Assembly: GCA_017626055.1 (NCBI GenBank)
Contig: JAGAJM010000006.1
Span: 248,001-312,000, forward strand
DNA length: 64,000 nucleotides
Origin: a bacterium
GTDB taxonomy: Bacteria; Cyanobacteriota; Vampirovibrionia; Gastranaerophilales; Gastranaerophilaceae
Direction: 5' to 3'
Shown: one piece after another, positions 1 through 64,000 of the stretch
Layout of the letters: every line of letters starts with the position of its first letter
Position numbering within the stretch: position 1 is the first letter of the stretch
Program-made: the position numbers and the translations under genes
Notes under the pieces: generated by a model
The model's input: the letters and a program-made list of their open reading frames with translations, nothing else
Databases searched by the model: none
Told to the model about the DNA's origin: nothing

Positions 1-528
1 GAAAAACTTTTAGATGAGCTTGTAAACAGTACATCTTACGATATTGTTGTTCGTCCACACCCTCAATCGATGTTGGTTGAAAAAGATTTAATCGAAAATT
101 TGAAAAATAAATATATTGATTGCACAAGATTAAAATGGGATTTTTCTGCTAATAACCTGCAAGTTATGGCAAATAGTGATATATTAATCAGTGATTTTTC
201 AGGAATAATGCTTGATTATGCATTTTTATTTAAAAAACCATTTTTATATGTTGATACAAAAATTAATTACGAAATGTATGATTTCTGTGATTTAGATGAA
301 GAAATTCCTTGCAAACATAGAATTGCAAACGAAATAGGTAAGAAGTTAGATATCGATAATGGAGATGTTGAAAATATTGTTGAGATAATAAATCAAGTTA
401 AACAAGATGAAAATTTGTCAGAAAAGATTGAGAAAGCCTCTGATTATACTTGGTTTTACAAGGGTGATGCTGCAAAAAATATTGTAGATTTTCTGGTTGA
501 AAAACAGTTGGAGGTTAGTGAAAAATGA
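1..528 (+). CDS. CDP-glycerol glycerophosphotransferase family protein, C-terminal part
   Basis: The frame is open from base 1, so only the C-terminal 175 residues are present and the start lies outside the window. The visible part has the RPHPQ motif (residues 18-22 of the fragment) and a SDILISDFSG segment followed by DYAFLFKKP. Both are hallmarks of the TagB/TagF-type glycerophosphotransferase superfamily, which moves glycerol phosphate or a similar polyol phosphate from a CDP donor onto a growing wall or capsule polymer at the cytoplasmic membrane. The stop codon overlaps the next start as ATGA, so the two genes are translationally coupled. The exact donor and acceptor cannot be told from this fragment. 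Confidence 0.85.
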   Translation, partial: EKLLDELVNSTSYDIVVRPHPQSMLVEKDLIENLKNKYIDCTRLKWDFSANNLQVMANSDILISDFSGIMLDYAFLFKKPFLYVDTKINYEMYDFCDLDEEIPCKHRIANEIGKKLDIDNGDVENIVEIINQVKQDENLSEKIEKASDYTWFYKGDAAKNIVDFLVEKQLEVSEK

Positions 529-3239
529 TAGAATTCTTTTTTAATTTAATTGTAAAACCTCTGCAAATGCTTTTTGAATTTTTATTTTCAAATGTTTATA
601 ACATAACTGATAATATTATTTTATCGATATTTATTTTGAGTTTTATTGTCTCAGTCTTGTGTTTGCCATTATATTTAAAGGCTGATGAATTACAGGAAGA
701 AGAAAATAAAATACAAACCAAACTTGCACCTAGAGTTAAGTCTATTAAAGAAAATTTCAAAGGTGATGAGCAACAGTTATTATTGCAAACTTATTATAAA
801 CAGAATAATTATCATCCGATTATGGGATTAAGATTATCTTTGAGTTTACTTTTGCAAGTTCCAATATTTATGGCTGCATATTCTTATTTTAGCAGTTTAG
901 GGTTGTTGGAAGGTTTATCTGCTGGAATTGTTGGGAATTTAGCATCTCCTGACGGATTATTACAGATTCAGAATTATAAAATAAATATCTTCCCGATATT
1001 GATGACGATAGTAAATTTGCTGGCAGGGTTTGTATATTCAGATTCTAAAAGTTTTAGTCAAAACAAAGTTTTGGTAATAGTAAGCCTTGTCTTTCTTGTT
1101 TTATTGTACAATTCTCCGTCTGCGTTAGTAATTTATTGGTTATTTAATAATCTATTTTCTTTGATTAAAAATATCTGTTTGCTAAAAATATCAAGAGAAA
1201 ATCTTATTAGATATTCATTAGCAGTTCTTTTTATTCTTTATTGTGTGATTGCTGAAAATTATATACTTCCTATTGTAGTAGTAGGTATCTATTTTGCAAA
1301 TTTATTCTTTGGGAAATATTTTAAGTCTATCGATTTTGATTTCGATTATAAATCCCTTTTCTTGTTGGGAATAACAACTTGTTGGGTAATTTTAGGCTTG
1401 CTTATTCCTTCAAATGTGATATCTACTTCATCTTTAGAATTCTTATTTTCTGATACTACACCTTTTGGAATTCTTTCTTCTACGGCAACTATATTTGCTG
1501 GAGCAATAATATTTTGGGGGTTGTGGTTGTTCTATTTTGCAAGTAAATTACAACAAAAACTTCTTTCAATAGGTGTGTGTATTTTTTTAGTGTATGCGTT
1601 ATGTAATTTGTTTATCTTGAAAATTCCATTAACAATCTTGTTGACAACAATGAGTTTTGAAACTTTGAGTATGGATTTTAATGTTTATTCAATAGCTCAG
1701 GTTATTTTATATACCTCAGTAATTTCTATTTCTATCATTTTTATATTGAGAGAAATATTTAAAAAGCAATCTGTATGTCTAATAAATAAGTTTATTTTAA
1801 TTGTTTTAATTAGTACCTTTGTTTTATCTGTTTATAATTATTCTAAAATAGCTTCTGTGGTATTTAGCCACAAGACAAATGAGAAAGCTTTACAAGAACA
1901 AAATAAAAATTATATTGAATTAAGTAAGACTCATAAAAATGTACTTATCTTATTTGTAGATAGAGCTATTGGCGCTTATATACCTTTAATATTTAATGAA
2001 CATCCTATACTAAAAGACCAATATAAAGGTTTTACATATTATCCAAATACATTATCTTTTGCTGGTTATACTTTGCTTGGGTATCCAGCTATTCTTGGGG
2101 GATATGAATATACTCCAATGCAAATGGATAAATCAGACAAGCTTTTTGAAGAAGAATTTAGAGAATCTTTAACTGTTCTACCTTTGATATTTAAACAAAA
2201 TCAATGGGAATCAACTGTTATAAATCCTGTTGGTGGAGAATGGGAAAGTGTGATGAATGATGGTGTAACTAAAGATGATATTGATAATTTAGGTAATGTA
2301 GGTTTATATGAAAATTCAAATATAAATCATTATAGAATCCCAAAATCTGTAATTAGTCATCTTGTTCAAGATGAGGGCATAGAAGTCGAAAGTAGCTCTT
2401 TGACAAAACGAAATCTTGTATATTTTACGATATTATCAGTGTTGCCGCCATCTGCAAGATATTATGTTTATGATTATGGTAATTATCATAATATCGACAA
2501 TATTAGTACGAAAAACAGACCTATTTATAGTGAGTTTTTCCTGAAAAATTATGCCGAATTATTATACTTGGATAAATTAACTACCTTTACTGAAAAGAAG
2601 AACACTTTTACTGTATTTAATAATGCATTGCCACATTTTCATATGTTCTTAAGGTATCCAGAGTATGATTTATCTTCTCAAAATCAAGAAGATTATGAAC
2701 CACCTGTTGCAGATGTTGGATGGACAAGAGAATCATATAATACGAATGTTGCAACATTAAAACTTATTGGACAATATTTAAGTTTCCTTAAAAAGAACAA
2801 TGTATATGATAATACTCGTATAATAATTGTTGCTGATCATGGCTTTAGAAGTATTGAGTTACCAGCGCCATTAAATAGTAAATTTCAGGAAGAAAATGTT
2901 ACACCTTATAATCCATTACTTTTGGTTAAGGATTTTGGGGCTGATAAAGAATTCTCACAAGTGGATGAATTTATGACTAATGCAGATGTTCCAATGCTTG
3001 CGACAGCGGATATATTTGAACATCCAAAAAATCCTTATACAAATAAAGAAATGAATAACAATAGTAAAAAAGATGGTGTTGTTATTGTTCAGGGTAATAA
3101 ATGGTTACCATCATTTTATTTGGGTAAAAAACAAATATTTGATAATGATACGACTTTTAATTATGTGAAAGAAGATCCTCGAAATCCTAAAAATTGGAAA
3201 ACGAATTTAAATTATGATAAGATAAAAAAATATTATTGA
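525..3239 (+). CDS. YidC/Oxa1-like membrane domain fused to a sulfatase-fold (LTA-synthase-like) domain
   Basis: A 904-residue membrane protein. Residues about 1-225 resemble the YidC/Oxa1 insertase core: a membrane helix ending in CLPLYLKA, a charged hairpin, then LLLQVPIFMAAYSYF. Residues about 226-450 are further membrane helices. From about residue 468 comes an alkaline-phosphatase/sulfatase fold, with NVLILFVDR, a Thr in GYTLLGYPA that could be the nucleophile, and the metal motif ADHGF near residue 770. In ordinary YidC the first core helix reads V-R-L before the LPL motif; here it reads V-S-V, so the groove arginine is missing. The overlap with the CDP-glycerol-type gene suggests a role in making or exporting a phosphate-rich surface polymer rather than in general protein insertion. 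The function is inferred. Confidence 0.8.
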   Translation: MIEFFFNLIVKPLQMLFEFLFSNVYNITDNIILSIFILSFIVSVLCLPLYLKADELQEEENKIQTKLAPRVKSIKENFKGDEQQLLLQTYYKQNNYHPIMGLRLSLSLLLQVPIFMAAYSYFSSLGLLEGLSAGIVGNLASPDGLLQIQNYKINIFPILMTIVNLLAGFVYSDSKSFSQNKVLVIVSLVFLVLLYNSPSALVIYWLFNNLFSLIKNICLLKISRENLIRYSLAVLFILYCVIAENYILPIVVVGIYFANLFFGKYFKSIDFDFDYKSLFLLGITTCWVILGLLIPSNVISTSSLEFLFSDTTPFGILSSTATIFAGAIIFWGLWLFYFASKLQQKLLSIGVCIFLVYALCNLFILKIPLTILLTTMSFETLSMDFNVYSIAQVILYTSVISISIIFILREIFKKQSVCLINKFILIVLISTFVLSVYNYSKIASVVFSHKTNEKALQEQNKNYIELSKTHKNVLILFVDRAIGAYIPLIFNEHPILKDQYKGFTYYPNTLSFAGYTLLGYPAILGGYEYTPMQMDKSDKLFEEEFRESLTVLPLIFKQNQWESTVINPVGGEWESVMNDGVTKDDIDNLGNVGLYENSNINHYRIPKSVISHLVQDEGIEVESSSLTKRNLVYFTILSVLPPSARYYVYDYGNYHNIDNISTKNRPIYSEFFLKNYAELLYLDKLTTFTEKKNTFTVFNNALPHFHMFLRYPEYDLSSQNQEDYEPPVADVGWTRESYNTNVATLKLIGQYLSFLKKNNVYDNTRIIIVADHGFRSIELPAPLNSKFQEENVTPYNPLLLVKDFGADKEFSQVDEFMTNADVPMLATADIFEHPKNPYTNKEMNNNSKKDGVVIVQGNKWLPSFYLGKKQIFDNDTTFNYVKEDPRNPKNWKTNLNYDKIKKYY

Positions 3240-3261
3240 TAGATTTTCATATGGAGGTATT

Positions 3262-3981
3262 ATGAAAAAGTTCTTATTACTTTTAGGTGTTTTATTTGTC
3301 GGAACTTGTGTTTTTGCAATAACAATTGGGGTAGAACCTCCTATGGAGTTTATGGCCGCTTTAGAAACATGTGCTAATGGTACATACAAAACGCAATATA
3401 AAGGAATGATTACATTTTATACAATCAAAGGAAAAACTCCAACGGGAAGATGTATAGTTGAGTATTCTGATTATACAGACTTCTCTCATAAAGAAACTTA
3501 TGATTTTTATATTGGTATGATGAAATCTTTTGGGCGTGGCTGGATTAGACCATCTGATATCCCAACTCAAGAGCAAATGATTGAACGAGGTTTAAAAGAA
3601 AAAACTATTACTACTTGTAAGTTCAACTCTAAAGAACGAAAAATGCTTTATACAGCTTACAAAAAACATGATGGAATCCCTTTAAGTTTATTAAATAAAA
3701 TACCATATGGTACCATTCCCGAAGGTTATTCTGACAAAAGGAGTTCTTATGATTTACTTATGATGAAGTTCTCTCATGGTCCTTGTACTACAACTTCTGC
3801 TAATAATCCGCAAGACAGTAAAGGTAGTATTTATGCGTGTGAATATGCAGATCGAACTTGTTATGTAACTAAATATTCAAATACAAGTTGGGCCGTTAGT
3901 TGTAATCCAAATATAGAAGGAAGTACACCTTGGGATACATTAAAAAAACATGTAAACCAAGGTATGTGTGAAAAATTGTAA
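3262..3981 (+). CDS. secreted cysteine-containing protein, family shared with two genes at 16384 and 17065
   Basis: 239 residues, with a signal peptide at about 1-19 ending in VFA. The start is set by GGAGG upstream of ATG. The mature part has about nine cysteines. A TTCKFNSKER segment near residue 116 matches VRCEFTKQQL and IQCNFTREQL in the proteins at 16384 and 17065. An upstream pair of cysteines about 30 residues apart (ETCANG and GRCIVEY) also lines up. The family is not recognised. A disulfide-bonded periplasmic or exported protein is likely. It follows the polymer gene by 22 bases and may be co-transcribed with it. Confidence 0.7.
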   Translation: MKKFLLLLGVLFVGTCVFAITIGVEPPMEFMAALETCANGTYKTQYKGMITFYTIKGKTPTGRCIVEYSDYTDFSHKETYDFYIGMMKSFGRGWIRPSDIPTQEQMIERGLKEKTITTCKFNSKERKMLYTAYKKHDGIPLSLLNKIPYGTIPEGYSDKRSSYDLLMMKFSHGPCTTTSANNPQDSKGSIYACEYADRTCYVTKYSNTSWAVSCNPNIEGSTPWDTLKKHVNQGMCEKL

Positions 3982-3991
3982 GTATTTGTTC

Positions 3992-6292
3992 CTATATTTC
4001 AACAGGTGTTCTGCAAATTAGTGACAGAGCTTCATCAATATTATGGTAAAGAGTGTGATAATATTGGTGGTCATATTTGTCATTAGAAATTTCCATACCA
4101 GTTTGAGCGATTAACTTCATTTGCTTTAGTAAATCTGCAGTCATTGTGATTTCTTTAAATACACTACCTTCGTTTTTGATGCTTTTACCAATATTACCAT
4201 GGTAAAGTTGTTTCCAGTTTTCAACAGAATCTTCGTTTTCTGCATTTAGTGCTGCCCATTCATATAAATGTTTTGTTACTTTTGTATCTAGTTCAGACTC
4301 TTTGTATTCTGGGTCGTATTTTTGAATATCCATATTGAATTTTTGAAGAGATTTATCAAACTCTCTGATAAATTGTGTAATTTTATTGTTTTCGTGGTAG
4401 AAAACAGGTTTTTTTGCTTCTTCTTTTGCAAATGGGTTTATGAATTTCGGTTGAATGTTTGCCATTGTTCCTACTGCTGCAACAAGTTCAACAGGGTTAA
4501 GATTAGCCAGTTTTTTCTCGTAAATAGCATTGATAATAGGAATTTGTTCATAACCATTTAATTTTGCTAACAATTCCCCTTTTGGTGTTAATTGGTGATT
4601 TGATTTTATGAAATCCATTTTTCTCAAAGTTAAGCGACGACTTGAGAAAAGGCTTTTCATTTCTTGAGTTTTCTTAGCTTTAATCTGAGGATTGTTATCG
4701 TATGAATAGAAAGATTTTTCTAAAAGTTCGTTGATAATCTCGTCGTTTTTGCAAGTCGCATAATAACCAGCCACAAATGAAAAATCTGGTCTAAATGCAC
4801 TTTCCAAATCGTTTGGTGGTGATTCGATTAATCGTTCGAAGTTTTCAGCTTGTTTTTTGCTAACTGCCATTGTAATACAGTAACCTTGAGTATCAATTCC
4901 ACGACGACCAGCACGACCTGCCATTTGGTGGAATTTGTTAGGTGTAAGTTCACCTGTTGGAGTTCTATCTGATGTAATTACAGTTGTTCTTGCTGGCATG
5001 TTTATACCTGCTGATAGTGTTTCTGTTGCGATAACAACTTTTACAAGCTTTTTGTTAAATAGTTCTTCGATAAGTTCTTTTTGTGCTGGTAAAAGTCCTG
5101 CGTTGTGAATTGCATAACCTTTGTTTAATGCACTATAATTTAGGGATTCACCTAGGTATTTACCTTCTTCTTTGTATCTTTCGATAATTTCAGAAATTTG
5201 ATTGATTTCATCTTCTGTGTTTAGTCTTTCTCCGAATTTAGCTAGGAAGCTAAGAATTTCATTACTTTGACGTTTGCTAAATACAAAGAAAATTGCAGGA
5301 ATTTTATCTTCATTTTTAAGTTTGCGTACCATATTTTGGTAACTAATCATATTAGGTGTAGGAAAACGTTTAGGTGGAGTTTGCCCTTTTTTGATTTTCC
5401 CTTTTTTCCCTTTGTTTGTTTTTGATTGACCTTCAGCCATACATTCAATAATTTCAAAATCTAATGGTACGTGGCGATTTTCTGATGGGACATCGATTAA
5501 AACTGTATGTATTGGTGCATTGTTTTGAGCTCTATATGTTTCCATATTACGATTTTTACCAGCAACAACTTCTGCCTTTGTGTGACCTTTGCTATCGGCC
5601 ATCCAGTTTGCAACTTCTTTATTGTTTCCGATAGTTGCAGAAAGTGAAAGAAGTTGTGTGTTAGGGTCACTCAAAATAATTGATTGCTCCCAAATTCCGC
5701 CTCTATCTGCATCTCCAAGGTAGTGAAGTTCATCGAAAATTACTGTTTTTAAATCATCAAGGATAGGATTATTTTTATTAAATCTATCTGATAGAACCAT
5801 ATTTCTGTAAACTTCAGTTGTCATAACAACAATTGGTGCATCTGTGTTTATTTTAGTGTCGCCTGTTAATAATCCTACGTTTTCTTTTCCGTATAGTTTT
5901 TGAAAGCTTCTAAATTTCTCATTACTTAAAGCTTTTAATGGTGTCGTATAGAATGTTTTTACACCATCTTCCATGTTTTTTGAAATTGCATAAAGTGCGA
6001 TTGCAGTTTTGCCTGTTCCTGTTGGGGCAGTTACGATTACATCATTGTCTTTTAAAATATTCATTGCAGCAGCTTTTTGGAAAACATCAGGAGTTGCACT
6101 TGGTGGTAATTGGAAATAATTATTTTCCAACGTTTGGTAAAACTCACGAGCAGTAAAGTTTATCAAACTCAAATTTGTTGTGTTGTTTGAGATGTAATTA
6201 TATTGTGGGTATTGAGCTTGTCTGATTTGTTGTTTTTTGTTTTCTAGTTGAATTGGCTGAGCAAATTTTATATTGGAAATTTTTGTAATCAT
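3992..6292 (-). CDS. Ski2/Mtr4-like DEAD/DEAH-box RNA helicase
   Basis: About 766 residues. The motifs are clear: Walker A APTGTGKT (residues 89-96), TTPLKALSNEK (Ia), a DELHYLGDADRGG motif II typical of the Ski2/Mtr4 group, LSATIGN (III), and HQMAGRAGRRGID (VI). This superfamily 2 type unwinds structured RNA for processing or decay. A lysine-rich insert (KTNKGKKGKIKKGQ) lies between the two RecA domains. The ATG at 6292 is preferred because AAAGG lies just upstream; a TTG at 6316 would overlap the previous gene by 14 bases without a good ribosome site. That site overlaps the stop of the upstream gene, so the two form an operon. The substrate is unknown. Confidence 0.88.
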   Translation of the reverse strand: MITKISNIKFAQPIQLENKKQQIRQAQYPQYNYISNNTTNLSLINFTAREFYQTLENNYFQLPPSATPDVFQKAAAMNILKDNDVIVTAPTGTGKTAIALYAISKNMEDGVKTFYTTPLKALSNEKFRSFQKLYGKENVGLLTGDTKINTDAPIVVMTTEVYRNMVLSDRFNKNNPILDDLKTVIFDELHYLGDADRGGIWEQSIILSDPNTQLLSLSATIGNNKEVANWMADSKGHTKAEVVAGKNRNMETYRAQNNAPIHTVLIDVPSENRHVPLDFEIIECMAEGQSKTNKGKKGKIKKGQTPPKRFPTPNMISYQNMVRKLKNEDKIPAIFFVFSKRQSNEILSFLAKFGERLNTEDEINQISEIIERYKEEGKYLGESLNYSALNKGYAIHNAGLLPAQKELIEELFNKKLVKVVIATETLSAGINMPARTTVITSDRTPTGELTPNKFHQMAGRAGRRGIDTQGYCITMAVSKKQAENFERLIESPPNDLESAFRPDFSFVAGYYATCKNDEIINELLEKSFYSYDNNPQIKAKKTQEMKSLFSSRRLTLRKMDFIKSNHQLTPKGELLAKLNGYEQIPIINAIYEKKLANLNPVELVAAVGTMANIQPKFINPFAKEEAKKPVFYHENNKITQFIREFDKSLQKFNMDIQKYDPEYKESELDTKVTKHLYEWAALNAENEDSVENWKQLYHGNIGKSIKNEGSVFKEITMTADLLKQMKLIAQTGMEISNDKYDHQYYHTLYHNIDEALSLICRTPVEI

Positions 6293-6302
6293 ATTTACCT
6301 TT

Positions 6303-6803
6303 TTATTTGTTTTCAATGTATCTTAAAATAGGGTCTTGGTCTAAAGTTAGCTTAACTGTGTCTGATTTTTTCTCATATAATGGTCCAAAAATGTCATCTT
6401 CAAAACGTTCAAAATCAGGGTCAACCATTTTGAATTTGGAATCCTGTTTTGCGATTTTTTCAATAAATGCATCGTATTGATTAATCATCGCATCTTCGTA
6501 TTTTGCGATATTGAATAATTTTACTATTTTTTGAGCAATTTGTTTTGGTGTAAGTTTATCTAATTCTTTTGCACCTTGTTCGCTCATTTGAAATATTCTA
6601 TCGTGGTTCATAACAGCACTTTCAAAAAGATCCTTACCATCTAAATCGATTGAGATTGTACCATCTGGGTCTGATTTTGTTTTTGCTTCTACGATTTTTG
6701 CAACTTCTGCCCAAGTCCCTTTTTGGGTTTTTCCACCATCATAATTAAATTTTACTTTAGCTCCAAAAGCTGGATTATAATTGTTGTTAATTCCTAAATT
6801 CAT
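6303..6803 (-). CDS. hypothetical protein with N-terminal PAFGA tag, operon partner of the Ski2-like helicase
   Basis: 166 residues, charged and mostly helical, with no signal peptide or membrane segment. The N terminus reads NNNYNPAFGAKVKF, one of the short F-x-G/S/A tags shared by several unrelated proteins in this window. An acidic stretch (DPDFERFEDDIFGPLYEKK) lies towards the C terminus. It is the first gene of a two-gene unit with the helicase, whose ribosome site overlaps this stop codon. No known family was recognised. A helicase cofactor is possible but only from context. Confidence 0.7.
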   Translation of the reverse strand: MNLGINNNYNPAFGAKVKFNYDGGKTQKGTWAEVAKIVEAKTKSDPDGTISIDLDGKDLFESAVMNHDRIFQMSEQGAKELDKLTPKQIAQKIVKLFNIAKYEDAMINQYDAFIEKIAKQDSKFKMVDPDFERFEDDIFGPLYEKKSDTVKLTLDQDPILRYIENK

Positions 6804-6946
6804 TAAAACTCCTTTTTGTTGTGTTGTTTAAATGCCTAAAAATAAAAATTTTTGCGTAAATTTTCATATTTTGTAACATATTAGGCAATTAATTTTATTC
6901 ACAGGTTTTATAGAGGCAAATCAAGAAAATAGAAAGGAAAAATGCA

Positions 6947-7321
6947 ATGCAAGTAAACAACTCTCAACCAAGTTTCGGTTCAACCCTATTAAAACTAACT
7001 CCAGATACACCTGTCGCAAATAAGTATTTAAATAAAATTTCTCAGTATTTCGAATTAAAAGGTTTTGCTGGAGATAAGTTAGTTATGAAGCCTCAATTAG
7101 CTGCGGATCAGATTGATTTTTCTCAAGCTGCAGTAATCCCTAAAGGCAATGATTCAATGTTAATTGTTGGTAAGGATGGTGGTCCAGGTGGAGCTGATAC
7201 ATTCATTGGTAGAATCTTAAAAGAAACATTCCCTAATGATAAAGCAATTGTTTATACTGATGATATTGCACCTGTAAAAGTTGAAGGTCCAGTAATTGAT
7301 TTATCTGATATGGATTTTTAA
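6947..7321 (+). CDS. hypothetical 124-aa protein with N-terminal PSFGS tag
   Basis: A small soluble protein with no signal peptide. The start is supported by AAAGGA seven bases upstream of ATG. The N terminus NNSQPSFGSTLL carries the F-x-G/S/A tag near residues 7-9. The middle has a glycine-rich turn (GKDGGPGGAD) and the C terminus is acidic. A second ATG five bases upstream would encode only four codons. The gene stands alone between the divergent helicase operon and a clear terminator at 7343-7373. The family is not recognised. Confidence 0.65.
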   Translation: MQVNNSQPSFGSTLLKLTPDTPVANKYLNKISQYFELKGFAGDKLVMKPQLAADQIDFSQAAVIPKGNDSMLIVGKDGGPGGADTFIGRILKETFPNDKAIVYTDDIAPVKVEGPVIDLSDMDF

Positions 7322-7342
7322 ATATATATAATAAACTTAAAT

Positions 7343-7373
7343 AAAAAAGGAAGCTGATAAGCTTCCTTTTTTT
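7343..7373 (+). terminator. rho-independent terminator after the 124-aa gene
   Basis: The inverted repeat AAGGAAGC / GCTTCCTT with a short loop is followed by a run of seven T. It lies 22 bases after the stop at 7321. Confidence 0.85.
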
Positions 7374-7440
7374 ATTTGGAATTTTGAACTTTTTTTATAA
7401 TTAGGCGTTACTATATTTGTAGTGTTATTGAGGTGAATGA

Positions 7441-8466
7441 ATGAAAAAGTTAATTGTTTGTATTATGGTATTTGCGTTTTTATTAACCACAACTGCACCT
7501 GCTTTTGCTAAGGGCGGTCATGGCGGAGGTGGAAAAGGTGGCAGTGGGGGTCATAGTTCAAGTCATAGCGGAGGTGGAAAGGGTCACTCTGGCGGGGGAA
7601 AAGGTCATAGTGGTGGTCATGGACATGGTAAAGGTGGTCCAAGCCGAGGTCATGGTGGATATAGAGGTGGAGGGCATTACCACTCTTCAAGTTCTACCTC
7701 TGTTTATTTAGTTGGACGTGAAGTTATTCCAAATGTTCACACTTTCCCTGACTGTAATCAACATTCGGCGACATCAGAAACCTTTGTAAGTTACTATTCA
7801 AATGGGACAAGTAATTCTTATACTTACTACACTGTTTTGGATGCTAAAGGAAATGTTTTAGCAACAGATTGTACTGATGTGAAACACACAATTTATGACA
7901 ATGTTCATTATTTACTTCTTAGAAAAGGGGGTAAGTATGGAATATATTCTCACGATGGGCAATTGATTAGTAATAGAAGTTATACAACTATGTATGAAGT
8001 TGCACCAAACAGATTACTTGTAAAAGCTAACAAAATGTATGGTGTAGTTGATTTGTTGGAAAATACAGTTGTGCCAATTAAATACAAAGAATTTAAAAGT
8101 GTTGGGAAAGATTTGTATATTACAAAATTAAATGGCTATTATGGTATGGTTAATAGCTCTAATCATATTTTCTTCCCACCTGAATACGATAAAATTACGC
8201 AACTTTATGACACTTTTGTTCTAAAACAATATGGTAAATATGGTTTGGCGGATGCGTACGGACGTTTAATTTTAGAACCTGTTTATGACAAAATTAAAAA
8301 ACAAGGTGAATATATTGTTGTAAAAAAAGACAAACGTTGGGGTGTTTTTGATTCATCTGGACGAATGTTAAGTGAAATTGGTTATGAAAAAATTAGAATT
8401 AATCGTAATCACCTTGAAGGTAAAATCAATGGTATGTGGATAGAAATTCCTGTTCCTTTGATTTAA
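7441..8466 (+). CDS. secreted Gly/His-rich protein with WG-type beta repeats
   Basis: 341 residues. A signal peptide (about 1-23, ending APAFA) is followed by about 60 residues of almost pure Gly, His, Ser and Lys (GGHGGGGKGG-like repeats). The C-terminal two thirds has at least five repeats of the WG type: GKYGIYSHDG, NKMYGVVD, NGYYGMVNSSN, GKYGLADAYG and KRWGVFDSSG, each with a following P-x-Y-D/K element. WG repeats form beta structures in surface or periplasmic proteins. The His/Gly segment could bind transition metals, which is inferred from composition. The start has GAGGTGA upstream. The protein at 35918 has a similar His/Gly head but no WG repeats. Confidence 0.75.
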   Translation: MKKLIVCIMVFAFLLTTTAPAFAKGGHGGGGKGGSGGHSSSHSGGGKGHSGGGKGHSGGHGHGKGGPSRGHGGYRGGGHYHSSSSTSVYLVGREVIPNVHTFPDCNQHSATSETFVSYYSNGTSNSYTYYTVLDAKGNVLATDCTDVKHTIYDNVHYLLLRKGGKYGIYSHDGQLISNRSYTTMYEVAPNRLLVKANKMYGVVDLLENTVVPIKYKEFKSVGKDLYITKLNGYYGMVNSSNHIFFPPEYDKITQLYDTFVLKQYGKYGLADAYGRLILEPVYDKIKKQGEYIVVKKDKRWGVFDSSGRMLSEIGYEKIRINRNHLEGKINGMWIEIPVPLI

Positions 8467-8513
8467 TGGCAAAAAATATTATTTAGAGGTTTTACTGATT
8501 GCAAGGAGTAAAA

Positions 8514-9716
8514 ATGTATATTTCTGCAGTAAATCCTCTTATCCTAAGAAATGATTTTCAAATAAAATCTAGTAAAAATAGTTCATCATTTAGCCCAAAG
8601 GTTTGTGATGAGGTTTCGTTTTGTAGTAATGTTTTTGGGAAATTTCAAAAAACGTTATATCGAGCTATTGGAAAAAGTGAATTAGATGAATTATTGAAAC
8701 CAGATGGTTTTATTTATGGTCAAAAATATACAACTGGTAATCCAATGGGATGGGGGGCAAGAGATTGGGCTTCAGGGTTTAAACATGGGCAATCTGATCA
8801 TTATTTTGTGGAATTTAAGCCAAATAACTTCGATTATACTCAAATAATGGATGCGTCTGACTATAACGCAGATTCAAGATTTGTAATTACAGGAGGATAT
8901 TCGTTAAATGATGTCCGAGTGATTAGGGAAGGTACAAATTCCCACGGCAAAATAATTTGGGCAGATTCTGTTGATGTAAAAATTGAGGATGCTAGTAAAA
9001 AAGCAACTTCTATTTTTCATTTATTGAAACAAATTACTTCTACAAAGAATCCAGAAGTTTTGGATGATGCAATTGTAGAGTTATCATCTTATACAAAAGA
9101 ATTTCCGCAAGTTATAACAGCTCTTTTGCCAAGAGCTGTTGCAGATAAGGATTTTGCTTATAAATTAACCTATCTAATAGCTAAGGCTGATGATGAATCT
9201 TATGTTGATTTTATTCGAGGGTATTACAAAGATTTTTTGAAAAATCCTGAAGATATGAAAATTCATGAAATGTCATTACATTATATTGCAAAACATGGTT
9301 CTAATGAGGATTTGGATTTAATACTTTCAGTTATGCAAAAAGATAAAGATATTATGTATCATACATACGGGGTGCCTGTATATGCCTTATCTGAAGAAAA
9401 GGATATTCCAAAACTCTTAGACTTAATAAAAACTTCTACTCCTAGGGTTCAAAATGGTATTTTAAATGGTTTTATGTGTGGGACTGATGACAAATTGACA
9501 TCAGATATCGTTAGAGGAATTCTTAATCAATATTCAGGACTGGAAGCAAGTGTGGTTAAGCGTGATAATGATTTAAAATCACTTTTAGCAACTTGTGTTG
9601 AATGTATGTTTAAGTGTGGCGAAAAGCGGGATATTCCATTGTTCAAGAAATTCACCAATTTAGGGATTTATACAGATGTTGATTTCAAAGCTTTAATAAA
9701 AGCTTTAGAAGAGTAA
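8514..9716 (+). CDS. hypothetical protein, possible ART-like N-terminal region and helical repeats
   Basis: About 400 residues. The ATG at 8514 is chosen because AAGGAG lies five bases upstream; a TTG at 8499 has no such site. The N-terminal 30 residues look disordered and contain EVSFCSNVFG, a possible variant of the F-x-G/S/A tag. Next comes LYRAIGKSELDELL, then YTTGNPMGW, a layout faintly like ADP-ribosyltransferase or polymorphic-toxin folds, but no E-x-E motif is obvious. The last 220 residues are HEAT-like helices. No secretion signal is seen. Functional assignment is weak; existence as a gene is likely. Confidence 0.6.
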   Translation: MYISAVNPLILRNDFQIKSSKNSSSFSPKVCDEVSFCSNVFGKFQKTLYRAIGKSELDELLKPDGFIYGQKYTTGNPMGWGARDWASGFKHGQSDHYFVEFKPNNFDYTQIMDASDYNADSRFVITGGYSLNDVRVIREGTNSHGKIIWADSVDVKIEDASKKATSIFHLLKQITSTKNPEVLDDAIVELSSYTKEFPQVITALLPRAVADKDFAYKLTYLIAKADDESYVDFIRGYYKDFLKNPEDMKIHEMSLHYIAKHGSNEDLDLILSVMQKDKDIMYHTYGVPVYALSEEKDIPKLLDLIKTSTPRVQNGILNGFMCGTDDKLTSDIVRGILNQYSGLEASVVKRDNDLKSLLATCVECMFKCGEKRDIPLFKKFTNLGIYTDVDFKALIKALEE

Positions 9717-10292
9717 TTATTTCCACTCTGGATAATAATATATTACAATTTCATCTTTTGCTTTGATTTTTGCGTGTCCACCTTTTATGAGGTTTGTTAA
9801 CGAACCCACGAAAGGAATTATTGTTAGAGCCCATTTAATAGGGTAAACTATATAGCAACGATTTTGTCCTTTTTTAGTGTAAGTATCAACAAGTTGTGAT
9901 GGTTTTGCTCCAGGAATTTCAAAATTACTTATGATAATTTCTGCTGGGAATCCGTTCATCCCAGTAGAAATTAATGTTTCAATTCTTCCGTTGATAATGG
10001 TACCTTTTTTGAGGAAAGTTTTTCGTTTGCAATATGTATCTTGTAAAACTTTGAACTGAAGAACTTGTCCTTCGTATAGCGTTTCACCTTTTGTTGTGAT
10101 TGGTGTAATAATGCCAAGTTTTATAGGTACTTTGTATGTGCTTTCAAAGTTGTATGGTAAATCTTTAACTTCTTCAGTAACCATTTCTTCTGTTTCTATT
10201 GCTTCCACTTCAGGAATTGGAGCCATTTCAATTCCATAGGTAGGCAAAGTTAAGAATGCTAAAGATAAAAACGTTGCAAATAGTTTATTCAT
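9717..10292 (-). CDS. secreted conserved hypothetical protein
   Basis: 191 residues with a signal peptide (about 1-20) and then an acidic linker rich in Glu and Val. The core has LKKGTIINGRIETLISTGMNG, with a flavour of TrbI/VirB10-type beta domains. A weakly hydrophobic stretch (WALTIIPFVGSLTNLIKGG) and a final IYYYPEWK follow. The start overlaps the end of the upstream M48-like gene by 8 bases, so they form one operon. The family was not recognised with confidence. It is probably periplasmic or membrane-associated. Confidence 0.65.
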   Translation of the reverse strand: MNKLFATFLSLAFLTLPTYGIEMAPIPEVEAIETEEMVTEEVKDLPYNFESTYKVPIKLGIITPITTKGETLYEGQVLQFKVLQDTYCKRKTFLKKGTIINGRIETLISTGMNGFPAEIIISNFEIPGAKPSQLVDTYTKKGQNRCYIVYPIKWALTIIPFVGSLTNLIKGGHAKIKAKDEIVIYYYPEWK

Positions 10293-10977
10293 AATCGATA
10301 TCCTTTGTTGCTTTTGCTTTTATCTTTTCAGCAAGTTTTTTACGATTTTCAACTGATGTTAATAAGAAATTTTGATAATATTCGTTATTGATATATTCGT
10401 TATTTTCTAAATATTGAGGGTATTTGTATGTAATGTATTCATAAACTCTAGCAAGACGTTTTGAGGTAAGGTTGTGTCTTGAAAATGTGTCGTGACGTTT
10501 TTGTGGGCATGTTTTATTGATGAAAATAATTACGGCAAGTGGGTTATAACCAGCGTTTACCAAGTAATCTACTGCTCGCTTATCAGAAACAGTTTCAAAT
10601 TTTTTAGACCCTAGTGCAACTTGTGCAGAATCAATCCAACCACCAAATGAACCATCATAAGATTTCATAGCAGTTGCGATTTCCCTAGCTAACATTGCTG
10701 CTAATTCGTCATCTGTCTGTATGTGTTGGTATAATCCATCATAAATAATTACTTGGCGTTTAGTGAGTGCTTTATCTGTTGATAATGCTTTTTTCTTTTC
10801 TTTTTTATCGTAAGTGAAAATTATTCTTTTTGTGATTTTATTATGATTTAACAGTTTAACAGCAACAGAATCAATTCTTGTTTGTATTTCTGTTTCTTTT
10901 GCAATATTTGACGTTGTTGCTGCGAAAACTGGTGTTGTGCATAATAACAATGCTAATAAAATAACTATTTTTTTCAT
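10285..10977 (-). CDS. degenerate M48-type peptidase homologue (pseudo-enzyme)
   Basis: 230 residues, with signal peptide 1-19 (ending VFA). The segment DDELAAMLAREIATAM aligns with the M48 zinc motif region (LAxVLAHExAH), but both histidines are gone and read R and T. The third ligand region reads DKRAVDYLVNAGYNP where active members have ExxAD followed by AGY. The usual HP-S-x-R region is reduced to SRHNLTSKR. Zinc binding and catalysis are therefore unlikely. It is transcribed divergently from the intact M48 gene at 11165 and may regulate or scaffold it. GAGGG precedes the ATG. Confidence 0.72.
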   Translation of the reverse strand: MKKIVILLALLLCTTPVFAATTSNIAKETEIQTRIDSVAVKLLNHNKITKRIIFTYDKKEKKKALSTDKALTKRQVIIYDGLYQHIQTDDELAAMLAREIATAMKSYDGSFGGWIDSAQVALGSKKFETVSDKRAVDYLVNAGYNPLAVIIFINKTCPQKRHDTFSRHNLTSKRLARVYEYITYKYPQYLENNEYINNEYYQNFLLTSVENRKKLAEKIKAKATKDIDYE

Positions 10978-11107
10978 TTTAACCCTCTAAACTTATCTTA
11001 ATTTATTATATTGGAATTTTTGTATTATCACAATAATTTTAGAAAATCTTTATATGAAATCTTTACCCTATGTAAACTACCCATGTGGCTATCTTTTTGC
11101 ATTTAGG

Positions 11108-11136
11108 TTGATTATTACAGATTTTGTTTATAAAAT
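11108..11136 (+). promoter_or_regulatory. sigma-70-type promoter for the M48 peptidase gene
   Basis: TTGATT and TAAAAT are separated by 17 bases, with AGGAG and the ATG at 11165 following. It lies inside an upstream in-frame extension of the peptidase frame and supports the downstream start. Confidence 0.5.
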
Positions 11137-11164
11137 ATTTCTATCAGAATTAGGAGTTTTGTTT

Positions 11165-12484
11165 ATGAAAAAGATGGTAGCGATTGCGATTTTATTATTG
11201 ATGACAACAGGTGTTTCTAATGCGTCGTATCTGGATGATCAGCTAAAAGAAGTTGATAAAAATGTTGAATATAGTACACCTGATCAGCATGCAAGAATGT
11301 ACAATTTAAAAAAAGAATACGCAGTTGAAGTTGCAAATGGTGTTAAAAATCCAGAGCTAATAAAATTCGCAGATTATAAACTAATAGATGACAGTTTGTA
11401 TGATAAAAAACTTAAAGATGATGAATTAAAATATGAGAAATCAGTTCTTCCAGCATTAAGGAAGAATACAAAAACAGTTAATATTGAACCTGAATCTGTT
11501 GATTTTTATAATGTATATAGAATTGCAGAGCGTTTAATTCGTGCAAATAATTTGGATTACGTGAACTGGCGAATAGCAATTAGAAAAACTGAAGTATCAA
11601 ATGCCGCGGCTTTTGATGGTAATTATATTGTTATAAATACTGGTTTGTATGATTCAGTTTATGAAAGTGAAGAAGGTTTAGCTTTTGTAATTGCTCATGA
11701 AATGGCACATCATATTTTAGGACATCCTCAACGAACTGCTGAGTTGTCATATAGTCTTGATTATTTTGATTCGTTGATTACGGCAGCAAATAAATCAAAA
11801 TCAAACACTTCTGAATTAAATAAACTTGTTGCAGAAAGTCGTAAATTAGGTATTTATAAAGAGTTTAGAAAAATGGAATATATGGCTGATGCTGAGGCGT
11901 TAACCCTTATAGCTAAAGCTGGCTATTCTCCATATAAGGGAGTTGAAACTTTAAACTTTTTGAATACTTTTAATAATCTTTCAACTATTGCATCAACTCA
12001 TCCATCAACTGCGGAAAGAATTGAAAGTTATAATGAAAATCTTTCAGTTCTTGATCCAAATTGGAAATTTGTTGGTAAAGAAAATATCTATAATAGTGAT
12101 GTTTTAAATTGTAAAAAATCTTCAGATAGAGTTTCTATTGTTATATCAAAATCAAAAACTTCAAAAAATTTCTACAAAGTTGAAAACAAAGAACAAAGAT
12201 TAACAAGAATCGCTCATATAAAATACCTTAGAGGAGAAATGAAAGATGCGATAAAATATTTTCATATGCTAACAGAATTGCAAGAAGATAATTATATTCC
12301 TTATTTGTATTTATCGCTAGCAAATGAATATGTTTACAATAAAACAGGTAAGAAAAAGTTTTTAAAACATGCAAAAAAATCTATAATAAAAGCTGCAAAG
12401 TTAAAACCAGCTGATGATTATGTAATTGAGCAGGTTAAAAATTTAGGAATAGTTAATAAAAAAGAGAAAAAACAAGAATTATAA
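11165..12484 (+). CDS. secreted M48 family zinc metallopeptidase with C-terminal TPR-like region
   Basis: 439 residues. The ATG at 11165 is chosen because it starts a clean signal peptide (MKKMVAIAILLL, ending SNA) and has AGGAG eight bases upstream. The frame is open 111 bases further 5', but that extension has no signal peptide. The catalytic motif AFVIAHEMAHHILGH sits near residues 174-188, and the third ligand is in EYMADAEA. STHPSTAERI is the usual M48 substrate-side motif. The last 100 residues contain a TPR-like pair. This is a BepA/LoiP-like periplasmic protease type, likely for envelope protein quality control. A terminator follows the stop. Confidence 0.88.
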   Translation: MKKMVAIAILLLMTTGVSNASYLDDQLKEVDKNVEYSTPDQHARMYNLKKEYAVEVANGVKNPELIKFADYKLIDDSLYDKKLKDDELKYEKSVLPALRKNTKTVNIEPESVDFYNVYRIAERLIRANNLDYVNWRIAIRKTEVSNAAAFDGNYIVINTGLYDSVYESEEGLAFVIAHEMAHHILGHPQRTAELSYSLDYFDSLITAANKSKSNTSELNKLVAESRKLGIYKEFRKMEYMADAEALTLIAKAGYSPYKGVETLNFLNTFNNLSTIASTHPSTAERIESYNENLSVLDPNWKFVGKENIYNSDVLNCKKSSDRVSIVISKSKTSKNFYKVENKEQRLTRIAHIKYLRGEMKDAIKYFHMLTELQEDNYIPYLYLSLANEYVYNKTGKKKFLKHAKKSIIKAAKLKPADDYVIEQVKNLGIVNKKEKKQEL

Positions 12485-12488
12485 TATT

Positions 12489-12514
12489 AAGCCGGAAGAA
12501 AATCCGGCTTTTTT
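12489..12514 (+). terminator. rho-independent terminator after the M48 peptidase gene
   Basis: AAGCCGGA / TCCGGCTT with a six-base loop and a T run, directly after the stop at 12484. Confidence 0.85.
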
Positions 12515-12559
12515 AATGATATCAAGATATAAAGTTTATATTAATGCACATAAAGCTAG

Positions 12560-12568
12560 TGTTATAAT
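12560..12568 (+). promoter_or_regulatory. extended -10 promoter for the DegT-type aminotransferase
   Basis: TG-T-TATAAT is a perfect extended -10 element 41 bases before the ATG at 12610. No strong -35 is visible, which is normal for extended -10 promoters. Confidence 0.55.
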
Positions 12569-12609
12569 GAATTTATACAGTTCGGTAGGTAGTAAAGGAG
12601 ATTTATATT

Positions 12610-13734
12610 ATGATTCCTATTTTTGATTCAAAACGTCAATATGCACAAATTGGCGCAGAGGCTGAAAAAGCAGTTTGTGAAGTAATGAGATCTGGTTGTT
12701 ATATCCTTGGTCCAAACGTAAAAGCATTAGAAAGTGAATTAGCAAGTTATATTGGTTGCAATTATACAGTTGCACTTAACTCAGGTACAGATGCTCTTCA
12801 TATCGCATTAAGAGCTTTAGATATCGGCGAAGGTGATGAAGTTATCACAACAGCATTTACATTTGTTGCAACAGCTGAAGCAATTGGCATGGTTAATGCA
12901 AAACCTGTATTTGTTGATATTGACCCAGATACATTCAATATTGACCCTGCAAAAATAGAAGCTGCAATTACTCCAAAAACAAAAGCAATCATTCCTGTTC
13001 ACTTATATGGTCAAGCATGTGACATGGATACAATTATGGATATTGCAAAACGTCATAATTTAAGAGTTATTGAAGATTGTTGCCAAGCAATTGGTGCAAC
13101 TTATAAAGGTAAAATGGTTGGTACATTCGGTGAAATCGGTTGTTTCAGCTTCTACCCAACTAAAAACCTAGGTACAATGGGTGATGGTGGTTTATGCTCA
13201 GTGAACGATGAAAAACTTAGAGATAGATTAATTTCTTTAAGAAACCATGGTTCATTAGTTCGTTATCACAATGATGAATTAGGTGTAAACTCTCGTCTTG
13301 ATGAAATTCAAGCAGCTATTTTGAGAGTTAAAGCTAGACACATCGACGAATGGAACTCTCTAAGAAGAGAAAAAGCTGCATACTATAATGAATTATTCGC
13401 AAGTTGTGCAGATGTAGTAACTCCAAAAGAATTGGATGATACTTATTGTGTATATCACCAATACACAGTAAAAATTCCTAACAGAGATGAAGTTCACAAA
13501 ATGCTTGGTGAAAATGGTATTGGTGCTATGTTATATTATCCAATTCCTCTTCACTTCCAAAAAGTTAATGCTTGGTTAGGCATGGGTAAAGGTTCATTAC
13601 CTATCACAGAAGATAATACAGATGTTGTTATCTCATTACCAATGTTCCCAGAATTAACTAAAGAAGAACAAGAAACTGTTGCATCTACATTGATTTCTTG
13701 TATTGAAAAATCAAAATCAGTTGCAACTGTATAA
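12610..13734 (+). CDS. DegT/DnrJ/EryC1/StrS family sugar aminotransferase
   Basis: 374 residues, the normal family length. It has NSGTDALHIALRAL for cofactor phosphate binding, VIEDCCQAIGA with the aspartate that contacts the pyridoxal ring, and SFYPTKNLG with the lysine that forms the Schiff base with PLP. These enzymes place an amino group on a keto-sugar bound to a nucleotide, making amino sugars for surface glycans. The sugar specificity cannot be read from the sequence. AAAGGAG precedes the ATG. The gene stands alone, flanked by an extended -10 promoter and a very strong terminator. Confidence 0.92.
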   Translation: MIPIFDSKRQYAQIGAEAEKAVCEVMRSGCYILGPNVKALESELASYIGCNYTVALNSGTDALHIALRALDIGEGDEVITTAFTFVATAEAIGMVNAKPVFVDIDPDTFNIDPAKIEAAITPKTKAIIPVHLYGQACDMDTIMDIAKRHNLRVIEDCCQAIGATYKGKMVGTFGEIGCFSFYPTKNLGTMGDGGLCSVNDEKLRDRLISLRNHGSLVRYHNDELGVNSRLDEIQAAILRVKARHIDEWNSLRREKAAYYNELFASCADVVTPKELDDTYCVYHQYTVKIPNRDEVHKMLGENGIGAMLYYPIPLHFQKVNAWLGMGKGSLPITEDNTDVVISLPMFPELTKEEQETVASTLISCIEKSKSVATV

Positions 13735-13748
13735 TCTAATATTTACAT

Positions 13749-13794
13749 AAAGAATTCCCCCTCGGTGGACACTTGAGGGGGAATTCTTTTTTTT
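13749..13794. terminator. strong bidirectional terminator between convergent genes
   Basis: Perfect 15-bp arms (AAAGAATTCCCCCTC and its complement) around an 11-base loop, with a T run on the plus strand and an A run upstream that serves the minus-strand gene ending at 13817. Confidence 0.9.
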
Positions 13795-13816
13795 ATACTC
13801 GGATCACTTAACTTTT

Positions 13817-14086
13817 CTATGCTTGTGTGAATACTTTATGGTCGCCTTTGTCAACGTTAGGTTTTAGACCAGTTTGAATAAAGTAATCGTTTTTATTATA
13901 ACCTGAAATATTGTCTGTTTGTTTACCTTGGAATACAACTTGTAAAAGATTGTATAGCGGATTGTTAGGTAGAGAATTTGCCATTCCAGATTCTGGATTT
14001 GGAAGATTGTTGATTCCTTGATCCATAAATTGGGTTCTCATATCTAAACCTGTGCTATTAAGTTGTACGCCATTTAAGCTAGACAT
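13817..14086 (-). CDS. hypothetical 89-aa protein
   Basis: A small soluble protein rich in Asn, Gly and Gln, with no signal peptide or cysteines. GGAGA lies about 11 bases before the ATG. The gene follows the 116-aa gene with an 18-base gap, so they are probably one operon. No family was recognised. A short hydrophobic part (NPLYNLLQVVFQG) may be a helix for protein contact. Confidence 0.55.
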   Translation of the reverse strand: MSSLNGVQLNSTGLDMRTQFMDQGINNLPNPESGMANSLPNNPLYNLLQVVFQGKQTDNISGYNKNDYFIQTGLKPNVDKGDHKVFTQA

Positions 14087-14104
14087 TTTGTAATCAATCT
14101 CCGT

Positions 14105-14455
14105 TTATGCTAAGGTTTGCATTGAGAAACATCCGCCAGAAGGGTTTCCAGCTTCGTTGTATGCTTTTAAGTTACCAACGCCAGGGTGAGGAAAAAATCT
14201 TTTTCCGTTAATTTCAATACATTGGTTAGGGTCGTTCATCATATTTTCATAGGCAATATTAACGTTTGGTTCAAGTCCAACAGAATACCATAAGGCTTCT
14301 AAGTTATTCTTTATTAAGCCAAAAGTAGAACTAATAACGTTTCTAGTTTCGTCATCTGTTCTTTTAATACCTAAATCCGCTCTAACATAAGTTTCTGTTG
14401 TTGCGACATTTCGGTTTACCTTATCTATTGCGACTCTTTCTTCGCCAAATGCCAT
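14105..14455 (-). CDS. hypothetical 116-aa protein
   Basis: A soluble protein starting MAFGEERVAIDKV, with the MAFGE start faintly like the N-terminal F-x-G tag. The ATG at 14455 is preferred; a TTG two codons upstream has a closer AAAGGA and cannot be excluded. Later segments include a helix (NVISSTFGLIKNNLEALWYSVGL) and GKRFFPHPG near the C terminus. It is the first gene of a pair with the 89-aa protein. The family was not recognised. Confidence 0.55.
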   Translation of the reverse strand: MAFGEERVAIDKVNRNVATTETYVRADLGIKRTDDETRNVISSTFGLIKNNLEALWYSVGLEPNVNIAYENMMNDPNQCIEINGKRFFPHPGVGNLKAYNEAGNPSGGCFSMQTLA

Positions 14456-14552
14456 AATCAAATCATCCTTTATCTCTGCTCTTATATATATAAAGTATAT
14501 AAATAGTAGATAATTGATTAATTTTAGATATTAGGGTTTACAAAAGTTAATA

Positions 14553-15269
14553 TTAATGTTTTCTCCAAATATAATCAGGAATTGTCCAACCATGATCAAT
14601 AACTTCTTTTAAACACCAAAGACCATTTCCAGTTTGGCAATTTTGTCTAACCTGTTCACGTGTTTTGTCATGACCTGCTGGTACAAGACCTTTTTCTGTC
14701 CAGACTAGAACAAATACATCTTTCCCAACCATGTTGGGTTTTGTAGCTCCATTTGCATCATAAATAAAAACTAGACCTGAAGTTCCTATGTTAACTCCAA
14801 ATTTGTTTTTAATATCAGCTTCAGCATATCCGTCAACAATGAAGCGAGCACCTTTTGAAGTGACAAAACCTAAGATGTTACTTCCTGTTCCATTCTGATC
14901 CCCAAATTTATTTCCGTTTAGATAGTATATTTGATGCCAACAACCAGGGGCTTTGTTTACACATAACTGTTCAACTTTTAAGTGTTGACCTAAAAAGTTG
15001 TTAAACCAATTAATCATTTCTTGGTTATTACCATCGGCAACTTCAGAGTATCCAACATCATCATAAGCCGCAAATCTTAATGCTTGTTGAATCGTTGAAT
15101 AAGTTACTTTCGCTTGTATTTCGATTTGTTTTTTTCTGTATGTTGAAATAAGGTTCGGAATTGTCATAGCAGCCAAAACTCCAATAATTCCAAGAGTAAT
15201 AAGGACTTCTGCTAAAGTAAATCCAAATCTATTTTTCAATGATATCTTCTCAAATAAACGCATCTTCAT
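14553..15269 (-). CDS. type IV pilin-like protein with prepilin signal
   Basis: 238 residues. The N terminus has RFGFTLAEVLITLGIIGVLAAMTIP, a textbook class III signal: cleavage after G, F at +1, E at +5, then a hydrophobic assembly helix. The C-terminal domain has a cysteine pair near LCVNKAPGCW and a GKDVFVLVW strand, also seen in the protein at 23439. Such proteins are inserted in the inner membrane, cut by a prepilin peptidase and built into pilus or pseudopilus fibres. No pilus machinery genes are in this window. An ATG two codons later is an equal start option. Confidence 0.88.
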   Translation of the reverse strand: MKMRLFEKISLKNRFGFTLAEVLITLGIIGVLAAMTIPNLISTYRKKQIEIQAKVTYSTIQQALRFAAYDDVGYSEVADGNNQEMINWFNNFLGQHLKVEQLCVNKAPGCWHQIYYLNGNKFGDQNGTGSNILGFVTSKGARFIVDGYAEADIKNKFGVNIGTSGLVFIYDANGATKPNMVGKDVFVLVWTEKGLVPAGHDKTREQVRQNCQTGNGLWCLKEVIDHGWTIPDYIWRKH

Positions 15270-15401
15270 TTCTTTTATATTACCATGCGTTTAAATAACT
15301 GTAAATATGTAGTTACAAACCTAATATTAAGTTTTGTAAAGTGTAAAACCTACACTATTACTTAGTTTTCACCCCTCTAAAAAATTAATAAAAACATATT
15401 G

Positions 15402-15430
15402 TTGACATATAAAATTAGTTATGCAATAAT
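15402..15430 (+). promoter_or_regulatory. consensus promoter for candidate small RNA
   Basis: TTGACA and AATAAT are separated by exactly 17 bases, one of the best promoter matches in the window. No plus-strand gene follows, only a terminator about 140 bases downstream. Confidence 0.7.
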
Positions 15431-15436
15431 AATTAC

Positions 15437-15575
15437 ATAAGATTTAAGTGTAGTCGAAACACTAAATATAAATAGTTCATTAACCCCAAAAACATATAAA
15501 CTCCTAAATAATAAACACTAAAAGAGACCATTAGGATGCAGAAAACGACCCACTCACTTGTGAGTGGTTTTTTTT
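15437..15575 (+). ncRNA. candidate small RNA with ACTCCT segment
   Basis: A predicted transcript of about 139 nt between a TTGACA-17-AATAAT promoter and a rho-independent terminator (CCACTCA-CTTG-TGAGTGG plus eight T, 15550-15575). A small 5' hairpin (AGTGT / ACACT, 15447-15463) is followed by an unstructured A/C-rich stretch holding AACTCCT at 15499-15505, which could pair with a Shine-Dalgarno sequence. The only ATG frame, at 15537, runs through the terminator, so a protein product is unlikely. The layout recalls cyanobacterial Yfr1, but identity is not claimed. Confidence 0.55.
15549..15575 (+). terminator. terminator of the candidate small RNA
   Basis: A seven-pair stem CCACTCA / TGAGTGG with a CTTG loop and eight T. 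The gene on the opposite strand ends at 15589. Confidence 0.88.
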
Positions 15576-15588
15576 ATCTCAAAATAAA

Positions 15589-16248
15589 TTAGTTTTGGGA
15601 TGTTTCTATTTCTTGTGGTGCTTCTTCTTTTTGAGGTAAGTTTTGAGAATAGTTTTCTTGGATTGGTTCATTGATAGGCTCTAATTCTGGAGCATAGTCT
15701 TGTGCTTGTTGTTCTGATTCGTAGGCTTTACGCTCTTTATAACCATTTAAGAATCTATTCATTCTATCTTCATTATCTGCAGCCTTTTCCTCATTTTGGA
15801 TATCTGTTAATATTTTTTGAAGCTCTGATTTGTATAGAATAGTTTTTTTACAAGTAGAATAATTATCTAGCATGTTGTATAGACTTCTAATATTTCCAGC
15901 TGCAACGCTTTTTTTAGTATCATCCATATCAAGTTTTCTATTTGTAAGTCTATATAATTCAATTGCATTATGTTGTGCATAATCTAAATAAACACAACTT
16001 GAGGTTTTTATTGCTAAGTTTTTGTTTTTTGAAAGTTTTTGGTTTAAAAAATCAGCAATAGAAATATATTTGTAATATTTTTCAATTGAAGATAGTTCAT
16101 TATTGTCATCAATCAATTCAAAGTCTATTTTTGAAGCTAATTCTTTAATTTCAATATATGTAGAAAGAGAGTATGAACCTAATACAAGTCCGATAATTAA
16201 AATCCCAGTTCCAAGCATAATTAGTTCATTATTTGTTTTGTTATCCAT
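15589..16248 (-). CDS. single-pass membrane protein of unknown function
   Basis: 219 residues. One hydrophobic helix at about residues 10-30 (LIMLGTGILIIGLVLGSYS) is followed by a mostly helical domain with two cysteines. The C-terminal tail of about 60 residues is rich in Glu, Gln and Pro and probably disordered. AAGGAAG precedes the ATG. The orientation suggests a small N-terminal anchor with the rest outside the membrane. It shares the space next to secreted cysteine proteins but is transcribed the other way. The family was not recognised. Confidence 0.6.
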   Translation of the reverse strand: MDNKTNNELIMLGTGILIIGLVLGSYSLSTYIEIKELASKIDFELIDDNNELSSIEKYYKYISIADFLNQKLSKNKNLAIKTSSCVYLDYAQHNAIELYRLTNRKLDMDDTKKSVAAGNIRSLYNMLDNYSTCKKTILYKSELQKILTDIQNEEKAADNEDRMNRFLNGYKERKAYESEQQAQDYAPELEPINEPIQENYSQNLPQKEEAPQEIETSQN

Positions 16249-16383
16249 AATTAACTTCCTTAATAGTTAAAAGCTCTCTTGTCTTATTATAATACATTAT
16301 TTCTTATTGTGAAATACCATACAAAAGTATTATTTGAAAATGTGAGAAATATTATATAATTAAGCTAAGAAAGTTGGTGTATT

Positions 16384-17043
16384 ATGAAAAAGTTTTATTT
16401 AATGTGGTTATTGACAATACTTTTAGTAGGTAGCCAAATTGTTATGGCAGATGTTGTAACAACAACAAGAAAAATTCAGAGAATTCCAGAAACATCTCAA
16501 CAACAACAAACAAGAAAACGTGTTATGCCAAAAGTTGAACAAAAAATAACTCCAGTAACAATTCCTGCGACAAAGGATACAAAACTATCTAAAAGTGTAA
16601 AAAACTGCAAACGATATACGGAAACTTTAGATTCAACAATAAGTGGTGTTGATTTTAATTTTAAAATCAGTATTCTAGGTTGGGTTGATAATAAATGTAG
16701 AGTTGATTTTGTTGCTCAATCAACAGGTATAAATCAAATGTTCTCTTCTTTGTATGGTATGGATCCTTCAATGGCTGAGATTACTACATTTGAACCAAAA
16801 GTCAGATGTGAATTTACAAAACAACAGTTGGAAAAAGTTGGGGATTCTATTTTACAGGAAGAAGAAAGATCAAATGGCGGTGGTCGTATGTTGAAAGATC
16901 CTACTACAATTCCAATGCCATCTTTATCAAATATGTCTGGTTCAGATTTGGATTTAATGAATGTAATTACAAAAGAGCAGGCTTGTACTATTTTAAATGC
17001 GCCTGATTCTAATGCAATGTTTAACTCTTTGTTTGGTTATTAG
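16384..17043 (+). CDS. secreted cysteine protein, paralogue of 17065 and 3262
   Basis: 219 residues with a signal peptide (about 1-22, ending VMA). The mature part has NCKRYTETLDST, a strand, then LGWVDNKCRVDF, then VRCEFTKQQL and EQACTIL. The spacing of four cysteines matches the next gene (TCEPVHLTQTVD, NGWVDNKCSYY, IQCNFTREQL and GACTIP), so the two are tandem paralogues. A TATAAT box with a short-spaced TTGAAA lies upstream at 16334-16360. Two disulfides in the periplasm are likely. The family was not recognised. Confidence 0.72.
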   Translation: MKKFYLMWLLTILLVGSQIVMADVVTTTRKIQRIPETSQQQQTRKRVMPKVEQKITPVTIPATKDTKLSKSVKNCKRYTETLDSTISGVDFNFKISILGWVDNKCRVDFVAQSTGINQMFSSLYGMDPSMAEITTFEPKVRCEFTKQQLEKVGDSILQEEERSNGGGRMLKDPTTIPMPSLSNMSGSDLDLMNVITKEQACTILNAPDSNAMFNSLFGY

Positions 17044-17064
17044 TAAATATAAGGAATTAAGAAT

Positions 17065-17853
17065 ATGGGTAAAATGAAATTTTTAGTTTTTGCACTTGGG
17101 CTAGTTTTAGCAATTCCAACAATTGCTGGAGCAATTCAAACAAATAGTATTGAAGTGACAAAAGATATTAATCAAGATACTGCAATACAACTTAGAGATG
17201 CAGGTTCTCCAGCTGCGGTTGATAGTGTAACTGAGTTGGTAACTCGTTATATGACAAATTTTAGAACTTGTGAACCTGTGCATTTAACACAAACTGTGGA
17301 TATATTTGGTTTTAAATTCAGTTATCAATTTGATATTAATGGATGGGTTGATAATAAATGTTCATATTATGCAACTGCTAATATCGGAGGTCTTGGTAAC
17401 GACATTAGAGATGTGTTCCAAATTCAAGCGACAGATGAAATGATTGCTAAGGTTAAACCAGTTATTCAATGTAATTTTACTAGAGAGCAGTTGGATATTC
17501 TCGTTGATGGTTTTATTGCTGCTCAAGAAAGAAAAGTTTCTGAAAAAATTGGTTTAGCTGAAGGTGAAACTCCAACAGGTAAGCCAAAATTATCTCCAGC
17601 AGAAGAAAAAATGATGCAAATGCTAACAACAAGCGGTGCTTGCACAATTCCAAATCAAGAAGAATTGATGAAAAACTTTACAGAATTGATGGGAACATTC
17701 CAATCAACAACACCAAGTTCACCAGAAGTATCAGTACCTGCTGCACCTGAACAAAAAGTAGAACCTGTTACACCAGAAGCTGAACCAGTTCAAAAACCAA
17801 CTCTAAGACAAGATGGTCCAAAAGTTAATATGCCATCAGCACCTAGCTTCTAA
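17065..17853 (+). CDS. secreted cysteine protein, tandem paralogue of 16384
   Basis: 262 residues with a signal peptide (about 1-23). It shares the C...GWVDNKC...CNFTREQL...C pattern with the previous gene, 21 bases upstream, so the two form an operon. It differs by a C-terminal tail of about 60 residues rich in Pro, Glu and Val (EPVTPEAEPVQKPT), probably disordered and perhaps spanning the periplasm. AAGGA precedes the ATG and a terminator follows. Function unknown. Confidence 0.72.
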   Translation: MGKMKFLVFALGLVLAIPTIAGAIQTNSIEVTKDINQDTAIQLRDAGSPAAVDSVTELVTRYMTNFRTCEPVHLTQTVDIFGFKFSYQFDINGWVDNKCSYYATANIGGLGNDIRDVFQIQATDEMIAKVKPVIQCNFTREQLDILVDGFIAAQERKVSEKIGLAEGETPTGKPKLSPAEEKMMQMLTTSGACTIPNQEELMKNFTELMGTFQSTTPSSPEVSVPAAPEQKVEPVTPEAEPVQKPTLRQDGPKVNMPSAPSF

Positions 17854-17875
17854 TTTCAATTTTAATAATAAATGT

Positions 17876-17912
17876 AAAAATCACCATGGCGTTTTTGTTG
17901 TGGTGATTTTTT
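17876..17912 (+). terminator. terminator after the paralogue pair
   Basis: AAAAATCACCA pairs with TGGTGATTTTT around a U-rich loop and ends in a T run. It separates the pair from the TolC-like gene. Confidence 0.8.
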
Positions 17913-17952
17913 GTTGATGTTCATGGTAGAATACTTGAACGGGAATATATTT

Positions 17953-19224
17953 ATGAAAAAGATTTTATTAACAATTTTATGTTTTATATTTTTGACACAA
18001 GTTGCAGGTTATTCTGAAGTTGTGCATATATCTTTGGATGAGGCGGTTAGTTTAGCGATAGATAAGAACTTAGATATAAAATCTAAACGTAAAAAAGCTG
18101 AAGAGCTTAAGCAAGATATAAAAATTGCCAATGCCTTAAAAAACCCACAATTTCAATCGAATTTCTTGGTTGGTAGAGTTACTAGAGGAAACTCAAGTCA
18201 ATTTGGCTTAGCGCTACCAGTAGAAGTTGCTAAACGTGGTATTCGTAAAAAGGTTGCTCAAATAAACCTACAAATAGCAGAAAATGAAATAAGAGCATCA
18301 GAACATGAATTAAAGATACGTGTAATGAGGGCTTATTTTAATATTTTATATATGAAATCAGTTGTAAAAATCTTACAAGAACGTGAAAAAATGTTCTGTA
18401 GCATAAAATCGATTGCTGATAATCACGAACAATATGAACTTCATACAAGTATTGATATTCTGCAAAATGATATGAAATATAAAAAACAACTTGTGTTGTT
18501 AAATCAAGCAAAAGCTAATCTTTTGGGAGCTCAATTTGCATTGAATGATGTTATGAATATTGAGGGGTCAAAAGTTATGTATGATACTATTGAGGCTTCA
18601 TTATTTTCAAAAGATTTGGCGATTTTAAATATAAATATTCCACAATATCAAGTTATTGAAGATACTGCAATGCAATATAGTTATGCTCTATCAATAGCTG
18701 AACAAAATATTGAAAAACGTTCAGCAGAAGTTACTCAAGCAAAAAGAAAACGTATTCCAGATGTAACTGTTGCGGGAGGTTATGCTTATCAAACTGCACA
18801 TCAAACAAGGGGAGCAGCTTTACCAGGTGCGTTTGTTGGTGCAGGGTTTGATATTCCTATTTTATATAGTTATACTCCAGATGTAAAAAAGGCGAAAATC
18901 GTTCTTAATCGTGCAGAGATAGACAAAGCATCTTTTGAAAATCATTTAAAATTTGCACTAAAAGAAGATTATAACGATTTTAAATATGCGAAAGAAAATA
19001 TTGAGCATTACAAGGTAATTTTGCAGGAGTCAATGGAAGTTTTGGATAACTATAAGAAACGTTATGAAAAGGGGCAAGTAATGTTACTTAACTTATTGCA
19101 AGTTGAAACTGCGCACCAAGAGAACGTTAGAGAATATATTAATGCCGTTCAGGTCTTTTATGATGCCTATTTGAATTTGATGCAAAATGTTGGGCACGAT
19201 ATTCTTTTAGAAGAAGAAATGTAG
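17953..19224 (+). CDS. TolC/CzcC-like outer-membrane efflux protein
   Basis: 423 residues from the ATG at 17953, which opens a signal peptide (MKKILLTILCFIFL). The open frame begins 42 bases earlier but that extension carries no signal. ISLDEAVSLAIDKNLDIKS is the classic first helix of the outer-membrane efflux protein repeat. The second repeat has FDIPILYSYTPDVKKAK and a later KRYEKGQVMLLNLLQVE, typical of the CzcC branch. It forms a trimeric channel across periplasm and outer membrane, which supports a diderm cell. No pump or adaptor gene is next to it. Confidence 0.88.
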   Translation: MKKILLTILCFIFLTQVAGYSEVVHISLDEAVSLAIDKNLDIKSKRKKAEELKQDIKIANALKNPQFQSNFLVGRVTRGNSSQFGLALPVEVAKRGIRKKVAQINLQIAENEIRASEHELKIRVMRAYFNILYMKSVVKILQEREKMFCSIKSIADNHEQYELHTSIDILQNDMKYKKQLVLLNQAKANLLGAQFALNDVMNIEGSKVMYDTIEASLFSKDLAILNINIPQYQVIEDTAMQYSYALSIAEQNIEKRSAEVTQAKRKRIPDVTVAGGYAYQTAHQTRGAALPGAFVGAGFDIPILYSYTPDVKKAKIVLNRAEIDKASFENHLKFALKEDYNDFKYAKENIEHYKVILQESMEVLDNYKKRYEKGQVMLLNLLQVETAHQENVREYINAVQVFYDAYLNLMQNVGHDILLEEEM

Positions 19225-19225
19225 T

Positions 19226-19978
19226 TTAAACTAAAGATAAAACTGGGTTTTTGCTTTTAACTTGTCTTAGTTTTTCTACACGTTTAAGGATAGCGTTTGC
19301 ATTTTCAGCATCTGGTTGAGCTGATAAAAATTTGCGATAATATCTTTTTGCTTCTGTTTGTTTACCTAATTTATCAAAGCATAGTCCGATTTCAGAATAG
19401 ATATTTGTGTAATTAGGATTAATTTTTAGCACATTTAAGTATAAACCAAGTGCTTGTTTGTATAGTTCCATTTTCATAAACAGTGTAGATTTTCTTAAGT
19501 ATGCGTTGATATATGTTGGTGAGTTTTCGATTAGTTTTTGATAAATCATTAGTGCCATATCTTGTTCATCGCATAATTCGTGCGCTCTACCTAATTGATA
19601 GATAGCTTCTGGATTATCTGGTTCGATTTCAACTGCTCGAATGAAGCATTTAATAGCTTTACAAGGAACTTCTTCTTTAAGATGGCAAAGTCCCAATTCA
19701 AAAAAGGTTTCGAATTTATTAGAATCAAGTAATGCTGCTTTTTCTAGATTTTCAATAGCTTTGTTGATTTTGCCCATATTTTTGTAGCAAATACCAAGAC
19801 CTAAGTATGTTTCAGCATTATTTCTGTCAAGCAAAATAGAGTTCAAGTAAGTGCTTGCAGCTTCTTTGAACGAATCGTTAGCTCTCAAAAGTTCGGCCTT
19901 TTCTAGTAAGTCTTTTTGCATAGTCTTACTAAGAACAGGGGTACTCATATAACGGGATTTTGTATTTTCACTACTCAA
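19226..19978 (-). CDS. TPR-repeat protein
   Basis: 250 residues with about six tetratricopeptide repeats (for example AETYLGLGICYKNMGKINKAIENLEKA is one full unit in two halves). No signal peptide or membrane helix is present, so it is likely a cytosolic adaptor. The start is a TTG at 19978 with AGAGG about nine bases upstream; the first in-frame ATG, ten codons on, has no ribosome site. It converges with the TolC-like gene, leaving one base between the stops. Partners are unknown. Confidence 0.8.
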   Translation of the reverse strand: MSSENTKSRYMSTPVLSKTMQKDLLEKAELLRANDSFKEAASTYLNSILLDRNNAETYLGLGICYKNMGKINKAIENLEKAALLDSNKFETFFELGLCHLKEEVPCKAIKCFIRAVEIEPDNPEAIYQLGRAHELCDEQDMALMIYQKLIENSPTYINAYLRKSTLFMKMELYKQALGLYLNVLKINPNYTNIYSEIGLCFDKLGKQTEAKRYYRKFLSAQPDAENANAILKRVEKLRQVKSKNPVLSLV

Positions 19979-20081
19979 CTCTTCTGTCCTCTTCCTTAAC
20001 TATTCTAGAATTTTTTCATGACTAGAAGAACCTCCAAAAGATGTAAACATTAATCAACCAATGGATTTATTATCGTGCTTG

Positions 20082-20090
20082 TGTTATAAA
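20082..20090 (+). promoter_or_regulatory. extended -10 box six bases before a start codon (leaderless candidate)
   Basis: TG-T-TATAAA is followed by exactly six bases and then the ATG at 20097. No Shine-Dalgarno sequence lies between them, so transcription probably begins at or beside the start codon. Confidence 0.5.
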
Positions 20091-20096
20091 TTAATT

Positions 20097-20927
20097 ATGA
20101 GAAAGCTATTAATTTTATTAGGGATATTGGGAGTTATTATTGGTACGCCTGCCTTTGCAAATGAAGGTGAAGAAATCCAATTAGGTGCTGTTGAGCAAGC
20201 CAAAATTGAACTTCCAAAAGTTGATTATAAAGATAAAGAATCTCTTGTGATTAGTGATAAAGAGATTATGGATGAAATTATCAAACTTCAAAGAGAAAAA
20301 GATATGGAAGATATCGAAAATCTTTGGAAAGGGACAGTCGAAAATAATCAAGTTATAGGTTTTGCGTTGAAAAAACTTTCTACCCCAGAAAGCCAAAGAC
20401 GTATCCATTCTTCCTTAATGGCAAAAACTCTTTCTGCAATCGTGACAGGAGCAGCTTTAGCGCCTTGTTTAATTGGAGCTGATTATATGGTTCAGTCGGG
20501 GTCTTATGCGGCGGGTAGAATTGCCCATAATTTGTTGAATAGGAAAAATGTTCCACAAGAGATTCCGCTTACTGATACTGAACTAATTGAGTTGGCTGGT
20601 TTAGTGGAAAACCTACAAGATAAGATTATTAATGCATATTATAATTATAAGAGTGCGCTTTCTCAGTTGAAAGAAGTTCGTTCAAGACAGCTTTTGTATA
20701 GTAAAAACTACGTAAAAGCTATGGATGAAGAGGACTTTTTAGAAATAGCGATTTCTTCAGCTTTGTATAAAGATATGGAAATCGAAGAGTTTAAGTATAT
20801 GCAGTTAGCAAAAAAATATCATTTGGAATTGCAACGCTTAGCAGGTAAAAAAGTTGTGGATAATTTGAATTTGTACCAATATAATTACGATACAACTTTG
20901 GTTGGAGGTAGCAATGTTAAAAAATAA
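20097..20927 (+). CDS. exported protein with coiled-coil region, tandem paralogue of 20914
   Basis: 276 residues from the ATG at 20097, which opens a signal peptide (MRKLLILLGILGV, ending AFA). The frame is open further upstream, but that part has no signal. It has a conserved block (ENLWKGTVENNQVIGFALKKL) matching SLLWQGAAVQSDTINFALYKL in the next protein, a Gly/Ala-rich hydrophobic stretch, then long helices (LVENLQDKIINAYYNYKSAL) matching KVEDLQQRAVDLYYDYMSAK. No Shine-Dalgarno site is present. It overlaps the next gene by 14 bases. The family was not recognised; an envelope location is likely. Confidence 0.68.
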   Translation: MRKLLILLGILGVIIGTPAFANEGEEIQLGAVEQAKIELPKVDYKDKESLVISDKEIMDEIIKLQREKDMEDIENLWKGTVENNQVIGFALKKLSTPESQRRIHSSLMAKTLSAIVTGAALAPCLIGADYMVQSGSYAAGRIAHNLLNRKNVPQEIPLTDTELIELAGLVENLQDKIINAYYNYKSALSQLKEVRSRQLLYSKNYVKAMDEEDFLEIAISSALYKDMEIEEFKYMQLAKKYHLELQRLAGKKVVDNLNLYQYNYDTTLVGGSNVKK

Positions 20928-22761
20928 ATTACTTCTATTTTCTTTATTTTTTGGTCTTAGCTCGCTTCCAATATTTGGAGCAGAAGTTTTATCTGATGTG
21001 CAATTTCCAAAAGCTCCAGCTTATAGAGTTGGGATTTCTGAATTGCCAGAAAGACAATATGTTCAAGCTATTGAAGAAAAAAATAAACAAGCTGATAAAG
21101 TTACTAAAATTAGTGATGTGTCGGATGCAAATGTTACAGACTTAACTTATGCAGATTTAAGTATTAAAAGATTGTCAAAAGAGGTTGCTCAAGAATTAGA
21201 ATTTGAAGAGCAAGATATGTTGGCTGATTTGTCTTTGTTATGGCAAGGTGCGGCAGTTCAAAGTGATACAATTAACTTTGCTTTGTACAAATTGGCAAAC
21301 CCAGATGCAGATAAACCTGATGAAAAATCTTTACGTAATGTATTAAAAACAATTGCAAGTATGTCAACTTTAGTTGGTGCTAGTATGGGAAGTCCTCTGA
21401 TTGCTGGTTCTTCGCTTATTGGAGGTAATATCTTTGGAATTATGTCCCAAGATACAAAGGCTTTGAACTATAAATATACTCGAGTAAATGATGCGGATAT
21501 GATTATTCTTATTCGTAAAGTTGAGGATTTACAACAACGTGCAGTTGATTTGTATTACGATTATATGAGTGCAAAAAAACAATTAGAGTTTGCAAATAAT
21601 TTAGTTGAAGATAGGAAACGTAAATTTGACCTTGCTCAAAAAAATAATGCAGCAAGAGAATTGGTTGTAATTACTGATGCTTATTATCGTACTGCACTAG
21701 ACAAACAAAGAACTGCAAAATCCGAATTCTTTTCTAAAAGGGCAGCGTTAGAACAATTTGTTGGACGAGATACTTTTTTACAATTTGAGGCAGAACTTGC
21801 AGCGAGAGAAAAGGGGGAAACAACAAATACTGTTTCTCAATCAAAAGAGCAAACTCCTGAAGAGGTAAAATTGCAAGAGGCTGAATACCAACAAACTGTT
21901 GAGAATGTGAAAAATTATACTGAAAATGTGGTTGAAGCAACTCAAGAGCAAAAAACAGAAGAACCTATTATTCGTGAAGTTAAAGAAGTTATTGTTGAAG
22001 ATGTAACAGAAGACATTCCTCAAGAAACATCTAAAAAATCAAATAAATTAAAGTTCTGGGAAAAGAAAGAAAAACTTCAAGAAGAAGATTTCAAATCAGT
22101 TGAAGAGGTTAAGGTTAAACAAGAAAAAATAAAAGTAGAAAAACCTAAGGTTGAAAAAGTAAAGACAGAAAAAATTAAAAAAGAGAAGGTTGTTTCTCCA
22201 AAAATAGCTGAACCAAAAATTAAAAATGAAAAGTTGCAACCATTAGAGCCAATAACTATAAAAAGTTATGAGGAAACTGTATTAGATATTGAAAAATCTT
22301 TAGATGAAAATGGGTATAATACGTATGACTTTTCTGACGCTGAACGAGGTGGAATTAAATATTTTGGGGATCCAATGTATGATGGAATGACTGGTTTAGC
22401 CGCAAACATTGATGAAACATCGTCAAAGAAATCATTTTTAAACAAATTTAAAAAGAAAAAACAAGAAACTGAAGAAAAACCTAAAAAAGAAAAGAAAGAA
22501 AAGGTTGACCCAAAATCAACAAAGAATTTAATATTTTTACATGGTGAAGATAAGCAGACTGCAAAATCTAGATTTAATTTCAATGTTAATGGTCGTGAAA
22601 TTCAACAAAACACTGGAGAAAAATCTTTGCAGGATGTTAAACCTATTCAAAATATTCAACAACAAATAAATAATGAGTTCAATTTGCCACCATTAGACGA
22701 GATTAGAACACCAGATTTAACTCGTGATGGTTATTCGATTCATTCAGAGTATATGTATTAG
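20914..22761 (+). CDS. exported coiled-coil protein with Lys/Glu-rich C-terminal half
   Basis: 615 residues. The ATG at 20914 with GGAGG upstream opens the signal peptide (LLLFSLFFGLSSLPIFGA). The N-terminal 310 residues are paralogous to the upstream protein, with an added helical hairpin that resembles the repeats of TolC-like proteins. The second half is low-complexity: KVEKVKTEKIKKEKV-type runs, then Gln/Asn-rich segments. This suggests a long flexible, charged tail, perhaps reaching the wall or surface. Function unknown. The two genes probably arose by tandem duplication with later fusion of the charged tail. Confidence 0.65.
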   Translation: MLKNKLLLFSLFFGLSSLPIFGAEVLSDVQFPKAPAYRVGISELPERQYVQAIEEKNKQADKVTKISDVSDANVTDLTYADLSIKRLSKEVAQELEFEEQDMLADLSLLWQGAAVQSDTINFALYKLANPDADKPDEKSLRNVLKTIASMSTLVGASMGSPLIAGSSLIGGNIFGIMSQDTKALNYKYTRVNDADMIILIRKVEDLQQRAVDLYYDYMSAKKQLEFANNLVEDRKRKFDLAQKNNAARELVVITDAYYRTALDKQRTAKSEFFSKRAALEQFVGRDTFLQFEAELAAREKGETTNTVSQSKEQTPEEVKLQEAEYQQTVENVKNYTENVVEATQEQKTEEPIIREVKEVIVEDVTEDIPQETSKKSNKLKFWEKKEKLQEEDFKSVEEVKVKQEKIKVEKPKVEKVKTEKIKKEKVVSPKIAEPKIKNEKLQPLEPITIKSYEETVLDIEKSLDENGYNTYDFSDAERGGIKYFGDPMYDGMTGLAANIDETSSKKSFLNKFKKKKQETEEKPKKEKKEKVDPKSTKNLIFLHGEDKQTAKSRFNFNVNGREIQQNTGEKSLQDVKPIQNIQQQINNEFNLPPLDEIRTPDLTRDGYSIHSEYMY

Positions 22762-22770
22762 GAGATAAAG

Positions 22771-23418
22771 ATGAGATTTGTACCTTTTGCTACTTATAAT
22801 GGGCAAAAAAATATGGATATAGATGCGGAATTGTTAGAACAAGCAATTGCCGAAAACTTACAAGAGCCAATATTTAGACTTTATGCTTGGGAGCCAGCTT
22901 GTGTTTCTTTGGGTAGAAATCAAGACGAAAGTTTTTTGGATAGAGAGTTTTTAAAAAGTCATAATATCGATGTTGTTAGACGCTTAACTGGTGGTAGAGC
23001 GTTGCTTCATGCAGATGAAATTACATATAGTTTTATTTGTCCAATTTCATATTTAGAACACGGGGAACATATTGTATCTTCATACAAAGAAATTTGCCAG
23101 ATCTTAATTGAGAAGTTCAAAGAACTTGGAATTGAATTAGATTTTGGTGGGAAAAAGCCTGTAAATACGGCGTTTGATTATTGTATGTTGATTTCGACAG
23201 GTGCGGATTTATGCTATAACAATAAAAAACTAATTGGTTCAGCTCAATTTAGAAAAAATGGTTATATTTTGCAACATGGTGGAATTTTGTATGATTATGA
23301 CAAAACTCTTTTAGAAACTGTATTTGGGGAACCTGTTAGCGCTGATGAAATTACAACAATTAAAGAAATTAATCCAAATTTGACAAAAGAAAAAATAATT
23401 GAGATACTAAGTAAGTAA
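22771..23418 (+). CDS. lipoate-protein ligase A / LipM-type octanoyltransferase family protein
   Basis: 215 residues. Family motifs are VSLGRNQDE, RRLTGGRALLHADEITYSF, and NNKKLIGSAQFRKNGYILQHGGIL. The RR-TGG-H block binds the acyl-adenylate or acyl group, and the lysine in LIGSAQ-type motifs is conserved. A cysteine in AFDYCMLIS lies where LipM enzymes keep their catalytic cysteine, favouring octanoyl transfer from acyl carrier protein to GcvH, but free-lipoate ligation cannot be excluded. AGGAG precedes the ATG. It follows the coiled-coil gene by nine bases. Confidence 0.85.
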   Translation: MRFVPFATYNGQKNMDIDAELLEQAIAENLQEPIFRLYAWEPACVSLGRNQDESFLDREFLKSHNIDVVRRLTGGRALLHADEITYSFICPISYLEHGEHIVSSYKEICQILIEKFKELGIELDFGGKKPVNTAFDYCMLISTGADLCYNNKKLIGSAQFRKNGYILQHGGILYDYDKTLLETVFGEPVSADEITTIKEINPNLTKEKIIEILSK

Positions 23419-23438
23419 ATAAGATTCGGAGCAGTATA

Positions 23439-24206
23439 TTGTTTAAGCGTTTTAGAAAATTAGATGCTATAACCCAATCTCAAACGATGCTGATTATGGG
23501 TATTGTATTTTTGGTGGTTTTTGCTCTGATTGCTGTTCCGTTTTATAACTCTGTAAAGCAAAAAATTGCAATAACAAAACTTAGAACTATCTATACTCAG
23601 TTAATCGATGCTAGTCATAGAGCTTTTATTAGTTCAATGACAAATATGAACGAATTTGATACAACGCTTCCGATTGATAAATTTGCTCAAATTTATTTCA
23701 CATCTCAACTTCCTGTTGAAAGATATTGCATAGAAAAGCAAGGTGAATGTTGGAATCCGATTCAATATAGTGACATGACAAATTCATTATTTGATAATAA
23801 GGTTACTTATAGTGTTGTATTAAAAGGTGGCACTGTTCTTGGGTTTAGTAAGAATGTCAACAATTTGATAACCTTAATTGTTGATGTTGATGGGAAGTTG
23901 GGTGATAACAAATTAGGTCGAGATGTATTTTCTTTCTATATTTATAACAATACCCAAAGACCAACTATTTGCACTGATGATATATATGAAAAATATTATG
24001 TGAAGGATGGCGTGCATTTTGGAGGATTTGATAGATGTGGAGTTCCCCATGATGCTTATCCATATGAAGAATTATTTTCTCTAACATTAGATGATGGTTG
24101 TAATCCTGAAGCGCCACCGAGCCCTCTTGGAGTAGGCGTAGGTGCTGCTTGTTCAGCTTTGATTAAGGCATCCAATTGGACTATTGATAAAATTTATCCT
24201 TGGTAG
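23439..24206 (+). CDS. pilin-like protein without a canonical prepilin signal
   Basis: 255 residues, starting at TTG with CGGAGC upstream. A membrane helix near residues 17-37 (MLIMGIVFLVVFALIAVP) is followed by a long amphipathic helix and a globular domain. RYCIEKQGECWNP and LGRDVFSFYIY match CVNKAPGCWHQ and VGKDVFVLVW in the pilin at 14553, so the folds are related. However, the G-F-T-L-x-E prepilin cleavage motif is absent; the residues before the helix are DAITQSQTM. It may be a membrane-anchored minor component or a non-processed relative. The C terminus ends in WTIDKIYPW, resembling WTIPDYIW in the other pilin. Confidence 0.7.
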   Translation: MFKRFRKLDAITQSQTMLIMGIVFLVVFALIAVPFYNSVKQKIAITKLRTIYTQLIDASHRAFISSMTNMNEFDTTLPIDKFAQIYFTSQLPVERYCIEKQGECWNPIQYSDMTNSLFDNKVTYSVVLKGGTVLGFSKNVNNLITLIVDVDGKLGDNKLGRDVFSFYIYNNTQRPTICTDDIYEKYYVKDGVHFGGFDRCGVPHDAYPYEELFSLTLDDGCNPEAPPSPLGVGVGAACSALIKASNWTIDKIYPW

Positions 24207-24231
24207 TACAATTGTACAAAAGGGATTTATA

Positions 24232-25227
24232 ATGAAACAAAAAATTAAAGCAATGGTGATGGCTGCAGGTATGGGTTCTCGTTTGGAACCATTAACTTTG
24301 ATGTTCCCAAAACCATTGATTCCAGTGATGAATAGACCTTTAATGGATATTATTTTATCACAGTTACATTCAATTGGTGTTGATGAAGTTATTTCAAATA
24401 CTTACTATTTAGCTAATCAAATTATTGACAGATATAGTAAGAATGATTTGGGGATAAAATTTAGTCATATTAAGGAAACAGAATTATCTGGAACTGCTGG
24501 TGGTGTAAAAAAATGTCAGTTTTTCTTTGATGAGGGTGAAGATTTTGTTGTAATGTCTGGTGATGTCTTGACTACTGCAGACATTAAACAAGGTATTGAA
24601 ATCCACAAAAAATCTGGTGCGGTTGCAACAATTGGAGTGAAACAAGTTCCACACGAATTAGTATCTCATTTTGGGGTGGTAGTTACTGACGAAAAAGGTT
24701 TTATTACTGAGTTCCAAGAAAAACCTCCTATTGAAGAAGCAAAAAGTAATTTGATTAATACGGGTATTTATATTTTTAATTACAAAATTTTTGATTATAT
24801 CCCAGAAAATACGTTTTATGACTTTGCAAAAAATGTTTTCCCTAAATTGTTAGCAGAAGGGCAAATAAATACATTTGAGGTAAATGGATACTGGAACGAT
24901 ATCGGAACAATTGGACAATATAAACAGTCAATTCAAGATGTTTTTAATGGTGTTTGCGAGATTGAACATTCAAAAGTTGTTGAAACAAATTTAGGTAGCT
25001 ATATTTCAAATACTGCAAAAATTCCAAGTACAGTAAGATTTGTTGGTAACAATGTTGTTGGAGCAAATTGTAGACTTGGAGAATATATCAAATTGGAAAA
25101 TTGTGTAGTATTAGATGGTGCTGAAATCAAAACGGGTACTGAATTGTCTAATTGTGTGGTGTTGCCGTCAGTAGCTACCAAAAGTTCATCATCAAAAATT
25201 GTAGAAAAGGATATTTTAACAGTATAG
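24232..25227 (+). CDS. sugar-phosphate nucleotidyltransferase (NDP-sugar pyrophosphorylase family)
   Basis: 331 residues from the ATG at 24232, with AGGG upstream; longer frames run into the preceding gene. The N terminus has KAMVMAAGMGSRLEPLT, the nucleotide-binding loop of the family, then PKPLIPVMNRP and VMSGDVL with the metal-binding aspartate. GYWNDIGTIGQY closes the catalytic domain. The C-terminal 70 residues are a left-handed beta-helix fragment. The family makes NDP-sugars for glycans; a mannose-1-phosphate guanylyltransferase or glucose-1-phosphate thymidylyltransferase role is possible, and the base and sugar cannot be fixed by eye. Confidence 0.88.
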   Translation: MKQKIKAMVMAAGMGSRLEPLTLMFPKPLIPVMNRPLMDIILSQLHSIGVDEVISNTYYLANQIIDRYSKNDLGIKFSHIKETELSGTAGGVKKCQFFFDEGEDFVVMSGDVLTTADIKQGIEIHKKSGAVATIGVKQVPHELVSHFGVVVTDEKGFITEFQEKPPIEEAKSNLINTGIYIFNYKIFDYIPENTFYDFAKNVFPKLLAEGQINTFEVNGYWNDIGTIGQYKQSIQDVFNGVCEIEHSKVVETNLGSYISNTAKIPSTVRFVGNNVVGANCRLGEYIKLENCVVLDGAEIKTGTELSNCVVLPSVATKSSSSKIVEKDILTV

Positions 25228-25256
25228 TTGACTTGATTTTTTCGTAATTTGATGAT
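25228..25256 (+). promoter_or_regulatory. possible promoter for the RNA region before the tRNA
   Basis: TTGACT with a -10-like GATGAT 17 bases later, starting inside the stop codon region of the nucleotidyltransferase gene. The -10 is weak. Confidence 0.35.
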
Positions 25257-25261
25257 ATCCT

Positions 25262-25455
25262 TGAACTACACGAGGGGGTAAATATTCTTTCGTGTGATGG
25301 TGGATTTTAGCCAAGGACAATTGAGATTATATTGGACGATGGCGCTCTGCCGACGAGGATATGACTAAATGTCATATCAGAGGAGAGGAAAGGTAGTGCA
25401 ACCGAATGAAATGAGGTCAAGCTACCGCAAGCAGATCCCAAACAATTGAATAATA
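25262..25455 (+). ncRNA. candidate structured RNA upstream of a tRNA
   Basis: About 190 bases with no supported open frame and higher GC than its surroundings. Several helices are visible: ACACGA / TCGTGT (about 25269-25297), a perfect GATATGAC / GTCATATC hairpin near 25356-25376 closed outside by CTCT / AGAG, and GGTAG / CTACC around 25394-25428. No terminator separates it from the tRNA, so RNase P cleavage of the tRNA would release it. It does not match tmRNA, SRP RNA or RNase P signature motifs known to the reader. Identity unknown. Confidence 0.45.
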
Positions 25456-25465
25456 AGACTATCGC

Positions 25466-25560
<95 letters not shown>

Positions 25561-25574
25561 GAGTCTTTTTTATT

Positions 25575-25696
25575 GCATAAGCCCCAGGGTTTCGAACCCA
25601 AGTTTGTTATCTCTCGTAGTCGATAACAAACGGGTAAGCCTACGGCATACGAGTTGTAATCGTTCGCATTTCCTATGCTCACGAACAACTCTAGCA
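25575..25696. other. hairpin-rich segment between tRNA-end repeats
   Basis: About 120 bases between the two tRNA-end copies. It holds a T-arm-like GGGTTTCGAACCC, a perfect 10-bp inverted repeat GTTTGTTATC / GATAACAAAC with a 10-base loop near 25605-25634, and nested GAGTTG / CAACTC and GTTCG / CGAAC pairs near 25650-25692. The antisense open frame here is a by-product of tRNA-like sequence. It may be a decayed tRNA gene or the scar of an insertion. Confidence 0.5.
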
Positions 25697-25736
25697 GAAT
25701 CCCTCTGGTCCCAAATAAAAAAGACTTCCGACAAGG
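25697..25736 (+). repeat. tRNA 3'-end direct repeat, copy 2
   Basis: An identical 40-base copy of 25521-25560, lacking the 5' two thirds of the tRNA. It resembles the duplicated 3' end left by tRNA-targeted integration or by unequal recombination. Confidence 0.9.
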
Positions 25737-25749
25737 AGGTCTTTTTTAT
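25717..25749. terminator. bidirectional terminator in repeat copy 2
   Basis: AAGACTTCC / GGAGGTCTT (one G-T pair) with runs of A and T on either side, able to end transcription from both directions. The minus-strand gene stops at 25749. Confidence 0.75.
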
Positions 25750-26609
25750 TATTTAACAATACGTTCCATAGCATAATCGTTCATGTCTTTTACTAGTTCC
25801 AAGATTGTTTTGCGTGTTTCTTCGCTTGGATAATCATCTTTTCTCCAGAAGTAATCATCACTTAAGACTTCAACTAATTCATCTTTAATCTGTTGTTTTT
25901 TTAACTTTGTTCCAGGTTTAGACAAGTCATCTATACCATAAACTAAGCACCTAAAATGATCATATAATTCTGGAATATATTTTTCATACGGGGAATCATT
26001 AAATATATCACCTGCATAATTTAAGTCTGTAATCCTTCTCAAAAATGGTATCAATTCTTGCAATCTTTCTTCTGGAAGTTTAAAGAATGCACCAAGTGGT
26101 TCTGTTGCCCCAATATCTTGTTCGTAACGTGCAAATTCCACCACGGCAAGTCTATCATCAGCACTACGTCCAGCGTTTAGTTTGATAAGTTTTTGAATAA
26201 ATTGTCGTGAAATTGGCTCCCCTGCTGCGTTGAACATATCAACTTTGACTCCATGTCCTGGAATAGCTTCATCCCAAGTTATTGCCATTACTTCTTTTAG
26301 TATTTGTGGTCTTTCCTCTTCGCAAAGTTCCTGTTCTAATGACTGTAAAATCTTCTTGGATTCAGACGGGGTGAAAAGTTTATATTTTCCGTTGCGTATG
26401 TTTTGCAAAAGTTCAATACATTCATTTTCTATTTTTGTTGAACTTTTTGACCACAAGCCACAGAATGGAACTTGTACCCCTTTTTGATTATATATTGATG
26501 TTTCAATAGAATTTTCGCAAAACAAAGTTTCTGGCTGATTATTAGTTATTTCAGCCTTAAGTTGGGGTTGTATATTTACCTTGTCACTTGTGACTTTATT
26601 TAATTGCAT
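25749..26609 (-). CDS. hypothetical 286-aa protein with internal VPFCG tag
   Basis: A soluble, mostly helical protein without signal peptide. The first 45 residues look disordered and lead to KGVQVPFCGLWSK near residue 45, a variant of the N-terminal F-x-G/S/A tag. The rest has acidic helical segments (ESKKILQSLEQELCEEERP) and a WRKDDYPSEETRK region near the C terminus. AGGTGA precedes the ATG. The next minus-strand gene upstream encodes a tagged pentein, but the gap argues against tight coupling. The family was not recognised. Confidence 0.62.
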   Translation of the reverse strand: MQLNKVTSDKVNIQPQLKAEITNNQPETLFCENSIETSIYNQKGVQVPFCGLWSKSSTKIENECIELLQNIRNGKYKLFTPSESKKILQSLEQELCEEERPQILKEVMAITWDEAIPGHGVKVDMFNAAGEPISRQFIQKLIKLNAGRSADDRLAVVEFARYEQDIGATEPLGAFFKLPEERLQELIPFLRRITDLNYAGDIFNDSPYEKYIPELYDHFRCLVYGIDDLSKPGTKLKKQQIKDELVEVLSDDYFWRKDDYPSEETRKTILELVKDMNDYAMERIVK

Positions 26610-26694
26610 AATTCACCTAGGAGAATTCTACCTATAAATATAAACGATTTTAAGTTGAAAAATTGCCAAAATTTATCCCCTATGTAAATCTATG

Positions 26695-27948
26695 TTAAAG
26701 AATTTCTGAGACAGTGCAGTGAATACCACCCATAAATTTGAAAAGTCGTTCAGTTAATCTTTCGTCAATAAAATGTATGTTTTCTGGTTTTATGTATGGG
26801 CTAATGCTATCAACAAACATTTTTCTTGTGCTAAAACCTGTTAATTCTTCAATTTCTGGGGTTATCCCCAACTTTCTATCAAATAGTGATGCGTTTGTAA
26901 CGTAAACAAGTTCACCATGTTGGTTTTTAGTTACGATTGCGTTTATAAAATTGTTTTCGTATATGTTTTCTAGTTCTACTCCAATATTTTGTTTTTGAGA
27001 AACTTCAAATGTTTTTAATTTGATGTATTGATTTACTCTTTGTTGAATATCAGGTGTATGATTTCGTGCAAGTTCATTTAAATCTTGCATATTTTTTGCA
27101 AAGTTTTCTAAACGTTCTTGTTCTAAGTCTGGGTTTTTAATCCCATCAAGGTAATAATGAGTTCCAGGAACAGGGATTGGATTAAATCCATTATCAGATA
27201 GAGTGTTTATTATTTGAGTTGTTTTTTCTTGAGGTTTGTATCGTGCAAATTGTTCAGTGATATCCCACTTTGCAATTTCTGTTTCAAGTTTATCAATAAT
27301 TTCATCTAACTGAACTTTTTGTTCTGATGTAATGTCGTTTCTTTTTGCGTGTTGTCTAAGAATATCTAATCCTCTGTTTAAACCATCTTTTGTTTTTGTG
27401 TAATCAGCAACCAAAACATTGCCATTATCAAGTGGTCTTACGAATAAATCTATGTGCCAATCAAGACGAGGAAGTGGGCAGATTTCATCAACGCCAAGTA
27501 TTTTCTTGAACAAGTCTTGAGGATAAATGTCGGCTTTATTATCACCAACTAAGAGTTTTTTTACACCATTAACATCACAGACAAAGAAGTTTCCACCTCT
27601 TAAATGTGGTTCAGATTTAATTGTTGGAAGTTTTAGCGCTTTACTTAGCCCGTCTGCGGATGCTCTAAGAACACGTTTAAGATGTTCGCGTGTTGAGTCA
27701 AATAGTATTGCTCTATTATCCATTACAGTTATGTAATCTTGAGCCCAAATGAATTTGTTTTGAGTTGAAACTTCAGCTAGTTCTTTTCGTATGGATTTAG
27801 ATGCAATACTTGGGGTAAATATGTCAACATCCATTGCCCCTGATAGCTTTTGTAAAGCCTCAGCACATCGTTTGTCACTAACAAATAAACCTTTTAGTTT
27901 TCTTGCATCATATCCTGTGAAGTTTTGTGTAGTATATTTTATTTCCAT
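26695..27948 (-). CDS. pentein hydrolase, agmatine/peptidyl-arginine deiminase-like, with N-terminal NFTG tag
   Basis: 417 residues from the ATG at 27948; a longer frame starts 42 bases earlier without support. Motifs follow the agmatine-deiminase order: WAQDYITV (family WxRD), HLRGGNFFVCD (family GGN), RLDWHIDLFVRP with the catalytic histidine, and GGIHCTVSEIL at the very end with the catalytic cysteine. Members hydrolyse guanidino groups to release ammonia. The Arg-to-Gln change in the first motif and the 200-residue divergent middle make the substrate uncertain. The tag QNFTGYD lies at residues 8-14, within the first 15 residues. The Shine-Dalgarno site is weak. Confidence 0.75.
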   Translation of the reverse strand: MEIKYTTQNFTGYDARKLKGLFVSDKRCAEALQKLSGAMDVDIFTPSIASKSIRKELAEVSTQNKFIWAQDYITVMDNRAILFDSTREHLKRVLRASADGLSKALKLPTIKSEPHLRGGNFFVCDVNGVKKLLVGDNKADIYPQDLFKKILGVDEICPLPRLDWHIDLFVRPLDNGNVLVADYTKTKDGLNRGLDILRQHAKRNDITSEQKVQLDEIIDKLETEIAKWDITEQFARYKPQEKTTQIINTLSDNGFNPIPVPGTHYYLDGIKNPDLEQERLENFAKNMQDLNELARNHTPDIQQRVNQYIKLKTFEVSQKQNIGVELENIYENNFINAIVTKNQHGELVYVTNASLFDRKLGITPEIEELTGFSTRKMFVDSISPYIKPENIHFIDERLTERLFKFMGGIHCTVSEIL

Positions 27949-28064
27949 GTGATAATCTTTCTTCACGATGTATAATGCATGTGAAAGCAAAATTTTGCTA
28001 TTGAATTATTAACTAATGTAAATAACAACCCCACAAATTGTCAAAAATAAATATTTAGAGGTTT

Positions 28065-28094
28065 TTGACGGAACATATATTTAGACTCTAATAC
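28065..28094 (+). promoter_or_regulatory. promoter for the 105-aa tagged protein
   Basis: TTGACG and TAATAC separated by 18 bases, 27 bases before the ATG at 28121. Confidence 0.55.
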
Positions 28095-28120
28095 AAGTAA
28101 ACAAAAAAGGAAAATTAATT

Positions 28121-28438
28121 ATGATGGTTAACAATGTTGCATTTACCGGTGTTCAAAAAACAATCCAATCATTTATGACAGATGAAGCTCACAAATTTAT
28201 GCCAGCAGGTAAAATTTTTGATAAAGCTGAAGTTGCGGCAGCAACTGAAGCTGCAAAAGCTGCGAAAGCTGCTGATGAAGTTGCTGAAGTTCCATTCTTC
28301 AACCACAGAGGTAATAATATAATTGATGATTCAGTTGCTAAATTACAAGATGAAGCTGCTGCAAAAAGTTATGCTAAATCTCATGGTGTTCATGTTCCAG
28401 AAGAAGCTGCAGAATCAACTATAAAAATAAACGCATAA
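28121..28438 (+). CDS. small Ala/Lys-rich protein with N-terminal VAFTG tag
   Basis: 105 residues. The N terminus is MMVNNVAFTGVQKTI, the clearest tag in the window. A central helix is almost entirely Ala, Lys and Glu (AAATEAAKAAKAADEVAE). There are no cysteines, signal or membrane helix. AAAGGAAA precedes two adjacent ATG codons. The gene stands alone between a promoter and a strong terminator, so it is independently expressed. Family not recognised. Confidence 0.68.
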   Translation: MMVNNVAFTGVQKTIQSFMTDEAHKFMPAGKIFDKAEVAAATEAAKAAKAADEVAEVPFFNHRGNNIIDDSVAKLQDEAAAKSYAKSHGVHVPEEAAESTIKINA

Positions 28439-28455
28439 TTTGTAAAATTTACAAA

Positions 28456-28490
28456 TAAAAAACAGGGGCTAGTGCTAGTCCCTGTTTTTC
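28456..28490 (+). terminator. terminator after the 105-aa gene
   Basis: AAAAACAGGGGCT pairs with AGTCCCTGTTTTT (one G-T) around a short loop, followed by T. The next gene's TATAAT box is at 28494-28499. Confidence 0.88.
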
Positions 28491-28525
28491 TGTTATAATT
28501 AGTTCAAAGCACAAGGGAGATAATT

Positions 28526-29008
28526 ATGAGAGATGAATTATTATCAATAATTGAAAAAAATAGCAGAATTGATTTTAGTGAATTGGCCGTGTTATTGGGT
28601 CAATCTGAAGAAAAAGTTTTAGAAGAACTTTCTAACTTGGAAAAAGAAGGCATAATTTGCGGTTATCACACATTGATTAACTGGGAAAAAACTTCTATTT
28701 CGAAAGTTACAGCTTTAATTGAGGTTAAAGTTACTCCTCAACGTGGTACTGGCTTTGATAGTATAGCTGAAAGAATTTATAACTATCCTGAAGTAAAAGA
28801 TGTATATCTAATTTCTGGTGGTTATGATTTGATGGTAATTTTAGAAGAAAAATCATTAAAAGAGATTGCAAACTTTGTTTCTTATAAATTATCAACTTTA
28901 GAAAATATTTTCAGTGTTGCGACTCATTTTATTTTGAAAAAATACAAAGATCACGGCACTATAATTAACAAGAAAAATAAAGATGAAAGAGAGATTATTA
29001 CCCCATGA
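28526..29008 (+). CDS. Lrp/AsnC family transcriptional regulator
   Basis: 160 residues with the usual layout: an N-terminal winged helix-turn-helix (about 1-55; DFSELAVLLGQSEEKVLEELSNLEKEG) and a C-terminal RAM effector domain with the GGYDLM glycine turn. It binds DNA as an oligomer and responds to small ligands, often amino acids. Its stop overlaps the start of the aminotransferase gene as ATGA, so it probably regulates that operon. A TATAAT box lies 27 bases before the start, and AAGGGAG precedes the ATG. Confidence 0.88.
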   Translation: MRDELLSIIEKNSRIDFSELAVLLGQSEEKVLEELSNLEKEGIICGYHTLINWEKTSISKVTALIEVKVTPQRGTGFDSIAERIYNYPEVKDVYLISGGYDLMVILEEKSLKEIANFVSYKLSTLENIFSVATHFILKKYKDHGTIINKKNKDEREIITP

Positions 29009-30180
29009 GAAAGTATTTATCAGATGCAGTCGTAAATATTAAACCATCAGGTATTAGAAAATTCTTCGATATCGTAAGTGAGATGAAAGATGCAATTTCA
29101 CTTGGTGTTGGGGAACCTGATTTTGATACTCCTTGGCATATCAGAGATGAAGGGATTTATGCGTTCGAACGTGGTAAGACTTTCTACACATCTAATGCTG
29201 GTTTAAAAGATTTGCGTATTGAAATTGCAAATTACTTAAAACGTACTCAGAATTTAGAATACAATTCAGATAATGAAATTATTGTAACTGTTGGTGGTTC
29301 TGAAGCTATTGATATTGGTTTGCGTGCGATTATTAACCCTGGGGATGAAGTTATTATTCCTCAGCCATCATATGTTTCATATGAGCCTTGTGCAGTTTTA
29401 GCTGGAGCAAAGCCTGTAATTATTAATCTGAAAGCAGAAAATGAATTTCGTTTAACTGCTGAAGAATTAAGAGCTGCGATCACTGATAAAACAAAGATTT
29501 TAATTCTTCCGTTTCCTAATAACCCAACAGGTGCGATTATGGAACGTAAGGATTTGGAAGCTATTGCAAAAGTTTGTATTGAAAAAGATATTCTTGTAAT
29601 GTCTGATGAAATTTATGCAGCATTAACATATAAAGAAAAACACGTTTCTATTGCCGAAATTGATGGTATGAAAGAACGTACAATTCTTATCAATGGTTTT
29701 TCAAAAGCATATGCAATGACAGGTTGGCGTCTGGGTTATGCTTGTGCACCGAAAGAATTGATTCAACAGATGACAAAAATTCACCAATTTGCGATTATGT
29801 GTGCACCAACAATCAGCCAATATGCAGCAGTTGAAGCCTTAAAAAATGGTGATAAAGATGTTGAAGAAATGCGTCAGGCATACAACCAACGCAGAAGATT
29901 TTTGATGGATTCTTTTAAGAAAATGGGTCTTGATTGCTTTGAACCATTTGGAGCGTTTTATGTGTTCCCTTGTATCAAAGAGTTTGGGATGACAAGTGAA
30001 GAATTTGCGACAAAATTCTTGCAAGAAGAAAAAGTTGCGATTGTTCCTGGGACTGCTTTTGGTGATTGCGGTGAGGGATTTTTGAGAATATCTTATGCTT
30101 ATTCTTTAGAAAACCTTAAAGAAGCAATCGGACGATTGGAAAGATTTATTACAAAATTGAGAAATCAAAGACAAAACTAG
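29005..30180 (+). CDS. class I/II PLP-dependent aminotransferase
   Basis: 391 residues, the typical length for the AspC/PatA type. Visible features are VGGSEAIDIGLRAI, FPNNPTGAIM with the cofactor-contacting Asn and Gly, MSDEIY, and GFSKAYAMTGWRLGYA with the Schiff-base lysine. Such enzymes move an amino group from an amino acid to a keto acid. Pairing with an Lrp-type regulator in the same operon suggests a role in amino-acid metabolism, with aspartate or an aromatic amino acid as likely substrates. The hairpin after the stop overlaps the next gene's start. Confidence 0.9.
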   Translation: MRKYLSDAVVNIKPSGIRKFFDIVSEMKDAISLGVGEPDFDTPWHIRDEGIYAFERGKTFYTSNAGLKDLRIEIANYLKRTQNLEYNSDNEIIVTVGGSEAIDIGLRAIINPGDEVIIPQPSYVSYEPCAVLAGAKPVIINLKAENEFRLTAEELRAAITDKTKILILPFPNNPTGAIMERKDLEAIAKVCIEKDILVMSDEIYAALTYKEKHVSIAEIDGMKERTILINGFSKAYAMTGWRLGYACAPKELIQQMTKIHQFAIMCAPTISQYAAVEALKNGDKDVEEMRQAYNQRRRFLMDSFKKMGLDCFEPFGAFYVFPCIKEFGMTSEEFATKFLQEEKVAIVPGTAFGDCGEGFLRISYAYSLENLKEAIGRLERFITKLRNQRQN

Positions 30181-30190
30181 CAAAAAATTT

Positions 30191-30222
30191 AACCTTCATG
30201 TTTTAGATAAAATATGAAGGTT
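30191..30222 (+). promoter_or_regulatory. hairpin containing the start codon of the next gene
   Basis: AACCTTCATGTTTTA and TAAAATATGAAGGTT are almost perfectly complementary (one G-T pair) around a two-base loop. The 3' arm contains the ATG at 30214. It follows the aminotransferase stop by 10 bases and may serve as terminator, or as a lock on the downstream start codon. Confidence 0.6.
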
Positions 30223-31098
30223 TATTTTAATAATTTTGTAAATAGTGTTAGTCCTGTAAGTTTTAAATCTGATGGCGTTTCAAATCAAAATAAAGTCGAT
30301 ATGTCAGCACCTCAAGATACATTTGTGCGTTCAGCAAAAACTCAAGATGTTTACACACAAAAACTTAACGCATTATTCCCAAACGGAGCATTAGATAAGA
30401 TTTATGCTCAAATTGGTAAAGAATTAGGTATTGATGTTTTACCTACGTTGAAATTCTATGGACCATCAGATAATGTTATGGCTGGTGGTTTTACGTTTAG
30501 TAAGAATGAAATAGCACTAAGCTTAGGTGAAATTTTTAATTTTGATAAAAAAGTTGTTATGGTTAAAAATGGCAGATATTTGACTTTAGTTGCTCCTCAA
30601 ATAGGTATGCCAATGTTTGCAGATAAGGCAAGTTGTGAAATGGTTGCTAATGCTAATCGTAAAAATATTAAGATGATTGCGGATGATGTGAAAGTTGTTT
30701 CAATTACAGATGATGATTATAAAAAATTTGTTATCCATAAACTATACCACGAACTTATTCACGCTCAACAACATATGATTATGAGATCAACTGAAGGTAT
30801 AGGCGAAAAAGAAATCACAAAGGCTTGGACTCATATAAAACCAAAGAATGAAGCAGAAGAAAAGAAATTAGCTGAACTTACAGAAAAACTTCATAAGGAT
30901 TCGTATTGGGCAGATAAAACTCCGACAGCTCAAAAACATAGCAAAGATTCTGAACAAGGAAAGCTTGCATACACCCTTTTAGAAGCGGTAAGAAATTACC
31001 CTGCAGTCGGTTCTCCTGAATATCATAATAACGCTCTTGAAGCGGATGCATACAAACGTTCTTATGAGTATTTGTCTAAAAACTTTGGCTCATACTAA
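30214..31098 (+). CDS. putative zinc metallopeptidase-like protein with N-terminal VSFKS tag
   Basis: 294 residues without a signal peptide. It has an H-E-x-x-H motif in LYHELIHAQQHM (near residue 180) and a later ALEADAYKRSYEY that could supply the third zinc ligand (Glu), a pattern of small gluzincin-type peptidases. The N terminus has VSPVSFKSDG, a variant of the F-x-G/S/A tag. No Shine-Dalgarno site is seen and the ATG sits in the 3' arm of a hairpin. The next ATG, 29 codons on, would lose the tag. The substrate is unknown. Confidence 0.68.
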   Translation: MKVYFNNFVNSVSPVSFKSDGVSNQNKVDMSAPQDTFVRSAKTQDVYTQKLNALFPNGALDKIYAQIGKELGIDVLPTLKFYGPSDNVMAGGFTFSKNEIALSLGEIFNFDKKVVMVKNGRYLTLVAPQIGMPMFADKASCEMVANANRKNIKMIADDVKVVSITDDDYKKFVIHKLYHELIHAQQHMIMRSTEGIGEKEITKAWTHIKPKNEAEEKKLAELTEKLHKDSYWADKTPTAQKHSKDSEQGKLAYTLLEAVRNYPAVGSPEYHNNALEADAYKRSYEYLSKNFGSY

Positions 31099-31177
31099 AT
31101 TAACCAAGTGGATTATCGTTTTGTCTGATTTTTAAATGGTAAGTTCCCGATAGTATTTTATTATTGGAGAATTTGTT

Positions 31178-31726
31178 ATGAAGAAATTGCTATCTGTTTT
31201 AATTGTATTCTTAGGATTAAATTTGTCAGCTTTAGCTGAAAATATCCATTTTAATGATTTAATTTATAAGTTGAAAACTGTTGATAAAAATGGTACAAAA
31301 CTTGAAAATGATTATTATATTGATGGCGAAAACGATGATTTTTGGACAAGTAAGGTTGAAATAACTTATTTGCCAGAGGTTTCTAATCCTTTAAAATACG
31401 CATCAGAGGTTGATAAAAAGGTTTCAGTAAATGAAAAGAAGTTGTTATTGAAGTTTGTTCAAAACAAGAAATTAGATATTGCGGTTTTGACTTATTTAGA
31501 AAATGAAATTAGTGATGATTGTGCATGTTTTGTCTATAACGTTATGAAATACGAAAAGCATCCAGATAAAGGTATTATGGCGCTTAGGTTTGCAAAAAAA
31601 TATAAAGTTAATACAAATGATGATATTCAAAAAATTGCAAATGAAGTAAAAGCTATAAATGATGATTATATGGAGCGAATAATAATTTCGCCAATTCCAC
31701 CAATTGTCAAGGAGAATTCGCAATAA
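31178..31726 (+). CDS. small secreted protein of unknown function
   Basis: 182 residues with signal peptide 1-20 (ending ALA). The mature part is charged with two nearby cysteines (DDCACF) and many Lys/Asp residues. GGAGA precedes the ATG. The C terminus ends in a proline-rich ISPIPPIVKENSQ. The stop codon overlaps the terminator of the convergent Na/Pi symporter gene. Family not recognised. Confidence 0.62.
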   Translation: MKKLLSVLIVFLGLNLSALAENIHFNDLIYKLKTVDKNGTKLENDYYIDGENDDFWTSKVEITYLPEVSNPLKYASEVDKKVSVNEKKLLLKFVQNKKLDIAVLTYLENEISDDCACFVYNVMKYEKHPDKGIMALRFAKKYKVNTNDDIQKIANEVKAINDDYMERIIISPIPPIVKENSQ

Positions 31727-31755
31727 AAGAAAAGGCACTTTATATAAAGTGCCGT
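31721..31755 (-). terminator. terminator of the Na/Pi symporter gene
   Basis: GGCACTTT / AAAGTGCC around five bases, with TTTTCTTTT on the minus strand. It overlaps the stop of the plus-strand gene ending at 31726. Confidence 0.75.
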
Positions 31756-31778
31756 GCGATTATTTAGGATAAATGTAT

Positions 31779-33539
31779 TTAAACTAATGAATACTTTTCT
31801 TTGTATTCATCGTAAGTCTTGCTAAAATCTTTGTTATCATAAGATTTTAATTGTTTTAAAAATTCGTGTTTATCGATAGTCAAATCGTTAGCTTTTAGAA
31901 TTGACGCTCCAATATTTGAACAGTGGTCAGAAATTCTTTCAAAATCATTGAACAATTCAGAGATTAAGAAGTCTAATTCGATTGGACATTCTCCATATTG
32001 AATACGTTTAATATGGCGATTTTTAGCTTTTAGAACTAATCTGTCGATTACCTGTTCAAGAGGTTCTATTCTTAGTGCTAATTCGTTTGAATTTTTAGAA
32101 AATGCGTGAGTTGTTAAAGTTACAACTTCTAGAATTGCACCAACGATTGTTCTAATATCTTCAACAAGTTCTGGTGGAAATTCCATTTCTTTGTTTTTCT
32201 TTTCTTCGGCAATGTTTAAAATATTGATTGCATGATCTCCAATTCTTTCGTAATCACCGATGATAAGTAATAACCTAGCAATAGCATTACTTGTTTCTTG
32301 AGCAAGTTCTTTGTTTGATGCTTTAACTAAATAATTTTCCATTTTATCTTCAAATAAGTCGATAAGTTGTTCATTTTTATTGATAACATCAGCTTTTCTC
32401 GGTTGAAAGTTTTTAAGTTGTTTTGTAGCATAAAGAACGTTGTTTTTCACAAGTTTAGCCATTTCGATTACTTTTTGGTTAACTTCAATTGTTGCAAGTT
32501 CTGGGGATAAAAGTAATCTTTCATCCAAGAATACAACTTCTTCTTTTTTAGTTTTTGTATCTTTAACAAGGAAGTTTGCAATGCTTTCTAATTGTTTAAT
32601 AAATGGGAATAGCATTATTGTTGTTGCAATGTTAAATGTTGAGTGTAAAATTGCAATCCCTGCTGGGTTTATGTTTTGACTTAAGATTGGAATATTGAAT
32701 AATAATTTGCCAAGTTCAAAAATACATAAAAAGATTACAGTACCAATAATGTTAAAGGTAACGTGTACTACTGCTACTTTTTTAGCATTAGAGTTCACCC
32801 CAACACTTGATATAATAGCGGTGATACAAGTTCCGATGTTTTGCCCCATAATAATAGGTAATGCCATTGAGTATGTCATATCAACTTTCATTACAAGGGC
32901 TTGTAGCATCCCAACTGATGCTGCTGAACTTTGGATAATTGCGGTAATTACAGTACCAACAAGCACACCAAAAATTGGATTGTTAAATAGTGTCATTAAA
33001 TTAATAAATTTTTCAGAGTGAGATAGTGGCTCCATTGATGTACTCATAAAAATCATACCAGTCATCAATATTGAGAATCCTAAAAATACACTTCCGACAT
33101 TTTTATTTTTGTTAGATTTTGCCGCAAAAATCATAAGAACCCCAACTAAAGCAAGGATTGGAGTGAAGGATTCAGGTTTGAACATTCTAACAACAACGTT
33201 TGTACTTTGGATGCCAGACAAACTTAAAATCCAAGCAGTGATAGTTGTACCTATGTTAGAACCCATAATTACACCAATTGCTTGGGATAATTTCATAATT
33301 CCAGAGTTTACAAGACCAACAAGCATAACAGTTACTGCTGAAGAACTTTGGATAATCGCAGTTATTGCTGCACCTAATACAAGACCTTTTGTTGGGCTTG
33401 AAGTCATTGTTTTTAAAATCTTTTCTAATTTCCCGCCTGCAATTTTTTCAAGTCCAGCTGACATAACATAAATCCCGTATAGGAAAAATGCTAGTCCGCC
33501 TAATAATTGAAGTATGCAAAATATATCAAATTTTTCCAT
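31779..33539 (-). CDS. Na/phosphate symporter (NptA type) with C-terminal PhoU-like domain
   Basis: 586 residues. The first 340 residues carry two inverted repeats with GAAITAIIQSSSAVTVMLVGL and GTVITAIIQSSAASVGMLQAL; the QSSSA-type motifs are the hallmark of the PF02690-type sodium/phosphate cotransporters. About eight membrane helices are predicted. The C-terminal 220 residues form a PhoU-like helical domain (RLLLIIGDYERIGDHAINIL; NDFERISDHCSNIG). It imports, or in some bacteria exports, phosphate with sodium at the inner membrane. AAAGGA precedes the ATG. Its operon neighbours are other sodium-linked genes. Confidence 0.9.
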   Translation of the reverse strand: MEKFDIFCILQLLGGLAFFLYGIYVMSAGLEKIAGGKLEKILKTMTSSPTKGLVLGAAITAIIQSSSAVTVMLVGLVNSGIMKLSQAIGVIMGSNIGTTITAWILSLSGIQSTNVVVRMFKPESFTPILALVGVLMIFAAKSNKNKNVGSVFLGFSILMTGMIFMSTSMEPLSHSEKFINLMTLFNNPIFGVLVGTVITAIIQSSAASVGMLQALVMKVDMTYSMALPIIMGQNIGTCITAIISSVGVNSNAKKVAVVHVTFNIIGTVIFLCIFELGKLLFNIPILSQNINPAGIAILHSTFNIATTIMLFPFIKQLESIANFLVKDTKTKKEEVVFLDERLLLSPELATIEVNQKVIEMAKLVKNNVLYATKQLKNFQPRKADVINKNEQLIDLFEDKMENYLVKASNKELAQETSNAIARLLLIIGDYERIGDHAINILNIAEEKKNKEMEFPPELVEDIRTIVGAILEVVTLTTHAFSKNSNELALRIEPLEQVIDRLVLKAKNRHIKRIQYGECPIELDFLISELFNDFERISDHCSNIGASILKANDLTIDKHEFLKQLKSYDNKDFSKTYDEYKEKYSLV

Positions 33540-33563
33540 AATCTTTTTCCTTTAAGTTAAAAT

Positions 33564-33582
33564 GGGCAGATAAAATCTGCCC
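33564..33582 (-). terminator. weak hairpin between the 51-aa gene and the symporter gene
   Basis: GGGCAGA / TCTGCCC with a five-base loop. The T tract on the minus strand is interrupted, so it may only attenuate read-through into the symporter gene. Confidence 0.5.
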
Positions 33583-33589
33583 AAAATAT

Positions 33590-33745
33590 TTAGCTTCCTT
33601 TGAAATGTGCCAAAATAACCATGCCAATAGTTACAAGAATTACAAAAATTATTGTACTAAGAGCTCCAGTTCCTTTACTTTCTGAGTAATGGCTCCTATT
33701 TAGAGCTGGTCCGTTATTTTGTTCTTTATTTATGTTATCTGTCAT
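33590..33745 (-). CDS. 51-aa single-pass membrane protein
   Basis: A short frame with AGGAG upstream of the ATG. The product starts MTDNINKEQNNG, has a polar N-terminal half, then one membrane helix (ALSTIIFVILVTIGMVIL) and ends AHFKGS. It lies 12 bases after the ArsB/NhaD-type gene, so it belongs to that operon. It could be a small subunit or regulator of the transporter. No family was recognised. Confidence 0.65.
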   Translation of the reverse strand: MTDNINKEQNNGPALNRSHYSESKGTGALSTIIFVILVTIGMVILAHFKGS

Positions 33746-33757
33746 AATCTTTTTCTC

Positions 33758-35077
33758 CTATTTTAGAAATCTCAAATAGACATAAGCTGTGCTTATAACA
33801 AGTGAGATAGTTACAATGCACACCCCATATTTCAAAAATCTCATAAATGAAATTGGGTGTCCTTCTTTGCTTGCGTTTTCAGAAACTATAACGTTAGCGG
33901 CTGCACCGATAATTGTCATGTTTCCTCCTAAACAAGCTCCTAAAGATAGTGCCCACCATAATGGGTATGTGTATGTTGCTCCCATTGTTTTTTGAATTTC
34001 AACAAGCATTGGTGCCATAGTTGCGGTGTATGGGATATTATCAATAATTCCCGAGATAATACCTGATGCCCAAAGAATTAACATTGAAGTTGCAGTTTGG
34101 CTACCTTGAGTAACTTTTAATATCCATTCTGCCATCAATTTAATTCCGCCAGAAGCTTCTAAGCCACCAATAATGATAAATAACCCGATGAAGAAGAAAA
34201 TAGTATTCCATTCAACATCTCTAAGAATTTCAGTTGGTTTTTCAAATAATAGCAAGAAGCTGGCACCTAACATTGCAACAACACAAGTTTCTAAGTGAGT
34301 AATATCATGTGTCATAAATCCTAGAATTACTAATGATAAAATGGTTGTTGATCTAATCATTAGTTTTTTATCAGTAATTGAATTACTGTTATCAATGTTT
34401 GCAACTTCTGCCATTTTTTCAGGGCTAGCAACAAGTTTCTTTTTAAATACAAGTGCTAATACAATAACTACTACTGCTAAAATTATTGCAACTACTGGAG
34501 TTAATTCTTTTACGAAATCCATAAAAGATAAATTACCGGCAGAACCAATAATAATATTTGGAGGATCACCAATTAAAGTTGCGGTACCACCAATGTTTGA
34601 CGCAAAGATTTCAGTTAATAGATAAGGAATTGGATCGATATCTAATTTCTTTGCAATGGCAAATGTAATAGGCATAATTAAAATAACTGTTGTTACGTTA
34701 TCTAAAAAAGCACTTGTTACTGCAGTAAAAATACCTAAAGCAAATAAAACTTTAATTGGATGACCCTTTGTTAATTTCAATAATTCATTAGCAAGCCAAT
34801 TAAAAACACCACTTTTTGTTGTGATTGCAACAATAATCATCAATGCAACGAGTAAGAAAATTACATTAAAATCTACAAAATTAATAAAGTAATGTGGATT
34901 TAATGCTTCACCTATATTTTTTGATTGGCTAACTAAACCTAATATAATCGTTATTGCCGCACCTAAAAGTGCAATTGTAACTTTTGGTATTCTTTCTAGT
35001 GCTATAAATATATAAGCTAGGATTAATAGACCTGCCGATATAGCAACACTATGAGCTGAAATAAATTCCGCTAGCAT
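33758..35077 (-). CDS. ArsB/NhaD-type ion transporter
   Basis: 439 residues with about 11-12 membrane helices. TSAFLDNVTTVILIMP and ASNIGGTATLIGDPPNIIIG are signature motifs of the ion transporter superfamily that includes ArsB, NhaD and the P protein. SGIIDNIPYTATMAPM is the matching motif in the second repeat. The likely substrates are sodium with proton exchange, or arsenite; the sodium-linked neighbours favour Na+/H+ exchange (inference). Its start overlaps the OadG-like gene by seven bases. Confidence 0.88.
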   Translation of the reverse strand: MLAEFISAHSVAISAGLLILAYIFIALERIPKVTIALLGAAITIILGLVSQSKNIGEALNPHYFINFVDFNVIFLLVALMIIVAITTKSGVFNWLANELLKLTKGHPIKVLFALGIFTAVTSAFLDNVTTVILIMPITFAIAKKLDIDPIPYLLTEIFASNIGGTATLIGDPPNIIIGSAGNLSFMDFVKELTPVVAIILAVVVIVLALVFKKKLVASPEKMAEVANIDNSNSITDKKLMIRSTTILSLVILGFMTHDITHLETCVVAMLGASFLLLFEKPTEILRDVEWNTIFFFIGLFIIIGGLEASGGIKLMAEWILKVTQGSQTATSMLILWASGIISGIIDNIPYTATMAPMLVEIQKTMGATYTYPLWWALSLGACLGGNMTIIGAAANVIVSENASKEGHPISFMRFLKYGVCIVTISLVISTAYVYLRFLK

Positions 35078-35328
35078 TTTTTACCTCCTTTAAGTGCAGC
35101 AACGGCGCAGGCAATTGCTAGAGCAATTTCAGAGTCATTATTTGTTGTTGATTTTTTCTTAGATGTAGTTTGCTCTTCTTCCACTGCTTCAGGGAAATAT
35201 TTACCCAAGAAATTAATGATTTTAGCGTTTATGTTCATAACACAAATCATTATCGCTAGGAAAAAGAATACAAAACCCATACCAATAACCATTAGAAGGA
35301 GTCCATCCTTCCATAATTCGATATTCAT
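35071..35328 (-). CDS. oadG: OadG-like small subunit of a sodium-pump decarboxylase
   Basis: 85 residues. One N-terminal membrane helix (LLLMVIGMGFVFFFLAIMICVM) carries the GMGFVFFFL pattern of the gamma subunit of oxaloacetate/methylmalonyl-CoA decarboxylases. A short acidic and Ser/Thr/Lys linker follows, then ALAIACAVAALKGG. No alpha or beta subunits are in the window, so it is an orphan here. The stop overlaps the ArsB/NhaD-type transporter start. Gamma subunits help assemble the pump and bind zinc; here it might stabilise another partner. Confidence 0.75.
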   Translation of the reverse strand: MNIELWKDGLLLMVIGMGFVFFFLAIMICVMNINAKIINFLGKYFPEAVEEEQTTSKKKSTTNNDSEIALAIACAVAALKGGKKC

Positions 35329-35384
35329 TTTTCTCTCCTATTAAATTGTAAATGTATAAACTAAATTTGATTTATACAAGGAGA

Positions 35385-35777
35385 TTAAGGGGCTCTTGTA
35401 CAAATCTCATTCTTTAAAAGTGGAGATATTTTATGAGATTTGCTGAATAATGTTTTATTATAATTTGATGTAAATATTTGTTGTAATAGTTTATTCTGTG
35501 CAGAAGTTCTTTCTATTGTTCCGCTATTATAAGTATCTCTTCTTGATGTAGATGTGCTGATTTCGTGTCTTTGACTATTTGATGCTGCGATTGAGTTTTC
35601 GCTAACATCATCAGATAAAATTAATTCAGGTTCATCTGGAATTGATACACTATCTAAGATAATTTCTTGTTGTGAAAAATTAGAATTTAAAAGTAAAAAA
35701 TCCATTTCTCTTGCATTTGCACTAAGGGAAATGAAAAAACAAACTACTATAAAAAATATTTTAATAAAATTTTTCAC
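35385..35777 (-). CDS. small secreted protein of unknown function, GTG start
   Basis: 130 residues with a signal peptide (about 1-22, ending ANA). The mature part is rich in Ser, Asn and acidic residues, with one late cysteine. The start is GTG at 35777. There is no Shine-Dalgarno site, but an extended -10 box (TG-A-TAAAAT) ends exactly six bases before it, suggesting a leaderless mRNA. Family not recognised. Confidence 0.58.
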   Translation of the reverse strand: MKNFIKIFFIVVCFFISLSANAREMDFLLLNSNFSQQEIILDSVSIPDEPELILSDDVSENSIAASNSQRHEISTSTSRRDTYNSGTIERTSAQNKLLQQIFTSNYNKTLFSKSHKISPLLKNEICTRAP

Positions 35778-35783
35778 GCCTAT

Positions 35784-35792
35784 ATTTTATCA
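35784..35792 (-). promoter_or_regulatory. extended -10 box six bases before a GTG start
   Basis: TG-A-TAAAAT followed by six bases and GTG at 35777. No ribosome site lies between. Confidence 0.5.
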
Positions 35793-35917
35793 TAAAGATA
35801 TTATTATTTCTCTTTATATATCTGGATAATTTTATATTCCTTAAAGAATGAACATTTTTTCATGCCAAATCGTTTATTCTATATAACGCTTTGTGATGTC
35901 GAAAGGAGAATTGTAGT

Positions 35918-36439
35918 ATGAAAAAGATAATTTGTTTAATAGCATTAGCGGTAGCTTTTGTTGGGGTACCTTGTTTTGCAGCTCCAGGAGGGCATCACGG
36001 AGGCGGTCATGGTGGTCATCATGGCGGAGGAATGAGAGGTCCTGGTGGACATGGTGGCGGAAGACCAGCGATGCATGGACATATTTCCCATGGGCATAGA
36101 CCACCTATGCATATGGGTGGTGGACACAGCCCTGGAGGTATGCACAGACCTCCTCATCATCACGTAGGTCATCACCATAGACCATTGCCATCACCTATTT
36201 ATCGACCATATATAAGACCTTATTATCCTTATTACTATTCTTCTGTGTATCCATATTACACATCTTATTCTTATTATCCTGCGACAACTTATGTTTATGA
36301 TCCGATAGTAACAACTCCTGTGTCAACTGCAGTAAATGGAGTTGTTGTTACTGATCCATATTTAAAAGTTAATACTGCTGCAAATGTTATCAATGCCGCA
36401 GCAAATGTTGCTACAATGGTTCGCTACTGGACTTGGTGA
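35918..36439 (+). CDS. secreted His/Gly/Pro/Tyr-rich protein
   Basis: 173 residues with a signal peptide (ending CFA). The next 70 residues are dominated by His and Gly (GGHHGGGHGGHHGGG), then His/Pro, then a Tyr/Pro stretch (YYPYYYSSVYPYYTSYSYYP). The C terminus is a small Val/Ala-rich domain. The composition suits binding of copper, nickel or zinc, or surface adhesion, which is inferred. AAAGGAG precedes the ATG. Related in style to the head of the 7441 product. Confidence 0.7.
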   Translation: MKKIICLIALAVAFVGVPCFAAPGGHHGGGHGGHHGGGMRGPGGHGGGRPAMHGHISHGHRPPMHMGGGHSPGGMHRPPHHHVGHHHRPLPSPIYRPYIRPYYPYYYSSVYPYYTSYSYYPATTYVYDPIVTTPVSTAVNGVVVTDPYLKVNTAANVINAAANVATMVRYWTW

Positions 36440-36473
36440 TGATTGTACAAAATGCGTAAACTGAATTTTTATG

Positions 36474-36504
36474 TTAAATCTCATCTATTTAGATGAGATT
36501 TTCA
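36474..36504 (+). terminator. terminator after the His-rich gene
   Basis: AAATCTCATCT / AGATGAGATTT with a four-base loop, 35 bases after the stop. Confidence 0.72.
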
Positions 36505-36552
36505 GTGTTTTGCTAAAGAAAAATTTTTACTTGTCGATATAGAGAATATAGA

Positions 36553-36624
36553 TATGGAAAACGAAAGTTTTTCATACCTCCTCCCCAAGTCTGGTAGCCG
36601 TTCTTTTTGAAACGGCTTTTTTTT
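36553..36624 (+). ncRNA. candidate short RNA with CCTCCTCCCC segment
   Basis: About 70 nt. A hairpin GGAAAAC-GAAA-GTTTTTC (36556-36573) is followed by an unpaired stretch holding CCTCCTCCCC (36577-36586) and a terminator hairpin AGCCGTT / AACGGCT with eight T (36596-36624). TATAGA-like -10 boxes lie just upstream, but no clear -35. The CU-rich stretch is complementary to Shine-Dalgarno sequences. An 18-codon frame (ATG at 36554, TGA at 36608) spans the same bases and could be a leader peptide instead; it has no ribosome site. Confidence 0.5.
36596..36624 (+). terminator. terminator of the candidate short RNA
   Basis: AGCCGTT / AACGGCT stem with an eight-base loop and eight T. Confidence 0.88.
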
Positions 36625-36644
36625 ATGTCTAAAATTTATCATAA

Positions 36645-36679
36645 TAAAAAACTCTGAGTTTTTTTACTCAGAGTTTTTA
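36645..36679. terminator. bidirectional terminator after prs
   Basis: AAAAACTCTGAGT / ACTCAGAGTTTTT around a run of T; T runs follow on both strands. prs ends at 36703 on the minus strand. Confidence 0.85.
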
Positions 36680-36702
36680 AATTATATATTTACTATCTAT
36701 CC

Positions 36703-37722
36703 TTAGCTTACTTGCATTTCTTTTTCGAAACCAAACAATGAACTTACAGATTCATCATCATGTATTCTTGAAATTGCTTGTGCAAGTAATGGAGCAACTG
36801 AAACTTGTTTAATGTTTGATGGCATTTTGCTCATATCAAGTGGAATTGTGTTAGTAACGATACATTGAGTGATAGGAGCTGAACCTAATCTTTCAACTGC
36901 TGGACCAGAAAATACTGGGTGAGTTGCACCAACGTAAATTTCTTTAGCCCCTTTTGATTTTAGAAGTTTAGCAGCTTCACAAATTGTACCAGCTGTATCA
37001 ATAATATCGTCAAACATCAAGCAAACTTTGCCTTCAACATCCCCGATAACGTTAGTTGCAATAGCTTCATTGTGTTTGTCACGTCTTTTGTCGATGATTG
37101 CAATAGGACAATCAAGCTTTTTAGCAAAGTGACGAGTTCTGTTAGCTCCGCCCATATCAGGTGAAACTGCAACCATATCGTCTGGGTTAATATTTAAACT
37201 TTTAATATAATTTACGATAACGTTAGTCGCAAAAATGTGATCTACAAGTATATTAAAGAAACCTTGAATTTGACCTGTGTGTAAGTCCATAGCAAGCACT
37301 CTGTCTGCACCTGCAGTTGTTAATAGGTCTGCAACAAGTTTTGCAGTAATAGCTTCACGACCAGAAGTTTTTCTATCTTGTCTAGCGTAGCCATAGTAAG
37401 GAATTACTGCAGTAATAGTTTTAGCACTTGCACGTTTAAACGCATCGATAATAATTAATAATTCCATTAAGTTTTCGTTTACAGGATTACATACAGGTTG
37501 AATGATAAATACATCATCACCACGTACACTTTCTTTTACTTGAACATAAAGTTCACCATCTGCAAAGTTTTTAATAACCATAGGTCCAACTGTTGTACCC
37601 AAGTAGTCTGCGATTTCTTGAGCTAATTTAGGGTTTGAACGTCCTGAAAATAGCTTAATATCGTGAGTTGGGTTAATTGCTCTTTCTAGTTGGGTATAAG
37701 TCATTTCTTCGATTGCAGTCAT
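36703..37722 (-). CDS. prs: ribose-phosphate pyrophosphokinase (PRPP synthetase)
   Basis: 339 residues from the ATG at 37722, with AAAGGA upstream; a longer frame adds 22 residues without support. It has FSGRSNPKLAQEIADYLG at the start, DDVFIIQPV, AVIPYYGYARQDRK with the ATP-binding arginine, and VCLMFDDIIDTAGT, the PRPP-binding loop. It makes PRPP from ribose 5-phosphate and ATP for purine, pyrimidine, His, Trp and NAD synthesis. The length fits class I enzymes. It stands alone between a terminator and divergent plus-strand gene. Confidence 0.96.
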   Translation of the reverse strand: MTAIEEMTYTQLERAINPTHDIKLFSGRSNPKLAQEIADYLGTTVGPMVIKNFADGELYVQVKESVRGDDVFIIQPVCNPVNENLMELLIIIDAFKRASAKTITAVIPYYGYARQDRKTSGREAITAKLVADLLTTAGADRVLAMDLHTGQIQGFFNILVDHIFATNVIVNYIKSLNINPDDMVAVSPDMGGANRTRHFAKKLDCPIAIIDKRRDKHNEAIATNVIGDVEGKVCLMFDDIIDTAGTICEAAKLLKSKGAKEIYVGATHPVFSGPAVERLGSAPITQCIVTNTIPLDMSKMPSNIKQVSVAPLLAQAISRIHDDESVSSLFGFEKEMQVS

Positions 37723-37923
37723 ATTCTTAATCCTTTCTACGTAAAAGTCAGCATGGTCTATTATAAATCTGATTGATTTTAACCACAATATTTTTTTAAG
37801 TTTTGTTATAATAAAACTCCTAAAAAAATAATTTGTTAGTTTATAAATTATAATTTCTATATACGCAAAAATATTTTTGTTCGGTTTTATATTATATTGA
37901 TGAATAATATAAAAGGAGCCGAA

Positions 37924-38184
37924 ATGAAATTAAATAGTATTACCTCAGCTATAACAAAAGAAGTGAATTTAGAATCATTAGCAAAAAAAGCTCAGGAAGT
38001 TACTGATGTGATTACTGAACGTATTTCAAGACCTCAGGCAACTCCAAAGATTTCTGCAGCAAGAGTTAATTTAGAATTAAATGCTGAAAACATGTCACCA
38101 AATGATTATATTGCAGCAAGAAGTTATATTGCTGGCTTAGAAATGGAAGAATTGATTGCTTCAGAAATGAAGATGTTTAGATAA
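37924..38184 (+). CDS. hypothetical 86-aa helical protein
   Basis: The ATG at 37924 has AAAAGGAG eight bases upstream; the open frame starts nine codons earlier but without a site. The product is a soluble, charged, mainly helical protein (LESLAKKAQEVTDVITERI; SYIAGLEMEELIASEMKMF) with no cysteines. It is flanked by AT-rich promoter-like sequence with TATAAT-like boxes and by a strong terminator shared with hppA. Family not recognised. Confidence 0.6.
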   Translation: MKLNSITSAITKEVNLESLAKKAQEVTDVITERISRPQATPKISAARVNLELNAENMSPNDYIAARSYIAGLEMEELIASEMKMFR

Positions 38185-38195
38185 GATTTACAAAT

Positions 38196-38235
38196 AAAAA
38201 GGGGCGGTTTCGAAAATCGAAACCGCCCCTTTTTT
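38196..38235. terminator. very strong bidirectional terminator between 37924 gene and hppA
   Basis: AAAAAGGGGCGGTTTCGA pairs with TCGAAACCGCCCCTTTTT around four bases. It is GC-rich against an AT-rich background and serves both convergent genes. Confidence 0.93.
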
Positions 38236-38247
38236 AGCTCTTGCTAA

Positions 38248-40701
38248 TTATTCAGTTACTTTTTCTTCTTTACGAGTAGGAATTCTCATTCCGTAGAAAG
38301 ATCTGATAACAAAGATTAACGCAATTACTAGGAACACAGCACCAACGATTGGAGCAATTTTTCTAAATGATTCATTGATAGCAATTTCCATTGCTAGTAA
38401 ACCAAATAAAGTTGTGAACTTAATAATTGGATTCATTGCAACTGAAGAAGTATCTTTAAATGGGTCACCAACTGTATCACCAACAACTGTTGCTTCATGA
38501 AGTGGAGTACCTTTTTCTTTTAAATCAACTTCAACAATTTTCTTAGCGTTATCCCAGCATCCGCCAGCGTTAGCCATAAATACAGCTTGGAATAAACCAA
38601 ATACTGCAATTGCAATCAAGTAGCTTACAAAGAATGAAACTGCTAATTGAGATTTTTCGCCTGGAGCTGATAAACAAGCTAGAGCTAATGCAAATGTAAA
38701 TAATGCGATAAAGATATTTACCATACCTTTTTGAGCATATTGAGTACAAATTTTTACAACTTCTTTTGAATTTGCAACGTTTGCACTTTTTTCATCAGCA
38801 TCACCTAGTTTGATATTTTCTTTAATATATTCAACTGCTTGGTATGCACCTGTTGTTACAGCTTGCATAGAAGCACCAGAGAACCAGTAAATTACTGCAC
38901 CACCAGTTAGTAAACCTAACAATGTGTATGGGTTAAGTAAGTTCAAGATTGATTCTGGTTGAATACCTAAAGTGTTTTGGATAACCAAGATTAGTGAGAA
39001 AATCATAGTTGTAGCACCAACAACTGCTGTACCAATAAGAACTGGTTTAGAAGTTGCTTTGAATGTGTTACCTGCACCATCATTTTCTTCTAAGTATTGC
39101 TTAGCGTTATCAAAGTCAGCATCGAATCCGTATTGTTCTTTGATTTGACCTTTAACATCTGGGATTTCTTCAATTAAAGATAATTCATATACTGATTGAG
39201 CGTTATCTGTAACTGGGCCATATGAGTCAACAGCAATTGTTACAGGACCCATACCTAGGAAACCGAAAGCTACTAAGCCGAAAGCGAATACTGACGGATA
39301 AATCATTAAGCCTTCTTCTCCAGAAGGAATGAATGTACTTGCAACATAAGCTAACGCCATAAGTAATACGATTACCATACCAATCCAGAAACCAGAATAG
39401 TTACCAGATACGATACCAGATAGGATTGTTAGAGATGAACCACCTTCACGAGAGGCAGTAACAACTTCTTCTGTGTGTTTAGCTTTTGGTGAAGTGAATA
39501 TCTTAGTAAATTCTGGGATTAGAGCTGCGCCTAATGTACCGCAAGAAATGATACAAGATAATACTAGCCAAATATTGTTACCCATATCGCTTAATAACCA
39601 GTAACTTACACCAAATGTCATAGCGATAGATAGGATAGATGTAATCCATACAAGTCTTGTTAATGGAGCTTCGAAGTCAAATTTTTCTACACGTGGAGCG
39701 TAAATAAATCTATCCCAAAGTCCGTTAATCCAGTATGCAACTACTGAAGTTACAATCATTAAAAATCTCATAACAAAGATCCATGCTAATAATTGAACTT
39801 GGTTTTCTTGACCCATAACAGCTAATAAAATGAAACTAACTAAAGCAACACCAGTTACACCATAAGTTTCAAAACCATCAGCAGTTGGTCCGATAGAGTC
39901 GCCTGCGTTATCACCAGTACAGTCAGCGATTACACCTGGGTTACGAGGGTCGTCTTCTTTAATACCAAATTGGATTTTCATTAAGTCTGAACCGATATCT
40001 GCAATCTTTGTAAAGATACCACCAGCTACACGAAGTGCTGATGCACCTAAAGATTCACCGATAGCAAAACCAATGAAACATGCTCCAGCAATTTCTCCAG
40101 GAACAAATAATAGAATTGTAAGCATCATGATAAGTTCAACAGATACCAACAATACACCAATACTCATACCAGCTTTTAATGGAATGTTCATTGTGTTCAA
40201 TGGGTTACCTTTTAATGCTGCAAATGCAGTTCTAGAGTTTGCTAAAGTATTCATTCTGATACCGAACCAAGCAACCGCATAAGAACCTAAAATACCAATT
40301 ACTGACCAAGCTAAAATTGTTAATACACCTTTAGCTCCCATATGGTTCAAGTATCCGAAATAGAACGCAATACATAAACCAATTAAAACTTCTAAAACTA
40401 GAAGGAATTTACCTTGTTGTACCAAGTAAGTTTTACAAGTTTCAAAAATTGTATTACCAACATTGTTCATTACTTCATGAACATCTAATTTTTTGATTTT
40501 TAAGAACTCAATAAGTCCAAAAACCAAGCCAGCTACAGAAATTCCAAGCCCAATCAAAAGTAGAGTGTAACTATCTTTTGAAATCGATTGGATACTAGGA
40601 ACAACTAAGTCGGCTTCACTTGCAAATGCAGGTGAAATACCAAGAATCATTACTGCAAATATTGCCAATAATGTCATTGGTGAAACAAACTTTTTAATCA
40701 T
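38248..40701 (-). CDS. hppA: membrane-bound pyrophosphatase, ion-pumping
   Basis: 817 residues, longer than the usual 660-760 because of a signal-like N terminus (ending AFA) and an insert in the DNAQSVYELS region. Core motifs are IADCTGDNAGDSIGPTADGFETYG and GPVTDNAQ for metal-pyrophosphate binding, and FMANAGGCWDNAKK near the C terminus. It hydrolyses PPi and pumps H+ or Na+ across the inner membrane. The GNTFKA segment has lysine at the position that usually marks K+-independent members; Na+ pumps usually have alanine there. The segment is divergent, so ion type is open. It spares ATP by using PPi from biosynthesis. Confidence 0.93.
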   Translation of the reverse strand: MIKKFVSPMTLLAIFAVMILGISPAFASEADLVVPSIQSISKDSYTLLLIGLGISVAGLVFGLIEFLKIKKLDVHEVMNNVGNTIFETCKTYLVQQGKFLLVLEVLIGLCIAFYFGYLNHMGAKGVLTILAWSVIGILGSYAVAWFGIRMNTLANSRTAFAALKGNPLNTMNIPLKAGMSIGVLLVSVELIMMLTILLFVPGEIAGACFIGFAIGESLGASALRVAGGIFTKIADIGSDLMKIQFGIKEDDPRNPGVIADCTGDNAGDSIGPTADGFETYGVTGVALVSFILLAVMGQENQVQLLAWIFVMRFLMIVTSVVAYWINGLWDRFIYAPRVEKFDFEAPLTRLVWITSILSIAMTFGVSYWLLSDMGNNIWLVLSCIISCGTLGAALIPEFTKIFTSPKAKHTEEVVTASREGGSSLTILSGIVSGNYSGFWIGMVIVLLMALAYVASTFIPSGEEGLMIYPSVFAFGLVAFGFLGMGPVTIAVDSYGPVTDNAQSVYELSLIEEIPDVKGQIKEQYGFDADFDNAKQYLEENDGAGNTFKATSKPVLIGTAVVGATTMIFSLILVIQNTLGIQPESILNLLNPYTLLGLLTGGAVIYWFSGASMQAVTTGAYQAVEYIKENIKLGDADEKSANVANSKEVVKICTQYAQKGMVNIFIALFTFALALACLSAPGEKSQLAVSFFVSYLIAIAVFGLFQAVFMANAGGCWDNAKKIVEVDLKEKGTPLHEATVVGDTVGDPFKDTSSVAMNPIIKFTTLFGLLAMEIAINESFRKIAPIVGAVFLVIALIFVIRSFYGMRIPTRKEEKVTE

Positions 40702-40812
40702 ATTTTTTGCTCTCCTTTACCAAAAGTTTTTCACACTCTTTTATTCTACTAAATATTGGGGTTTTAGACAATTTTTTAACATTTTGTCATGAAACTTTTC
40801 AGACCATGCTAA

Positions 40813-40841
40813 TTGCCTATTTTTTTTGAATTTGTTATTCT
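40813..40841 (+). promoter_or_regulatory. promoter with -10 six bases before a start codon (leaderless candidate)
   Basis: TTGCCT, 17 bases, then extended -10 TG-T-TATTCT, six bases and the ATG at 40848. No Shine-Dalgarno site. Confidence 0.6.
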
Positions 40842-40847
40842 ATAAAT

Positions 40848-41228
40848 ATGCGAATTCATGAGTTTTTGAAAAAGTTTTTTTTAGTGCTTTGTATGTTTGC
40901 TATTTTAGGGATTATTATGATGGTACCTATGGATGATTATCAACATTCTTATAATAAGCAACGACAACGATATCGTAACGCCCCACAAATGCATGTGGAT
41001 GCAACTGAACGATATGTTGAAGCAATCATGGATGGCAAAGAGGATACTTCAAAAGGTATAAAAGCAAGGGCACCAAGAAAATATTATTTACCATTTTTTG
41101 ATAAGGTGGAATCTTCTCAAAAGCATGCAAAAATTAAAACAAGAAGAAAATACGATAAACCTCTCTATGTAAGGGATAAGAACAATCCGAAAGTTTTAAG
41201 ACCATATAGTAAAAAACGTTTTTGGTAG
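40848..41228 (+). CDS. small basic membrane-anchored protein
   Basis: 126 residues. A membrane helix (about 8-27, FFLVLCMFAILGIIMMVPM) is followed by a basic domain rich in Lys, Arg and Tyr, ending RPYSKKRFW. It may be a periplasmic protein with uncleaved anchor. It lacks a Shine-Dalgarno site; the promoter layout suggests a leaderless mRNA. A terminator follows. Family not recognised. Confidence 0.58.
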   Translation: MRIHEFLKKFFLVLCMFAILGIIMMVPMDDYQHSYNKQRQRYRNAPQMHVDATERYVEAIMDGKEDTSKGIKARAPRKYYLPFFDKVESSQKHAKIKTRRKYDKPLYVRDKNNPKVLRPYSKKRFW

Positions 41229-41252
41229 CGCATGGTTTTCATGCTTTTTTTA
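41228..41252 (+). terminator. terminator after the small basic protein gene
   Basis: GCATG-GTTTT-CATGC with seven T, directly after the stop. Confidence 0.75.
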
Positions 41253-41375
41253 TATTTTATACCCCGAATACTTTAATAGGTTGAGAAAGTTTTCATCCTT
41301 TTAAACGATGTTTAAATTATTGAATATTATAGAATAGAAATGTAGAAAAACGAAGTAGAAGAATTGGGTAGGTTA

Positions 41376-42200
41376 ATGGAACAAAGTTTTGATTTTTCTT
41401 CATATAACAGCATAAAGCGTATGTCGGAAGACGAGCTTGTTGCTTTGTGGGAAAAATATCTTGCTGATAAATCAAATAAACAAGCAAGAGATACTTTGAT
41501 AGTTCAATATATTTATCTAGTAAGATATGTAGTTGGACGTGTTAAGGTTTCATTACCTGTGACAATTTCTATTGAAGACATTGCAGGTTATGGTGTAGAA
41601 GGTTTAATTAATGCTATTGAGCGTTTTTCACCTCAAAAAAATACTAGATTTGAAACTTATGCTCTTATTAGAGTTCGTGGTGCAATATTAGATAGAATTC
41701 GTTCTGAAGATTTCTTACCAAGAAGTGTGAGAAAGAAAATAAAAGATATTAAGCAGGCTGCTGAATATCTGAAACAAGAGTTTGGAAGAACTCCTACAAC
41801 TACTGAAATTGCAAATTATTTGGAAATGGATCCAGATAAGGTAAATCAAATCATGTCAGAAGATGTAGTTGTAACTTCAATTTATGAAAAACGTGGTTCA
41901 TCTGAAGATAGTATGGAAATTATTGATACTATTGAAGATTCAAATAAATTAAATCCACAAGAACAAATGGAAGAAAAGAATGTAAAATCAGATTTGCAAC
42001 GAGCATTGCAAAGACTTCCTGAACGTGAAAGAGTTTTAATGGTCTTGTACTATCAAGAAAACATGACAATGAAAGAAATTGGCGAAACTCTATCAATGTC
42101 AGAATCTCGTGTTTGTCAGTTACATGCTCAAGCGATTATGAAACTTAAAAACATTCTTAATGAAAATCGTTCATCACGACTTCAACAAGCTATTGTGTAG
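41376..42200 (+). CDS. FliA/WhiG-like RNA polymerase sigma factor
   Basis: 274 residues from the ATG at 41376 (TAGG upstream). Region 2 includes SIEDIAGYGVEGLINAIERF and FETYALIRVRGAILDRIRSEDFLPRSVR, region 3 reads LKQEFGRTPTTTEIANYL, and region 4 ends MKEIGETLSMSESRVCQLHAQAIMKLK. The VRGAILDRIR segment is typical of the sigma-28/FliA and SigF/WhiG group. Such factors direct RNA polymerase to flagellar, sporulation or stress promoters; no flagellar genes are in the window. No anti-sigma gene is adjacent. Confidence 0.88.
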   Translation: MEQSFDFSSYNSIKRMSEDELVALWEKYLADKSNKQARDTLIVQYIYLVRYVVGRVKVSLPVTISIEDIAGYGVEGLINAIERFSPQKNTRFETYALIRVRGAILDRIRSEDFLPRSVRKKIKDIKQAAEYLKQEFGRTPTTTEIANYLEMDPDKVNQIMSEDVVVTSIYEKRGSSEDSMEIIDTIEDSNKLNPQEQMEEKNVKSDLQRALQRLPERERVLMVLYYQENMTMKEIGETLSMSESRVCQLHAQAIMKLKNILNENRSSRLQQAIV

Positions 42201-42230
42201 GGATAACTATAATCAAGTTTAACTGATTTG

Positions 42231-43445
42231 TTATGGTTTGATTATTGAAAGAACGTATTTGTCGTTGAAGTATTTTTGAGCACAAGCTAAAACTTGTTCT
42301 GCAGTAACTTTTTGTACTAATTCTTTCATTTTTTCTGTATATTCAAAGCCAAAACCAAGAGATTCGTATTTTGCATATGAGCATGCTTGTTGAACATTTG
42401 TTTCATCTAAGAATGCGCATTTACCAATTAAGTTGTTTTTAGCGTCATTAAGTTCTTTTTCAGAAACTGGAATTGTTTTTATTTTTTCTATTTCTTCGTC
42501 AAAACCTTTTAGTGAAACATCGATATTTTTAGCTTCTGTTGCGATATAAATCATGAAGTTTCCAACAAGTTTATATGTTTCGTAAGAACTTCTAACAACA
42601 TATGCTAACCCTTTTTTATCACGTAGTTCTAGGAATAATCTTGAAGATAAACCGCAAGCTCCTAACATAATATTTAACAATATCAAAGCTGGATAATCTT
42701 CTTCTCCATAAGTTTGAACTTGCCATCCTTTAATAATATGTGCTTGGTTTAAGTCTGATTTAATATTAGTAACTTCTTTTTTCTCTGTTAACACAGGTTT
42801 TTCAATATTGAAATTGTTATCTGTTGAATGTGGTAAAGTTCCAAGTGTTTCTTCGATTTGTGGAAGGATATCATCTTTTTCTAGTGCACCAACAATAGCA
42901 AGAGCTTTTTTACTATTATTTAAAATTTCGTTATAAGCCTCAATGACATCTTCTTTTGTAATAGAATCAAGGTTTTCTAAGATTGTTGTCATCGAATTGC
43001 CGTAATAGTGGTTTTCAAACATTGCTCTTGCATAAGAATCCATTGCACGAGTGCGAGGTGAATCAAGTTCAGCAGTTACTTCTCCTTGGATTTTGATTTT
43101 TTCTTTTTCAAATTCTTCAAATGTGGAATTTGTAATAACTTCGTGCATCAATTCAATTGCTTTTGAAAAATCTTCGTTAAGACAAACAAATTTCAAACGT
43201 AAATAGTTTGGGAATAAATCACTTGAGAAATCAATTGCATATTTCTCGAATTCATTTGCAAGCTCTTCTGAATTATAATTTTTTGTACCTTGAAGTAATA
43301 GTCTTGCAACAAGTGAGTAAATCCCAGGTTTTTTCTCTGCGTTGTTTACTGAAAAGTTTAGGCAAAGAGCCATTCTAGGGGTGTTATCGTTCTTTTTATA
43401 AATATAACTAATATTATTGTTTAATTTAGAAATTTCTTTTGTCAT
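42231..43445 (-). CDS. M16 (insulinase-family) homologue without the zinc-binding motif
   Basis: 404 residues, the length of a single M16 unit. Where active members have H-x-x-E-H before the LFKGT segment, this protein reads SLVAR before LLLQGT, so all three residues are changed. The C-terminal half keeps LRDKKGLAYVVRSSYE, the R/Y region typical of non-catalytic partner subunits. It probably pairs with an active M16 protein encoded elsewhere. GGAGAG precedes the ATG. It has no signal peptide. It is divergent from comM with a short gap. Confidence 0.8.
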   Translation of the reverse strand: MTKEISKLNNNISYIYKKNDNTPRMALCLNFSVNNAEKKPGIYSLVARLLLQGTKNYNSEELANEFEKYAIDFSSDLFPNYLRLKFVCLNEDFSKAIELMHEVITNSTFEEFEKEKIKIQGEVTAELDSPRTRAMDSYARAMFENHYYGNSMTTILENLDSITKEDVIEAYNEILNNSKKALAIVGALEKDDILPQIEETLGTLPHSTDNNFNIEKPVLTEKKEVTNIKSDLNQAHIIKGWQVQTYGEEDYPALILLNIMLGACGLSSRLFLELRDKKGLAYVVRSSYETYKLVGNFMIYIATEAKNIDVSLKGFDEEIEKIKTIPVSEKELNDAKNNLIGKCAFLDETNVQQACSYAKYESLGFGFEYTEKMKELVQKVTAEQVLACAQKYFNDKYVLSIIKP

Positions 43446-43509
43446 TGTTCATCTCTCCACTGTTTTGATTTTATCATAGTTTAAATTAAAAGACAAATTA
43501 AATGAATTA

Positions 43510-43518
43510 TGATATACT
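43510..43518 (+). promoter_or_regulatory. extended -10 box six bases before the comM start (leaderless candidate)
   Basis: TG-A-TATACT, six bases, then the ATG at 43525. A partial -35 (AAGACA) lies 17 bases upstream. Confidence 0.55.
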
Positions 43519-43524
43519 TTGGGT

Positions 43525-45060
43525 ATGGTAAACAGAGTTAAGACGGCAACGGTTATAGGTTTAAATGCGTACGAAGTTTCAGTTGAAACTGACGTAACTA
43601 ATTCTTTGCCTGGAATGTCAGTTGTTGGTTTGCCTGACACTTCAGTTACAGAAGCAAGAGATAGGGTAAAGTCTGCGGTAAAAAATTCGGGTTATTCTTT
43701 TCCTGCTAAAAAAGTTGTTGTAAACCTTGCTCCAGCTGATTTGAAAAAAGTTGGTACAAATTTTGATTTGCCTATGGCGATTGGAATTTTAATCGAAGAA
43801 GAAGTTTTAACTTCTGAGCAAGTAAAAGATTATGCTTTTATTGGGGAATTATCTTTAGATGGTACAATCCGAGGTGTAAGTGGGGTTTTACCGCTTGTTT
43901 TAGGTTTAAAAGAAGCTGGAGTTAAAAATGTTATTGTGCCGTTAGAAAACGCTAAGGAAGCGGCATTGAATGGTGAAGTAAATATTTATGGCGCAGGACA
44001 TTTGGTTGATGTCGTAAATCATTTTGTAGAAACAAAAATTCAGCCAACAGTTGTTGATGTAAAAGAATATTTGGCAAAGCAAATTCAACAAGATTATACT
44101 TTTGATTTTAAAGATGTAAAAGGTCAGCAAAAAGCAAAAAAAGCCTTAGAAATTGCAGCCGCGGGTGGTCATAACATTTTGATGGTTGGTTCCCCTGGCT
44201 CTGGTAAAACCTTGATGGCAAAATGTTTTGCATCTATTTTACCGCCATTAGAATTATCTGAAGCGCTGGAATTAACAAAGATTTATAGTATTTGTGGGCT
44301 TCTATCACCAGATGAACCATTGATGACAAAGCGACCATTTAGACCTGTTCACCATACCGCATCCGCAAATGGTATTATCGGTGGCGGTACAAATCCAAAG
44401 CCAGGTGAGATTACTTTAGCAAATCGTGGAGTCCTATTCTTAGATGAAATGGTTGAGTTTCCAAGAAATGTTTTAGAGGTGCTTCGTCAACCATTAGAAG
44501 ATGGTGAAATTGTGATTTCAAGAGCTCAACATTCTATAAAATATCCTGCTAACTTCATGTTGTTGGGAGCTATGAACCCTTGTCCTTGTGGATTTTTAGG
44601 TGACAAAGAGAAACAATGCACTTGTTCTGATTTCCAAGTTAGTAGATATTTAGCAAGACTTTCTGGTCCATTATTAGACAGAATTGATATTCAAATAGAT
44701 GTTCCTAGATTGACACCATCTGAACTTCTAGCAACAAAAGATGCCGAAGAAGATTCAGCAATGATAAGGCAACGTGTTGTAAAAGCCAGAGCGATTCAAT
44801 CAGAACGATATAAAGATGAAAATATTCTAACAAATTCAGAATTAACATCAGAGCTTATCAAAAAATATTGTCAAATTGATGAAAAATCTCAAGAAATTCT
44901 AAAAGTTGCAATCGTGAAATATCAACTTTCTGGTCGTCGTTATGATAGAATTTTAAAACTTGCAAGAACTATTGCGGATTTAGATGAAAGTGAAAATATT
45001 ACTCAAGTTCATTTAATGCAAGCTCTTCAATATAAGGGCTTAAACCTTACTAATAGTTAA
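43525..45060 (+). CDS. comM: YifB/ComM family magnesium-chelatase-like AAA+ ATPase
   Basis: 511 residues. The N-terminal Lon-protease-S5-like domain (about 1-170; VNRVKTATVIGLNAYEVSVE) is followed by an AAA+ core with Walker A GSPGSGKTLMAK, Walker B GVLFLDEMVEF and AMNPCPCGFLGD, then a Mg-chelatase C-terminal helical domain. ComM is a bidirectional helicase that extends branches during natural transformation. The ATG at 43525 is preferred; a TTG two codons earlier would lie in the promoter region. It lacks a Shine-Dalgarno site. Confidence 0.92.
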   Translation: MVNRVKTATVIGLNAYEVSVETDVTNSLPGMSVVGLPDTSVTEARDRVKSAVKNSGYSFPAKKVVVNLAPADLKKVGTNFDLPMAIGILIEEEVLTSEQVKDYAFIGELSLDGTIRGVSGVLPLVLGLKEAGVKNVIVPLENAKEAALNGEVNIYGAGHLVDVVNHFVETKIQPTVVDVKEYLAKQIQQDYTFDFKDVKGQQKAKKALEIAAAGGHNILMVGSPGSGKTLMAKCFASILPPLELSEALELTKIYSICGLLSPDEPLMTKRPFRPVHHTASANGIIGGGTNPKPGEITLANRGVLFLDEMVEFPRNVLEVLRQPLEDGEIVISRAQHSIKYPANFMLLGAMNPCPCGFLGDKEKQCTCSDFQVSRYLARLSGPLLDRIDIQIDVPRLTPSELLATKDAEEDSAMIRQRVVKARAIQSERYKDENILTNSELTSELIKKYCQIDEKSQEILKVAIVKYQLSGRRYDRILKLARTIADLDESENITQVHLMQALQYKGLNLTNS

Positions 45061-45512
45061 TTATTTAGAAGTTGAGTTAGAAATTCTTTGAGTAATTGGA
45101 TTTTTTCTGAACCTATTGCTGAAAATGAAATTTGTCCATTGTTTAATTTTAAGTGAAATTTTGCTTCGTAATAGCAAACCATACTGTTATTCATAAAAAA
45201 TACAACGGCAGGTTTTTTTTCTTCAACTCTAAAATCTTGGATTTGCGAAAAAGGAATTAGTTGGTTGTTTATATTTATTCCATTATCTACAATTTTAATT
45301 ATATCTTTGTGTGCTAATTTTTTTATTATAAGTAGTCTAGGTAGATAAATCAGTGTAAATGTTATTACACCAATGATTGTTGGAAGTAGTGTAATTCTAT
45401 GTAAGAGAAATAAGTATAAAATAAATCCAACAATAAGAAGATATAGGGCAAGAATCCCCATTACTATCATTATTGGTCTTTCATCCGTTGTTGGCTTAAA
45501 TATTTCTTTCAT
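45057..45512 (-). CDS. small membrane protein with possible PH-like domain
   Basis: 151 residues. Two adjacent membrane helices (about 15-65) are followed by a soluble domain with beta-strand pattern (IIKIVDNGININNQLIPFSQIQDFRV) like bacterial PH domains. It overlaps the comM stop by four bases on the opposite strand. It is 17 bases downstream of the 117-aa membrane protein and likely in its operon. Function unknown. Confidence 0.6.
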   Translation of the reverse strand: MKEIFKPTTDERPIMIVMGILALYLLIVGFILYLFLLHRITLLPTIIGVITFTLIYLPRLLIIKKLAHKDIIKIVDNGININNQLIPFSQIQDFRVEEKKPAVVFFMNNSMVCYYEAKFHLKLNNGQISFSAIGSEKIQLLKEFLTQLLNN

Positions 45513-45529
45513 ACTTCTTGTAGTTTATC

Positions 45530-45883
45530 TTATTTAGAATATTCTTTTACATTGTATCTGTCCATAAGGTCATTTTTTTTGTGTGAAGAAATTGTTGTTC
45601 CAATTAGCCACCCTGCAAGAATACCTAGAGGAATTCCAATGATTGCGTGTTTAATAGAACGTTTTACAATAGCTATAATAGCACCAATTCCACCCAAAAG
45701 GCTACTTGTAACCATGGTGAAGTTCAAAAGTTTTTTTTCTTGAGAATTATATTTGCGTACAAACTCGTCAGCTTTTGATTTTTCAATCTGATAGCTTGGT
45801 GTGTTTTTAGGTTTGTCTGGACTGTTTCTAAAGTCCAGACGCACTCTATTATTATCAATGCTTTGACCGACTTGTAATCTCAT
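45530..45883 (-). CDS. small membrane protein of unknown function
   Basis: 117 residues. The N-terminal 50 residues are soluble and charged. A helical pair (LLNFTMVTSSLLGGIGAIIAIV and AIIGIPLGILAGWLIGTTI) spans the membrane, followed by a charged tail ending NVKEYSK. The N terminus (RLQVGQSIDNNRVRLDF) is not a signal peptide. It lies downstream of murJ, separated by 42 bases. Family not recognised. Confidence 0.58.
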   Translation of the reverse strand: MRLQVGQSIDNNRVRLDFRNSPDKPKNTPSYQIEKSKADEFVRKYNSQEKKLLNFTMVTSSLLGGIGAIIAIVKRSIKHAIIGIPLGILAGWLIGTTISSHKKNDLMDRYNVKEYSK

Positions 45884-45925
45884 ATGTAATAAATCTAACT
45901 CTTCTTATAAAATTTTTAAATTGTC

Positions 45926-47530
45926 CTATTTTCTGCAAAATCTTGCTGACAATCTATTAAACAATTCTCCAGCATATTCCATTTTGAATAATAAATTCAT
46001 TGGAATATAAACACCCAGACAGATAATTGCTATTAAACTGATTTTTATGACTTCAAACGGAATCATAGGAAGTTGTACTAATTTGTCGTATTGTACTGCA
46101 CAAATCCAGCAAACGATAAATGTTATTGTACCTGAAACAAGCATTTTGAACAAGTTTACAAATAGTGATTTGTAGTTCATTTTTATTTTTCTAGAAATTA
46201 AAATACCTAAAACTACTGCGTTGAATAAAGTTACTAATGAAGTTGAAAGTGTGATACCACCAATTCCAAATCCAAGTTTTGTGATTAAAACCCAGTTAAG
46301 AATAAGTTTTAGAATTATTGATGAAAATGCAACTGCAAAAGGTGTTGCAGAATCATTAAACGAATAATAAACTCTAGTGATGGAATCTCTAAATACGTAA
46401 GGAATAATTGAAGCTGATAAGAACCAAAGTGCTTCTGATACCATAAATGTTGCAGTTGTATCAAATGCACCACGTTCATAAACGAGTCTTACCCCGTCTT
46501 GTCCTACTGTAATTATTCCAATAATAATTGGAATTGCTGCAAAAAATAGTACGCCAACCCCCTTGTTAAAGTATGTTTTTATATCTTCAATTTTATTTTC
46601 AGCTGCAAGTCTTGCAAAAATAGGGAATAGCGGAACTAAAAATGCTGTTACTAAAATCCCAACTGGGAATTGGAAAATTCTATTAGCATAACCAATCGCA
46701 GTCCAGGCTCCTTCTGAAATTGAAGAAGTGAAAAACATATCAACGTAGATATGGATTTGTCCAACAGTGGAACTCAAAACTGCTGGGAATAAAAGTTCTC
46801 CAATTGCTTTGAAGTTTGGATTAGCTACAATATCTAAACAAGGTTTCAATCTATATCCAAGTCTTCTGATATTTGGGTATTGGGTAATAAGTTGTAATGT
46901 TGCACCAACTGTTGTTGCCCAAGCAAGTACATAGCCTTTTTGATCACTTGGGGCTACTATTACGGCTACAATTATTGCTGCACTAACTAGCATAGGTGAA
47001 AGGTTAGGCAACATAAAATGTTTATAAATAATTAAAATTCCATAATAAATTCCAACAATTCCACCAATTAAAAGAATAGGTGTCATTATTTTTAAGTGTT
47101 CAGCAGCAAGTGTTACAAGTTCTGTTGAACCACTTGAGATGATTAGTTTCATTATTGGTTCTGCGAAAAAGAAAATAAAAACACTTAATGCTAAAAAGAA
47201 TATAATCGTAGAATTCATAAATGTTGAATATAATCGATTAACTTCTTCAGATGGTTTTTCTTTGAGGTTTGGAATTAGTTTTGAAAATATAGCAACAGTT
47301 GCACTATGGAATGGTCCCCCAACTCCACCTAACAAAATCAATGATAATGATGGAATTTGGTAAGCGTAGTAATAAGCGTCAGATACTAATGATGCACCAT
47401 AGTAGTTTGCAATGATAATATCTCGGGCAAATCCGATTAATTTACTCACAATTGTTACTACTGCAATTAGCCAAGCTGCTTTTAAAACGCTTGAAGTATG
47501 GTCTTTAGTTTTCGCTAATGTTTCTGTCAT
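45926..47530 (-). CDS. murJ: lipid II flippase MurJ
   Basis: 534 residues with about 14 membrane helices. AWLIAVVTIVSKLIGFARDIIIANYYGAS is the typical MurJ N terminus with the conserved R and D of the first helix, and LGGVGGPFHSATVAIF, AYQIPSL and GYANRIFQFPVGI follow. It flips the peptidoglycan precursor lipid II to the outer face of the inner membrane. The ATG at 47530 is chosen; TTG and GTG codons 6-9 bases upstream are possible. The start lies inside the end of the SpoIID-like gene (26-base overlap), so translation is coupled. Confidence 0.92.
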   Translation of the reverse strand: MTETLAKTKDHTSSVLKAAWLIAVVTIVSKLIGFARDIIIANYYGASLVSDAYYYAYQIPSLSLILLGGVGGPFHSATVAIFSKLIPNLKEKPSEEVNRLYSTFMNSTIIFFLALSVFIFFFAEPIMKLIISSGSTELVTLAAEHLKIMTPILLIGGIVGIYYGILIIYKHFMLPNLSPMLVSAAIIVAVIVAPSDQKGYVLAWATTVGATLQLITQYPNIRRLGYRLKPCLDIVANPNFKAIGELLFPAVLSSTVGQIHIYVDMFFTSSISEGAWTAIGYANRIFQFPVGILVTAFLVPLFPIFARLAAENKIEDIKTYFNKGVGVLFFAAIPIIIGIITVGQDGVRLVYERGAFDTTATFMVSEALWFLSASIIPYVFRDSITRVYYSFNDSATPFAVAFSSIILKLILNWVLITKLGFGIGGITLSTSLVTLFNAVVLGILISRKIKMNYKSLFVNLFKMLVSGTITFIVCWICAVQYDKLVQLPMIPFEVIKISLIAIICLGVYIPMNLLFKMEYAGELFNRLSARFCRK

Positions 47531-49232
47531 CTTCACCAACTAATTCTATATATAATCTTACTCCTCCTTTTGTTTCAGGATAGTAAAATTTAATTGTGTT
47601 TTTGCCACTGTTTAAATCTTCTGACAAATCTATTTGATTATACCTTTCTGATTTATCAAATTCAATTCTTTTGTCAATATTATTTATATTTACATCAATA
47701 TATTTTGATTTGTATTTGTTATCAACAACTAAAATAGCTTTGCCATTTTTTGAATAAAAGGTTTGTACTGCTCGAGTTTGGTCATCATCTGCTGATAATA
47801 TTACAGGTTCTGTTGCAAGTGTTATATTTGAATAATAATGTTTTAAAATTTGGTCATATGACATTTTTAATTCTGTTCCCATATAGCCTGCACCGTATTG
47901 GCTTAAACCCACACCGTGTCCGTAACCACCACCATATGCTTTGACATAAATCAACTGACCTTCATCATTGTATTCTTGTTCAAAAACAACGTTAGCACTT
48001 GGTAGGGCTTTTCCTTTGTTTGTTAAAAGGCGTCTTATTACAAGTTCTTTTTGTACAATGTAATTTTGGTTTTCTGTTTTAATTTCAAGCTCCATAATTT
48101 TTCCAGAAAGTCCACGTTTTTTTACGTTAAGTGATTTGATTATTCCGATTGTTTCACCTTTTTCAACCGCAGGTGTGATAAATCCTGTTGTACTTTGAGA
48201 TGCGATATTTGCTTGAACCGCATCTTGAATATCTTGTCCGCTCCATTCTCTTTCCCAACGGAAGTATGGTGAATTCACATCAAATGATTTTGGTTTTGAT
48301 TTGTAAAATTCAGCCACTTTTTCTTCTGTATCAAGAGCTTCAAACTCATCATAATCAGGTTTTGCGATTAGATAAGGCTTTGATTCTGATGGAAATGCTT
48401 TGGTTTTAACATCAGAGAATGTGTTTTCAAAACTTTCGCTCCAACCTCCAGCAGTTGATGAATATTGAGCTAAAATTAAATCCCAACCATAAAGAGCAAC
48501 GATTCCTTCGGTTTCTTTTACCGCTTGGTTTGATAATTCTTTTTCTGTGTTTGCACCAAAATAAACCTGGCTTGCAACTGAATCTACAACATCATAATTT
48601 GGATTAAGTTTTATTCTAGGGGAAAGTACATAATTTCTTGCTGCAACACTTTGAGCTTTTAGTGCTTCTAGCCCAAATCTAACAGGCATTTCATTTGGGA
48701 CAACACCTTTTAGGTATTGCTCAACTTCTATTTCATTTACGATATGAAATTGGTTTTCTTTTACGCAAGGTACAATTTCGATTTCTCCACGATAAACTGC
48801 GTTTTGTCCTGCTCTTTTTAAATCTTTAATTCCGATAAATCCAAATTTCGAGCTAAAAGAAATCGGTTTTGTTGTGTTTAGAATTTCTTCATTTTTCTCA
48901 TTAGTTAGGATAAAATTTTGCCCTTTTCGAGTGATTTTTATTGTTTCGTTAGGGGTTAAAGTATCAACAAATTCAATGCCGTTGTATAGTTCATAATCAT
49001 CTGTTGCGTATATTGTAGTTTCTTGCCAAAAATATGACGTAAAGTTATTTGTTCCAATTCCAACTCTAATGAGTTTTGATTTTGGTTCGTTTTGTTCAAT
49101 AATTTGTGTAATTTGTTCTTTTAAATCGGCAGATAAGGGTGAAGCCATAGGAATATCACCCAAGACATTAGCTTTTGCAACAGGACAAAATAACAACACG
49201 TTTAAAAATAATAAAATTCCCAACTTCTTCAT
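47505..49232 (-). CDS. SpoIID/LytB domain protein, exported
   Basis: 575 residues from the ATG at 49232, which opens a signal peptide (MKKLGILLFLNVLLF, ending AKA). The SpoIID core has EQYLKGVVPNEMPVRFGLEALKAQSVAARNYVLS and GGYGHGVGLSQYGAG, the catalytic and glycine-rich motifs of the family. SpoIID is a lytic transglycosylase that cuts denuded peptidoglycan strands. A C-terminal domain of about 90 residues beyond the core is beta-rich. TATAAT lies exactly six bases before the ATG and no Shine-Dalgarno is seen. Overlap with murJ fits a role in wall remodelling; spores are not implied. Confidence 0.88.
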   Translation of the reverse strand: MKKLGILLFLNVLLFCPVAKANVLGDIPMASPLSADLKEQITQIIEQNEPKSKLIRVGIGTNNFTSYFWQETTIYATDDYELYNGIEFVDTLTPNETIKITRKGQNFILTNEKNEEILNTTKPISFSSKFGFIGIKDLKRAGQNAVYRGEIEIVPCVKENQFHIVNEIEVEQYLKGVVPNEMPVRFGLEALKAQSVAARNYVLSPRIKLNPNYDVVDSVASQVYFGANTEKELSNQAVKETEGIVALYGWDLILAQYSSTAGGWSESFENTFSDVKTKAFPSESKPYLIAKPDYDEFEALDTEEKVAEFYKSKPKSFDVNSPYFRWEREWSGQDIQDAVQANIASQSTTGFITPAVEKGETIGIIKSLNVKKRGLSGKIMELEIKTENQNYIVQKELVIRRLLTNKGKALPSANVVFEQEYNDEGQLIYVKAYGGGYGHGVGLSQYGAGYMGTELKMSYDQILKHYYSNITLATEPVILSADDDQTRAVQTFYSKNGKAILVVDNKYKSKYIDVNINNIDKRIEFDKSERYNQIDLSEDLNSGKNTIKFYYPETKGGVRLYIELVGEDDRNISEN

Positions 49233-49238
49233 ATAAAT

Positions 49239-49244
49239 ATTATA
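49239..49244 (-). promoter_or_regulatory. perfect -10 box six bases before the SpoIID-like start
   Basis: TATAAT, six bases, then ATG at 49232 on the minus strand, directly after the cysS terminator. It lacks the TGN extension and a clear -35. Confidence 0.55.
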
Positions 49245-49245
49245 T

Positions 49246-49281
49246 GACAAAAATCCCGAAACTTTTAAGTCTCGGGATTTT
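49246..49281 (-). terminator. terminator of cysS
   Basis: AAAATCCCGA / TCGGGATTTT around about 12 bases, ending in a T run on the minus strand. It abuts the SpoIID-like promoter. Confidence 0.8.
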
Positions 49282-49285
49282 GTAT

Positions 49286-50659
49286 TTATTTAAGTTCTAA
49301 AGTTGTTCCTTCTTTTGTATCTTTTACGATAATTCCTGATTCATCGAGAGCAATTCTTATTTTGTCTGCGATGTCCCAGTTTTTCTCAGCTCTTGCTTGT
49401 TTTCTTAGTTCAAGAACTTCATCCATAGAATTAAATGTTTGTCCTAGAACTTCTGATACGTGGGCTGCTGCTTTTGCTAAATCTTCATCAGATACAGAAG
49501 CTTTTTCAAAAGTGAAACCTAATGCAGTTCCTAATTTGTATAAAATAGTGAACGCATCTTTTTCATCTTTGTTAGCTCTTGTTGCAAGATCAAATAGGAT
49601 TGCAAGTGCTTTTGATGTGTTTAAGTCTTCATCCATAGCTTCAACAAAAGCTTTATATTCATCTGTTGTTGTGATATCTAAGTTTTCGTTAATAGGTGTT
49701 TGTTTAGCATTAACCAGACGTTTTGCACCTGCTTGAGCTGCAGTTAGAGCTTCATCTGAAAATTCAACTGGCATTCTGTAATGATTTGTTAAAATGAATA
49801 ACCTCAATGTGTTTGCGTCATAATTTTTCAACATATCATCAATAGTCAAGAAATTACCTAAAGATTTAGACATTTTTTCTTTATTGATAGTTACAAAACC
49901 ATTGTGTAACCAGTAATTAACGAATTTACATTCGTTAGCACATTCAGATTGTGCGATTTCGTTTTCGTGGTGAGGGAAGATTAAATCTGCCCCACCAGCG
50001 TGGATATCGATAGTCTTACCTAAGTATTTTCTACTCATTGCAGAACATTCGATGTGCCAACCTGGACGACCAACGCCCCAAGGTGAGTTGTAACCAAATT
50101 TTTCATCACGTTTCCATAATGCAAAATCTAGTGGGTCTTCTTTTAAATCGCCAACTTCAATTCTTGCACCACTTTCTAATTGGTCAATAGGTTGTTTTGA
50201 TAGATAACCATATTGAGGAAATTTTTTAACTCTGAAATAAACATCCCCATTAGCTTCGTATGCGTATCCGTTTGCAATCAAATCTTTTACGATTGAAATC
50301 ATTTCGCCTAAAGTTTTTGTTGCAAAAGGTTCAATATCTGGGGGTAAATTGTTTAGAGCATTCATAGAATTCACAAATTGACGATACCAATATTGTGAAA
50401 CTTCAGTTGGTGTTTTTCCTTCTTTTTCAGCTTTTTTAAGGATTTTGTCATCAACGTCAGTTACGTTACGGCAATATGTAACGTCATATCCTTTAAATTT
50501 TAAATATCTGTATAGAACATCCCAAGTGATGTAACATCTTGCGTGTCCAAGGTGAGCATAATCATATACTGTTGGGCCACAAACGTACATTTTAACCTTG
50601 TTTCCGTCCATTGGTTTAAATTCTTCTACTGTATTTGTGTAAGAGTTAAATAATTTCAT
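49286..50659 (-). CDS. cysS: cysteinyl-tRNA synthetase
   Basis: 457 residues. The HIGH-like motif is in YDYAHLGHARCYITWD, zinc ligands include CGPTVYD and WHIECSAM, and the KMSKS loop is EKMSKSLGNF. IDIHAGGADLIFPHHENEIAQSE is the family signature. The enzyme charges tRNA-Cys with cysteine in the cytosol. Length and motifs are complete. It lies downstream of the M14 amidase gene and ends in a terminator. Confidence 0.97.
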   Translation of the reverse strand: MKLFNSYTNTVEEFKPMDGNKVKMYVCGPTVYDYAHLGHARCYITWDVLYRYLKFKGYDVTYCRNVTDVDDKILKKAEKEGKTPTEVSQYWYRQFVNSMNALNNLPPDIEPFATKTLGEMISIVKDLIANGYAYEANGDVYFRVKKFPQYGYLSKQPIDQLESGARIEVGDLKEDPLDFALWKRDEKFGYNSPWGVGRPGWHIECSAMSRKYLGKTIDIHAGGADLIFPHHENEIAQSECANECKFVNYWLHNGFVTINKEKMSKSLGNFLTIDDMLKNYDANTLRLFILTNHYRMPVEFSDEALTAAQAGAKRLVNAKQTPINENLDITTTDEYKAFVEAMDEDLNTSKALAILFDLATRANKDEKDAFTILYKLGTALGFTFEKASVSDEDLAKAAAHVSEVLGQTFNSMDEVLELRKQARAEKNWDIADKIRIALDESGIIVKDTKEGTTLELK

Positions 50660-50711
50660 ATAGTCCCTCGTTTCTAGATTTAGGGTATCACAAAGAGGTT
50701 AAGATTTCTAC

Positions 50712-51359
50712 TTAGTACCTTTTTAATTCTTCAAATATCTCAAACATTTTAGGATGAAGGGCTTCTGGTGGAGCATCTTCATCTAATTCCAATGTGATTG
50801 TTGGAATATTTCTTTCCACTCCGCAATATGTACCAAAACTTCCTGGCGTAGGATAGCCGATGCTTCCTTCAGCTGGATAGCCAATAATTTCTGAAATCTT
50901 TTCCGCAATTTCTTTTGCTGGGCCATCGTAATTTACAACCTTATATGGTGCGTGAATTGTAAGGATTAGTTTTGGTGAATATTTTTCAATAACGTTAATT
51001 ACAAATTGAGTTTCAATCTCGCTAGCAGGAGATTTTCCTCCATAATAAGCCGTTGTGCAATCATCACAAGTTGCGTTCTCGCCTTCATTTTTCCCCCAAT
51101 TTTTAGTTGGGAAATTTCTGTTTAAGTCAACTCCGTTTGAGTTTGTTCTAGTGTTTTTGCTAAGTCCATCAGGGTTTAAACAAGGTATAAAAAGTAGGTT
51201 GTTTGATGGGAATGTTTTTAAATATTCTTCAATCAAGTGTTTTCCCTGAGGTTCGTCGCCGTGAAAAACCCCGATAATAAGAATGTTATTATCACCACTT
51301 TTACCGATTAGTTCGATACTGTTACCTAATTTGGTTTTTGTACTCTCTAAAATATCCAT
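50712..51359 (-). CDS. M14 family zinc carboxypeptidase, MpaA-like murein peptide amidase
   Basis: 215 residues. Zinc ligands: H and E in GVFHGDEPQG and H in ILTIHAPYK; the catalytic glutamate is in TITLELDE. NPDGLSKNTRTNSNGVDLNRNFP matches the family substrate-binding block. MpaA-type enzymes hydrolyse the gamma-D-Glu-diaminopimelate bond in peptidoglycan peptides for recycling in the cytosol; no signal peptide is seen. The ATG at 51359 is preferred to a TTG at 51374 because GAGGG lies just upstream and overlaps the ftsY stop. Confidence 0.85.
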   Translation of the reverse strand: MDILESTKTKLGNSIELIGKSGDNNILIIGVFHGDEPQGKHLIEEYLKTFPSNNLLFIPCLNPDGLSKNTRTNSNGVDLNRNFPTKNWGKNEGENATCDDCTTAYYGGKSPASEIETQFVINVIEKYSPKLILTIHAPYKVVNYDGPAKEIAEKISEIIGYPAEGSIGYPTPGSFGTYCGVERNIPTITLELDEDAPPEALHPKMFEIFEELKRY

Positions 51360-51363
51360 GAGT

Positions 51364-52284
51364 TTAACCCTCAAATAGAGCGTTTATAAAATCGTCAGCA
51401 TCAAATGCTTTTAAATCTGTCATTTTTTCGCCAACTCCAACAAGTTTTACAGGTAATTTCATTTCTTTTGCAATTGCAATGATTATTGCCCCTTTTGCAC
51501 TTCCATCAAGTTTTGTTAGAGCAACTGAAGTCAAATTAACTGCTTCAGTGAATACTTTTGCTTGTTGTAATCCGTTTTGACCAGTATTTGCATCAATTAC
51601 CAAAATACTTTCTCTTAGAGATTCTGGAGCTTGTTTATCGATTACTGTTTTAATCTTTTTAAGTTCTTCCATTAGGTTGAATTTGTTTTGAAGTCTGCCA
51701 GCGGTGTCGATTAAAATTACATCGTAATTTTCATTTCTAGCTTTTTGAACGGCCTCATAAACAACAGATGCAGGATCGGCTTTATCTCTACGAACAATAT
51801 CTGCACCTGCTCTTTCAGACCAAATGTTTAGTTGTTCTTCTGCGGCGGCTCTAAAGGTATCGCCAGCAGCTACAAGAACTTTTTTACCTTGTTGTTTAAA
51901 TTGGTAAGCCATTTTGGCAATCAGTGTGGTTTTACCAGCACCATTAACACCTGCGATAAAGTAAATATTTAATTCATTATCTTTATATCTCAATTCTGTT
52001 GAGCCTGCTTCAGATAGAGTTTTTCTAAATTCGTCTTTTAGATAGTTTTTTAACTCGGATGGTTTTGCATTTTTCTTTGAACGTAAGTTATCAACCAACT
52101 CCGCAGCATAATTTACCCCTAAATCAGCACTGATTAGGGTATCTTCGATATCTTCAAGGGCAAATTCGGAATATTCTTCTTCTGTTTCATCAACATTTGA
52201 CAAAACATTTCCAACAAGATTTTGGGCTGTGTTCGATACAGCATTTTTTAGGTTTTCAAATTTATCCTTAAAAAATCCGAACAA
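51364..52284 (-). CDS. ftsY: signal recognition particle receptor FtsY
   Basis: 306 residues. An N domain (about 1-100) is followed by the NG GTPase: G1 GVNGAGKTTLIAK, the insertion-box GDTFRAAAEEQL, G3 DTAGRLQNK, G4 TKLDGSAKG, and a GVGEKMTDLKAFD C terminus. FtsY docks ribosome-nascent chains to the Sec translocon. The acidic A domain is nearly absent, as in many short FtsY proteins. GGGAG before the ATG belongs to a G-rich element, noted separately. Confidence 0.96.
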   Translation of the reverse strand: MFGFFKDKFENLKNAVSNTAQNLVGNVLSNVDETEEEYSEFALEDIEDTLISADLGVNYAAELVDNLRSKKNAKPSELKNYLKDEFRKTLSEAGSTELRYKDNELNIYFIAGVNGAGKTTLIAKMAYQFKQQGKKVLVAAGDTFRAAAEEQLNIWSERAGADIVRRDKADPASVVYEAVQKARNENYDVILIDTAGRLQNKFNLMEELKKIKTVIDKQAPESLRESILVIDANTGQNGLQQAKVFTEAVNLTSVALTKLDGSAKGAIIIAIAKEMKLPVKLVGVGEKMTDLKAFDADDFINALFEG

Positions 52285-52293
52285 TTTAATTGC

Positions 52294-52334
52294 TCCCTCA
52301 CCCTATCCCTCTCCCCCTAAAGGTGGCGAGGGGA
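52294..52334 (-). repeat. G-rich REP-like element supplying the ftsY ribosome site
   Basis: On the minus strand this region has four runs of three or more G spaced by three bases (GGG-AGA-GGG-ATA-GGG-TGA-GGG), preceded by CCCCTC / GAGGGG-type pairing. It resembles widespread intergenic elements of the CCCTCACCCTATCCCTCTCC type. It has quadruplex potential and its last GGGAG is the probable Shine-Dalgarno of ftsY. Confidence 0.65.
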
Positions 52335-52342
52335 TTAGTTCC

Positions 52343-53002
52343 CTATTTTAAGCCGTTATCAACGATAACTTTTGCTAATACACCATTAATAAATGATGAA
52401 CTATCATCAGTTGAATATTTTTTAGCTAATTCAACGGCTTCATCAACAACAACTTTCATTGGAGTTTCTTTGATATATAGAAGTTCTGAAAGTGCTATTC
52501 TTAGGATGTCTTTATCCATTTTTACAAGTCTTTCAAAATCCCAACCTGTTGAATATTTTTTGATGATAGAATCGATTTCATCGTGATTTTTTTGGAAAGT
52601 TTCAGCAATTTGGATTGCGTAATTTTTAACTTCGCCTTGGGATTCAAGTGTTGTAAATTCTGCAATTTCAAGAGCTAATAAGGCTTTTTCTGCAACTTCA
52701 ATCATTTCTTCTACTCTTGCTGACATATCTGATGTCATTGGTAGAGGAACTGCAATATTTGCAGCTTCAAGAGGTCTGTTTAAGTTGATTTCGTGTTCTG
52801 CTTCATAATCATCAATTTTATTTTTCATATCAATTAAAGCGCCTAATGATGTTTTTAAATCATCACTTGCACTACTTGAAAGAATTCTAACAGATTTAAC
52901 GATAATATCGTCTAAGTTTTCTTTAGAATAGTTTGTAATTGTTTTATCAAATTGTGAAAATAAAATGAATGCTAATTCTCTTGATGCTCTACGGGCTTGC
53001 AT
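52343..53002 (-). CDS. nusB: transcription antitermination factor NusB
   Basis: 219 residues, longer than the 130-150 of most bacteria but like cyanobacterial NusB. It starts MQARRASRELAFILFSQFD, the typical RNA-binding start, and ends with the NusB core DKDILRIALSELLYIKETPMKVVVDEAVELAKKYSTDDSSSFINGVL. The extra 70 residues sit between the two halves. NusB with NusE helps rRNA antitermination. GAGGTAAATT precedes the ATG. Confidence 0.9.
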   Translation of the reverse strand: MQARRASRELAFILFSQFDKTITNYSKENLDDIIVKSVRILSSSASDDLKTSLGALIDMKNKIDDYEAEHEINLNRPLEAANIAVPLPMTSDMSARVEEMIEVAEKALLALEIAEFTTLESQGEVKNYAIQIAETFQKNHDEIDSIIKKYSTGWDFERLVKMDKDILRIALSELLYIKETPMKVVVDEAVELAKKYSTDDSSSFINGVLAKVIVDNGLK

Positions 53003-53076
53003 AATTTACCTCTTAATTTTTCATATCTTATATCTTGACCTAAGAATATCATGAAAAATTTTCTACGACAAGGTGA

Positions 53077-53652
53077 TTATTTTTTAGTGAAAAATCCAAC
53101 TACTTTTTGTGTTGTGTTCACTGCCAAGTTTTTATAAAACTCATAAAAATCTTTCACGTAGAATTTTATAATTTCAAGTCGTGATGCTTTTTCTGGACAT
53201 TGGTTGATTTTATCAGGTAAAGTTCCAAAATCTCTACAAATTGGTGGTCGTTTTTTATACACGTTGCATCTGCCATAATCTGTTAAAAACGGACAATAAT
53301 TTCTATAATTTTTAGCATCTTCAATAAGTGCCTTAACCTGTTCCATACTTTTTATTTCTAATTCTTCCATAACTTTTTGAGGAATACCCATAATTTTATT
53401 CCCATATTGGTCAAAACCAACAAGTTGAACAGGGTTTGGTGTTGTGTTATAAATTACGGAATTATATGTATCTCTAGGGTCATTTCTTCCAATATTCACC
53501 GCAGAATAAATATTACGTCTTAATTCTTTAGGATATTGAGCTAAAAAATCCTCAGGTAGTGGTGCGTCTTGGCAACATCTTGCTTTGCATTTAGCTATAA
53601 AACATTTACTTGGTTCTGTAAAATAGGTTGTTACTTTTTGTTTGATTTTCAT
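53077..53652 (-). CDS. YkgJ-type cysteine-cluster protein
   Basis: 191 residues. The cysteine pattern CFIAKCKARCC near the start and CPFLTDYGRCNVYKKRPPICRDFG later is that of the YkgJ family (zinc/iron-chelating domain, often annotated as Fe-S). No signal peptide is present. A TATAAT box lies four bases before the ATG and there is no Shine-Dalgarno site, so the mRNA may be leaderless or nearly so. Function of the family is poorly known. Confidence 0.8.
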   Translation of the reverse strand: MKIKQKVTTYFTEPSKCFIAKCKARCCQDAPLPEDFLAQYPKELRRNIYSAVNIGRNDPRDTYNSVIYNTTPNPVQLVGFDQYGNKIMGIPQKVMEELEIKSMEQVKALIEDAKNYRNYCPFLTDYGRCNVYKKRPPICRDFGTLPDKINQCPEKASRLEIIKFYVKDFYEFYKNLAVNTTQKVVGFFTKK

Positions 53653-53685
53653 AACTATTATAAATTAGAACATAATTAATTTTGC

Positions 53686-53721
53686 TAAAAAAAGAGATAA
53701 ACTATAAGCTTATCTCTTTTT
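53686..53721. terminator. terminator after rpsA
   Basis: AAAAGAGATAA / TTATCTCTTTT around about nine bases, with T runs on both sides. rpsA ends at 53743 on the minus strand. Confidence 0.85.
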
Positions 53722-53742
53722 CGACTACATCTGAATATAAAA

Positions 53743-54813
53743 CTATTCAGCAACTTCTTCTTTGTTGATGTCTTTAACGCTTAAAGCGATTCTGTGTTCT
53801 TGAGGAGTGAATTTTTTGATTAACACTTCAACACTGTCACCAACTTTGAATTTGTTGAATGGGTTAACATTTTCTTCAGCCATTTCAGAAACTGGTAATA
53901 ATGCTTCAACTCCTGGGAAGATGTTGATGAATGCACCAAAACCTGTAACTTTGTTTACAGTACCTGTAATTACTTGGCCTTCAGAGAATTGACCTTCGAT
54001 TTGTTGCCATGGATCTTCGCCCATTCTTTTTAGTGATAATGAAATACGTTTTAGTTCGCTATCAATTTTAATGATTTTAACTTCTAAAGTTTCACCTAGA
54101 GAAATAACATCTGATGGATGTTTAATTCTTTGCCATGAAATTTCAGAAATTGGAAGTAAACCATCGATGCCATTGATGTCAACGAATGCACCGAAATCAG
54201 CGATTCTAACAACTTCACCTTTAACGATTTGATCTTCAGCAAGTTCTGAAAGAATGTTATCAACAACTTGATCTCTTTGTTCAGCAACAGCTTGTCTTTG
54301 AGAAAGGATAAGTTTGTTTTTCTTAGGATCAGCTTCAAGAACTTTAACTTCGATTTTTTGATCTAATAGACCGTCAAATGGAGTACCAGTTCTCAATTGA
54401 GATGATGGGATGAAACCTTTAAGATCAGCTACATCAACTAATACACCACCTTTAACAACTGAAACAACTTTTGCAAGGATTGTATCGCCTTGAACTTTAG
54501 CATCGTTAAGTTGAGCCCAAGCTTGAGCGAATGCAAGTCTTTTAAGTGATAATAACATACCATCTTCATCGTGTTCTTCTTTTAATACGTAAAATTCTTT
54601 TACGTCACCGATTTCTAATGGAGCAGCTTCTTCAGCTGAAGAAATTTCTTTGTTTGGTAAATAAGCTTCAGTTTTAGCACCACGAACGCTGATTAGGTAA
54701 CCATCTTGGTCTTTTCTTAAAACAGTACCTTCAACGATGTCTGCTACTGAATGTCCGTTTGAAAAACTTTCTTCTAATAGTTTTTCGAATTCATCTAACA
54801 TTACTTGTGTCAT
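53743..54813 (-). CDS. rpsA: ribosomal protein S1
   Basis: 356 residues from the ATG at 54813, with AAGGAG upstream; the longer frame overlaps ispH. Four S1 domains are visible (ADIVEGTVLRKDQDGYLISV, GDTILAKVVSVVKGGVLVDV, DQIVKGEVVRIADFGAFVDI, GQVITGTVNKVTGFGAFINI), fewer than the six of gammaproteobacteria and similar to the shorter forms of Firmicutes and plastids. It binds mRNA on the 30S subunit. The ribosome site lies at the end of ispH, four bases upstream. Confidence 0.93.
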   Translation of the reverse strand: MTQVMLDEFEKLLEESFSNGHSVADIVEGTVLRKDQDGYLISVRGAKTEAYLPNKEISSAEEAAPLEIGDVKEFYVLKEEHDEDGMLLSLKRLAFAQAWAQLNDAKVQGDTILAKVVSVVKGGVLVDVADLKGFIPSSQLRTGTPFDGLLDQKIEVKVLEADPKKNKLILSQRQAVAEQRDQVVDNILSELAEDQIVKGEVVRIADFGAFVDINGIDGLLPISEISWQRIKHPSDVISLGETLEVKIIKIDSELKRISLSLKRMGEDPWQQIEGQFSEGQVITGTVNKVTGFGAFINIFPGVEALLPVSEMAEENVNPFNKFKVGDSVEVLIKKFTPQEHRIALSVKDINKEEVAE

Positions 54814-54817
54814 TTTT

Positions 54818-55690
54818 TTATTCTCCTTTTCTTTGTATATTTTCAATGACTTTGTTTATCAAGTTTTGAGGAGTTGATGCTCCTGCAGTGATTGAAATTC
54901 TTTGAGATTTTTCAATCAAATCTTTGTATTCATCTAACTCTTCACTTGTTTCAATGTGAATTGTTGATGTAATATCTTTCAAAATTTCTGCTAAATGTGT
55001 TGTGTTGGCACTTTTTTTAGAGCCTACAACAATCATTAAATCGCTTTCTTTTGCAAGTTCTTTAGCTTCAGCTTGGCGTTTTGCTGTGCTTTGGCAAATA
55101 GTGTTTGCAACGTGAAGTTCTTTTGCAATTGGAGTTAAATATGCGACAATTTCGTGCAAATTAGAAATCATTTGAGTTGTTTGAACTACAACCCCAATTT
55201 TCTTGTGTTCTTTTAGTTGGTTTTCATAATATTTTAATTGTTCAGAAGAGTCAGCGACAAGCACTTTGTTGCTATATTTTTCAGCATTTGCCTTGATTGC
55301 AATAACTTCTGGGTGTTGCGCCTTTCCAACTATAATTACAAAATATCCGTCTTGAGCAAGTTCGATTGCTTTTTGTTGAACCTTTTTAACATCTGGGCAG
55401 GTCAAATCATATACTTCAAAACCAGCCTTCTCAATGGCTTCAAAAATCTCAGGGCTTTCGCCATGACTTCTTACAACACAAATACCATCACCTTTTTGAG
55501 GTAATTCAGTTAAAGATTTTATTCCCATAGCGTCTAATTCTTCAATTACGTGTGAGTTGTGAATAAGTTCACCAAGCACGCAAATATTACGACTAGGGTT
55601 TTCTTCTTTTAGTTTTTTTACAGTATCAACGGCTCTTTTTACACCATAGCAAAAACCTGCAAACTTAGCTAATTTAATATCTTTCGGCAA
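54818..55690 (-). CDS. ispH: 4-hydroxy-3-methylbut-2-enyl diphosphate reductase IspH
   Basis: 290 residues. The three cluster cysteines are in GFCYGVKRA, DLTCPDVKK and ICQSTAKRQ. IHNSHVIEEL and VVGSKKSANTTHL are conserved family blocks. IspH makes IPP and DMAPP in the last step of the MEP isoprenoid pathway using a 4Fe-4S cluster. The start is TTG with a weak purine stretch upstream; no ATG fits. rpsA follows immediately, an order also seen, often as a fusion, in Clostridia. Confidence 0.95.
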   Translation of the reverse strand: MPKDIKLAKFAGFCYGVKRAVDTVKKLKEENPSRNICVLGELIHNSHVIEELDAMGIKSLTELPQKGDGICVVRSHGESPEIFEAIEKAGFEVYDLTCPDVKKVQQKAIELAQDGYFVIIVGKAQHPEVIAIKANAEKYSNKVLVADSSEQLKYYENQLKEHKKIGVVVQTTQMISNLHEIVAYLTPIAKELHVANTICQSTAKRQAEAKELAKESDLMIVVGSKKSANTTHLAEILKDITSTIHIETSEELDEYKDLIEKSQRISITAGASTPQNLINKVIENIQRKGE

Positions 55691-55753
55691 TTTGTAATTG
55701 TCTTCTTTCTATCGAACTCGCAAGAAAATTCTCGCTGTAAGGGTATTACAACA

Positions 55754-55790
55754 TAAAAGCATTTAATTGTCAATGAATTAAATGCTTTTA
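55754..55790 (-). terminator. terminator of the 1271-aa gene
   Basis: AAAAGCATTTAATT pairs with AATTAAATGCTTTT around seven bases; it overlaps the stop codon at 55788-55790. Confidence 0.75.
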
Positions 55791-58700
55791 GCCTCTGATA
55801 TTAAAATTGTTTGGGTTATATTTTTTCTTTATAGGTTGACCGATTTTTGCGTGATTAGAACCTAAGTTTAATCCAGTGTCCTCGGCTTGTTCTTCTAGTG
55901 CAGCCATTGTGAATGCTGTTTTCGGAGCTTGTTTGTTGTATTTCATCAACCACTCTTGAGAACCTGGAACAAGAACTTCATCGTTCATTCCGATTGGTGC
56001 GCCTTCCTTAGCTTTTTTGTTAGCTTTAGGGTCAACAATTCTGAATCCTTCTTCAGTGTTGTCGCTTATTCCTGCAAAACTTGTTCCTAGAGATGTAATC
56101 ACTCTGCCATCGTTAAGAATTTTTGTAGTTTCACCAGCTTTGAATTTGGTTTGAGGATTTTCAGTTTGTGGTTCGTCAGCTTTTTTAGTGTTAGGTGTAT
56201 GTTGTTGTGTTTGAGGATTTGTTGCAACTTTTGGTTGTGCAGGTTGGGTTTGTGCAACATTTTGTCCGTTTTGTTGAGCACCTTGAGTTGTCTGAACCTG
56301 AACTTCTGCTTGTTGAGTTTGAGTTGGATTTACGCCATAAGCCTTATTTCTCAATGCTATCAATTTTTCTCTTTCGTCAAGTGGTAAGTATTTTAAGTAA
56401 TTTGCGAAATTAGTTTGAGTCATTGAGTAAATATTTTTTGCTAAATATTCGTAAATAATTTTGTGGTCAATACTATTTAGTGCAGTAATTAAGTTCTTTT
56501 CTAATAGTTCGATGACATCAGAAGCAGGTAGCATATTGATTAATTCGCTTCTAAGTGTTTGGTTAGATGTACGAAGTAGAATTTCTTTGATAACTGCAGT
56601 GTTTCCAGCTTTACTTTTTATGAATGCGCGAACTTCACTTGTAGAACCAGATCTAGCAAGGTTATCAATAAATTTTTGGTGAACTTTTGAACCCAAGTTA
56701 GAAAGTAAGATATCATAAACTTCACTTAATGAAGTTGCATTAGATAACTTTTGAATAATTTGTTCTTTTTTAGTTGGGTTAGCTTGAATGTATTCTTCTA
56801 AAGCTTCGGAAGCTGCGATTTCCTTAAGTTCAGAAATTACTTCATCAGAAAGCTTTAACTCTTGTTTAAGTTCCCATTCTGCGATAGATTCATCGATTTT
56901 TTGTTTAACTTCAGCAACATTTTCTAAAGCAATATCTTTCATTTTTTGATTTGCTTGAGCTTCGTTGTTGATAGCTTGTTCTTTAATTTTTGCAGCATCA
57001 GTATTTGATTTTTGAACTGTTGGGTTAACATTATTTTCAAGAGTAGTCTTTGTTACACCTAAGTTGTTTTGGTTGTTTGATGAAGTATATGTTGGAGCTT
57101 GTTGATGTGTGTTATAAGTATTTTTGTTAGTTACTCCAGAGTTATTTGTACCTGAGTAGTAAGTATTTGAAGCTGATTCAGTATTGTTTCTTGTTTCTTG
57201 AGAAACTTGACCAGTAGTTAGTGCTGTTCGGATAGTTTGTTGAACTTCTGGTGGGTAATTTTGTGCAGCTTGATTTACAATAGAATTGTATTGGTTTCTG
57301 TAACTTTGGTTTTGAATTGAGTCAGCTCCAGCTGCAATACCTTCGAGTATTGCAGGGTTACCCATATCACTTAATCTATCAGCAAGAGCTAATCGATTAT
57401 TATCACTTGTAGATGTTTCTATAATGTTTTCAGCAAAGATTGATAAATCTCCTGCATTAACATCTTTATCTTTGCCCAATAAATCAAATACTTCAGTAGT
57501 TTGATCTATTGAGTTGTACAAGTTCATACCTGTTGCAATTTCTTTAGAGTATTTATCTAGATATCCTTTAGCAGCTATTGCTTGTTCATTAGGGTCTGTT
57601 AACCATTTTGCAACATATTGAGCCACTTTACTTGTTTCGTGGCAATCGCCATGAATATGTCTAAAGTTGCAAGCATCTTCGCCATTTCTAATATTTGCTA
57701 CTTGGTGTAAAATATGTTCTTTACCAAGCTTGAATTTCTTAATTTCTTCTGGTGTGAAACCATCTTTAAGCATAGCAGCTTCAACTTCATTCATGAATTT
57801 TACAGGATCATCAACAGTGGTACTTGCTAGCATCAACTGTCCGTAAAATTCACCTCTTTTATGTTTGCTTTTAATATTTTTTGTAATGGCTGTAATATCT
57901 TCAGCTGTTGTTTCACCTGAGATATTGTATGTTTCTCTGAATTCATAAACATTATTTGTTATTTGAAAACTATCATAGTTAGAGTTTTCGTCATAATCGT
58001 GAGCTTGATTGTGTGATTGAACATGGTGTGCAGCTTGACGTCTGATATGCTCAGGAATAGTTTCATCATTTGCTATTTCACTAAAATATTTTTGTTTCTC
58101 ATCTGGTGTTAAATTATCAAAATCTGGATTTTGATCATAGATCCAATAAGCGAATTCTTTATGTTTTAACTCTCTTTCTTTTTCGCTTCTAAGTGGTGAG
58201 TTTTTAGGTAAAGCAGCAATTTCACTGTTTAATATTTCTATACGTCCTTCAATATTCTTGACTTTATTTTCATCCTTATATGATGAATTGATATATTCAA
58301 TGATGTTACCATCTTTACAATTCTCTAGGGCAACTGCAAGAGTTCCATTAAGTTCTCTTATTGCTAGAGCCTCTAATTTTTCGTCACTCAAATGTGGATG
58401 TGTAGCTTTAATTTTTTCTAGTTCAATATCATAATATTCTTGAAGTTTTTTGTCTATAATTTTTTGTTGTTCATCTTTGGTTAATTTTGTAAAAGATGGA
58501 TCACTCTTTATCAATGCTCGTTTAATGAAGTTTTGATTTTGAAGTATATTCATTGCTTGAGGAGTGAGGACTGCACCTGTCAACTCTTTAAATTGTTCTT
58601 TGATTGCAGTTTGTCCCTTGTCAATTAGAGCTTTTATTTCATTAATGTCTTTATTATTAAGTTCTTGGAGTGAGATATTGTTATGTTTTGCTACCATAAT

Positions 58701-59603
58701 CAAAGAAAAAGCAACTTGGCTAGCAACTTCGTTACTTCCGATTTTGCTCCAACTTTCATCTTTTCCAATTATTTGAGTCAATTCAATAAAATTTTCATTA
58801 AGAACTTTTTGCTTTTCACTATCAGGTAATTGGGCGAATTCTTTATCTGAATCTTCTAAATATTTTTGTAGTGTAACCTGAACTTGCTCAGTTGAAGATA
58901 ATAGATAGTATTCATCAGATATTGTTGTTTTACCATCTTTTGTTTGATAATATTTTTGTGTGTCCATTAACTTGATAGATGCATTATCTTCAGGTTCAGT
59001 ATTTTTTCTGTATATTTCAAGTATTTTTCGCTCATCTTCAGTTAGGCTAGTTTCGTCTAATTGTTCTTTTGTTGCAATTTTTGCAATGATATCATTTATA
59101 TCGGCATTTTCAATGTCGTTGTTAGTGCAATACTTTTCGGCAAGTTGTTCTAATTCAGAGGTGTTAGTATCTTGTGCTTCTGTTGCTTTTGGTTCAGTTT
59201 CAACTTCTGGTGTTTCTAATGATGCAAGTTCTGTACAATGTTCTGCTACAAGTGTTTCAGACTTGAATGTGTGTGCAAGCGTTTCTACTATTTTAGCTTG
59301 CTCCTCAGTAGATAGAGTGTTAAGTGCTTCTGTAAAATATTTAACTAAATTTTCTTCTGATAATTCTGCTAATTCAGGGAATTGTTGTTTTAATAATTCT
59401 AATTTTTGGTCATCAGGACATTTTTTGAACTCTCCAGATTTTATAAATTCAAGCACTTTAGCTTGCTTTTCTTCTGCAGTCATTGTGCCTGTTTTCATAT
59501 CAATAGGTTGGCTAGAAGAAGACGCAGAAGTACTAGCTGCTGGATTATTTCCAGTTGCTTGTACTTGTTCTTGTTGTCTTAGTTTACTTACGTCTAAAGC
59601 CAT
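55788..59603 (-). CDS. very large helical protein of unknown function
   Basis: 1271 residues. No signal peptide or membrane helix. The first 30 residues and a region of about 180 residues near the C terminus are Gln/Asn/Thr-rich and disordered (QTQQAEVQVQTTQGAQQ). The bulk is charged helix, with repeated short motifs of the type LT-x-DE-K/Q-K (LSTEEQAKI, LTKDEQQKI, LTPDEKQKY) spaced along the N-terminal half. One possible cluster (CKDGN, CNFRHIHGDCHETSK) is Cys/His-rich. AGGA precedes the ATG. It is the largest gene in the window and ends in a terminator. Family not recognised; a structural or scaffold role is conceivable. Confidence 0.65.
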   Translation of the reverse strand: MALDVSKLRQQEQVQATGNNPAASTSASSSSQPIDMKTGTMTAEEKQAKVLEFIKSGEFKKCPDDQKLELLKQQFPELAELSEENLVKYFTEALNTLSTEEQAKIVETLAHTFKSETLVAEHCTELASLETPEVETEPKATEAQDTNTSELEQLAEKYCTNNDIENADINDIIAKIATKEQLDETSLTEDERKILEIYRKNTEPEDNASIKLMDTQKYYQTKDGKTTISDEYYLLSSTEQVQVTLQKYLEDSDKEFAQLPDSEKQKVLNENFIELTQIIGKDESWSKIGSNEVASQVAFSLIMVAKHNNISLQELNNKDINEIKALIDKGQTAIKEQFKELTGAVLTPQAMNILQNQNFIKRALIKSDPSFTKLTKDEQQKIIDKKLQEYYDIELEKIKATHPHLSDEKLEALAIRELNGTLAVALENCKDGNIIEYINSSYKDENKVKNIEGRIEILNSEIAALPKNSPLRSEKERELKHKEFAYWIYDQNPDFDNLTPDEKQKYFSEIANDETIPEHIRRQAAHHVQSHNQAHDYDENSNYDSFQITNNVYEFRETYNISGETTAEDITAITKNIKSKHKRGEFYGQLMLASTTVDDPVKFMNEVEAAMLKDGFTPEEIKKFKLGKEHILHQVANIRNGEDACNFRHIHGDCHETSKVAQYVAKWLTDPNEQAIAAKGYLDKYSKEIATGMNLYNSIDQTTEVFDLLGKDKDVNAGDLSIFAENIIETSTSDNNRLALADRLSDMGNPAILEGIAAGADSIQNQSYRNQYNSIVNQAAQNYPPEVQQTIRTALTTGQVSQETRNNTESASNTYYSGTNNSGVTNKNTYNTHQQAPTYTSSNNQNNLGVTKTTLENNVNPTVQKSNTDAAKIKEQAINNEAQANQKMKDIALENVAEVKQKIDESIAEWELKQELKLSDEVISELKEIAASEALEEYIQANPTKKEQIIQKLSNATSLSEVYDILLSNLGSKVHQKFIDNLARSGSTSEVRAFIKSKAGNTAVIKEILLRTSNQTLRSELINMLPASDVIELLEKNLITALNSIDHKIIYEYLAKNIYSMTQTNFANYLKYLPLDEREKLIALRNKAYGVNPTQTQQAEVQVQTTQGAQQNGQNVAQTQPAQPKVATNPQTQQHTPNTKKADEPQTENPQTKFKAGETTKILNDGRVITSLGTSFAGISDNTEEGFRIVDPKANKKAKEGAPIGMNDEVLVPGSQEWLMKYNKQAPKTAFTMAALEEQAEDTGLNLGSNHAKIGQPIKKKYNPNNFNIRG

Positions 59604-59685
59604 AATTGTTCCTAATTAATAGTTCACTGTTCGTAATATCGGCTTTTTTAAATCATGACTTTAATTATTGTTACAATTCTTAACT

Positions 59686-60378
59686 TTAGTAATCTAAAAT
59701 TTGTAATGCTTTCAAGCTAGATTTTTGAGTTTCTTCAAACTTAATTCCTGAGTAATTTTTAAAAGTAGTGTCCCCTGCTACAAAGTCAATTAAGTATTGT
59801 GCGGACTTGTCATCTAACCTAACTTCACGTATTAGGCATTTTACAGTATTGTTTTTAGCCATAATTTCTTCTTGGATTAGGATTCCTAGAAATGAATCTT
59901 CGCCACTATCGTGGTAAATAATTTTAGTTATGCTAGGTGGTTTCAAGTTTTTGTTTCCTTTGTAATCATTCTGGATATAATATACGCTCCAAACAGTAGA
60001 AGAGGTATCACCTTTTGATGTTGTAAATACAATTTTTCCTTTTTGTTTATTTCCTGTGCAATCGATTATTTTTTGTATTTTATCTGATTTAAGTTTTGGA
60101 ACTCTTTGAACAAGCTCATCCTGTTGCGTTTGAGTGTATTCATACGTTTTTGGTGCGGTAGCGTTTGCTTGAGCAACAAGTTCAGTTAAATGTTCACTGT
60201 CAATTGGCACAAATTGTGCTGGTTGTTTGCCCTCTGCCATTGGTGCCATCGCAAGCATGACAATCACTGGAACGCTTGCTAACGGATTTGCTTTATGTGA
60301 ATCTTTTTTATCATTTCTGCCTGTGAATGTGTATTGGTTAGCGTTTGTGCTAACACTGTTAATAGGTAATACTGCCAT
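59686..60378 (-). CDS. hypothetical membrane-anchored protein with N-terminal YTFTG tag
   Basis: 230 residues from the ATG at 60378, with GGGG upstream. The N terminus MAVLPINSVSTNANQYTFTG carries the tag near residues 16-20, then charged residues and a hydrophobic helix (LASVPVIVMLAMAPMA, about 31-46). The remainder is a soluble domain with two cysteines and strand-rich pattern (KIVFTTSKGDTSSTVWSVYYI). The order tag-charged-helix may matter for sorting. A strong promoter lies upstream. Family not recognised. Confidence 0.65.
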   Translation of the reverse strand: MAVLPINSVSTNANQYTFTGRNDKKDSHKANPLASVPVIVMLAMAPMAEGKQPAQFVPIDSEHLTELVAQANATAPKTYEYTQTQQDELVQRVPKLKSDKIQKIIDCTGNKQKGKIVFTTSKGDTSSTVWSVYYIQNDYKGNKNLKPPSITKIIYHDSGEDSFLGILIQEEIMAKNNTVKCLIREVRLDDKSAQYLIDFVAGDTTFKNYSGIKFEETQKSSLKALQILDY

Positions 60379-60409
60379 ACTAACACCCCTTTTTGTATTC
60401 AAATTTATT

Positions 60410-60427
60410 GGGTTAACCCCTTAACCC
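60410..60427 (-). promoter_or_regulatory. inverted repeat in the 5' leader of the YTFTG gene
   Basis: GGGTTAA-CCCC-TTAACCC on the plus strand, between promoter and start codon. Could be a protein-binding site or RNA hairpin; nothing more can be said. Confidence 0.35.
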
Positions 60428-60450
60428 CAAGTCTAACTCTTTTCGCTACA

Positions 60451-60479
60451 ATTATAGCAATTTTTTCAAATCTTGTAAA
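60451..60479 (-). promoter_or_regulatory. near-consensus promoter for the YTFTG gene
   Basis: On the minus strand TTTACA and TATAAT separated by exactly 17 bases, with the start codon 72 bases downstream of the -10. Confidence 0.7.
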
Positions 60480-60560
60480 GATAGTTGATAACTCTACCTA
60501 AACCCCGATTTGTCTTTCAAAAATCCTTCAAGAAAAATTTTTGCTAGTTTGTGAACAAAT

Positions 60561-61706
60561 TTAAACTTCGTCTGTATGTGAAGTAATTCCAATAGTTTTA
60601 TTGTTATCAATTTCAATAACGTGTTTTATTAGTGTATGTGCCATCAATAGCAGATATGGATTGATTTCTGTTGTTTGGGACATGTTTACATTAGCAGATT
60701 GTTTTGTTTCTGTTTGTTCTTTTTGTTTGTTGTCATTAAATGATACAACAGAATCCATTGAGTAGAATTTTTGTTCTTTTGAAATTCTTGTTTTTAATTC
60801 GTTTTTTGGGAATTTTTCAGAGGCTTCAATTGTTACTTGAACAGAATTTGAGGATTCAAGGACTAAAGTAGCCTTAAGTACCCCATAATTTATGGTTGAA
60901 ATTGTAATTTGTAAAATACTATCACTTTCTTCTTTAGTTTCACTTTTTTGTTGGATTTCTAGGTCAAATCCAACACCATCTTCTAGCGGCAGCCAAGGAA
61001 GATAGAGCATTAGAAGAAGTTTTAGTGTTTTTTGTGGATTGTTTTCAGAGGCGATTGATATACTTGCGTTAATTAATTTTGCCATTTCTTTCATCTGTGA
61101 AAGGTCAGTAATTCCAGCTTTTGAGGCCTCTGTCATAGACATAATTAATTTTGTTATGGCATCTTTTCCGTTCACTTGGAATAATTGAGATATCTGATTA
61201 AGGTTTATCATTCCTCCAGATAGGATTTCTAGATTTTTTAAGGAGCCTTGAACTTGGCTCGCTAGTTGGATATTAACCATTTCTTTAGCCGTTGAAGTTG
61301 ATAATCCTTGTAGCTGAGCAAGAATTTGTGCTTGAAGTTGAGAAAGTGAATTCCGTTGTGCTGCAAGTTGGTTGGCAAACATTTGATTGAATTGAGTTTG
61401 TGTCATTCCTCGTTGAAGCATATAAATGAATTCGTTCACATTTTTAGGAAAACCCAATACTTCTTTTGCATAAACTGCTCGGTCCATACTTTGTAATGTG
61501 TTTAGTTGTAAGTTTTGTGTTAATGCAAGGTTTTGACTTACATTTTGAGCAATGTTTGCGCTTTGCACTGGCACTTCTGGTGCTTTTGCTATTTGTGGTG
61601 TATTAACGGCAGGCATATTTGGCGTTGCTTTTGCTTGTAACGCTTGTTGATTATTGTAATTCTGTGTAAAATTGTTCAGAAATTTTCTTATGTTAATGCC
61701 AGCCAT
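60561..61706 (-). CDS. conserved hypothetical Gln-rich protein
   Basis: 381 residues. The N-terminal 80 residues are Gln/Asn/Ala-rich and disordered. A helical middle (YAKEVLGFPKNVNEFIYMLQRGMTQTQFNQMF) is followed by a beta-rich domain with YLPWLPLEDGVGFDLEI and ISTINYGVLKATLVLE, faintly like the C-terminal domain of FliK-type proteins. No signal peptide. No Shine-Dalgarno site; a weak TAAATT box lies six bases before the ATG. Function unknown. Confidence 0.6.
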   Translation of the reverse strand: MAGINIRKFLNNFTQNYNNQQALQAKATPNMPAVNTPQIAKAPEVPVQSANIAQNVSQNLALTQNLQLNTLQSMDRAVYAKEVLGFPKNVNEFIYMLQRGMTQTQFNQMFANQLAAQRNSLSQLQAQILAQLQGLSTSTAKEMVNIQLASQVQGSLKNLEILSGGMINLNQISQLFQVNGKDAITKLIMSMTEASKAGITDLSQMKEMAKLINASISIASENNPQKTLKLLLMLYLPWLPLEDGVGFDLEIQQKSETKEESDSILQITISTINYGVLKATLVLESSNSVQVTIEASEKFPKNELKTRISKEQKFYSMDSVVSFNDNKQKEQTETKQSANVNMSQTTEINPYLLLMAHTLIKHVIEIDNNKTIGITSHTDEV

Positions 61707-61738
61707 ACAACTAATTTAACTGATTTTTTATAAAAAGT

Positions 61739-62716
61739 CTAGTTTTCAATAGGCATATATGATTGAGGGTAACTATAATCTTCTAAGAAACCAAGATTTT
61801 TGTATAATCTTAGCGCTTGTAAATTATTAGTTTCAGTTGTTGTGTTGATTTCAACAATTGGAGTATCGTATTTTTCAACGGCATTTATCACATAATCCAT
61901 TGAATGTTTTAGCATAATTGTTGATAATCCTTTGCCTTGGTGTTCTTCTTTGATACCAACAAGTGGAATATTTACAATAGTGCCGCCAGTAAGGTTCATA
62001 AACGCAATCCCAACTGGTTTTCCTTTGTATAAAAGTACGCTTGAAGAATTTGGCATAAATTCAGCATAAACATCTTTTACAACTTTTGTGATAATGTCTC
62101 TTGTGCCTTCTTCAGTTGTAAATCTTGGGTCAAATAAGGCATCAGAGCTATCTTTAAAAGATTCATAAATGACTTCAATTGCATCTTCAAAATATCTATC
62201 GTGCCAAGATACAACTTCATAATCTTCTGGAAGTTGTACAACTCTTGCTCTGTTAAATATTTCTCTTGATGCGTTAGAATCAAATCTAAATCTCAAAACT
62301 TCAATTCCAATAAATTTAAACCCTAGTTTTGCAATTACGCTGATTAGATTTTTTTGTTCCCCTAACATTGGATAGCAAACAATTTTCTCTCTGCGTAGTG
62401 GTTGAGTTACATCGAGAAATTTTGCTAAAAGTTCTTTTGCTCTGGCATTAAAATCATCTTTTGTCGCACTGTGAATTATATTTAATTCAATAGCTTCAGA
62501 AATTGCTGTTGTATAAACTAAAAATGCAACAGGTTTATTTTCCTCGTATAACACAATACATTTGATTAAATCTTTATCAATCGCATCTAGAAAACCATCA
62601 TAATCTAATGGTTCTAATTCAAAATTGTATTCAGTCGCAGCTTTGGTACGAAAATCTTCGTAAAGGTTTTCAAAACTTCCAAAATCTTCAGCTGTTAAAA
62701 TTCTTGTGTTATACAT
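61739..62716 (-). CDS. GNAT family N-acetyltransferase, two-domain
   Basis: 325 residues. The C-terminal half has a full GNAT core: VGIKEEHQGKGLSTIML, which binds acetyl-CoA (Q-x-x-G-x-G/S-type), and NNLQALRLYKNLGF. The N-terminal half (AEDFGSFENLYEDFRTKAAT; KPVAFLVYTT) looks like a second, degenerate GNAT fold. The substrate is unknown. AAGGAA precedes the ATG, 11 bases after ribBA, so it is in the riboflavin operon by position. Confidence 0.85.
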   Translation of the reverse strand: MYNTRILTAEDFGSFENLYEDFRTKAATEYNFELEPLDYDGFLDAIDKDLIKCIVLYEENKPVAFLVYTTAISEAIELNIIHSATKDDFNARAKELLAKFLDVTQPLRREKIVCYPMLGEQKNLISVIAKLGFKFIGIEVLRFRFDSNASREIFNRARVVQLPEDYEVVSWHDRYFEDAIEVIYESFKDSSDALFDPRFTTEEGTRDIITKVVKDVYAEFMPNSSSVLLYKGKPVGIAFMNLTGGTIVNIPLVGIKEEHQGKGLSTIMLKHSMDYVINAVEKYDTPIVEINTTTETNNLQALRLYKNLGFLEDYSYPQSYMPIEN

Positions 62717-62727
62717 TCTTCAATTCC

Positions 62728-63939
62728 TTATAAGTAATGGTGCATTTTCTCTTTTTTAGTATCAATATACCTTTGGTTGTAAGGTGTAATTTCTGATGAT
62801 ACTTTAATAATATCACTTACTGTTAATCCGTAACCCTCTAAACCTATGATTTTTTTAGGGTTATTGGTTATCAAGTTGAATGTTGTATAACCCAAATCTA
62901 CTAAAATTTGAGCGCCAGTTCCATAATCCCTTAAATCTGACTTAAATCCAAGTGAAATGTTAGCTTCTATTGTGTCTTGACCTTGTTCTTGAAGTTTGTA
63001 TGCTTTAATTTTGTTGCAAAGTCCAATGCCTCTTCCTTCGTGGTCAGTTAAATACACGACTGCACCTTTTCCATAATCGTTGATATATTGCATAGCATTG
63101 TTTAATTGAGAATTGCAATCACATTTCAAACTATGGAAAACATCTCCAGTCAAGCACATACTATGAACTCTAACGGCTGGAATTTTATCAGAGCCATCAT
63201 CTTTGACTAATGCAACATGTTCAGTCCCGTTGATTTGGTTTTTGTATGCGTAAAGTTGAAATTCTCCATAAGGTGTTGGAAGAGTTGTTTCAGCTTCACG
63301 AGTAACAAGTTTTTCTGAACGAAGTCTGTATGCGATAAGTTCTGATACTGTAATAAATTTCATTCCGTGTTTATCTGCAAATTGTCTTAAATAATCACGT
63401 CTTGCCATATGTCCATCTGGAGCCATAACCTCGCACATTACCCCAGCAGGTCTATGTCCGCATAGTTTAGCTAAATCAACAACTGCTTCAGTATGTCCTG
63501 TTCTTTCTAAAACGCCACCACGTCTTGCAACACAAGGGAATAAATGTCCTGGACGTCTTAAATCAGATGGAACTGCATCATGTGCTACTGCAACTTCAAT
63601 AGTTTTTGCTCTATCATAAGCTGAAATCCCTGTTGTAACACCATATTTTTCTGCTGCATCAATGCTGATAGTGAACGCTGTTTTCATACCTTCAGAGTTT
63701 TGTTCAACCATTTGTGGCAAATCTAATTGTTTGGCAATATCTTCTGAGATTGCTAAACAAATTAAACCTTTCACTTCTGAAGCTAAAAAGTTTATAATTT
63801 CAGGAGTAACCTTTTCTGCTGAAACGATTACATCGCCTTCGTTTTCCCTATCTTCATCATCGGCTACGATGATTGGTTTTCCTGCTTTATAATCTTCAAG
63901 TGCTTCTTCTATACTATCAAATCTGAATTTTTCTTCCAT
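62728..63939 (-). CDS. ribBA: bifunctional 3,4-dihydroxy-2-butanone-4-phosphate synthase / GTP cyclohydrolase II
   Basis: 403 residues. RibB domain (about 1-200): DDEDRENEGD, RRPGHLFPC and GHTEAVVDL hold the metal and substrate residues. RibA domain (about 205-403): VRVHSMCLTGDVFHSLKCDCNSQL has the zinc cysteines, and YLTDHEGRGIGL the catalytic region. Together they make the two precursors of riboflavin from ribulose 5-phosphate and GTP. The start overlaps the upstream stop by one base (TAATG), so translation is coupled to the previous gene, a probable riboflavin synthase. Confidence 0.96.
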   Translation of the reverse strand: MEEKFRFDSIEEALEDYKAGKPIIVADDEDRENEGDVIVSAEKVTPEIINFLASEVKGLICLAISEDIAKQLDLPQMVEQNSEGMKTAFTISIDAAEKYGVTTGISAYDRAKTIEVAVAHDAVPSDLRRPGHLFPCVARRGGVLERTGHTEAVVDLAKLCGHRPAGVMCEVMAPDGHMARRDYLRQFADKHGMKFITVSELIAYRLRSEKLVTREAETTLPTPYGEFQLYAYKNQINGTEHVALVKDDGSDKIPAVRVHSMCLTGDVFHSLKCDCNSQLNNAMQYINDYGKGAVVYLTDHEGRGIGLCNKIKAYKLQEQGQDTIEANISLGFKSDLRDYGTGAQILVDLGYTTFNLITNNPKKIIGLEGYGLTVSDIIKVSSEITPYNQRYIDTKKEKMHHYL

Positions 63940-64000
63940 TATATAAATCCATTCTCTTGTAAAAAAGTCATACTAATCTTACTATCATTATCTTTTGCGG
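63939..64000 (-). CDS. C-terminal end of a probable riboflavin synthase alpha subunit
   Basis: Only the last 19 codons are in the window, encoding SKISMTFLQENGFI before the stop. The ending resembles the I-T-x-x-F-L-x-E-N-G-F terminus common in RibE proteins (recalled from the family, not searched), and the order ribE then ribBA is classic. The stop overlaps the ribBA start as TAATG. The identity rests on a short tail and on context. Confidence 0.5.
   Translation of the reverse strand, partial: AKDNDSKISMTFLQENGFI

Follow-up and report, generated by a model that had tools for sequence, protein, structure and literature searches.

The window analysed here, a stretch of 64,000 nucleotides, begins inside a gene of the Glyphos_transf family, which overlaps the start of a gene joining a YidC-like membrane domain to a sulfatase-fold domain (hereafter the fusion). 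The features of this region are as follows:

1..528, + strand: 3' part of the Glyphos_transf gene (PF04464); the whole gene encodes 427 amino acids and starts 756 bases before base 1
525..528, + strand: ATGA overlap of the fusion gene and the Glyphos_transf gene, 4 bp
525..3239, + strand: YidC-like/sulfatase-fold fusion gene, 904 amino acids (P0001), a single open frame
525..1190, + strand: YidC-like five-helix domain, residues 1-222, by PF02096 match and predicted fold
651..653, + strand: codon of S43, in the alignment column of R366, the arginine in the groove of E. coli YidC
831..833, + strand: codon of R103, an arginine specific to this family, aligned with E. coli G421 where TM3 begins and next to a 3-residue insertion
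1137..1139, + strand: codon of W205, in the place of E. coli Y517, W in 68/68 fusions
1194..1901, + strand: about seven additional membrane helices, residues 224-459, by family hydropathy and the helices of a low-confidence model
1902..3236, + strand: alkaline-phosphatase-superfamily catalytic domain, residues 460-904, by profile and fold comparison
1959..1961, + strand: D479, putative first metal ligand, D in 68/68 fusions
2070..2072, + strand: T516, putative nucleophile, 68/68 fusions; aligned within the EptA motif SCGTATAVSVP
2634..2636, + strand: H704, putative catalytic histidine, 68/68 fusions; the profile region overlaps the LtaS and MCR-1 matches
2835..2840, + strand: D771-H772, putative metal ligands, D in 68/68 and H in 67/68 fusions

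The fusion had been described in the original prediction as a YidC/Oxa1 core, further membrane helices and a sulfatase-fold domain within a single frame, overlapping a gene of the CDP-glycerol-transferase type. This description holds: the architecture is recovered by Pfam, hydropathy, a PDB profile search and fold comparison, and the overlapping gene carries PF04464. Residues 32-218 match PF02096 (60KD_IMP, 81.5 bits versus a gathering score of 35), while TIGR03592 (yidC_oxa1_cterm) is a near miss just below its cut-off (83.9 versus 84.3 bits). The C-terminus matches Sulfatase (PF00884, 21.8 bits versus 25) and Phosphodiest (22.8 bits), both just under the cut-offs. The same architecture is found in 68 distinct full-length homologues, ruling out a chance or mis-assembled fusion; a pseudogenised YidC is likewise ruled out by the conservation of the groove neighbours and of the active site. 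Family hydropathy shows the YidC helices followed by about seven more before residue 440. Since the five helices of YidC end inside and an odd number of helices follows, the catalytic domain is predicted by helix count to lie outside the membrane. Directly downstream, a 239-residue protein (3262-3981) has a signal-like N-terminus and no Pfam match. Small proteins at 6303-6803 and 6947-7321 carry a PxFG-like motif near the N-terminus (NPAFGAK and QPSFGST, respectively), which the starts of ORFs further upstream in L003 resemble.

The predicted structure of residues 1-225 contains the five-helix YidC core fold. Compared with solved bacterial YidC crystal structures, the model reaches Z scores of 12.7 to 17.9, with values of 17.9 for B. 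halodurans YidC (3wo7, 208 aligned residues, rmsd 3.2) and 16.8 for E. coli YidC. In an alignment of the fusions with 19 canonical YidCs, E. coli YidC among them, S43 falls exactly in the column of R366, a groove residue described as strictly conserved (PMC8920935), confirming the arginine-to-serine replacement read from the window. All 19 canonical YidCs hold R or K at this position, including this genome's own, which is encoded on another contig and has R. None of the 68 distinct full-length fusions has R or K there; 24 have N, 21 S, 20 T, 2 F and 1 C. The fusion family also has two specific insertions, one of them beside R103 (R in 65, K in 2 and Q in 1 of the 68 fusions), an arginine absent from canonical YidC. 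In a phylogenetic tree, the fusions and their split relatives are set apart from all canonical YidCs by a branch of length 1.58 with support of 100/100.

The replacement had been taken as an argument against protein insertion, and this argument is unsupported. E. coli YidC can dispense with R366 provided that position 517 is occupied by an aromatic or polar residue (PMC8920935), and all 68 fusions have the aromatic tryptophan there. Loss of the arginine therefore does not by itself exclude insertion, and we rejected it as sole proof of a non-insertase role. The possibility that another helix supplies the arginine was also raised in the original prediction; a conserved arginine, R103, does exist, but it aligns with G421 at the cytoplasmic start of TM3.

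For the C-terminal half, a PDB search with a profile of 52 fusions matched YidC, sulfatases, LtaS and phosphonate monoester hydrolases. Profile comparison with OpgB, EptA and the two separately encoded sulfatases gave only partial, low-probability alignments. AlphaFold modelling of the whole protein with six sequences yielded a pLDDT of 45.6, poor outside the YidC part; the catalytic domain modelled alone reached 44.0. The catalytic-domain model aligns to LtaS with a Z score of 9.9, tied with other alkaline-phosphatase-fold enzymes (Z about 9 to 10), and at a pLDDT of 44 we keep conclusions from such models to the level of the fold. The domain is a probably active member of the alkaline-phosphatase superfamily; it is assignable neither to the LtaS nor to the EptA subfamily.

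The partner gene, read whole upstream of base 1 (L003:17245-18528), encodes a protein with a PF04464 match of 29.0 bits (gathering score 22.1) and the motifs HxxH, RPHPQ and SDFSG. Its N-terminus is an invariant Y(I/L)DPG(T/S)GS membrane segment, which reads YIDPGTGS in the window's protein. The part inside the window scores 22.9 and 16.6 bits against the TarB and TarF NCBIfam equivalogs, below the respective cut-offs of 550 and 500, and the whole protein has no TarB or TarF match at an E-value of 0.001.

Both genes strictly co-occur in the window's own phylum: each is found in 10 of 386 genomes, these are the same 10 genomes with the genes adjacent in each, and neither is present in the other 376. 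Among 296 Spirochaetota genomes, the fusion is found in 68 (a count that includes two genomes, G522 and G613, with an unfused YidC-like gene), the DPGTG-type Glyphos_transf in 66, and both in 65, that is, in 65 of the 69 genomes with either gene; since the genomes are related, such counts are not independent. Three Spirochaetota genomes have the fusion without a Glyphos_transf above threshold. Of the 80 Glyphos_transf genes in this phylum, 48 have a fusion no more than 300 bp away, in every case on their own strand, and several fusions are found far from a Glyphos_transf gene. Fusions outnumber Glyphos_transf genes in 27 of 61 genomes and are fewer in none. This pattern suggests that one donor-making enzyme serves several transferases, which would imply a shared, diffusible donor. 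In four loci (L108, L102, L107, L112), two to four fusion paralogues cluster near one or two Glyphos_transf genes, which hints at multiple acceptors sharing a single donor. In genome G287 (L094:6969-8283) the Glyphos_transf is broken into two frames and the adjacent fusion is intact; a genome of the same genus has the Glyphos_transf whole.

The neighbouring genes point to the substrates of the pair. A nucleotidyltransferase is located at most five genes away in 23 of 45 loci. Neighbours include NTP-transferase/choline kinase (L101, L129, L132), cytidylyltransferase/PEP mutase (L112, L116, L137), NTP-transferase/aminotransferase (L102, L114, L117, L137) and TagD-like cytidylyltransferase/oxidoreductase (L105, L131) combinations. 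Just upstream, the window's genome carries a TagD-like cytidylyltransferase and a methyltransferase in divergent orientation, and in two relatives (L092, L093) this pair stands in line with the Glyphos_transf and the fusion. Since the neighbours span CDP-choline, CMP-phosphonate and CDP-glycerol-type activation, the transferred group appears to vary while the transfer machinery remains constant. Activation of aminoethylphosphonate by PntC-type enzymes is established, including in Treponema denticola (PMC6697681). We note that in L132 (genome G007, contig C60, 9642-12322) the module lies on a contig with a GC content of 57%, within a low-GC genome bin, and its fusion gene is interrupted by a frame change; the contig is probably foreign DNA.

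The domains are also found in other arrangements. The original prediction had considered homologues with the two domains on separate genes, and such homologues exist: in L136 and L137, a YidC-like protein (N in the groove), a Glyphos_transf and a membrane sulfatase are encoded by three consecutive genes. The sulfatase of L137 passes the PF00884 cut-off (34.8 bits), while that of L136, without a Pfam match, is assigned by position and length. The L137 operon consists of a PEP mutase-cytidylyltransferase, a TPP decarboxylase, an NTP-transferase-aminotransferase, the YidC-like protein on its own, the Glyphos_transf and the membrane sulfatase, such that the module sits behind a complete gene set for CMP-aminoethylphosphonate. 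In L131 (genome G011, contig C71, 3973-6069), a canonical-type YidC is instead fused directly to a Glyphos_transf; the gene order is a membrane sulfatase-like gene (20.8 bits, below the cut-off), the YidC-Glyphos_transf fusion, an aminotransferase and a cytidylyltransferase-oxidoreductase. Because this YidC keeps a lysine in the groove and groups with a clostridial canonical YidC (96/90, on a long branch), the locus is, by the tree, a separate recruitment of YidC; its contig may be a misbinned clostridial piece. The strongest evidence of a functional link comes from YidC being joined to each of the two neighbours in turn. In the literature searched, with most subscription papers outside reach, we found no description of a YidC-sulfatase or a YidC-Glyphos_transf fusion.

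Taken together, the dedication of the fusion to the Glyphos_transf/CDP-X pathway is well supported. Recruitment of a YidC fold to the transfer of phosphate groups, as originally proposed, is borne out by the co-occurrence and adjacency with Glyphos_transf, the CDP-X-activating neighbours and the two independent gene fusions, and also by the presence of a canonical YidC with its groove charge elsewhere in the same genome. The original interpretation is supported only in part: compared with the phosphate-containing polymer that it invoked, decoration of a glycan by a phospho- or phosphono-group agrees at least as well with the variety of activation genes (choline, aminoethylphosphonate or glycerol type).

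The family is abundant in Spirochaetota; in the window's phylum its presence is patchy. Fusions from the latter form one clade (100/100) nested among spirochaete fusions in a tree with weak backbone support, and the window's fusion gene has a GC content of 27.8%, compared with 32.4% for the window. Lower GC, nesting and patchy presence would fit a transfer in which the fusion and the Glyphos_transf moved as a unit. Searches with the fusion among plasmids, phages and viral contigs gave no matches, which leaves it unrecorded on mobile elements in these collections.

We slightly favour a three-part pathway that attaches a group X to extracytoplasmic glycans through a phosphate or phosphonate link, in which the fusion provides the membrane-crossing and outward-transfer half. 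A cytosolic nucleotidyltransferase would make CDP-X or CMP-X, and the membrane-bound Glyphos_transf would move X-P from CDP-X onto a membrane-lipid carrier in the inner leaflet. The YidC-like domain, a dedicated paralogue without the groove charge, would then act as a lipid translocator that passes the polar head of this lipid across the membrane. On the outside, the sulfatase-fold domain would take X-P onto T516 and pass it on to an acceptor glycan. For activation and final transfer we rely on the chemistry of the respective enzyme families; that the carrier is a lipid, that it is translocated and that a glycan accepts X-P are inferences. The YidC-like domain is a candidate translocator because its groove has a CDP-X-using enzyme on the cytosolic side and a transferase on the extracytoplasmic side, and because lipid scrambling is an in vitro activity of the Oxa1 superfamily, seen with E. 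coli YidC (for phospholipids) and with further insertases (PMC10491306). Against translocation stand the aromatic W205, which leaves insertase activity possible, the three genomes without a recognised Glyphos_transf and the several distant fusions, and the groove lysine retained in L131. We give an even chance to the wider reading that this YidC/Oxa1 branch has turned into a dedicated translocator of lipids and provides the flippase so far missing from a widespread CDP-X surface-glycan pathway, with YidC drawn in at least two times.

Other roles of the YidC-like domain would account for part of these observations. It could be an insertase or chaperone reserved for folding the polytopic transferase, and perhaps the membrane anchor of the Glyphos_transf as well, with the sulfatase domain drawing on an ordinary phospholipid as donor, like LtaS, OpgB and EptA. 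The modelled YidC fold is intact, W205 keeps the groove viable without the arginine, and LtaS and EptA work without a translocator; however, the genome already has a canonical YidC, the domain also exists as a free gene in the operon and was independently fused to the cytosolic Glyphos_transf instead, and the accompanying Glyphos_transf and CDP-X genes would be left unexplained. We therefore consider this role unlikely. Fusions to either partner would also suit a role as structural platform, in which the domain thins the membrane or lets the Glyphos_transf dock by the transferase and an unlinked flippase moves the donor, and proteins of the Oxa1 superfamily do perturb the bilayer. Sharing of the donor, with one Glyphos_transf for several distant fusions, disfavours obligatory docking, and no other translocator was recognised beside the module among the proteins scanned, which makes a platform quite improbable.

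The closest to the original proposal is a teichoic-acid-like phosphate polymer, polymerised inside by the Glyphos_transf, exported as a chain through the YidC-like groove and attached or extended by the sulfatase domain. The Glyphos_transf does belong to the family of TagF polymerases, and LtaS ties for the best structural match of the low-confidence model. Yet many modules lie beside choline or aminoethylphosphonate activation genes, and such groups decorate glycans and cannot polymerise via two hydroxyls; the partner is moreover far below the TarF and TarB equivalog cut-offs. We regard polymer synthesis as very unlikely.

If translocation and outward transfer by the fusion are correct, the family offers a case of a dedicated evolutionary use of lipid scrambling by the YidC fold, and would account for how decoration of the surface with phosphonate and phosphocholine is completed in these bacteria. 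The annotation as 'YidC insertase' is misleading for such proteins.

Several known systems share parts of the module. PntC loci have CMP-aminoethylphosphonate genes of the same type as those beside the module; the neighbours named there are LicD-like phosphotransferases and glycosyltransferases, with YidC and sulfatase unmentioned (PMC6697681). TagF/TarF-type CDP-glycerol glycerophosphotransferases have PF04464 and the HxxH, RPHPQ and SDFSG motifs in common with the partner, which differs in its YIDPGTGS membrane start and its occurrence beside choline or phosphonate activation genes. With the YidC/Oxa1/Alb3 insertases the fusion shares the five-helix core, the C1 hairpin and the conserved Y-W motif of TM6; unlike them, it has N, S or T in place of the groove R/K, carries two insertions and R103, is joined to a transferase, and is paralogous to the genome's own YidC. 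LtaS, OpgB and EptA likewise combine membrane helices with an extracytoplasmic alkaline-phosphatase fold, a threonine nucleophile and an Asp-His metal site (putative in the fusion), but sequence similarity is marginal, the first metal ligand is Glu in LtaS and EptA versus Asp in 68/68 fusions, and the fusion adds the YidC-like front domain and the Glyphos_transf partner. GtrABS and Arn-type systems carry out decoration in three steps, with a cytosolic synthase of a lipid-linked donor, a small translocator and a periplasmic transferase. We know of no such system with a YidC-family protein or a sulfatase-fold transferase. The pathway proposed here would follow the same three-step logic, with two of the three parts combined in one polypeptide.

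Follow-up and report, generated by a model that had tools for sequence, protein, structure and literature searches.

The window analysed here is the whole 64,000-nt stretch of DNA, taken from a Gastranaerophilaceae genome. Between a gene at 35918-36439 and a convergent downstream gene, which from its sequence we take to be prs, folding and terminator prediction revealed a 5′ hairpin of 10 bp with a GAAA loop (36553-36576, + strand), followed by an intrinsic terminator consisting of a stem-loop and a T tract (36596-36625, + strand; stem within 36596-36617, then the T run). The strand ACCUCCUCCCCAAGUCUGG is predicted to be exposed between the GAAA hairpin and this Rho-independent terminator. The layout proposed in the original prediction, a GAAA-loop hairpin, an unpaired anti-Shine-Dalgarno-like stretch and a terminator, was thus recovered. 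Its description as a compact intergenic unit of about 70 nt held for the hairpins, core and terminator, but the conserved unit exceeds those limits, with a promoter at 36514-36539 and a core that extends to 36600.

The conserved core ACCTCCTCCCCAAGTCTGGTAGCCG (36576-36600, + strand) comprises the anti-Shine-Dalgarno-like CCTCCTCCCC (36577-36586), AAGTCTGGT (36587-36595) and the 5′ arm of the terminator. CCTCCTCCCC is present as a single copy in the window, where shuffled sequences would be expected to contain none, and ACCTCCTCCC was counted once in the 1.87-Mb genome to which the window belongs. A 101-nt stretch folded at -22.2 kcal/mol; 200 shuffles averaged -14.6 (z -2.85), and none of them equalled it. 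With an approximate transcription start at 36546-36550 (+ strand), as judged from the position of the -10 element, the product of this apparently free-standing gene would be roughly 75-80 nt long. A terminator-like hairpin of the upstream gene (36476-36501, + strand) separates that gene from the sRNA; on the other side, an inverted repeat with T runs ending both strands lies between the sRNA and prs (36648-36680) and is probably a bidirectional terminator.

When the whole window was searched with Rfam 15, only a tRNA reached threshold and no such match overlapped the sRNA. The suhB/mmgR model RF00519 scored 17.3 bits over 36563-36632, below its gathering threshold of 41. Membership in a known Rfam 15 family was rejected, with no family at or above its gathering threshold.

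Distribution of the sRNA

A blastn search of 98 relatives with a 141-nt query gave matches with E < 1e-23 in 42 of the 46 genomes of the same genus, the four genomes without a match being 73-91% complete. In other families of the order, the alignable part hardly went beyond the core and terminator and was often just 36576-36600. A covariance search in related genomes had been proposed earlier as a check; a model built from 44 copies and applied to a class sample of 382 genomes (cut-off E <= 0.01) found matches in 292 of them, at least five of which are doubtful. The matches were mainly in Gastranaerophilales and in relatives labelled Vampirovibrio, in agreement with the earlier suggestion that the host might belong to a sister lineage of the cyanobacteria. 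The match in genome G090 of family f12 was counted as false on inspection, and those in G274, G294, G336 and G376 were weak (E 0.005-0.01). In families f9 and f15, the core of the matches is again CCCCAACCUCCUCCCCAAGUC, matched over a shorter length in two of them, and the hairpins and terminators are wholly different; two contigs of the f9 type bear Vampirovibrio titles. Several genomes at the order level had three to five model matches each, and one genome had three tandem copies.

In a phylum sample of 386 genomes, only nine marginal matches were obtained outside the class (E 0.0015-0.009), and these were taken as chance. At least 114 stretches in the species collection match a 25-nt pattern; among the 80 titles listed, the organisms are named as Gastranaerophilales, Melainabacteria, Vampirovibrio, Candidatus Adamsella, cyanobacteria or merely bacteria, and one is labelled Clostridia. 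No copy was found in the viral contigs searched. In 28 genomes without a strong match, the exact sequence CCTCCTCCCC[A/G]A occurred eight times, never in a member-like context and six times within ORF calls of at least 80 aa.

The core is fixed and the hairpins vary

For a comparison across all loci, 186 non-redundant copies were retained by requiring a core with two errors at most and a T-rich tail, a filter by which one or two false copies may have been admitted. A core of 15 nt, of the form ACCUCCUCCCC[A/G]AGUC, was identical in 161 of the 186 copies, so that the conservation of the CU-rich core in relatives, the absence of which had been named as a ground for refutation, was borne out. By comparison, the same copies carry 128 distinct 5′ hairpins, with stems such as TATGAAAAAC/GTTTTTCATA, TAAGACC/GGTCATA, GATAAGGA/TCCTTATC, TACGGG/CCCGTA and CCGGAAA/TTTCCGG; the sequence of the hairpin is thus variable among relatives and its pairing is retained. 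The 34 nt located 5′ of the core had a median folding z of -5.3 against single-base shuffles, with 94% of the copies below -1. Retention of the stem was judged by folding and by listing of the stems rather than by a phylogenetic covariation test, and no covariation score is claimed, because R2 came out as sequence-only. Across the family, the core is predicted to be open to varying degrees (0.45-0.92). In f1 genera outside g1, some of the sRNAs read GUCUA where others have GUCUG. Separately, in three f2 paralogues (L056:1972, L062:1879, L067:2038 (-)) the 5′ hairpin is weak or missing and the core is changed (ATCTCTTCCCC; ATCTCTTCCCCAAGTCTGG); those in L056 and L062 adjoin a normal copy of the sRNA.

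The original prediction had offered as an alternative that the same bases encode an 18-codon leader peptide, and a small mRNA for this product (MENESFSYLLPKSGSRSF) would be a related reading. An ATG-to-TGA frame does span 36554-36610, but no Shine-Dalgarno sequence is visible 5′ of its ATG and, among the 186 copies, 76 have the ATG in frame, 45 have it in another frame and 65 lack it, the frame being shifted by changes in the loop and stem while the core stays constant. The frame counts rule out a conserved reading frame, leaving hardly any credence for the peptide; the codon-like pattern of substitution that would have spoken against an sRNA was likewise not seen.

The promoter of the sRNA

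The -35 and -10 elements upstream of the hairpin (36514-36539, + strand), which the original prediction did not include, have the sequence TAAAGAAA-n11-GTCGATA(T), i.e. TAAAGAAA-n11-GTCGATAT, and match the sigma-28 (FliA) consensus TAAAGTTT-n11-GCCGATAA as given in an excerpt of a published study (PMC2859248). In the family as a whole, a consensus-like promoter TAAAG-n-GCCGATA with a spacing of 15-16 nt lies 5′ of the sRNA, and the commonest -35 octamer is TAAAGTTT itself. The exact form TAAA-n-[N][C/T]CGA was present upstream of 96 of the 186 copies, and dinucleotide shuffles gave 5.55 on average; the spacing was 15 in 73 copies and 16 in 22, and every other spacing from 10 to 20 was represented only 0-7 times. 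A loose form with one mismatch at most was found in 162 of 186 copies vs. 69 in shuffles, and the evaluation was made with the exact form, the loose counts being dropped. The promoter of the sRNA is very probably of the sigma-28 type.

In the host genome, the full promoter pattern gave 64 sites vs. 75 in the reversed control, with no excess, and therefore only the strict form is informative. Among 30 loci examined out of these 64 sites, all six with the strict TAAAG-n-GCCGATA were intergenic, vs. 20 of the 24 looser ones inside ORFs. Another promoter of this type is found in the window at 59637-59663 (- strand) and precedes the gene (55788-59603, - strand) for a 1271-aa protein of no known family. 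Others (L086, L079, L087, L091 and L124) precede proteins of unknown family, among them a 348-aa protein with related MGMSASQARFLCLTARK... proteins and one of 1124 aa, as well as an Amidase_3 protein. The genes behind these promoters may form a non-classical FliA regulon, possibly of export substrates.

The promoter also bears on whether the element could be a cis-acting leader, an attenuator or a 3′-UTR fragment of a neighbouring gene. The gene prs is indeed a frequent neighbour, forming the largest cluster of neighbour genes (38 entries), but clustering of the neighbours gave 172 groups, of which 125 have a single entry, and of 176 downstream genes, 101 are encoded on the opposite strand and 75 on the same strand. 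Moreover, the sRNA has a promoter of its own and the upstream gene its own terminator. As the neighbour genes differ among copies, the sRNA is not the leader of one gene, and a cis-acting role appears very remote. A fixed core, hairpins that change but remain paired, a free position, a promoter and a terminator together support the sRNA reading, and the locus is almost certainly a conserved free-standing sRNA gene, representing a class-wide family absent from Rfam 15.

Co-occurrence with FliA and flagellar-type genes

A sigma factor of the FliA/WhiG family is encoded in the same window (41364-42200, + strand; likely ATG start at 41376), with a TIGR02479 score of 239.2 bits over a cut-off of 189.6, and is presumed to be the activator of the sRNA. 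A conserved, structured RNA gene, a sigma-28-type promoter and the presence of FliA in the genome are what the sequence itself shows. In the class sample, FliA was above the cut-off in 324 of 382 genomes; by a hand tally, the 58 below it comprise 50 of family f8, three of f13, one of f10 and four of f1. All of the 54 genomes outside f1 lack the sRNA, and the four f1 genomes carry the sRNA with FliA below the cut-off, probably due to assembly gaps. In families f10, f11, f12 and f14, FliA is present and no sRNA was detected. The co-occurrence of FliA and the sRNA fits a dependence of the latter on the former, yet it is confounded with phylogeny.

The host genome encodes FliE, FliF, FliH and FlhA. 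A cluster on contig C10 (L117:5846-11739) has the order fliE-fliF-[fliG position]-fliH-flhA, in which the gene at the fliG position matches no FliG Pfam domain. Many of the order-level genomes among G059-G079 have two FliF homologues, one close and one of 22-29% identity, as if two export systems coexisted. According to passages of a survey (PMC4040986), the set of flagellar genes is complete in only three of nine genomes of Gastranaerophilales, and the sRNA provides a handle on the persistence of FliA in gut bacteria for which incomplete flagellar gene sets are reported in that source.

Candidate targets and proposed role

The leaders of fliF and fliA were compared with the core of the sRNA. 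Directly 5′ of the fliF start codon, CAGAC-n3-GGGA forms a candidate site, and CAGAC-n2-7-GGGA is present in 26 of the 29 fliF leaders of the same genus with a placeable start; in the three exceptions (UAGAC, CAGGC and CGGGC), G-U pairing with GUCUG remains possible. Predicted duplexes of the core with all 29 leaders, which come from related genomes and are not independent, ranged from -12.9 to -20.9 kcal/mol (median -17.5), compared to medians of -6.4 for a background of 106 leaders of the host genome, its own fliF included, and of -7.0 for a control set of 79 leaders from the same loci. In the fliA leader, TTGGGTAGG (41364-41372, + strand) is a candidate pairing site, and UUGGG was found at -29 to -11 in 20 of 24 fliA leaders (one of the 24 from f4, and the set again from related genomes) vs. 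2 of 106 background leaders. The fliA duplexes were weaker, with a median of -12.1, and 14 of the 23 reached the tenth percentile of the background or lay below it. The conservation of UUGGG may also have other causes, because the motif shares bases with a possible TTG start and with the Shine-Dalgarno region.

At the order level, fliF leaders with a readable start showed no matching site, about half of the 20 regions having given no reliable start. The fliF site is thus not conserved beyond the genus, and fliF as an ancestral target was not supported. A genome-wide search for GGGGRGGAGGT with two mismatches at most gave 101 sites vs. 137 in the reversed control, with no enrichment. Nearly all of the best complementary sites examined were inside genes, and two of the 30 complementary loci examined (L340 and L341) were just 5′ of the start codon of a long ORF. 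The chances that fliF, fliA or both are real targets appear to be about even.

The explanation that accounts best for these data overall, and which we favour on balance, is that of an sRNA which depends on sigma-28, acts in trans and blocks ribosome sites, with feedback on fliF and fliA. RNA polymerase with FliA would transcribe the sRNA, whose two hairpins would keep ACCUCCUCCCCAAGUCUGG open, and the open core would pair with the ribosome-binding regions of mRNAs and block their translation. We infer the transcription, its dependence on FliA and the blocking of ribosome sites from the features described above. The likeliest targets in this genus would be the fliF and fliA leaders, and, because these are the predicted targets, the result would be a late-to-early negative feedback on the flagellar-type export system.

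A sigma-28-transcribed RNA could instead use its core to bind a partner other than a ribosome site, either a protein or a G-rich sponge RNA. This would fit the AAGUCURGU part of the core, which is about as conserved as the anti-Shine-Dalgarno part, and the lack of genomic enrichment of any target set; also, an intergenic G-rich stretch of the host genome, GGAGGGGACTAAGGGGAGGGGGTC (L317, C20:245732), which may be a sponge or a repeat, is predicted to pair with the core at -28.8 kcal/mol and is a possible partner RNA. Nevertheless, predicted pairing with the core is far better for the leaders of fliF and fliA than for others, and passages on the known CU-rich anti-Shine-Dalgarno cores (PMC10746234) and on the Campylobacter sigma-28 sRNAs (PMC4626219) describe an action on mRNA leaders. 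We regard such a partner as unlikely, and action of the sRNA by pairing at ribosome sites as quite probable.

In a broader and rather doubtful scenario, gut Gastranaerophilales would, after losing swimming flagella, have retained FliA for a repurposed flagellar-type secretion system; FliA would transcribe both putative export substrates and the sRNA, whose silencing of fliF and fliA would complete a feedback loop, and this RNA would be the class-wide counterpart of Yfr1, dating from an early divergence within the phylum.

Comparison with known sRNAs

In the literature searched, no sRNA from Vampirovibrionia/Melainabacteria was described and no report of this RNA was found. Passages of a human-microbiome RNA survey (PMC8040213) make no mention of these taxa, and an unnamed motif in its supplementary tables is possible. 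The sRNA combines a layout similar to that of Yfr1, an anti-Shine-Dalgarno core of the alphaproteobacterial type and a conserved sigma-28 promoter, three features that were not found together in the literature examined.

The resemblance to Yfr-type riboregulators noted in the original prediction applies to the arrangement of hairpin, core and terminator and not to the sequence. Yfr1 is included in the Rfam library, and no Yfr1 appeared among the 28 matches to E = 10. The Yfr1 11-mer ACUCCUCACAC does not occur in the window with one mismatch at most, and TACTCCTCACAC was found in none of the 432 loci searched. Because the 11-mer is absent and there is no model match, membership in Yfr1 was rejected and the sRNA is considered Yfr1-like in build only. 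As described in excerpts of PMC2190773, Yfr1 is an RNA of 54-69 nt with a 5′ hairpin of 6-10 bp, an unpaired CU-rich stretch of 16-20 nt, a terminator and an ultraconserved 11-mer; both RNAs are similar in size, and in both a hairpin lies on either side of an unpaired, ultraconserved CU-rich core, the second hairpin being a terminator with a U tail. They differ in the core (ACUCCUCACAC in Yfr1 vs. ACCUCCUCCCCAAGUCUGG in the gut sRNA) and in the sigma-28-type promoter of the latter. The shared architecture, including the ultraconserved core (PMC2190773, same excerpts), the position of Vampirovibrionia as a sister lineage and the CUCCUC common to both cores would be in keeping with an ortholog of cyanobacterial Yfr1, an ancestral sRNA with a changed core; but the missing 11-mer and Rfam match, and the mere nine marginal matches of our model elsewhere in the phylum, make this quite improbable. 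The sRNA does allow a test of a common origin for the cyanobacterial and melainabacterial core sRNAs.

The motif CCUCCUCCC, predicted to be unpaired in the sRNA of the window with uneven openness across the family, links it to alpha-r14/NfeR1 of alphaproteobacteria. According to passages of PMC10746234, these share an ultraconserved anti-Shine-Dalgarno CCUCCUCCC, variable stems and a translation block by pairing. However, they have three hairpins each exposing CCUCCUCCC, whereas the gut sRNA has one motif between two hairpins; they are also regulated by LsrB/NtrC, belong to another lineage, and the AAGUCURGU extension lies outside the motif as described there.

Regarding the promoter, sRNAs under FliA control that act on the flagellar system are described in E. 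coli (UhpU, MotR, FliX and FlgO), although in excerpts of PMC10578931 these are derived from UTRs and they are likened here by description, not by sequence. Closer are CjNC1 and CjNC4 of Campylobacter, which correspond to CJnc10 and CJnc170 (passages of PMC4626219), the latter being FlmR (excerpt of PMC11187230). Both are free-standing short ncRNAs with a sigma-28 promoter, complementarity of a conserved region to the ribosome sites of earlier flagellar genes and a proposed feedback, but in the same passages of PMC4626219 they are below 50 nt, are described with a terminator stem-loop only and have mostly sigma-54 genes as predicted targets; phylum and core also differ from those of the gut sRNA. 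As far as these sources describe them, CjNC1/CjNC4 are the nearest known sRNAs in promoter and proposed logic, and alpha-r14/NfeR1 the nearest in motif.
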